The notes beneath the pieces are model-generated. The model worked only from the letters and a program-made list of their open reading frames with translations, was not told where the DNA came from and ran no database searches. From a virus: a stretch of DNA of 20,744 nt. Of the stretch, positions 1-20,744 are shown piece after piece. Location: IMG/VR virus record IMGVR_UViG_3300025070_000299, positions 1 to 20,744 of that record; one strand, written 5' to 3'. Positions within the stretch are counted from its first letter, which is position 1; every line of letters starts with the position of its first letter. The translations under genes were made by a program, and so were the position numbers.

Positions 1-3000
1 TTTAGAGCAAGACAAACAAATGGTAGTGGTAATTTTAATGTTGGTTATTCTTGGGGTTATATATTAGATGAGGTTATTACAAGTAGTTTTGTAGATTATT
101 GTATATATTTTACTACCACTTCAAATGGTTGGGAAAACGCATTAACTTTTGGGGGTCTTACAATAGGAGATACTTTTGAAGTAGACAACATAGTAGTCCA
201 AGAAGTAGGGCAGAATTGGACAGTTGTTGGTTCAGATGCAAATAATTATGTTGTGCTTGATGGTTCTACTGCAAGATTAAAATTTTTAAATACAAGTCCT
301 GTAACTCAATTAATTGCACAAGGTCTTACACTAACTTCAGGTACAACTTATAAATTAATTGTAGATGTAGCAAGTGTAACAAGTGGTTCTATAAAAATAG
401 ATGTAGCAGGTATATCAGAAATTTTTGATACATCAGGTGTAACAACTAGAATAGTAACTCCTACATCAACCACATCTTCTGTGTCTTTTTATAGAGCAAG
501 TGCAGATGTAGATATAACATTAAATAGCGTAACATTACAAGAACTAAAACACCAAGCCACAAACTTATTAGTTAACTCTGGTGATTACCAAAGTGCAAAT
601 CCATTACTTACTTCTACTAAGAGTATGAACTTTGATGGTATAGATGATTATTTACAACTAAGCGAACCTATTAGCTACACTAATCATACAATATGTGGTT
701 GGGCATATTCAGGTGTTACTAACGCAAATAATATGATTTTTTCAGCATCTGATACTTCATCTGATGGTATTAGATTAGTTTATAGAAGTTCATCTAATTT
801 TAGATACGAAGTAAATGGTGTAAATATTGATACTGCTGCTGATACTAGAGAAGCAAATAGATGGTATTTTGTGTGTGGAACTTATGATGGTACAACTGCA
901 AGGTTGTATATTGATGGAGTAGAATTAGCTAATGCAACAACATCAGAAACAATATCTACAACAACAAACGCAAGAATAGGAAGTGTTTCTTATGCAGAAT
1001 CTGCCCTTTTTGATGGTAAAATAACAGAAGTAGGTGCTTATAACAGAGCATTAACATCATTAGAAGTAGCATCACTATATAATCAAGGTGTCCCAACTGA
1101 TTTACTTGTAAATAGAAACAATTATCAATCTGGAAATCCTGTATTATTTAACACTAAGCAAGTTAATTTTGATGGTGTTGATGATAAGTTAGTGGCTAAT
1201 TATGTAGGTGATTTTACAGGTTCTATATCTGCTTGGGTAAATAGAGATAGTAATAGTGGGTATCAATTTATAATTGATGCAAGGTCTAATTCAGGAACAG
1301 GTTGGATATATTTTGCAATTGGTTCTAATGTTTTAGCTTCTTCAGATGGAACTATATATGTTGATGGTATATTAGACAATTCAGCACCTACTGATGGTAA
1401 TTGGCATCACGTTGTAGTAACAGGTATTACTTTAGACATAACTGAATCAATAGTTTTTGGTTCTGGCAATGATACAACTGACCATTGTTTTGATGGTAAA
1501 ATGAGTCAAGTAGGTTTATGGAACACTACACTAACTGCTGATGAAGTATCTTCTTTATACAATCACGGATTACCTATTGACTTAATGACAGATCAAGCAG
1601 CTTATGAATCTTCATCTAACTTAGTAGGTTATTGGAGAATGGGTAGTGGAACTAATGATGGTTTTCCTGTAATATCAGATCAATTAAGTCCTAGCCTTGA
1701 TCATATATCTACTACTAATCTTGTAACTTATAGTGAAGATTTTACTCAATGGAGTAAAACAGGTACTACAGATGTCTCTCCAAATGATAATATTTCTCCT
1801 GATGGTACACAAAACGCAAGTACAGTAAGTGGATTAACAGGTAGTGGTAGTAACGATTTATATCTTATAACAGGAGGAAATCCTGCGAGTAAATCATACT
1901 CTTTTTCAGTTTATTTAAAAGGCTCAGGAACATTAAGATTGCAAATTTCAAATAATGTAAACCAAGGAATAGGTCTAAATGTTACACTAACAAGCGATTG
2001 GAAAAGACATATAGTTACAGGTACTTTTAATTCAACATCAGGTACTTTATCGGCTACACTTGATGACAATGGTGCAACCGCAACACAATACAATATATGG
2101 GGCGCACAACTAGAAGAACACCCAATAGCTACTCCATACGTAAAATCAAATGGTATTCCTGGGCAAAGAAAATCATCTACTACTAACACCTTAACATATA
2201 GTGAAGATTTTAATGAGTGGACTATAGATGGTAATTCAAGTATTACATCTAATGCAACAACATCTCCTACAGGAACTTCTAATGCTACAAAATTAATAGC
2301 AGGTTCAAGTAGTGGTAGACAAGCAATAAAATTAAACAATGCATCAGTAGGAGATTTAACAGTTAGTGTTTTTGCAAAAAAAGGAGAGTATTCAGTAATA
2401 CAATTAACAGATGCACGAAGTGGTTCTGTTTTTATTAATTTTGATTTAGAAAATGGCTCTTTAGGTTCTTCTAATGTTATGATTGGAAAAATTGAAAATT
2501 TAGGTAATGATTGGTATAGATGTTCGGCTACATATAATTCTGCTTTTGACATTATAGCTTTTAGAATATCTATTGCTGAAAGTTCTACATCTACAAGGTT
2601 GCAAACTTTTTCAGGTAATGATTCTGATGGTCTTTACATTTGGGGTGCACAGTTAGAACAACAAACACAAGCAACACCTTATATAAAAACAAATGGTTCA
2701 CCTGTTACAGTGGAGTTTTACAAAGAAAATAACTACGCTGAAATGGTTAACCTAGGTGGTGGTGATAACTTCGCAAGAGGTATTCAAAATGGTAGTCCTT
2801 ATGCTAATACATTACAATACCCAAATGATTTTAGTCAATATTCAACAGGTGGTAGTACTCCACCAACTTTAACAACAGGTCAATTAGCACCTGATGGAAC
2901 TTTAACTGCAACAAAAGTAAGTGGGGTTATTGGTAGTTCAAGTTTATATACAAGTGCAGAATCTTCTGTAACTGCTACTAGAAGTATATATGCAAGAACA

Positions 3001-4953
3001 GTAAGTGGTACAGGTACTGCAAGTTTAATGAGTTATCATTCAAACACAAATAACACTTTTACAATTACAGAAGAATGGCAAAGATTTGAATTAACAGGTT
3101 CTATTGCAACAGGTGGTGCAAATTTTTATGCTATAGATTTTAGAGATAATTCAACTACATTAAGTGAACTTATAATATGGGGCGCTAATTCTCAAGAACC
3201 AAACACAGGATTACAAGGATATTGGAAGATGGGAGATGGTACTAATGATGAGTACCCTATTATCTATGACCAAACAAATCCTACACTTAGTTCTGAACTT
3301 GTTACTAATGGAGATTTTGCAACTGATTCAGATTGGATTTATGGAGATGGTTGGAATATTGAAGATGGTTTTGCTAAATGTAACGGAACACAAACAGGTA
3401 ATTCTATTTTTTACCAAAATTTAGGAGATTTATCTAATAAGACAGTAAAATTTACTTTTACCATTAGTAACTTTGGTGGTGGGGAATTAGAAACATCTTT
3501 TTTTGGTGCATCAGGTACTACTGTGTTTGAAGTAACTGCAAATGGAGATTATACTTTTTATGTAAATGTTCATTCAGGACATAATGGAAATACAGGTTTT
3601 ACTGCAAATTCAAGTTTTATAGGTTATGTTGATAATGTATCAGTTAAAGAAGTACAAGGCAATCCTGCTTATATGACCTCTATGGTAGAGGGTAATATCA
3701 CTAACCAATATCCACTAACAAAGCTTAGAAATTATTACAGAATGGGTGATGGTATATTAGATTCTAAATTCCTTAGTTATCCAACAAATCCTAATACAGA
3801 CGCTCCTTACATATTCCAAGACCAAACAAGTCCTAATCTTGCTCATATTCCTACTACTAATCTTATAACATATTCAGAAGACATAACTTTATCTAATGGT
3901 TATTCAGTTAATAATGCTACAATTTCAAGTAATCAAGGCATAAGTCCTATTGGAGATAATAATGCTACTAAATTAACTGCAACTACAAATGACCCTTTTT
4001 TAAGCAATGTAGTTAATACTACTAATAAAACTTTTACTTTAAGTGTATATGCTAAAGGAGTTGGAAGTAGTGTTGGCAAAGACATTCAGTTTATTTTAGT
4101 AAGAGATAGTTATTTAGAAGCAAAAATATCAGATTCATTTGTTTTAACAGATGATTGGGTTAGATATGAAGCTACTTTAACTTTGACAGGAACACCATCA
4201 TCATTTGTTATTTTTAGGATAGATGCACCTAGTGTTGCAGTAGCAGGGGATGAAGTTTTAGTTTGGGGTTGTCAATTTGAAGAACAATCACAAGCTACTG
4301 CATATATAAAGTCAGATGGTGTAGCAGCAGTGAGAAAATCATCTACTACTAATTTAATAGAATATAGTGAAGATTTTAGTAATGCAAGTTGGCTTAAATT
4401 AAATTCAACAGTAGATCCTAACACAAGTGTTTCTCTTGATGGCACTTTAAATGCAGATGAATTTATACCAAACAATACAACAGCAAATATTTTTATTTAC
4501 AATGAAGCTACTTTTAACGCTTCTCATTATACTTTATCTTTTTTTATTAAATATAATGGTAGACAATACGTACAATTATTATTTGGAAGTAATGTATCTT
4601 TTGATTTTGCTAACTTTGATTTAATTAATCATACTGTTACATCAGGTAACGGAAATATAGAAGATTATGGAAATGATTGGTATAGAATATCTTTAACTTC
4701 AAATGTAAGTGCTGGAACATCTGAGGTTTATTTATGGTCTATTGATTCCGCTACATCTTCAAGGGCATCTGCATCAACAGGAAACGGAGCTAATGGTTAT
4801 TATGTTTACGGAGCGCAACTAGAAGAACAAACACAAGCAGAAACGTATGCACCAACAAAAGGTATACCTGTAACAATAGATTTATTCAAAGAAAATAATT
4901 ACGGACATACACAAGGAGGTGTAATACAAAAGGACGTACCTAGAAATTCATAA
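1..4953 (+). CDS. Giant modular tail fibre / adhesin with LamG and carbohydrate-binding-like modules (5' end outside window)
   Basis: The frame is open from base 1 to the TAA at 4951-4953, giving 1650 visible residues; a GTG at 253 is internal and no start is visible. The protein is a chain of beta-sandwich modules: a module cut by the left edge (1-210), a second of the same kind (about 211-552), two LamG/concanavalin-like domains (625-1089 and 1162-1569, each with an FDG-[IV]-DD opening and a SLYN-[QH]-G end), then six further modules. Most of these start with TYSEDF-like words and end with WGAQLEE...ATxYIK. One (3292-3654) starts with NGDF and ends with DNVSVKEV, as in CBM4/9-type folds. 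LamG and CBM-like modules bind glycans, so the protein probably recognises host surface polysaccharide; this role is inferred. There are no obvious membrane segments or catalytic motifs. It sits directly upstream of the packaging genes. It could instead be a decoration or appendage protein. Confidence 0.85.
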   Translation, partial: FRARQTNGSGNFNVGYSWGYILDEVITSSFVDYCIYFTTTSNGWENALTFGGLTIGDTFEVDNIVVQEVGQNWTVVGSDANNYVVLDGSTARLKFLNTSPVTQLIAQGLTLTSGTTYKLIVDVASVTSGSIKIDVAGISEIFDTSGVTTRIVTPTSTTSSVSFYRASADVDITLNSVTLQELKHQATNLLVNSGDYQSANPLLTSTKSMNFDGIDDYLQLSEPISYTNHTICGWAYSGVTNANNMIFSASDTSSDGIRLVYRSSSNFRYEVNGVNIDTAADTREANRWYFVCGTYDGTTARLYIDGVELANATTSETISTTTNARIGSVSYAESALFDGKITEVGAYNRALTSLEVASLYNQGVPTDLLVNRNNYQSGNPVLFNTKQVNFDGVDDKLVANYVGDFTGSISAWVNRDSNSGYQFIIDARSNSGTGWIYFAIGSNVLASSDGTIYVDGILDNSAPTDGNWHHVVVTGITLDITESIVFGSGNDTTDHCFDGKMSQVGLWNTTLTADEVSSLYNHGLPIDLMTDQAAYESSSNLVGYWRMGSGTNDGFPVISDQLSPSLDHISTTNLVTYSEDFTQWSKTGTTDVSPNDNISPDGTQNASTVSGLTGSGSNDLYLITGGNPASKSYSFSVYLKGSGTLRLQISNNVNQGIGLNVTLTSDWKRHIVTGTFNSTSGTLSATLDDNGATATQYNIWGAQLEEHPIATPYVKSNGIPGQRKSSTTNTLTYSEDFNEWTIDGNSSITSNATTSPTGTSNATKLIAGSSSGRQAIKLNNASVGDLTVSVFAKKGEYSVIQLTDARSGSVFINFDLENGSLGSSNVMIGKIENLGNDWYRCSATYNSAFDIIAFRISIAESSTSTRLQTFSGNDSDGLYIWGAQLEQQTQATPYIKTNGSPVTVEFYKENNYAEMVNLGGGDNFARGIQNGSPYANTLQYPNDFSQYSTGGSTPPTLTTGQLAPDGTLTATKVSGVIGSSSLYTSAESSVTATRSIYARTVSGTGTASLMSYHSNTNNTFTITEEWQRFELTGSIATGGANFYAIDFRDNSTTLSELIIWGANSQEPNTGLQGYWKMGDGTNDEYPIIYDQTNPTLSSELVTNGDFATDSDWIYGDGWNIEDGFAKCNGTQTGNSIFYQNLGDLSNKTVKFTFTISNFGGGELETSFFGASGTTVFEVTANGDYTFYVNVHSGHNGNTGFTANSSFIGYVDNVSVKEVQGNPAYMTSMVEGNITNQYPLTKLRNYYRMGDGILDSKFLSYPTNPNTDAPYIFQDQTSPNLAHIPTTNLITYSEDITLSNGYSVNNATISSNQGISPIGDNNATKLTATTNDPFLSNVVNTTNKTFTLSVYAKGVGSSVGKDIQFILVRDSYLEAKISDSFVLTDDWVRYEATLTLTGTPSSFVIFRIDAPSVAVAGDEVLVWGCQFEEQSQATAYIKSDGVAAVRKSSTTNLIEYSEDFSNASWLKLNSTVDPNTSVSLDGTLNADEFIPNNTTANIFIYNEATFNASHYTLSFFIKYNGRQYVQLLFGSNVSFDFANFDLINHTVTSGNGNIEDYGNDWYRISLTSNVSAGTSEVYLWSIDSATSSRASASTGNGANGYYVYGAQLEEQTQAETYAPTKGIPVTIDLFKENNYGHTQGGVIQKDVPRNS
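625..1089 (+). other. LamG-like domain 1 within the fibre gene
   Basis: This segment encodes a laminin-G/concanavalin-like lectin domain. It opens with MNFDGIDDYL, has a central RWYFVCGTYDGTTARLYIDG strand pair, and closes with NRALTSLEVASLYNQG. These are the usual landmarks of LamG_3-type domains. It is preceded by a linker at about 565-624 that recurs before the second LamG domain. Confidence 0.85.
1162..1569 (+). other. LamG-like domain 2 within the fibre gene
   Basis: This is a second, shorter and diverged LamG-like domain. It opens with VNFDGVDDKL, has NWHHVVVTG in the middle, and ends with TLTADEVSSLYNHG. It shares its opening, its end and its preceding linker with the first LamG domain, which suggests tandem duplication followed by divergence. 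Confidence 0.82.
1711..2154 (+). repeat. Fibre repeat module A (YSEDF...WGAQLEE type)
   Basis: This protein-level repeat begins TTNLVTYSEDF and ends IWGAQLEE...ATPYVKSNG. The pattern is common in phage tail proteins carrying jelly-roll carbohydrate-binding-like domains. Modules B, E and F share both ends; the interior is strongly diverged. Confidence 0.75.
2179..2697 (+). repeat. Fibre repeat module B (YSEDF...WGAQLEQ type)
   Basis: The module begins TTNTLTYSEDFNEW and ends YIWGAQLEQQTQATPYIKTNG. It contains GNDWYRCSATYN, matched by GNDWYRISLTSN in module F, so B and F look like the closest pair. The 20-base DNA word just before it is also found before F. Confidence 0.75.
2803..3201 (+). repeat. 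Fibre repeat module C (degenerate YPNDF...WGANSQEP type)
   Basis: The module begins ANTLQYPNDFSQY and ends IIWGANSQEP. The opening and the WGA strand align with the other modules, but the closing YIK segment is missing. It passes straight into a GYWKMGDG linker. It is the most diverged of the five modules of this type. Confidence 0.6.
3292..3654 (+). repeat. Fibre module D (NGDF...DNVSVKEV, CBM4/9-like)
   Basis: The module opens SELVTNGDFATDSDW, has WNIEDGFAKCNG, and ends GYVDNVSVKEV. This is the usual frame of phage-tail CBM4/9-like beta sandwiches. The two modules at the left edge of the window end in a similar way (VDNIVVQEV and LNSVTLQEL), so the gene carries at least three of this class. 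Confidence 0.65.
3853..4320 (+). repeat. Fibre repeat module E (YSED...WGCQFEE type)
   Basis: The module begins TTNLITYSEDI and ends VWGCQFEEQSQATAYIKSDG. It is the same module family as A, B and F, and is followed directly by the RKSSTTN junction that starts module F. Confidence 0.73.
4345..4863 (+). repeat. Fibre repeat module F (YSEDF...YGAQLEE type), C-terminal
   Basis: The module begins TTNLIEYSEDFSNASW and ends VYGAQLEEQTQAETYAPTKG. It is the last module of the protein and is followed by a short tail of about 30 residues containing FKENNYG. A similar FKENNY-like word (FYKENNYA) follows module B. Confidence 0.75.
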
Positions 4954-4971
4954 AATTAAAAATAAAAACAA

Positions 4972-5220
4972 ATGATATATACAACACCACTTACAAGTTT
5001 ATTAGAAGAGGTTGACGAAGAGGGAAACCCAGTAGTTGACTTTTCAAAAATAGTAGAAAACTCTGCAGCAACTGTTAGGCGTTCTTTAGATGGAACAAAG
5101 TTTATTGCTAAGTTTTACGGAGAAACTCCATCTTTCTTAGAAGGCTTAGATCAGTATACTCACGAAGAGATACTAGCAATAGTTAGAGGATCAGACTGGA
5201 CAGACAACTCTGATATTTAG
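4972..5220 (+). CDS. Small acidic protein of unknown function (82 aa)
   Basis: The start is ATG after an A-rich leader (AATTAAAAATAAAAACAA) 18 bases past the fibre stop, so it is probably cotranscribed with the fibre gene. The product is acidic and soluble, with no signal peptide or membrane segment. It has a Glu/Asp-rich N-terminal third, a central TVRRSLDGTKFIAKFYG strand-like stretch, and a C-terminal LDQYTHEEILAIVRG helix followed by SDWTDN. No family is recognised. Its place between a giant fibre and the packaging genes would fit a small virion or assembly accessory protein, but nothing in the sequence shows this. Confidence 0.75.
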   Translation: MIYTTPLTSLLEEVDEEGNPVVDFSKIVENSAATVRRSLDGTKFIAKFYGETPSFLEGLDQYTHEEILAIVRGSDWTDNSDI

Positions 5221-5273
5221 ACTATCGAGTAAACGTGTAATAATACTATTAACAAACAATTAAATTAAATAAA

Positions 5274-5558
5274 ATGGCAAAAAGTAAAATAGTGGATTTA
5301 AATCCAAAACCAGAAAAAATAACAACAGCACAACTTGAAAAAGTTCAAAAGGTTGTTAGTGATATTAACAGGGCTCAAATGGAAGTTGGTAGGTTAGAAA
5401 CTCAAAAGCATATACTACTTCACGACATCACCCAACTTCAAATGTTATTAAAAGAAGTGCAAGAAGAGTTAGAGAGAGAATATGGAACTGTAGATATTAG
5501 CATCGAAGATGGATCTATAAAATACCAAGACAATGAGCAAGCTGATAAGAAAGATTAG
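5274..5558 (+). CDS. Small coiled-coil protein (94 aa)
   Basis: The start is ATG preceded by TTAAATTAAATAAA, with no Shine-Dalgarno. After a charged N-terminal stretch (to about residue 16) the protein is a single predicted long helix to about residue 72 with heptad-like hydrophobic spacing (QLEKVQKVV, VGRLETQKHILLHDI, QLQMLLKEVQEELEREY). A short acidic tail ends in Lys/Asp residues. Prefoldin-like or other small coiled-coil proteins are common in marine phage late regions, but the function is unknown. Its 3' end overlaps the next gene by 26 bases, indicating translational coupling. Confidence 0.8.
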   Translation: MAKSKIVDLNPKPEKITTAQLEKVQKVVSDINRAQMEVGRLETQKHILLHDITQLQMLLKEVQEELEREYGTVDISIEDGSIKYQDNEQADKKD

Positions 5559-5754
5559 TATCGGTAAAGATTATAAAAATGACGCTATGCACTATGCTGT
5601 TGGACAAGATGTATATGGTGGTCATACTATATGTGATATTATAGAAGAAGACGATAAGTACAGCGTGTACATTAAAAAAGGTAATGATGTTTTGCCTTGG
5701 AAAGATTTTAATAAAAACATGGCTGTATCAGTCGAGTATAATTTACAGTATTAA
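5533..5754 (+). CDS. Conserved-looking hypothetical protein (73 aa)
   Basis: The ATG at 5533 lies inside the preceding gene; the next in-frame ATG would remove the KISIGKDYKNDAMHY segment, so the upstream start is preferred. The product is a small, probably beta-rich protein: IGKDYK, VGQDVYGGHTICDII, KYSVYIKKGNDVLPWKDF and a C-terminal VSVEYNLQY. There are no membrane segments or recognised catalytic motifs. Its stop overlaps the next start by one base (TAATG), so the two are likely translated together. Function unknown. Confidence 0.75.
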   Translation: MSKLIRKISIGKDYKNDAMHYAVGQDVYGGHTICDIIEEDDKYSVYIKKGNDVLPWKDFNKNMAVSVEYNLQY

Positions 5755-6362
5755 TGAAAAGTGTTTATGATTTCGTAGTTTCACCTATAAAATCAAGATA
5801 CAACAACACAAAAAAAATAGGTGATAAAGAACTAGTAGTTAATACTGAAATATTCAACCACCAGTTTGTAAGCAGGGAAGCTGTTGTAAAGTCTGTACCA
5901 TTAATAGGTGAGACAAACATAAAGGTTGGTGATAAGGTTATACTCCACCATAATGTGTTTAGAAGATGGCACAACATGCGTGGTGAGGAAAAGAATAGTA
6001 GAAGTTTTTTCGATGAAGAAACTTATTTCATATCTGAGGAGCAAATATTTCTATACAAATCAGAAGATACTGATTGGAGAGCTTCAAAAGGATATTGTTT
6101 TGTAAAACCAATAGTTTCTAAAAATAATTTAGACACTAATATTGAAGAACCTTTAATAGGTGTTTTAAAATACCTAGATGATGGTTTAGAAGCCACTGGT
6201 TTACAGAAAGACGATTTAGTAGGCTTTAGTCCAGATGATGAATATGAATTCGTTATAGATGGTCAAAGACTATATAGGGTTATGACACAATTTATTACAA
6301 TTAAATATGAATATCAAGGAAACGAAGAAGAATATAATCCAAGCTGGGCACAGGGCAGTTGA
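5754..6362 (+). CDS. Putative tandem GroES-like co-chaperonin (202 aa)
   Basis: The N-terminal half (about residues 1-103) reads like a GroES/Cpn10 barrel: FVVSPIKSR at the start, REAVVKSVP, then IKVGDKVILHHNVFRRW, and a closing YFISEEQIFLYK that parallels the 'vlimsEsDIlai' end of GroES. The second half (about 110-190) repeats the plan: CFVKPIVS, PLIGVLKYLDDG, LQKDDLVGFSPDDEYEF, then a closing LYRVMTQFITIKYE. Phage GroES substitutes such as T4 gp31 work with host GroEL to fold the capsid protein; a similar role here is inferred from the fold-like pattern and from the position next to the packaging and head genes. A clear GroEL-binding mobile loop is not obvious, though residues 25-38 could serve. 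It overlaps the upstream gene by one base and the downstream gene by 56 bases. Confidence 0.55.
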   Translation: MKSVYDFVVSPIKSRYNNTKKIGDKELVVNTEIFNHQFVSREAVVKSVPLIGETNIKVGDKVILHHNVFRRWHNMRGEEKNSRSFFDEETYFISEEQIFLYKSEDTDWRASKGYCFVKPIVSKNNLDTNIEEPLIGVLKYLDDGLEATGLQKDDLVGFSPDDEYEFVIDGQRLYRVMTQFITIKYEYQGNEEEYNPSWAQGS

Positions 6363-6582
6363 AGAACTGATTAAAGTCGCTAAAGAGGCTATTGTAGATT
6401 CTGACGATGACATATCAGCTGATAGATTGAAGAACGCTGCAGCTACAAAAAAACTAGCTATATTTGACGCATTTGAAATACTTAACAGAATACAAGAAGA
6501 AGAAAACTTGCTTGAGGGAAAAACACCTGAAGAGAAAAAGGAAAAAGTCTTTAAAGGATTCGCAGAGGGTAGATCTAAGTAA
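6307..6582 (+). CDS. Small helical protein, candidate small terminase subunit (91 aa)
   Basis: The ATG lies inside the end of the preceding gene, and the stop shares one base with the terminase start (TAATG). The product is almost entirely helical and charged: KKNIIQAGHRAVEELIKVAKEAI, then ADRLKNAAATKKLAIFDAFEILNRIQEEENL, then a basic KEKVFKGFAEGRSK end. The place directly before the large terminase, the size and the helical character fit a small terminase subunit that recognises DNA, but no helix-turn-helix can be assigned with certainty. The gene is well supported; the function is a positional guess. Confidence 0.6.
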   Translation: MNIKETKKNIIQAGHRAVEELIKVAKEAIVDSDDDISADRLKNAAATKKLAIFDAFEILNRIQEEENLLEGKTPEEKKEKVFKGFAEGRSK

Positions 6583-8792
6583 TGTACAAGCAAAATTTAG
6601 TTAACATAGTAGAACCTATAAAAAAAACCACTATAAGTAGGCTTAATAAAAAAAGAAAGTGGAAATACGGTTATGACAAAGACCATGATATTATTGTTAT
6701 ATCTAAGACTGGTGAAATAGGTGAAATATACGAAATACAAAATCTTCAAATAGCATTACCAAAAGCTAGAAACGTTTACAGTAATAAAAAGAAAAAGTGG
6801 GAGCAGTTTGATTATCCTAAAGAATTAGCAAGGCTTAAAAATATATTTGATTGGAGAGCATATCCTGAAGAAAAAAAGTCTAGTTGGTTTGATTATATAG
6901 ACGAAGAGTTTAAACGCAGAGACGAAGGGTTTTGGTTTGATAACGACGGAACACCAACATACATAACAGGTACACATTATATGTATCTGCAATGGAGTAA
7001 GATTGACGTAGGTGCACCTGATTTTAGAGAAGCTAATAGATTATTCTATATATTTTGGGAAGCTTGCAAAGCAGATAAAAGATGTTATGGTATGTGTTAC
7101 CTTAAAAACAGACGATCTGGTTTTTCTTTTATGTCGTCGGCTGAAACAGTTAACCAAGCTACAATATCAAGTGATGCAAGGTTTGGTATATTATCTAAAA
7201 CAGGTAGTGATGCAAAGAAAATGTTTACAGACAAGGTGGTTCCAATATCAATTAACTACCCGTTCTTTTTTAAACCGATTCAAGACGGTATGGACAGACC
7301 TAAGTCTGAGCTTGCTTATAGGGTTCCTGCAAGTAAGTTCACACGTAAAAAAATTACTGCTAATGAAAAGCAGGAAGACTTGGCTGGACTTGATACTACT
7401 ATTGATTGGAAAAATACAGGTGATAACAGTTATGACGGAGAAAAGCTTCAGCTGTTAGTACATGATGAAAGTGGTAAGTGGGAAAGACCCGATAACATAT
7501 TAAATAACTGGAGAGTTACAAAAACATGTTTACGATTAGGTAGTAGGATTATAGGTAAATGTATGATGGGCTCAACTTCAAACTCACTAGACAAAGGTGG
7601 AGACAACTTTAAAAAATTATATGGAGCATCAAACGTTACTAAGCGAAACAGAAATGGACAGACAGCGTCTGGTTTATATTCTCTTTTTATCCCAATGGAG
7701 TGGAACTACGAAGGATTTATTGATGAGCATGGACGCCCAGTCTTCGATACTCCGGATCATGAAGTCTTCGATCCCCATGGGGAGTTAATAGATGTAGGTG
7801 TTGTAGAAAACTGGCAGAACGAAGCTGATGGTCTTAAAAATGATCAAGATGCTTTAAATGAATTTTACAGACAGTTTCCAAGAACAGAAGAGCATGCATT
7901 TAGAGATGAGACTAAAAACAGTATATTTAACTTAGTTAAACTATACGAACAAATAGATTATAACGAAGAGCTATCATCAACACTACCTTTGACAAGAGGT
8001 AATTTCCAATGGGTTAATGGTGTTAAAGATTCAACAGTAATATTCTACCCAGATAATAAAGGTAGATTTAAATTAAGCTGGACACCACCATCACAACTGC
8101 AAAACAACGTTATAATAAAAAACGGTGTTAAACATCCAGGTAATGAACATATGGGTGCTTTTGGTTGTGATAGCTACGATATATCAGGAACAGTAGATGG
8201 TAAAGGATCAAAAGGTGCTTTACACGGCTTAACAAGGTTTTCAATGGAAGATGCACCTGCTAATAGCTTTTTCTTAGAGTACTTAGCAAGACCTCAGACC
8301 GCAGAGATATTCTTTGAAGACGTTCTAATGGCGTTAGTATTTTACGGGATGCCTTTACTTGCAGAGAACAATAAACCTCGTCTATTGTATTATTTACGAA
8401 GACGTGGTTACAGAGGTTTTAGTATGAACAGACCTGATAAAGTTTGGAATAAATTATCTACTGCAGAAAAAGAAGTTGGTGGAATACCTAACTCAAGTGA
8501 AGATATAAAACAAGCTCACGCAGCTGCAATTGAAATGTACATACAAGATCACATAGGTATGAAAAAAGACGGATCGTTTGGTGATTGCTATTTTAATGAA
8601 CTGCTAAACGACTGGGCTAAATTTGATATAAACAAAAGAACAAAGTTTGATGCATCTATAAGTTCTGGCTTAGCTATAATGGCTAATAATAGACATTTAT
8701 ACGCACCAAACGTAAAAATAGAAAAACAAAAATTAAACATAAGTATTGCTAGGTATACAAACACAGGTAGTACATCTAAATTAATAAAATAA
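6582..8792 (+). CDS. terL: Terminase large subunit (DNA packaging ATPase/nuclease, 736 aa)
   Basis: This is the packaging motor that translocates DNA into the prohead and cuts it. The ATPase domain has a deviant Walker A, LKNRRSGFSF (residues 174-183), a Walker B LLVHDE (291-296, D295/E296), and a coupling motif GKCMMGSTSN (from 325). The nuclease domain has GCDSYD (D530, D533), an acidic E595 in LLAENNK and D690 in KFDASISSGLAIMA as the likely metal-binding acids. The N-terminal region has FWFDNDGTPTYITG...YMYLQWSKID, which I associate with crAss-like and marine podovirus terminases. The start overlaps the upstream stop, and the portal gene begins 2 bases after the stop, so packaging and portal are cotranscribed. 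Length is normal for this group. Confidence 0.95.
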   Translation: MYKQNLVNIVEPIKKTTISRLNKKRKWKYGYDKDHDIIVISKTGEIGEIYEIQNLQIALPKARNVYSNKKKKWEQFDYPKELARLKNIFDWRAYPEEKKSSWFDYIDEEFKRRDEGFWFDNDGTPTYITGTHYMYLQWSKIDVGAPDFREANRLFYIFWEACKADKRCYGMCYLKNRRSGFSFMSSAETVNQATISSDARFGILSKTGSDAKKMFTDKVVPISINYPFFFKPIQDGMDRPKSELAYRVPASKFTRKKITANEKQEDLAGLDTTIDWKNTGDNSYDGEKLQLLVHDESGKWERPDNILNNWRVTKTCLRLGSRIIGKCMMGSTSNSLDKGGDNFKKLYGASNVTKRNRNGQTASGLYSLFIPMEWNYEGFIDEHGRPVFDTPDHEVFDPHGELIDVGVVENWQNEADGLKNDQDALNEFYRQFPRTEEHAFRDETKNSIFNLVKLYEQIDYNEELSSTLPLTRGNFQWVNGVKDSTVIFYPDNKGRFKLSWTPPSQLQNNVIIKNGVKHPGNEHMGAFGCDSYDISGTVDGKGSKGALHGLTRFSMEDAPANSFFLEYLARPQTAEIFFEDVLMALVFYGMPLLAENNKPRLLYYLRRRGYRGFSMNRPDKVWNKLSTAEKEVGGIPNSSEDIKQAHAAAIEMYIQDHIGMKKDGSFGDCYFNELLNDWAKFDINKRTKFDASISSGLAIMANNRHLYAPNVKIEKQKLNISIARYTNTGSTSKLIK

Positions 8793-8794
8793 AT

Positions 8795-11218
8795 ATGGCT
8801 GAATCAGTTATAAGAAGTTATTTCCCTAGTCAAGTAGTTAGTGACGATGAAAAAAGAAGTTTTGAGTATGGGCTCAAGGTTGCTAAGGCTATTGAGAACG
8901 AATGGTTCGTTTATGATAGAGGTACTAATAAGTTTGACTCACTAAGAAATGATTTTCATAGATTAAGATTATATGCTAGAGGAGAGCAATCAATACAAAA
9001 ATACAAAGATGAGTTATCTATTAATGGTGATTTGTCTTATCTTAATTTAGACTGGAAACCAGTACCTATTATATCTAAGTTTGTAGATATTGTTGTAAAT
9101 GGTATTGCAGAGAGAACATACGATATAAAAGCTTATTCACAAGATCCATACGGTGTTAGTAAACGTACTAAATACATGGATTCTATTCTTGCTGATATGA
9201 GAGCTAAAGAATTAAATGATTTTGCTGCGGAAGCTTTTGGCGTTGATTTATACGATAATAAAAAAGAAACTTTACCAGATACAGAGGAAGAGTTACAACT
9301 ACATATGCAGCTTAATTATAAGCAAGCTGTAGAAATGGCAGAAGAGCAAGCGCTAAATGTTTTGCTAGAAGGTAATAAGTATGAGTTGACTAAGAAAAGG
9401 TTTTACTACGATTTAACAGTTTTAGGTATTGGTGCTGTAAAAACAAACTTCAATACATCAGAAGGTGTTACTGTAAAATATGTTGACCCAGCTAACCTTA
9501 TATATTCTTATACTGAGTCACCTTATTTCGAAGATATATACTATGTTGGTGAAGTTAAGTCAATACCAGTTAACGAGCTTGTTAAGCAGTTTCCAAACAT
9601 GACTGTTGAAGAGCTTGAAGATATAGTTAAAAACCCTGCATACAACAACTCTAACTACGATGGTAACTTTGCAAACAGAGGTGGTATAGACCCTAATAAA
9701 GTTCAAGTTTTATATTTTAATTATAAAACATATATGAACGAAGTTTACAAAGTAAAAACTACTGGTAGTGGAGCTTCTAAAGCAATACCTAAAACAGATA
9801 AGTTTAATCCAGTTATAGATGAATCAACTAACTTTGACAAACTATCAAGATCAGTTGAAGTACTATACGAAGGAGCTGTAATTTTAGGTACAGATAAATT
9901 ACTTAAATGGGAGCTTGCTAAAAATATGGTTAGACCTAAGAGCGACTATACTAAAGTTAAAATGAACTATAGCATCGTAGCACCTAGATCTTACAAAGGT
10001 AGAATAGAATCACTCGTAAGACGTATTACTGGTTTTGCTGATATGATACAGCTTACACACTTAAAACTACAACAGGTGATGTCTAGAATGGTTCCAGATG
10101 GAATATACTTAGATGCAGATGGTTTGGCTGAAATAGATTTAGGTAATGGTACAAACTATAACCCGCAAGAAGCTTTAAATATGTTCTTCCAAACAGGTTC
10201 GATTATTGGTAGATCATTTACTTCTGATGGTGATATGAATCCAGGTAAAGTACCGATACAAGAAATAACAAGTGGTAGTGGTGGTAATAAGATGCAAGCG
10301 CTAATCGGTAATTACAATTACTACTTACAAATGATAAGAGATGTAACCGGACTTAACGAAGCTAGAGATGGTAGTGCACCAGATAAAAATGCTTTAGTAG
10401 GTGTTCAGAAATTAGCTGCAGCAAATAGTAATACAGCAACAAGACATATACTACAAGCAGGTTTACACTTAACACAAGAAGTTGCCGAGTCATTATCGCT
10501 AAGGGTTTCTGATATTATAGAGTACTCACCAACAAAAGAAGCTTTTATACAAGCTATAGGTACTCACAACGTAGCTACGCTTGAAGAAATGAAAGAGTTA
10601 CACCTATATGACTTTGGTATATTTATAGAGTTAACTCCTGATGAAGAAGAAAAAGCAATGCTTGAAAATAATATTCAAGTAGCTTTAGCACAACAAAGTA
10701 TAAACTTAGAAGATGCTATTGACCTTAGAGAGATTAAGAATATTAAACTAGCTAATCAACTATTAAAAATACGTAGAGTTAAAAAGCAAGCGCAAGATCA
10801 GTTGATAAAACAACAAAATATCCAAGCGCAAGCACAAGCAAATATGCAAACGCAGCAAGCATCTGCACAGTTAGAAGTTCAAAAAGAACAAGCTAAAACG
10901 CAGAGTGAAGCACAGCTTGAGCAAATGAAAGCACAGCTTGAAGCTCAGAAGCAAGCACAAGAAGTTGAATACAAAAAACAACTTATGCAGTTAGAGTTTC
11001 AAATGAATATGCAGCTTAAATCCATGGAGGTACAAGCTATAAAAGGCAAAGACGAAATGAAGGAAGATCGTAAAGATGAAAGAACAAGAATACAAGCATC
11101 ACAACAAAGTGAGCTTATAGATCAAAGAAAAGGTGCAAAACCACCTAAAAACTTTGAGTCCGCAGGTAATGATATATTAGGTAGCGGATTTGATTTAGGT
11201 AGTTTCGACCCTAGATAA
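8795..11218 (+). CDS. Portal protein (807 aa) with Gln-rich C-terminal tail
   Basis: This is the dodecameric ring at the head vertex through which DNA enters and leaves. The N-terminal and core parts show patterns of crAss-like portals: LRLYARGEQSIQKYKD, LNLDWKPVPIISKFVDIVVN, DTEEELQLHMQLNYK, TVLGIGAVKTNF, VDPANLIYSYTESPYFEDIYY. Later segments include MIRDVTGLNEARDGSAPD and a helical DGIYLDADGLAEIDLG region. From about residue 668 to 770 the chain becomes a Gln/Ala/Glu/Lys-rich helix (AQAQANMQTQQ, QLEQMKAQLEAQKQAQ), then a polar tail ending GSGFDLGSFDPR. It lies directly after the terminase and before the scaffold, the usual head-module order. It is longer than the P22 portal (about 725 aa), with the extra length in the tail. 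Confidence 0.93.
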   Translation: MAESVIRSYFPSQVVSDDEKRSFEYGLKVAKAIENEWFVYDRGTNKFDSLRNDFHRLRLYARGEQSIQKYKDELSINGDLSYLNLDWKPVPIISKFVDIVVNGIAERTYDIKAYSQDPYGVSKRTKYMDSILADMRAKELNDFAAEAFGVDLYDNKKETLPDTEEELQLHMQLNYKQAVEMAEEQALNVLLEGNKYELTKKRFYYDLTVLGIGAVKTNFNTSEGVTVKYVDPANLIYSYTESPYFEDIYYVGEVKSIPVNELVKQFPNMTVEELEDIVKNPAYNNSNYDGNFANRGGIDPNKVQVLYFNYKTYMNEVYKVKTTGSGASKAIPKTDKFNPVIDESTNFDKLSRSVEVLYEGAVILGTDKLLKWELAKNMVRPKSDYTKVKMNYSIVAPRSYKGRIESLVRRITGFADMIQLTHLKLQQVMSRMVPDGIYLDADGLAEIDLGNGTNYNPQEALNMFFQTGSIIGRSFTSDGDMNPGKVPIQEITSGSGGNKMQALIGNYNYYLQMIRDVTGLNEARDGSAPDKNALVGVQKLAAANSNTATRHILQAGLHLTQEVAESLSLRVSDIIEYSPTKEAFIQAIGTHNVATLEEMKELHLYDFGIFIELTPDEEEKAMLENNIQVALAQQSINLEDAIDLREIKNIKLANQLLKIRRVKKQAQDQLIKQQNIQAQAQANMQTQQASAQLEVQKEQAKTQSEAQLEQMKAQLEAQKQAQEVEYKKQLMQLEFQMNMQLKSMEVQAIKGKDEMKEDRKDERTRIQASQQSELIDQRKGAKPPKNFESAGNDILGSGFDLGSFDPR

Positions 11219-11246
11219 CAATTATTAATTATTATTATATTATATT
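11219..11246 (+). promoter_or_regulatory. AT-only leader of the scaffold gene
   Basis: Twenty-eight bases between the portal stop and the scaffold ATG consist almost only of A and T and end in a TTATATTATATT-like run. The last 14 bases plus ATGG are identical to those before the gene at 13906. No Shine-Dalgarno is present. This could be a translation-initiation element or include a promoter -10-like region; the sequence alone does not decide. Confidence 0.45.
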
Positions 11247-12416
11247 ATGGAAGAAAATGTAGAAAACGTAACGGATGACGTTACAAAGTTAGACATGTCT
11301 CAAACTGTAGAACAACCAGTTGATGATAGTGTTACAAAATTAGATTTAAATAAACCAGAAACACCAGAGGAAAATGAAGTTAAAGAAGATAACCCTGACA
11401 ACGAGGGAGTGGTTGGAGTCGATGAAAATGCCGATGCCACAGAAAAACAAGAAGAAGTACAACCGGAAGTTGAAGCACAAGAAGCTCCAGTATTAGAAGA
11501 AATCACTGAAGAAGAAGTTCAAGAGCAAACAGAAGAATTAACTGAACAAGTTGAAGAAGCTGTAGCCGAAGCTCAAGAAACTGGAAAAGCTTTACCTGAA
11601 AATGTTCAAAAGTTAATGGACTTTATGGAAGAGACCGGTGGTACACTAGAAGATTACGTTCGCCTTAACCAAGATTACTCTAGTTATGACGATATGACAG
11701 TGCTTAGAGAGTACTATAAACAAACTAAATCTCATTTATCATCTGATGAAATAGAATTTTTAATTGAAGATTCATTCTCGTATGACGAGGAGGTAGATGA
11801 AGAAAGAGATATTAAAAAGAAAAAAATAGCGTTAAAAGAGCAAGTTGCCAACGCTAAAAGCCACTTGGACGGGCAAAAGTCCAAATACTATGAAGAGATC
11901 AAAGCTGGAAGCAGGTTAACGCCTGAAGCTAAAAAAGCTATGGATTTCTTTAATAGATACAACAAGGAGTCGGAAGAAACTCAAAAAATAGCTGATAAAC
12001 AAACAAAAAATTTTTTAAATAAAACTAATCAAGTTTTTAACGATAAATTCAAAGGTTTTGAATATAATGTCGGGGATAAAAGATATAGGTTTAATGTGAA
12101 CAATGCTAACGAGGTTAAGACCACCCAAAGTGATATTAATAATTTTGTCAAGAAGTTCTTGAATGAAAATAATGAAATGTCAGATGCTAAGGGTTATCAC
12201 AAATCTCTTTATACTGCAATGAACGCTGATGCTGTTGCTAATCACTTTTACGAACAAGGTAAGGCTGATGCTTTAAAAGAAAGTGTTGCTAAATCTAAAA
12301 ACGTAAGTATGGACCCAAGACAATCATTTAGTAATGAAAATACTAGTGGTGGTACTAAGTTCAGAGCGCTTAGCGATGATTCTCCTAACTTTAAGTTTAA
12401 AATTAAAAACAAATAA
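11247..12416 (+). CDS. Putative capsid scaffolding protein (389 aa)
   Basis: The first 110 or so residues are extremely acidic, low-complexity and probably disordered, with a short internal repeat (VTKLDMS...VTKLDLN). Then comes a helical region: NVQKLMDFMEETGGTLEDYV, LREYYKQTKSHLSSDEIEFL, and a long charged coil (RDIKKKKIALKEQVANAKSHL). The C-terminal 120 residues are more basic and end FKFKIKNK, like the capsid-binding helix ends of other scaffolds. The position between portal and major capsid gene, the acidity and the coiled-coil content all fit a scaffold. No protease motif is visible, so it does not look like a scaffold-protease fusion. Three in-frame stops in a row (TAATAATAA, 12414-12422) end the gene. 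Confidence 0.72.
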   Translation: MEENVENVTDDVTKLDMSQTVEQPVDDSVTKLDLNKPETPEENEVKEDNPDNEGVVGVDENADATEKQEEVQPEVEAQEAPVLEEITEEEVQEQTEELTEQVEEAVAEAQETGKALPENVQKLMDFMEETGGTLEDYVRLNQDYSSYDDMTVLREYYKQTKSHLSSDEIEFLIEDSFSYDEEVDEERDIKKKKIALKEQVANAKSHLDGQKSKYYEEIKAGSRLTPEAKKAMDFFNRYNKESEETQKIADKQTKNFLNKTNQVFNDKFKGFEYNVGDKRYRFNVNNANEVKTTQSDINNFVKKFLNENNEMSDAKGYHKSLYTAMNADAVANHFYEQGKADALKESVAKSKNVSMDPRQSFSNENTSGGTKFRALSDDSPNFKFKIKNK

Positions 12417-12448
12417 TAATAAATTTAAAAATTAAAAAATAAAAAATT
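12417..12448 (+). promoter_or_regulatory. A-rich translation leader of the major capsid gene
   Basis: The space before the capsid ATG is built from TTTAAAAATTAAAAAATAA-like runs without any Shine-Dalgarno. Highly expressed Bacteroidetes genes typically use such A-rich, unstructured leaders, so this is likely a strong initiation region for the most abundant virion protein. The first bases hold the extra in-frame stops of the scaffold gene. Confidence 0.5.
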
Positions 12449-13834
12449 ATGGCAGGAACAATTACGCCAGCGGTAGGCAGCTTACCAGCTACTCCCTCGG
12501 CAATAAAACAAACGGTTGCAAGTGCTTACGTAGACTTACGTGACTCTGGATGGGCGCAACAATATTTACCAGATCTTATGGAAAAAGAAGCTGAAGTTTT
12601 TGGAAACAGAACTATTTCAGGATTTCTTGCGCAAGTAGGAGCTGAAGAAGCGATGGCAGCTGACCAAGTAGTTTGGTCTGAGCAAGGTCGTTTACACGTA
12701 TCAGCATCAGGTACAATAGACGCATCTGGTGGTGTTGTTACAGCAGCTAACCATGCTGTTAGAGTTAATGATACTGTAGTATTAAACCAAGCTGCTGGTA
12801 CTTTAAAATGTTTAGTAACAGCTGTTGGAGTCGACAGTTCAACTCCACCTGTGGCTACTTTTACTGTAGTACCTTATACTCAAGCAGATATGGTAACTGG
12901 AACTACTTTTGTAGACGGTGCTGTAACTGGATTCGTATTTGGATCTGAGTATAAAAAAGGAACTGGAGCACATGATAAAGCTTTAGAACCATCGTTCAAA
13001 TCTTTAGAAAATAAACCAGTTATCATTAAAGACCTATACGAAGTTTCAGGATCTGACGCTTCAGCTATTGGTTGGATTGAGGTTTCTGGTGAAGAAGGAC
13101 AAAACGGTTACATGTGGTACTTAAAAGCTAACGGAGATACAATGGCTAGATTTACAGATTACTGTGAAATGACTTGTATTGAAGGTGAATTAACAGCTTC
13201 AGGCGCTGGTACTGCTGGTGATTTAGGCTCTGTATCTGGTACTGAAGGTTTATTTGCGGCTATCGAAAAAAGAGGTAACGTTATGACTGGTGGTTACGCT
13301 AATTCGGGAGATTCTTTAGGTTCTATGGATTTAATGCTAAAGAGATTTGATTCTCAAGGTGCTATTGAAGAAAACATGATGTTTTTAAATAGAGGTCACT
13401 CTCTAGCTATTGACGACATGTTAGCTGGTTTAGCTCCTAATGTTGGTGTTGGTTATGGTTTATTCGATAACTCAGCTGATATGGCATTAAACTTAGGCTT
13501 CACTGGATTTAGAAGAGGTACTTATGACTTTTACAAGTCTGACTGGAAATATCTAAATGATGCTACTCTTAGAGGTGCGTTTGCAGATATTAACGGTGTT
13601 GTAGTACCAGCTGGAACTTCTAATGTTTATGACCAAATAATGGGTAAAAACATGAAAAGACCATTCTTACACGTTAGATACAGAGCTTCACAAACTGAAA
13701 GCAGAAAAATGAAAACTTGGATCACTGGATCTGTTGGAGCTGCAACTTCACAGTTAGACGCGATGGAAGTTAACTATTTATCTGAAAGATGTTTAGTAAC
13801 TCAAGGTGCTAATAACTTCTTCTTAATGAAGTAA
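12449..13834 (+). CDS. Major capsid protein, HK97-fold type (461 aa)
   Basis: This is the main shell protein. The N-terminal part (AYVDLRDSGWAQQYLPDLMEKEAEVFGNRTISGFL) and the region DQVVWSEQGRLHVSASG resemble capsid proteins of crAss-like and related phages. The later VSGEEGQNGYMWYLKANGDTM, FAAIEKRGNVMTGGY, DLMLKRFDSQGAIEENMMFLNRG and C-terminal VRYRASQTESRKMKTWITGS fit the HK97 P- and A-domains. Residues about 88-165 are a Val/Thr-rich, beta-only stretch that looks like an inserted domain. The gene is richer in G and C than the fibre and uses codons like the other head genes. It follows the scaffold and is closed by a strong terminator, which fits high expression. Confidence 0.93.
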   Translation: MAGTITPAVGSLPATPSAIKQTVASAYVDLRDSGWAQQYLPDLMEKEAEVFGNRTISGFLAQVGAEEAMAADQVVWSEQGRLHVSASGTIDASGGVVTAANHAVRVNDTVVLNQAAGTLKCLVTAVGVDSSTPPVATFTVVPYTQADMVTGTTFVDGAVTGFVFGSEYKKGTGAHDKALEPSFKSLENKPVIIKDLYEVSGSDASAIGWIEVSGEEGQNGYMWYLKANGDTMARFTDYCEMTCIEGELTASGAGTAGDLGSVSGTEGLFAAIEKRGNVMTGGYANSGDSLGSMDLMLKRFDSQGAIEENMMFLNRGHSLAIDDMLAGLAPNVGVGYGLFDNSADMALNLGFTGFRRGTYDFYKSDWKYLNDATLRGAFADINGVVVPAGTSNVYDQIMGKNMKRPFLHVRYRASQTESRKMKTWITGSVGAATSQLDAMEVNYLSERCLVTQGANNFFLMK

Positions 13835-13847
13835 GCATTTATTACTT

Positions 13848-13876
13848 AAGGGATCGAGGCTTCGGCCTCGACCCTT
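13848..13876 (+). terminator. Rho-independent terminator after the major capsid gene (UUCG loop)
   Basis: Stem AAGGG-(A bulge)-TCGAGGC, loop TTCG, and complementary arm GCCTCGA-CCCTT form 12 base pairs with one bulged A. The loop is the very stable C(UUCG)G tetraloop. The hairpin begins 13 bases after the capsid stop and is followed by TATTTTATT, a T-rich tract. It would end or attenuate transcripts after the capsid gene and so set a high capsid-to-tail ratio. Confidence 0.9.
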
Positions 13877-13905
13877 TATTTTATTAACTTATATTATATT
13901 ATATT
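13877..13905 (+). promoter_or_regulatory. AT-only leader of the 269-residue protein gene
   Basis: Between the capsid terminator and the ATG lies a pure A/T stretch apart from one C, ending in repeated TATATTATATT. The last 14 bases and ATGG match the leader of the scaffold gene. Because it follows a strong terminator it is a candidate promoter region, but no clear -33/-7 Bacteroidetes pair (TTG / TAnnTTTG) is visible. Confidence 0.4.
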
Positions 13906-14715
13906 ATGGCAAAAAAAGAAAAAATCAAAAAGGTTGTTGTTGAAACACCACCGGTTGTAGAACAACCAAAAGTAAAAAAAGAAGTAAAACCAACTAATAC
14001 TTGGGAAGTAAAAGAAAGAAAGTATTTATTAAAAGGAGGTTCTCCACTATGCTTTGTTTTACGAGGTAGTGGTATATACTGGTTTGATGAAGAAAAAGGT
14101 TACGAAAGAGAGCTTAAAATAACTGATAATCAAAAAACACCTTTTGTAGATGAATTTAAAGGCGATGCAAAAGTTTCTCACATAATGTTTATGGACGGTA
14201 TTTTAATTGTGCCAAAACAAAAACAAACATTACAAAAACTTTTATCTTTATATCACCCAGACAAAGACAGAGTTTATTTTGAATACAACGCGGTTCAAGA
14301 TGCTACTGACGAGGTAGAGATTTTAGAATTAGAAATCGAAGCGTTAATGGCAGCTAAAACTATAGATATAGATATGGCTGAAGCAATTATGCGCGTAGAA
14401 TTAGGTTCTAAGGTGACAGAGATGAGTTCTAAGGAACTTAAAAGAGATTTACTATTATATGCTAAGAAAAATCCAGCTGTATTCCTAGAACTTCTTAATG
14501 ACGACAATGTTGTACTTAGAAACTTTGGTATTAGAGCAACAGAAATGGGGTTATTAGTATTATCTCAAGATCAAAGAACATTTAGTTGGGGTTCTAATGG
14601 TAGAAAACTAATGAACGTTCCTTTTGATGAACATCCATATTCAGCTTTAGCCTCATGGTTTAAAACTGATGAGGGTATGGACATTTACAAAACTATTGAA
14701 AAACAATTGAAGTAA
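13906..14715 (+). CDS. Conserved-looking late protein of unknown function (269 aa)
   Basis: The first 32 residues are Lys/Val/Pro-rich and probably disordered (KKEKIKKVVVETPPVVEQPK). The middle has an aromatic, beta-like section (KYLLKGGSPLCFVLRGSGIYWFDEEKGYE, then VSHIMFMDGILIVPKQKQTLQ). The C-terminal 130 residues are helical: EILELEIEALMAAKTIDIDMAEAIM, SKELKRDLLLYAKKNPAVFLELLNDD, then TFSWGSNGRKLMNVPFDEHPY and a closing FKTDEGMDIYKTIEKQLK. I recall similar C-terminal patterns in unannotated marine phage late genes but know no function. It stands alone between two hairpins, downstream of the capsid gene. A head-associated or decoration role is possible but unproven. Confidence 0.8.
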   Translation: MAKKEKIKKVVVETPPVVEQPKVKKEVKPTNTWEVKERKYLLKGGSPLCFVLRGSGIYWFDEEKGYERELKITDNQKTPFVDEFKGDAKVSHIMFMDGILIVPKQKQTLQKLLSLYHPDKDRVYFEYNAVQDATDEVEILELEIEALMAAKTIDIDMAEAIMRVELGSKVTEMSSKELKRDLLLYAKKNPAVFLELLNDDNVVLRNFGIRATEMGLLVLSQDQRTFSWGSNGRKLMNVPFDEHPYSALASWFKTDEGMDIYKTIEKQLK

Positions 14716-14720
14716 AAACC

Positions 14721-14763
14721 TTTGTAGAAGCAGTCGCTCTACGGAGCGATTGCAAACTACAAA
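14721..14763 (+). other. Two-tier RNA hairpin with UACG loop
   Basis: The outer stem TTTGTAG/CTACAAA (7 pairs) and the inner stem GCAGTCGCTC/GAGCGATTGC (10 pairs with one G-U) are separated by an AA/AAA internal loop and capped by a C(UACG)G tetraloop. It starts 5 bases after the stop of the 269-residue gene and ends 13 bases before the next ATG. It is followed by AAATT and then A-rich DNA rather than a T tract, so it is not a standard intrinsic terminator. It may protect or process the mRNA, attenuate transcription, or affect translation of the next gene. Confidence 0.8.
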
Positions 14764-14776
14764 TTAAAAAGAAATT

Positions 14777-15775
14777 ATGGCAGTAAGTATAGATACAGTA
14801 TATCAAAGAGTTTTATCGGTTGCTAACAAAGAGCAAAGGGGTTATGTAACTCCTCAGGAATTTAACTTATTTGCTAACCAAGCTCAGATGGATATATTTG
14901 AGCAATATTTTTATGACTTAAACCAATTTAGTAGACTTAAGGGTAACAACAACGAGTATGCTGATATGGTAACTATATTAGAAGAAAAAATAAATATATT
15001 TAAAAAATTAAACCAACCTGTTACAATTATAAACCAGTTTGGTGATGGAACTTTACCTTCAAATATTTATAGGTTAGGTACTTTATCAAGACTAGCATTA
15101 ACTAACGTAGAAGGATCTGTTCAAGCTATAATAGAACTTGTTACAGAAGACGATATTATAAGATTTAACAGAAGCCCTTTGGCAAAGCCAACTATAAAAA
15201 GGCCTATCTACACAAGAACATCTAGTACTGGTGTTAAAATAAGACCTAGCAGTACGGACCCTTCTAAGTCAGCTGCTCCATATTTTGAGGTTGGAGGATT
15301 TGATACTACAGGTGGATCTCCTAATATTGTTCTTGATTTGACTAATCCCAATTCTACTGACTACACTTTTATAGAAGTAGGTCAAGAAATTATACAATCA
15401 AACATACCTGGCAACACTTTTGTTGGATCAATAACTACTAGTACAAATAGTATTACAATAGGACTTGTAGATAGTAGTGGTAGCGCTGTTAATGCTAACA
15501 ACAGCTCTGGCCCAGTGCAAGTTACATTTGTCTCTGATGATGTTAAATGTAATTACGTAAAAAAACCTACTAGTGTTTCTTGGAACTACACAGAGATAAA
15601 TGGCGTTGCAATGTACAACTCTGCAAACTCAGTAGATTTTGAATTACATGCTTCTGAGGAAACGGAATTAGTTTTTAAAATACTACAACTAGCTGGTATA
15701 GCTATAGAAAGTATGGACCTATATCAAGTTGCAGCACAGGAAGAAGTAAGAAATATTCAACAAGAAAAAATATAA
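14777..15775 (+). CDS. Putative head-tail connector / ring protein 1 (332 aa) with inserted beta domain
   Basis: The N-terminal 60 residues are helical (TVYQRVLSVANKEQRGYVTP, FNLFANQAQMDIFEQYFYDL) and resemble proteins found between capsid and tail genes in crAss-like and marine podoviruses. The core continues with VEGSVQAIIELVTEDDIIRF and the C-terminal FELHASEETELVFKILQLAG, DLYQVAAQEEVRN. Residues about 165-253 form a separate Thr/Ser/Asn-rich beta stretch (FIEVGQEIIQSNIPGNTFVG, STNSITIGLVDSSGSA) inside the core; this looks like an added surface domain. The start follows an A-rich leader (AATTAAAAAGAAATT). Two in-frame stops end it, immediately before the next ATG. A connector role is inferred from position and pattern. 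Confidence 0.68.
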   Translation: MAVSIDTVYQRVLSVANKEQRGYVTPQEFNLFANQAQMDIFEQYFYDLNQFSRLKGNNNEYADMVTILEEKINIFKKLNQPVTIINQFGDGTLPSNIYRLGTLSRLALTNVEGSVQAIIELVTEDDIIRFNRSPLAKPTIKRPIYTRTSSTGVKIRPSSTDPSKSAAPYFEVGGFDTTGGSPNIVLDLTNPNSTDYTFIEVGQEIIQSNIPGNTFVGSITTSTNSITIGLVDSSGSAVNANNSSGPVQVTFVSDDVKCNYVKKPTSVSWNYTEINGVAMYNSANSVDFELHASEETELVFKILQLAGIAIESMDLYQVAAQEEVRNIQQEKI

Positions 15776-15778
15776 TAA

Positions 15779-16663
15779 ATGGGATTATTAAATCAAACTC
15801 AAAAACAATACTACAGCACGGCATCTCCAGATGTTTTTGGAGAATATCAATTTACATCTTTAGAAAATATTATTGATCAATTTATAATAGCTTACGTTGG
15901 TGAGCAAAAAATAATATCTAAAATATCTAGAACTGATGTTGCTTTTCATGCTCAAAGAGCTTTACAAGAATTAAGTTTTGATACTTTTAAATCTACAAAA
16001 TCCCAAGAAATTATAATACCACCATCGCTAACAATGGTTTTACCACAAGACTATGTTAACTATGTAAAAGTAACATATACTGATAACGCTGGTATAGAAC
16101 ATGTTGTATATCCAGTTTCTAAAACATCTAATCCTTTTAAAATAGTTCAAGATGCTAATGGTGCTTACCAATTTACTGGAGATAATCTAGAGACTTCAGA
16201 TGACTCTAGAACTTGGGATAAATACAAGACACATACAACTAACGAAACTAATAATAGTAGCGACCAATATGACGATGGTTTATATGATTTAAATGTTGGT
16301 CAAAGATATGGTCTTGATCCACAGTATGCACAGACTAATGGTTCTTTTTATATAGATGAGTTAAAAGGTAAGATACACTTTAGCTCTAGTTTCTCTGGAG
16401 TAACTGTAACTTTAAAATACATAAGTGATAGTTTAGGCACAGACGATGAAATGCAAGTACATAAATTTGCTGAAGAAGCCATGTACAAATCTATAGCATA
16501 TGCTATTTTATCTACAAGCGCTAATGTACAAGAGTACATAGTTAGAAGATTTAAAAAAGAAAGGTTTGCAGCAATAAGAACTGCTAAACTAAGACTTTCA
16601 AATATAAAATTAGAAGAGATAAGCCAAATACTAAGGGGTAAATCCAAACAAATAAAACACTAG
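15779..16663 (+). CDS. Putative head-tail connector / ring protein 2 (294 aa)
   Basis: The ATG follows directly on the double stop of the preceding gene (TAATAAATG), indicating coupled translation and probably a shared complex. The N-terminal half has YQFTSLENIIDQFIIAYVGE, FHAQRALQELSFDTF, EIIIPPSLTMVLPQDYVNYV, a helix plus beta layout typical of portal-proximal adaptor proteins. The C-terminal half has GSFYIDELKGKIHFSS, VTLKYISDSLG, HKFAEEAMYKSIAYAILS and a basic, helical end (FKKERFAAIRTAKLRLSNIK). I associate this pattern with conserved structural proteins upstream of the stabilization gene in crAss-like phages. There is no enzymatic motif. A head completion or tail-tube ring role is likely but inferred. 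Confidence 0.68.
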   Translation: MGLLNQTQKQYYSTASPDVFGEYQFTSLENIIDQFIIAYVGEQKIISKISRTDVAFHAQRALQELSFDTFKSTKSQEIIIPPSLTMVLPQDYVNYVKVTYTDNAGIEHVVYPVSKTSNPFKIVQDANGAYQFTGDNLETSDDSRTWDKYKTHTTNETNNSSDQYDDGLYDLNVGQRYGLDPQYAQTNGSFYIDELKGKIHFSSSFSGVTVTLKYISDSLGTDDEMQVHKFAEEAMYKSIAYAILSTSANVQEYIVRRFKKERFAAIRTAKLRLSNIKLEEISQILRGKSKQIKH

Positions 16664-16666
16664 TAT

Positions 16667-19600
16667 ATGCCGGAAATTAAGAATACTTTTACGTCAGGGA
16701 AAATGAACAAAGACCTTGACGAGAGATTAGTGCCTAATGGTCAGTATAGAGATGCAATGAACGTAGAAGTTGCATCGTCTGATAGTGATACTGTAGGCGC
16801 TTTAACTAATTCTAAAGGTAACGTGGCAATGAATAGTACTGGTATTGCCGGAGCTACTTGTGTAGGTTCTATAGTAGACACTGAAAACGATAGAATTATA
16901 TGGTTTATATGTGGTGATACTACAAATGCTATTGTAGAATATAGCTTGTTATCTAGTGATATATCACCTATACTTGTAGACACTACAAAAACTTTATTAG
17001 GTTTTAGAAAAAAAGTTTATATAACTGGTATAAACATACTTAATGGTACTTTATTCTGGACAGATAATGTTGGACAGCCTAAAAAAATAGATATTGAGCA
17101 AATGAAATCTGGTTTGGTTTTTAAAATAGAAGGTACAACCAAAGATTATAAAGCTATTGCGTTTGATGATGCCAATGTATGGGGCGATACCTCTGTACCA
17201 CCCGAAATACCTTTAGGTGGAACTTTTTCGGTACCACCTATAACTACGGTTGGTCTAACACCTAGTGATCTTAAAGTTATTGTAAACGCAGCTGAAGATA
17301 CAAGTTTTACTTTAGGCGCTTCTGGTATAACTTTAACCAATACACCATCAGATGGTGATTACATATCAGTTGAATTAATTTCTACACGAGCTATATTTAC
17401 TCAAAGAACATTTTATATTGTAAATGGTTATAACAGAGAATACCCTAGGAAAAAAAATATTTTTGTTGCAAGGCGTTTTCCTTTAACAGCGCCTGACATG
17501 CAGCTTTCTAGCTCTGCTAGAGATGGTAACGTTACAAACGCTTCTGCCTACACACCATCTACTTTTGCAAATGGAAACGAGCATTGGTGGCTTTATATAG
17601 ATGATAATAATATAACAAGAAAAAAACCGCCAGGTGTTAATAGTAAAGGTCCTTTTTACCAAAATCAAGACACAAACCCGCCATCAAATATGTTGGTAGA
17701 TATTAATGGTGACCCTGTTATTTTGCTTAGAATACAATTTCCTAACAACAGTGACTTCAAAGAAGATGATATAGTTGTCTTGACAGCACCTAACAACTCA
17801 AATGTTTTAGCAGATCAATTTACAGACCCTTTAAAAATAAGGTTATTACTCGGCGAAGAAAATAACACTACACCACAAAACTTTGAAATTACTATATTAA
17901 GCATAAGCGACAGTTTATTAGACCAAGAATCATTTAATAAAAACGGTGGTGGTAAAATTAGGTGGAGCGTAGATCTTGAGCAAGCTGAAGGTATTTACCA
18001 AAACGTTTTTCCAAGATTTGCTTACAGGTGGAAGTATGCAGACGGTGCTTATTCAGCAATGTCTCCTTTTACTGAAGTTGCATTTTTACCGAAAGCTAGT
18101 GGTTATGAATATGATTCAAAAGAAGGTAATAATATTGCAATGCAAAACGACGTTAGAAAAATTACTCTTTCTAATTTCCAAGGAAAACTTGTAGATGTTG
18201 ATGAGGTTGATATATTAGTAAAAAACTCTAATAGTAATAATGTTTATGTTGCTGACACTATACAGACAAACGCTACAGATATTGGCGCTGTTGAAATAAC
18301 ACAAGAAAATATTTCTTCTTTACTACCTTCGAATCAATTATTAAGACATTTTGACAACGTACCTCTAAAAGCAAGAGCACAAGAAGTATCTGCTAATAGA
18401 CTTATATATGGTAATTATTATCAGCAAAGAAATTTACCACAGTTTTTTGAAAAAAGAGTTTCTTTTAATTTTAGTGTAAGATCAAATGACATAACCAGCA
18501 AGTTTGCTAAGTCTGTAAAATCATTAAGAACATATCAAGTTGGTGTTTCTTTTTTAGACGATCTAGGTAGGCAAACACCAGTTTTCTCATCAGATAATTC
18601 TACTGTAAAGCTAGGGCAAATAAGCTCTAGCACTCAAAACTATTTAACAACAAACTTAAAATCATTTAAACCTTCTTGGGCAAAGCATTTAAAGTACTAT
18701 ATAAAAGAGAACTCCAACGAGTACTATAACATGGCTTTAGACAGGTACTACAACGACGAGATAGATGGAAACGTGTGGTTGTCTTTTTCTTCTAACGAGA
18801 CTAATAAAGTTGAAGTTGACGACTACATAATACTTAAAAAAGCTCACGGGTCTAACAACCCTGTTTACGATGGTGGTGGTGATACTGTAAAATACAAGGT
18901 TTTAGCCAAAGAAAGCATGGCTCCTGAATCTATAAAATACAAAAAAGAATCACTTGGTAAGGTAAATGGTATAAAGTTTTCAAAGCAAGTACCTGGCAAC
19001 CTAACCGACGGTTATCCTGAAAAAGGTTTTAACACTTTGAAAATACAAAAAAGCGCTTTCTCAGACACTGAACTTGAAGATGTTAACACGTGGACAACAG
19101 CTAGTAATGAAAAGTTTTTAAAAATATCTTTAGCAACAAGTGGCAATGTAGAGTCTAACTTTTATGAAGTTTCTAATGTTGTTTTGAAAACAGAGACTGT
19201 TAGTAGTGTTGATTATGAGTATTATGAATTTACTTTAAAAACGCCTTTTGGCGATGATATTAGCTTTGCAAGAACATATTACATAGATGGTGCTCAGAAC
19301 AGTGATAACGCTAATAAACGTTTTTCATTTGAATACTTTGAAAACGTTAATAAAGAAACAGCCTCTGAATTTAAAGGTAGATTTTTTATTAAAGTCAAAA
19401 GTGATAACAATTTAAAAAACTACGTATTAAACACGCAAAACTCTACTATTGGAGCTAATTATGTTTCTATGGCTCAAAACATGAGGTATATTAGACATGG
19501 TGGTAATTCACCTGGCGCAGCAAACACAACTATAGACAATCGCGATTACGATAAAGATTACACTGACTGGCCTTCAACACTTACAGATTTTGACCCACCA

Positions 19601-20744
19601 ATAAGTAGCGATAAAAATAAAATGCAGTATTGGGCTGTGGACGAAGGTCGTTATTACGAGGAAGGCTCACCATCCGCACAGTCTCATGGGGTTTCAAACT
19701 CTGAAGGTGGTTTTAAAGTAGGTAATCAAATGGTTGCTTTTAGGTTTTGCGGAAGAATACCATCTTTTTTAAGCAAAGGTATTGGCTGGACATATGATAA
19801 TTATAAGTTTTATGATGCTTTAGATCAAAGTGATTTTAACCCAAACACATATAGCTTTTTCCAAAAAATGGCCAAAGGTATTGGTTTAAAATTTAGATGG
19901 TATCACGATCCAGGCGTTATATACGAGGTTATAGAGTCAACAATAATACCTATTAAAAACTTTAACAGCGCAGATAATACAAATGCAAGTGGTCTTGAAG
20001 CTGTAAACGGTGTTGTTTTTAAATTTAAATTGAACAAGCAGGTTGCAACAGGTGTTGTTGCAGATGGTATTACACAAGCAAACACTGTTAAAATGAATGT
20101 TTTAAGTAATAATTCTACAAATAACAGCTCAGATAACACTAAGGTTTTTGAAATAATAGAAACTTTACCAAACGACGAGTCTTTCTTTACTGAAAACCCA
20201 GCTGTATTTGAAGTTGAACCAAAAGAAAATCCTGTAGATTTAAACTTGTTTTATGAAACCTCAAGATCTATATTAATTCCAAAAGTTGGTTATTATATAT
20301 CGTGCCCACAGCTAGGCCCGCTAGTTGGTGGTAATTTCAACAACTCAACTATAACTTCTATAACAGAAGATACTCTAACGTTGACAAAGAATAGTAACAC
20401 TACAGGGTTAGTGCCCGCTGGAACAATCGTTAAAATACACGATGGCCCTGTGTATACATCAAACTTGGTTGGGTATAATTTTGCACAAGACTTTGTTTTA
20501 GCAGAAGACATGCCATCTGGAACAAACACTGTTAAATTAAGACAAGTACAGTTGGACTGGTCTAATTGTTTTGCTTTTGGTAATGGTGTAGAGTCTAATA
20601 GAATAAAAGATGACTTTAATGCTCCTATTATGGATAAAGGACCTAAAGTTTCTTCAACTTTTTCTGGAACATATAAACAAGAACATTTAAAAACAGGTTT
20701 AATATATTCTGGTATATTTGTAACTAAAGATGGTATTAACAACT
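16667..20744 (+). CDS. Very large tail stabilization-type structural protein (3' end outside window)
   Basis: The ATG lies 3 bases after the preceding stop. Reading codon by codon, the frame stays open to the right edge, giving at least 1359 residues. The N-terminus (SGKMNKDLDERLVPNGQYRD, MNVEVASSDSDTVGALTNSKG) is the pattern I associate with the 'stabilization protein' family of crAss-like phages, compared with P22 tail accessory proteins that plug the head and support the short tail. Next comes a beta-propeller-like stretch (NRIIWFICGDTTNAIVEYSL lookalike at 16886-16945; ILNGTLFWTDNVGQPKKI). Further on are RLIYGNYYQQRNLPQFFEKR, VSFLDDLGRQTPVFSSDNST, NVWLSFSSNETNKVEVDDYI and, near the edge, CFAFGNGVESNRIKDDFNAP and GLIYSGIFVTKDG. 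It probably forms a structural hub for fibres. The full length and the C-terminal domains cannot be judged here. Confidence 0.78.
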   Translation, partial: MPEIKNTFTSGKMNKDLDERLVPNGQYRDAMNVEVASSDSDTVGALTNSKGNVAMNSTGIAGATCVGSIVDTENDRIIWFICGDTTNAIVEYSLLSSDISPILVDTTKTLLGFRKKVYITGINILNGTLFWTDNVGQPKKIDIEQMKSGLVFKIEGTTKDYKAIAFDDANVWGDTSVPPEIPLGGTFSVPPITTVGLTPSDLKVIVNAAEDTSFTLGASGITLTNTPSDGDYISVELISTRAIFTQRTFYIVNGYNREYPRKKNIFVARRFPLTAPDMQLSSSARDGNVTNASAYTPSTFANGNEHWWLYIDDNNITRKKPPGVNSKGPFYQNQDTNPPSNMLVDINGDPVILLRIQFPNNSDFKEDDIVVLTAPNNSNVLADQFTDPLKIRLLLGEENNTTPQNFEITILSISDSLLDQESFNKNGGGKIRWSVDLEQAEGIYQNVFPRFAYRWKYADGAYSAMSPFTEVAFLPKASGYEYDSKEGNNIAMQNDVRKITLSNFQGKLVDVDEVDILVKNSNSNNVYVADTIQTNATDIGAVEITQENISSLLPSNQLLRHFDNVPLKARAQEVSANRLIYGNYYQQRNLPQFFEKRVSFNFSVRSNDITSKFAKSVKSLRTYQVGVSFLDDLGRQTPVFSSDNSTVKLGQISSSTQNYLTTNLKSFKPSWAKHLKYYIKENSNEYYNMALDRYYNDEIDGNVWLSFSSNETNKVEVDDYIILKKAHGSNNPVYDGGGDTVKYKVLAKESMAPESIKYKKESLGKVNGIKFSKQVPGNLTDGYPEKGFNTLKIQKSAFSDTELEDVNTWTTASNEKFLKISLATSGNVESNFYEVSNVVLKTETVSSVDYEYYEFTLKTPFGDDISFARTYYIDGAQNSDNANKRFSFEYFENVNKETASEFKGRFFIKVKSDNNLKNYVLNTQNSTIGANYVSMAQNMRYIRHGGNSPGAANTTIDNRDYDKDYTDWPSTLTDFDPPISSDKNKMQYWAVDEGRYYEEGSPSAQSHGVSNSEGGFKVGNQMVAFRFCGRIPSFLSKGIGWTYDNYKFYDALDQSDFNPNTYSFFQKMAKGIGLKFRWYHDPGVIYEVIESTIIPIKNFNSADNTNASGLEAVNGVVFKFKLNKQVATGVVADGITQANTVKMNVLSNNSTNNSSDNTKVFEIIETLPNDESFFTENPAVFEVEPKENPVDLNLFYETSRSILIPKVGYYISCPQLGPLVGGNFNNSTITSITEDTLTLTKNSNTTGLVPAGTIVKIHDGPVYTSNLVGYNFAQDFVLAEDMPSGTNTVKLRQVQLDWSNCFAFGNGVESNRIKDDFNAPIMDKGPKVSSTFSGTYKQEHLKTGLIYSGIFVTKDGINN

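Follow-up and report, generated by a model that had tools for sequence, protein, structure and literature searches.

Conserved linkers and replaced modules in a giant phage fibre shared by three phage types

The Fibre Gene and Its Modules

The window analysed here spans an entire viral contig of 20,744 bases (IMG/VR record IMGVR_UViG_3300025070_000299). Its terminase, portal, and virion proteins match PHROG families, and the nearest named record by terminase is an uncultured podovirus (63% identity), followed by the Flavobacterium elemo, Cellulophaga, Tenacibaculum, and Maribacter phages at ~45% identity at best; these related cultured phages point to Flavobacteriia as the probable hosts. Positions 1–4953 of the plus strand form a single open frame of 1650 aa with a stop at the 3' end and an open 5' end, the start codon lying outside the window because the gene is cut by the contig end. 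The initial annotation had described at least 1650 residues in one frame; this ORF is real, with the addition that the fibre gene is 5'-truncated here (1650 of ~2169 aa). The full length is given by a contig of the same population (L084, 99.97% identical to the window over 13,861 bp), where the complete fibre (L084:4793–11299) has 2169 aa and begins with MGLGLGLGLNKPKG.

For segmentation, HMMs were seeded with three motif classes (the window included), coded L for LamG, N for the NGDF class, and Y for the YSEDF class, and were iterated over all relatives. Ten modules are recognised in the window, in the order NNLLYYYNYY and with domain E-values of 8.6e-11 to 2.2e-59, in agreement with the two LamG, three NGDF, and five YSEDF modules (one degenerate) counted previously by eye; independent support for this segmentation matters, since the window was among the seeds of these HMMs. 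The complete fibre of the same population contains 13 modules (LNNNNLLYYYNYY), and other complete family members range from 5 (LLNYY) to 15 (LNNNNNNLLYYNNYY).

All features of the array lie on the plus strand, and the modules were delimited by HMM. The array begins with N module 1 (positions 1–216, residues 1–72, cut by the contig end) and N module 2 (205–552, residues 69–184), followed by the N-to-L linker QATNLLVNSGDYQSANPLLT (553–612). LamG module 3 (613–1104, residues 205–368; also a Pfam Laminin_G_3 match) and LamG module 4 (1150–1584, residues 384–528; also Pfam stretches) are joined by the L-to-L linker LVNRNNYQSGNPVLF (1105–1149), and an L-to-Y linker ending in GYWRMGSGTNDGFPVISDQLSPSLDHIS (1585–1710) leads to Y module 5 (1711–2154, residues 571–718). 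A short Y-to-Y linker (IPGQRKSS, 2155–2178) precedes Y module 6 (2179–2697, residues 727–899), and the linker SPVTVEFYKENNYAEMVNLGGGDNFARGIQNGSPY (2698–2802) precedes the degenerate Y module 7 (2803–3207, residues 935–1069). A linker beginning with GLQGYWKMGDGTNDEYPIIYDQTNPT (3208–3321) extends up to N module 8 (3322–3663, residues 1108–1221), after which come linker A (PAYMTSM..GNITNQYPLTKLRNYYRMGDG..DQTSPNLAHIP, 3664–3852), Y module 9 (3853–4320, residues 1285–1440), linker B (VAAVRKSS, 4321–4344), Y module 10 (4345–4863, residues 1449–1621), and a C-terminal linker (IPVTIDLFKENNYGHTQGGVIQKDVPRNS) with the stop codon (4864–4953). The linkers at 1585–1710, 3208–3321, and 3664–3852 resemble one another (Y[WY][RK]MG[DS]G..D..P.I.DQ..P), and two further linkers have an ENNY motif in common; these likenesses suggest that the scaffold itself may have grown by duplication.

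Three Phage Backbones and a Common Cassette

Relatives were collected with the 70-aa linker A as bait, using back-translated degenerate patterns, which yielded 55 loci; a homologous long ORF is present in most of them. The relatives are without exception metagenomic contigs, their slot labels are taken from linker motifs, and the family is the one reached through this single linker. Clustering by neighbouring genes separates three sets of loci that have a common cassette (a small upstream ORF, the fibre, and an 82-aa ORF) and different packaging and virion genes: backbone I, the podovirus type of the window (12 loci); backbone II, siphovirus-like, with a portal related to Nonlabens phage P12024S/L (28 loci, L092 being assigned by its upstream genes); and backbone III, siphovirus-like, with a terminase related to Croceibacter phage P2559Y (11 loci). 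The upstream ORF (83–129 aa, beta-rich in appearance) stands directly before the fibre in the complete cases. The 82-aa ORF (4972–5220 in the window, plus strand) accompanies the fibre in all three backbones, being present in 52 loci at a median of 16 bp behind the fibre; it has no Pfam or PHROG match, and from its position it could be an assembly partner of the fibre. A homolog of this ORF lies directly behind a 960-aa multi-LamG protein in Synechococcus phage S-SKS1 (L142, 37–3201), and since this is a cyanophage, the pairing of a LamG fibre with a small partner extends beyond flavobacterial phages.

The giant fibre is present in only one of the 80 terminase relatives examined, the others carrying single-LamG or Peptidase_S74-ending proteins in the same region; in four of them (L048, L052, L063, and L066) the locus encodes proteins of 1300–1850 aa that end in a Peptidase_S74 chaperone. 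Taken as a whole, the locus gives the impression of a hot spot for adhesin exchange, and its S74 spikes and LamG proteins in relatives, together with homology, mark the fibre as a putative receptor-binding protein. Other genes in the vicinity include a GroES-like co-chaperonin in the window (5754–6362; phrog_13932, 2.8e-22), a GroEL-like chaperonin upstream in a terminase relative (L024:1608–3179; Cpn60, 1e-52), and a small gene two genes upstream of the fibre (L084:4088–4474) with a weak, below-cut-off match to GTA_holin_3TM (6e-4).

Folds and Predicted Binding

Three stretches of the fibre match Pfam Laminin_G_3 (PF13385; 91.7 bits against a cut-off of 27.6, E 6.8e-26), and the PHROG matches include phrog_5939 (tail protein, 2e-65) and phrog_34853 (5e-63). 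The LamG part (window residues 419–561) also matches phrog_347 (5e-17), a family that bears the label tail terminator; this label may be wrong or derived from a fused family. CBM_4_9 (PF02018) is found above its cut-off in window module Y9 (26.9 against 25.9 bits) and, at E ≤ 0.1, in 8 of 34 related Y modules and 1 of 23 N modules, window module N8 having no match. The Y profile matches the head-spike fibre Rcc01080 of the RcGTA in the PDB (E 7.2e-24, Rcc01080 residues 85–258), as well as the phage structural proteins 8env, 9b45, and 9occ.

Modelled by AlphaFold together with its linkers, Y9 folds into a beta sandwich; confidence is good in the core and low in the linkers, and the best PDB structure matches of the model are CBM22, CBM4, CBM16, and CBM29 modules together with phage tail fibre and tailspike domains. 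Module N8 is likewise modelled as a CBM-like sandwich, with a porphyran-binding CBM as its best match. Whole-model TM-scores are modest (~0.4–0.5 by query), in part because the linkers are unstructured in monomer models. The Y and N models are thus consistent with the beta-sandwich modules that had been recognised from motifs, and the profile searches bear out the LamG assignment and, for module Y9, a match to CBM4/9. The fold is common to Y and N modules and to CBM families 4/9, 16, 22, and 29 and the porphyran-binding CBM, at low sequence identity (10–20%). Multivalent glycan binding, as initially proposed, is supported as regards fold and homology (Rcc01080 and the CBM matches), from which we infer that the modules may bind surface polysaccharides.

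Position on the Virion

The fibre of the RcGTA head spike (Rcc01080, with base Rcc01079; PDB 6tb9; PMC7296036, PMC10218006) offers a model for the placement of this protein. Its N-terminus, I-A-L-G-L-G-L-G-L, binds base proteins that form a pentamer on the capsid (PMC7296036), and the fibre has been shown to bind capsule and attaches particles to it (PMC10218006). The family described here is like it in the homology of the Y modules, in an alternating Leu-Gly N-terminus, and in the small gene directly upstream; it is unlike it in that Rcc01080 has 325 aa and one such domain, whereas 5–15 modules of three classes with conserved linkers are found here, and in that the upstream ORF has no detectable homology to Rcc01079 (sought in five ways, by sequence and profile). 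The podovirus-type fibres of L084, L085, and L086 start with MGLGLGLGL, a part absent from the truncated window. Terminase relatives encode short LamG proteins at this locus that begin with MGLGLGLG, MALGLGLGL, MLGLGN, or similar, usually with a small ORF before them. The fibres of backbones II and III (MLALANKLSL, MLSLGNKLTL) follow a looser MLxL pattern that bears only a loose likeness to the anchor. A Y domain also lies behind an Rcc01079 homolog in RcapMu58, yet without a (Gly-Leu)n start as annotated; this counts against a head-fibre assignment, as does the lack of detectable homology between the upstream ORF and Rcc01079.

A head (capsid) fibre is somewhat favoured for the phage type of the window, because of the MGLGLGLGL start and the homology of the Y modules to Rcc01080. 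The same module exchange could take place in a tail fibre, with the N-terminal part attached to the tail, and this placement, though the less probable one, retains considerable weight: the PHROG labels of the matching families are those of tail proteins, several phage relatives carry a tail-fibre annotation, and the PDB hits of the Y profile include tail fibre and baseplate proteins (9occ, 9b45). It fits less well with an N-terminus resembling the RcGTA capsid-anchor peptide and with the location of the gene, which in all three backbones adjoins packaging and portal genes and lies away from tail genes.

Linkers Are Kept While Modules Are Replaced

Alignment of the window with a close relative (L085) demonstrates the pattern most clearly. 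The two are 97% identical from position 4816 on, and inside the gene alignment is confined to the linkers, which form islands of 84–96% DNA identity: 94% at window 536–654 (N-to-L linker), 90% at 1058–1192 (L-to-L), 92% at 1488–1719 (L-to-Y), 92% at 2095–2213 (IPGQRKSS), 90% at 2635–2816 and 96% at 3194–3284 (on either side of module Y7), and 91% at 4256–4380 (linker B). Only linker islands align inside the gene with L086 as well. The class of a module may also change within one slot: behind the linker GIQNGSPYAN, the window has a Y module (Y7), and L085, L086, and nearly all others have an N module.

Across 43 fibres (903 pairs), the median amino-acid identities of three C-terminal linkers are 0.90, 0.87, and 0.86, and those of the two modules between them are 0.29 and 0.32; modules of different slots are 0.30 identical, such that modules of the same slot are no more alike than those of different slots. 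With near-duplicate genomes removed, the same-slot identities are bimodal, with 96% of pairs below 40%, ~1% at 80% or above, and almost none between. At four-fold sites, the linkers are 0.86–0.90 identical within backbones and 0.85–0.90 between backbones (chance 0.48), while the within-backbone values for core genes span 0.42 to 0.97, and the two measures are uncorrelated (r 0.21, −0.07, and 0.06; core genes from a subset of loci). These and later linker statistics leave out L076, a member of the TerL set whose N, L, and Y modules occur without these linkers. The bait patterns, being back-translated and degenerate, did not select for synonymous identity, but the amino-acid sequence of linker A was selected for. 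Either recent exchange of linker DNA or nucleotide constraint could explain the synonymous identity, and the sharing of single modules with low dS tips the balance towards exchange.

Modules in Other Slots and Other Phages

Individual modules recur outside their slot and outside their phage type. Window module Y5 is the same module as Y9 of L097 (92.7%), Y11 of L086 (88.7%), and Y2 of L113 (83.1%), i.e., it occupies four different slots, and window module Y9 recurs in L103, a backbone III phage. Among module pairs with at least 80% amino-acid identity across backbones, 9 are in different slots and 13 in the same slot; the dS of the tested cross-backbone pairs is 0 to 0.22, and the pooled dN/dS of 0.39 identifies the shared modules as conserved units. 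In different-slot pairs, DNA identity is mostly 80–100% for each stretch of 30 nt within the module and drops at its borders, the slot-specific linkers staying in place, while same-slot pairs often retain the linkers too. Short shared motifs are found at the module edges (when the window is aligned with L097, for example, TCTACTACTAA and GAAGATTTTA at the left edge and ATATGGGGCGCACAACTAGAAGAA at the right) and could serve as short homologies for recombination. The pool is large, with Chao1 estimates of 114 Y, 318 N, and 48 L module types.

No module pair within a protein reaches 60% identity, a result of little weight against intragenic duplication given that only 0.7 (Y) and 0.6 (N) such pairs are expected, and a search of genome contigs with the linker profile confirmed no host or prophage copies. 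No phage recombinase could be connected with the exchange; an ERF gene occurs only in L048, which is without the cassette, and a sub-threshold RecT fragment in L110. By eye, a 688-aa protein (L112:15992–18055) has an apparent NGDF-like module (VQNGNF..TDIQVQ) that is missing from its 569-aa counterpart (L110:15921–17627), such that modules may enter another virion protein too.

The initial suggestion of domain shuffling is strongly supported by slot replacement, slot hopping, and class switching, observed both between near-identical and between unrelated phages, and the locus alignment displays module replacement with varying number and class in place of a fixed architecture. In the contigs compared, the gene behaves as an exchangeable module array in which linkers are kept, modules are replaced, the class is switched in one slot, and modules are moved between slots and backbones; homologous recombination at the linkers, binding of surface polysaccharides, and a capsid location are the putative parts of the picture.

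Interpretation and Alternatives

The reading preferred here, at a probability of roughly 0.68, is that of a glycan-binding fibre, probably mounted on the capsid, that is diversified by exchange of whole modules at conserved linkers. The protein would be a long adhesion fibre in which slot-specific linkers separate 5–15 CBM-like and LamG modules, and co-circulating phages, including those with unrelated backbones, would swap whole modules into and out of the slots by recombination ending in the conserved linkers and module-edge motifs. The specificity of the adhesin could then change in one step with the scaffold undisturbed. In the phage type of the window, the fibre would probably sit on capsid vertices, like the RcGTA head-spike fibre, attached via the N-terminal (Gly-Leu)n peptide and the small protein encoded directly upstream.

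A rather unlikely alternative, albeit the strongest rival to exchange at the linkers, is that whole fibre genes are transferred, that modules are lost and gained by illegitimate recombination, and that linkers are conserved for structure and not as recombination sites. Some linkers within a gene do co-vary (n-A, r 0.81; n-e, r 0.86), linker amino-acid sequence is strongly conserved, and C-terminal linker types are partly backbone-specific. The four-fold sites of the linkers, however, stay at 0.85–0.90 whatever the divergence of the core genes, linkers f, A, B, and C vary mostly independently of each other, and different-slot transfers leave slot-specific linkers in place. Because some linker pairs co-vary, part of the spread is attributed to larger blocks, and both small and larger transfers probably occur.

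Joining of modules at shared linkers during metagenome assembly is very improbable: shared linkers are repeats prone to misjoins and the relatives are all metagenomic contigs, but several arrangements were recovered more than once, from different datasets (window/L084/L083; L094/L095/L109; L092/L093; L098/L099), and most shared modules, though very close to each other, are not identical and differ at both synonymous and replacement sites, their partners coming from different datasets. Rapid point-mutational divergence of modules in place under diversifying selection, with no replacement, would account for strongly differing modules between near-identical flanks and linkers, but this hypermutation is contradicted by bimodal identities with almost no intermediates, by the class switch in one slot, by the same module in different slots and backbones, and by the dN/dS of 0.39, leaving it hardly credible. 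Least credible is diversification by a reverse transcriptase (DGR), for which hypervariable phage adhesins are typical targets, since no RVT_1 match was found in 15 records (one complete 61-kb relative included, most others fragments) and the variation concerns whole modules and is not limited to a 3' variable region.

Relation to Known Systems

Mosaicism of receptor-binding proteins and sharing of host-recognition modules by unrelated phages are already established (PMC10684548, PMC10579305). Recent domain exchange in tail fibres and spikes has been described across distant phages (Smug et al. 2023, PMC10684548), and the present family is like those cases in having near-identical domains in otherwise different proteins of unrelated phages; there, mainly terminal domains are exchanged, whereas here there are many internal slots, modules are reusable across slots, and linker synonymous sites are decoupled from the core genome. 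A fibre with a small partner gene is common to podo-, myo-, and sipho-type Alteromonas phages of related hosts (Gonzalez-Serrano et al. 2023, PMC10579305), but those are whole-protein fibre homologs of 35–60% similarity, in contrast to single modules at dS 0–0.22 recombined within a protein. Among cultured flavobacterial phages, the putative tail fibre of Nonlabens phage P12024L (P12024L_10), whose portal is related to backbone II, has a Y module of 37% aa identity; it differs in having 532 aa, one Y module, and none of the conserved linkers. The fibre family itself is not described in the open-access literature searched. The family is set apart by its many internal slots between kept linkers, by the appearance of one module in several slots, and by linkers whose divergence is independent of that of the core genome. 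The linker conservation with module replacement, the cassette in three backbones, and the capsid-pointing N-terminus are all features beyond the reach of the window alone.

Implications

The exchange of phage adhesins is usually viewed as replacement of a terminal domain or of a whole fibre. In the family described here, three unrelated marine phage types draw on one module pool, the synonymous identity of the linkers is far above that of core genes, and the exchange looks like a plug-in system for changing the bacterial surface that is recognised. A bolder and more tentative version is that linkers serve as docking sites for recombination and are kept as such in their nucleotide sequence, and that unrelated phages of the same hosts share an open pool of hundreds of capsid-mounted glycan-binding modules; if true, docking-site linkers would amount to diversification of head fibres at the population level without reverse transcriptase. 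By way of the linkers, such modules could also readily be counted in metagenomes. Should the fibre sit on the capsid, rapid modular turnover would affect adhesion by the capsid besides binding by the tail. The system also offers a model, open to testing, for the way in which marine Bacteroidota phages could follow surface polysaccharides.
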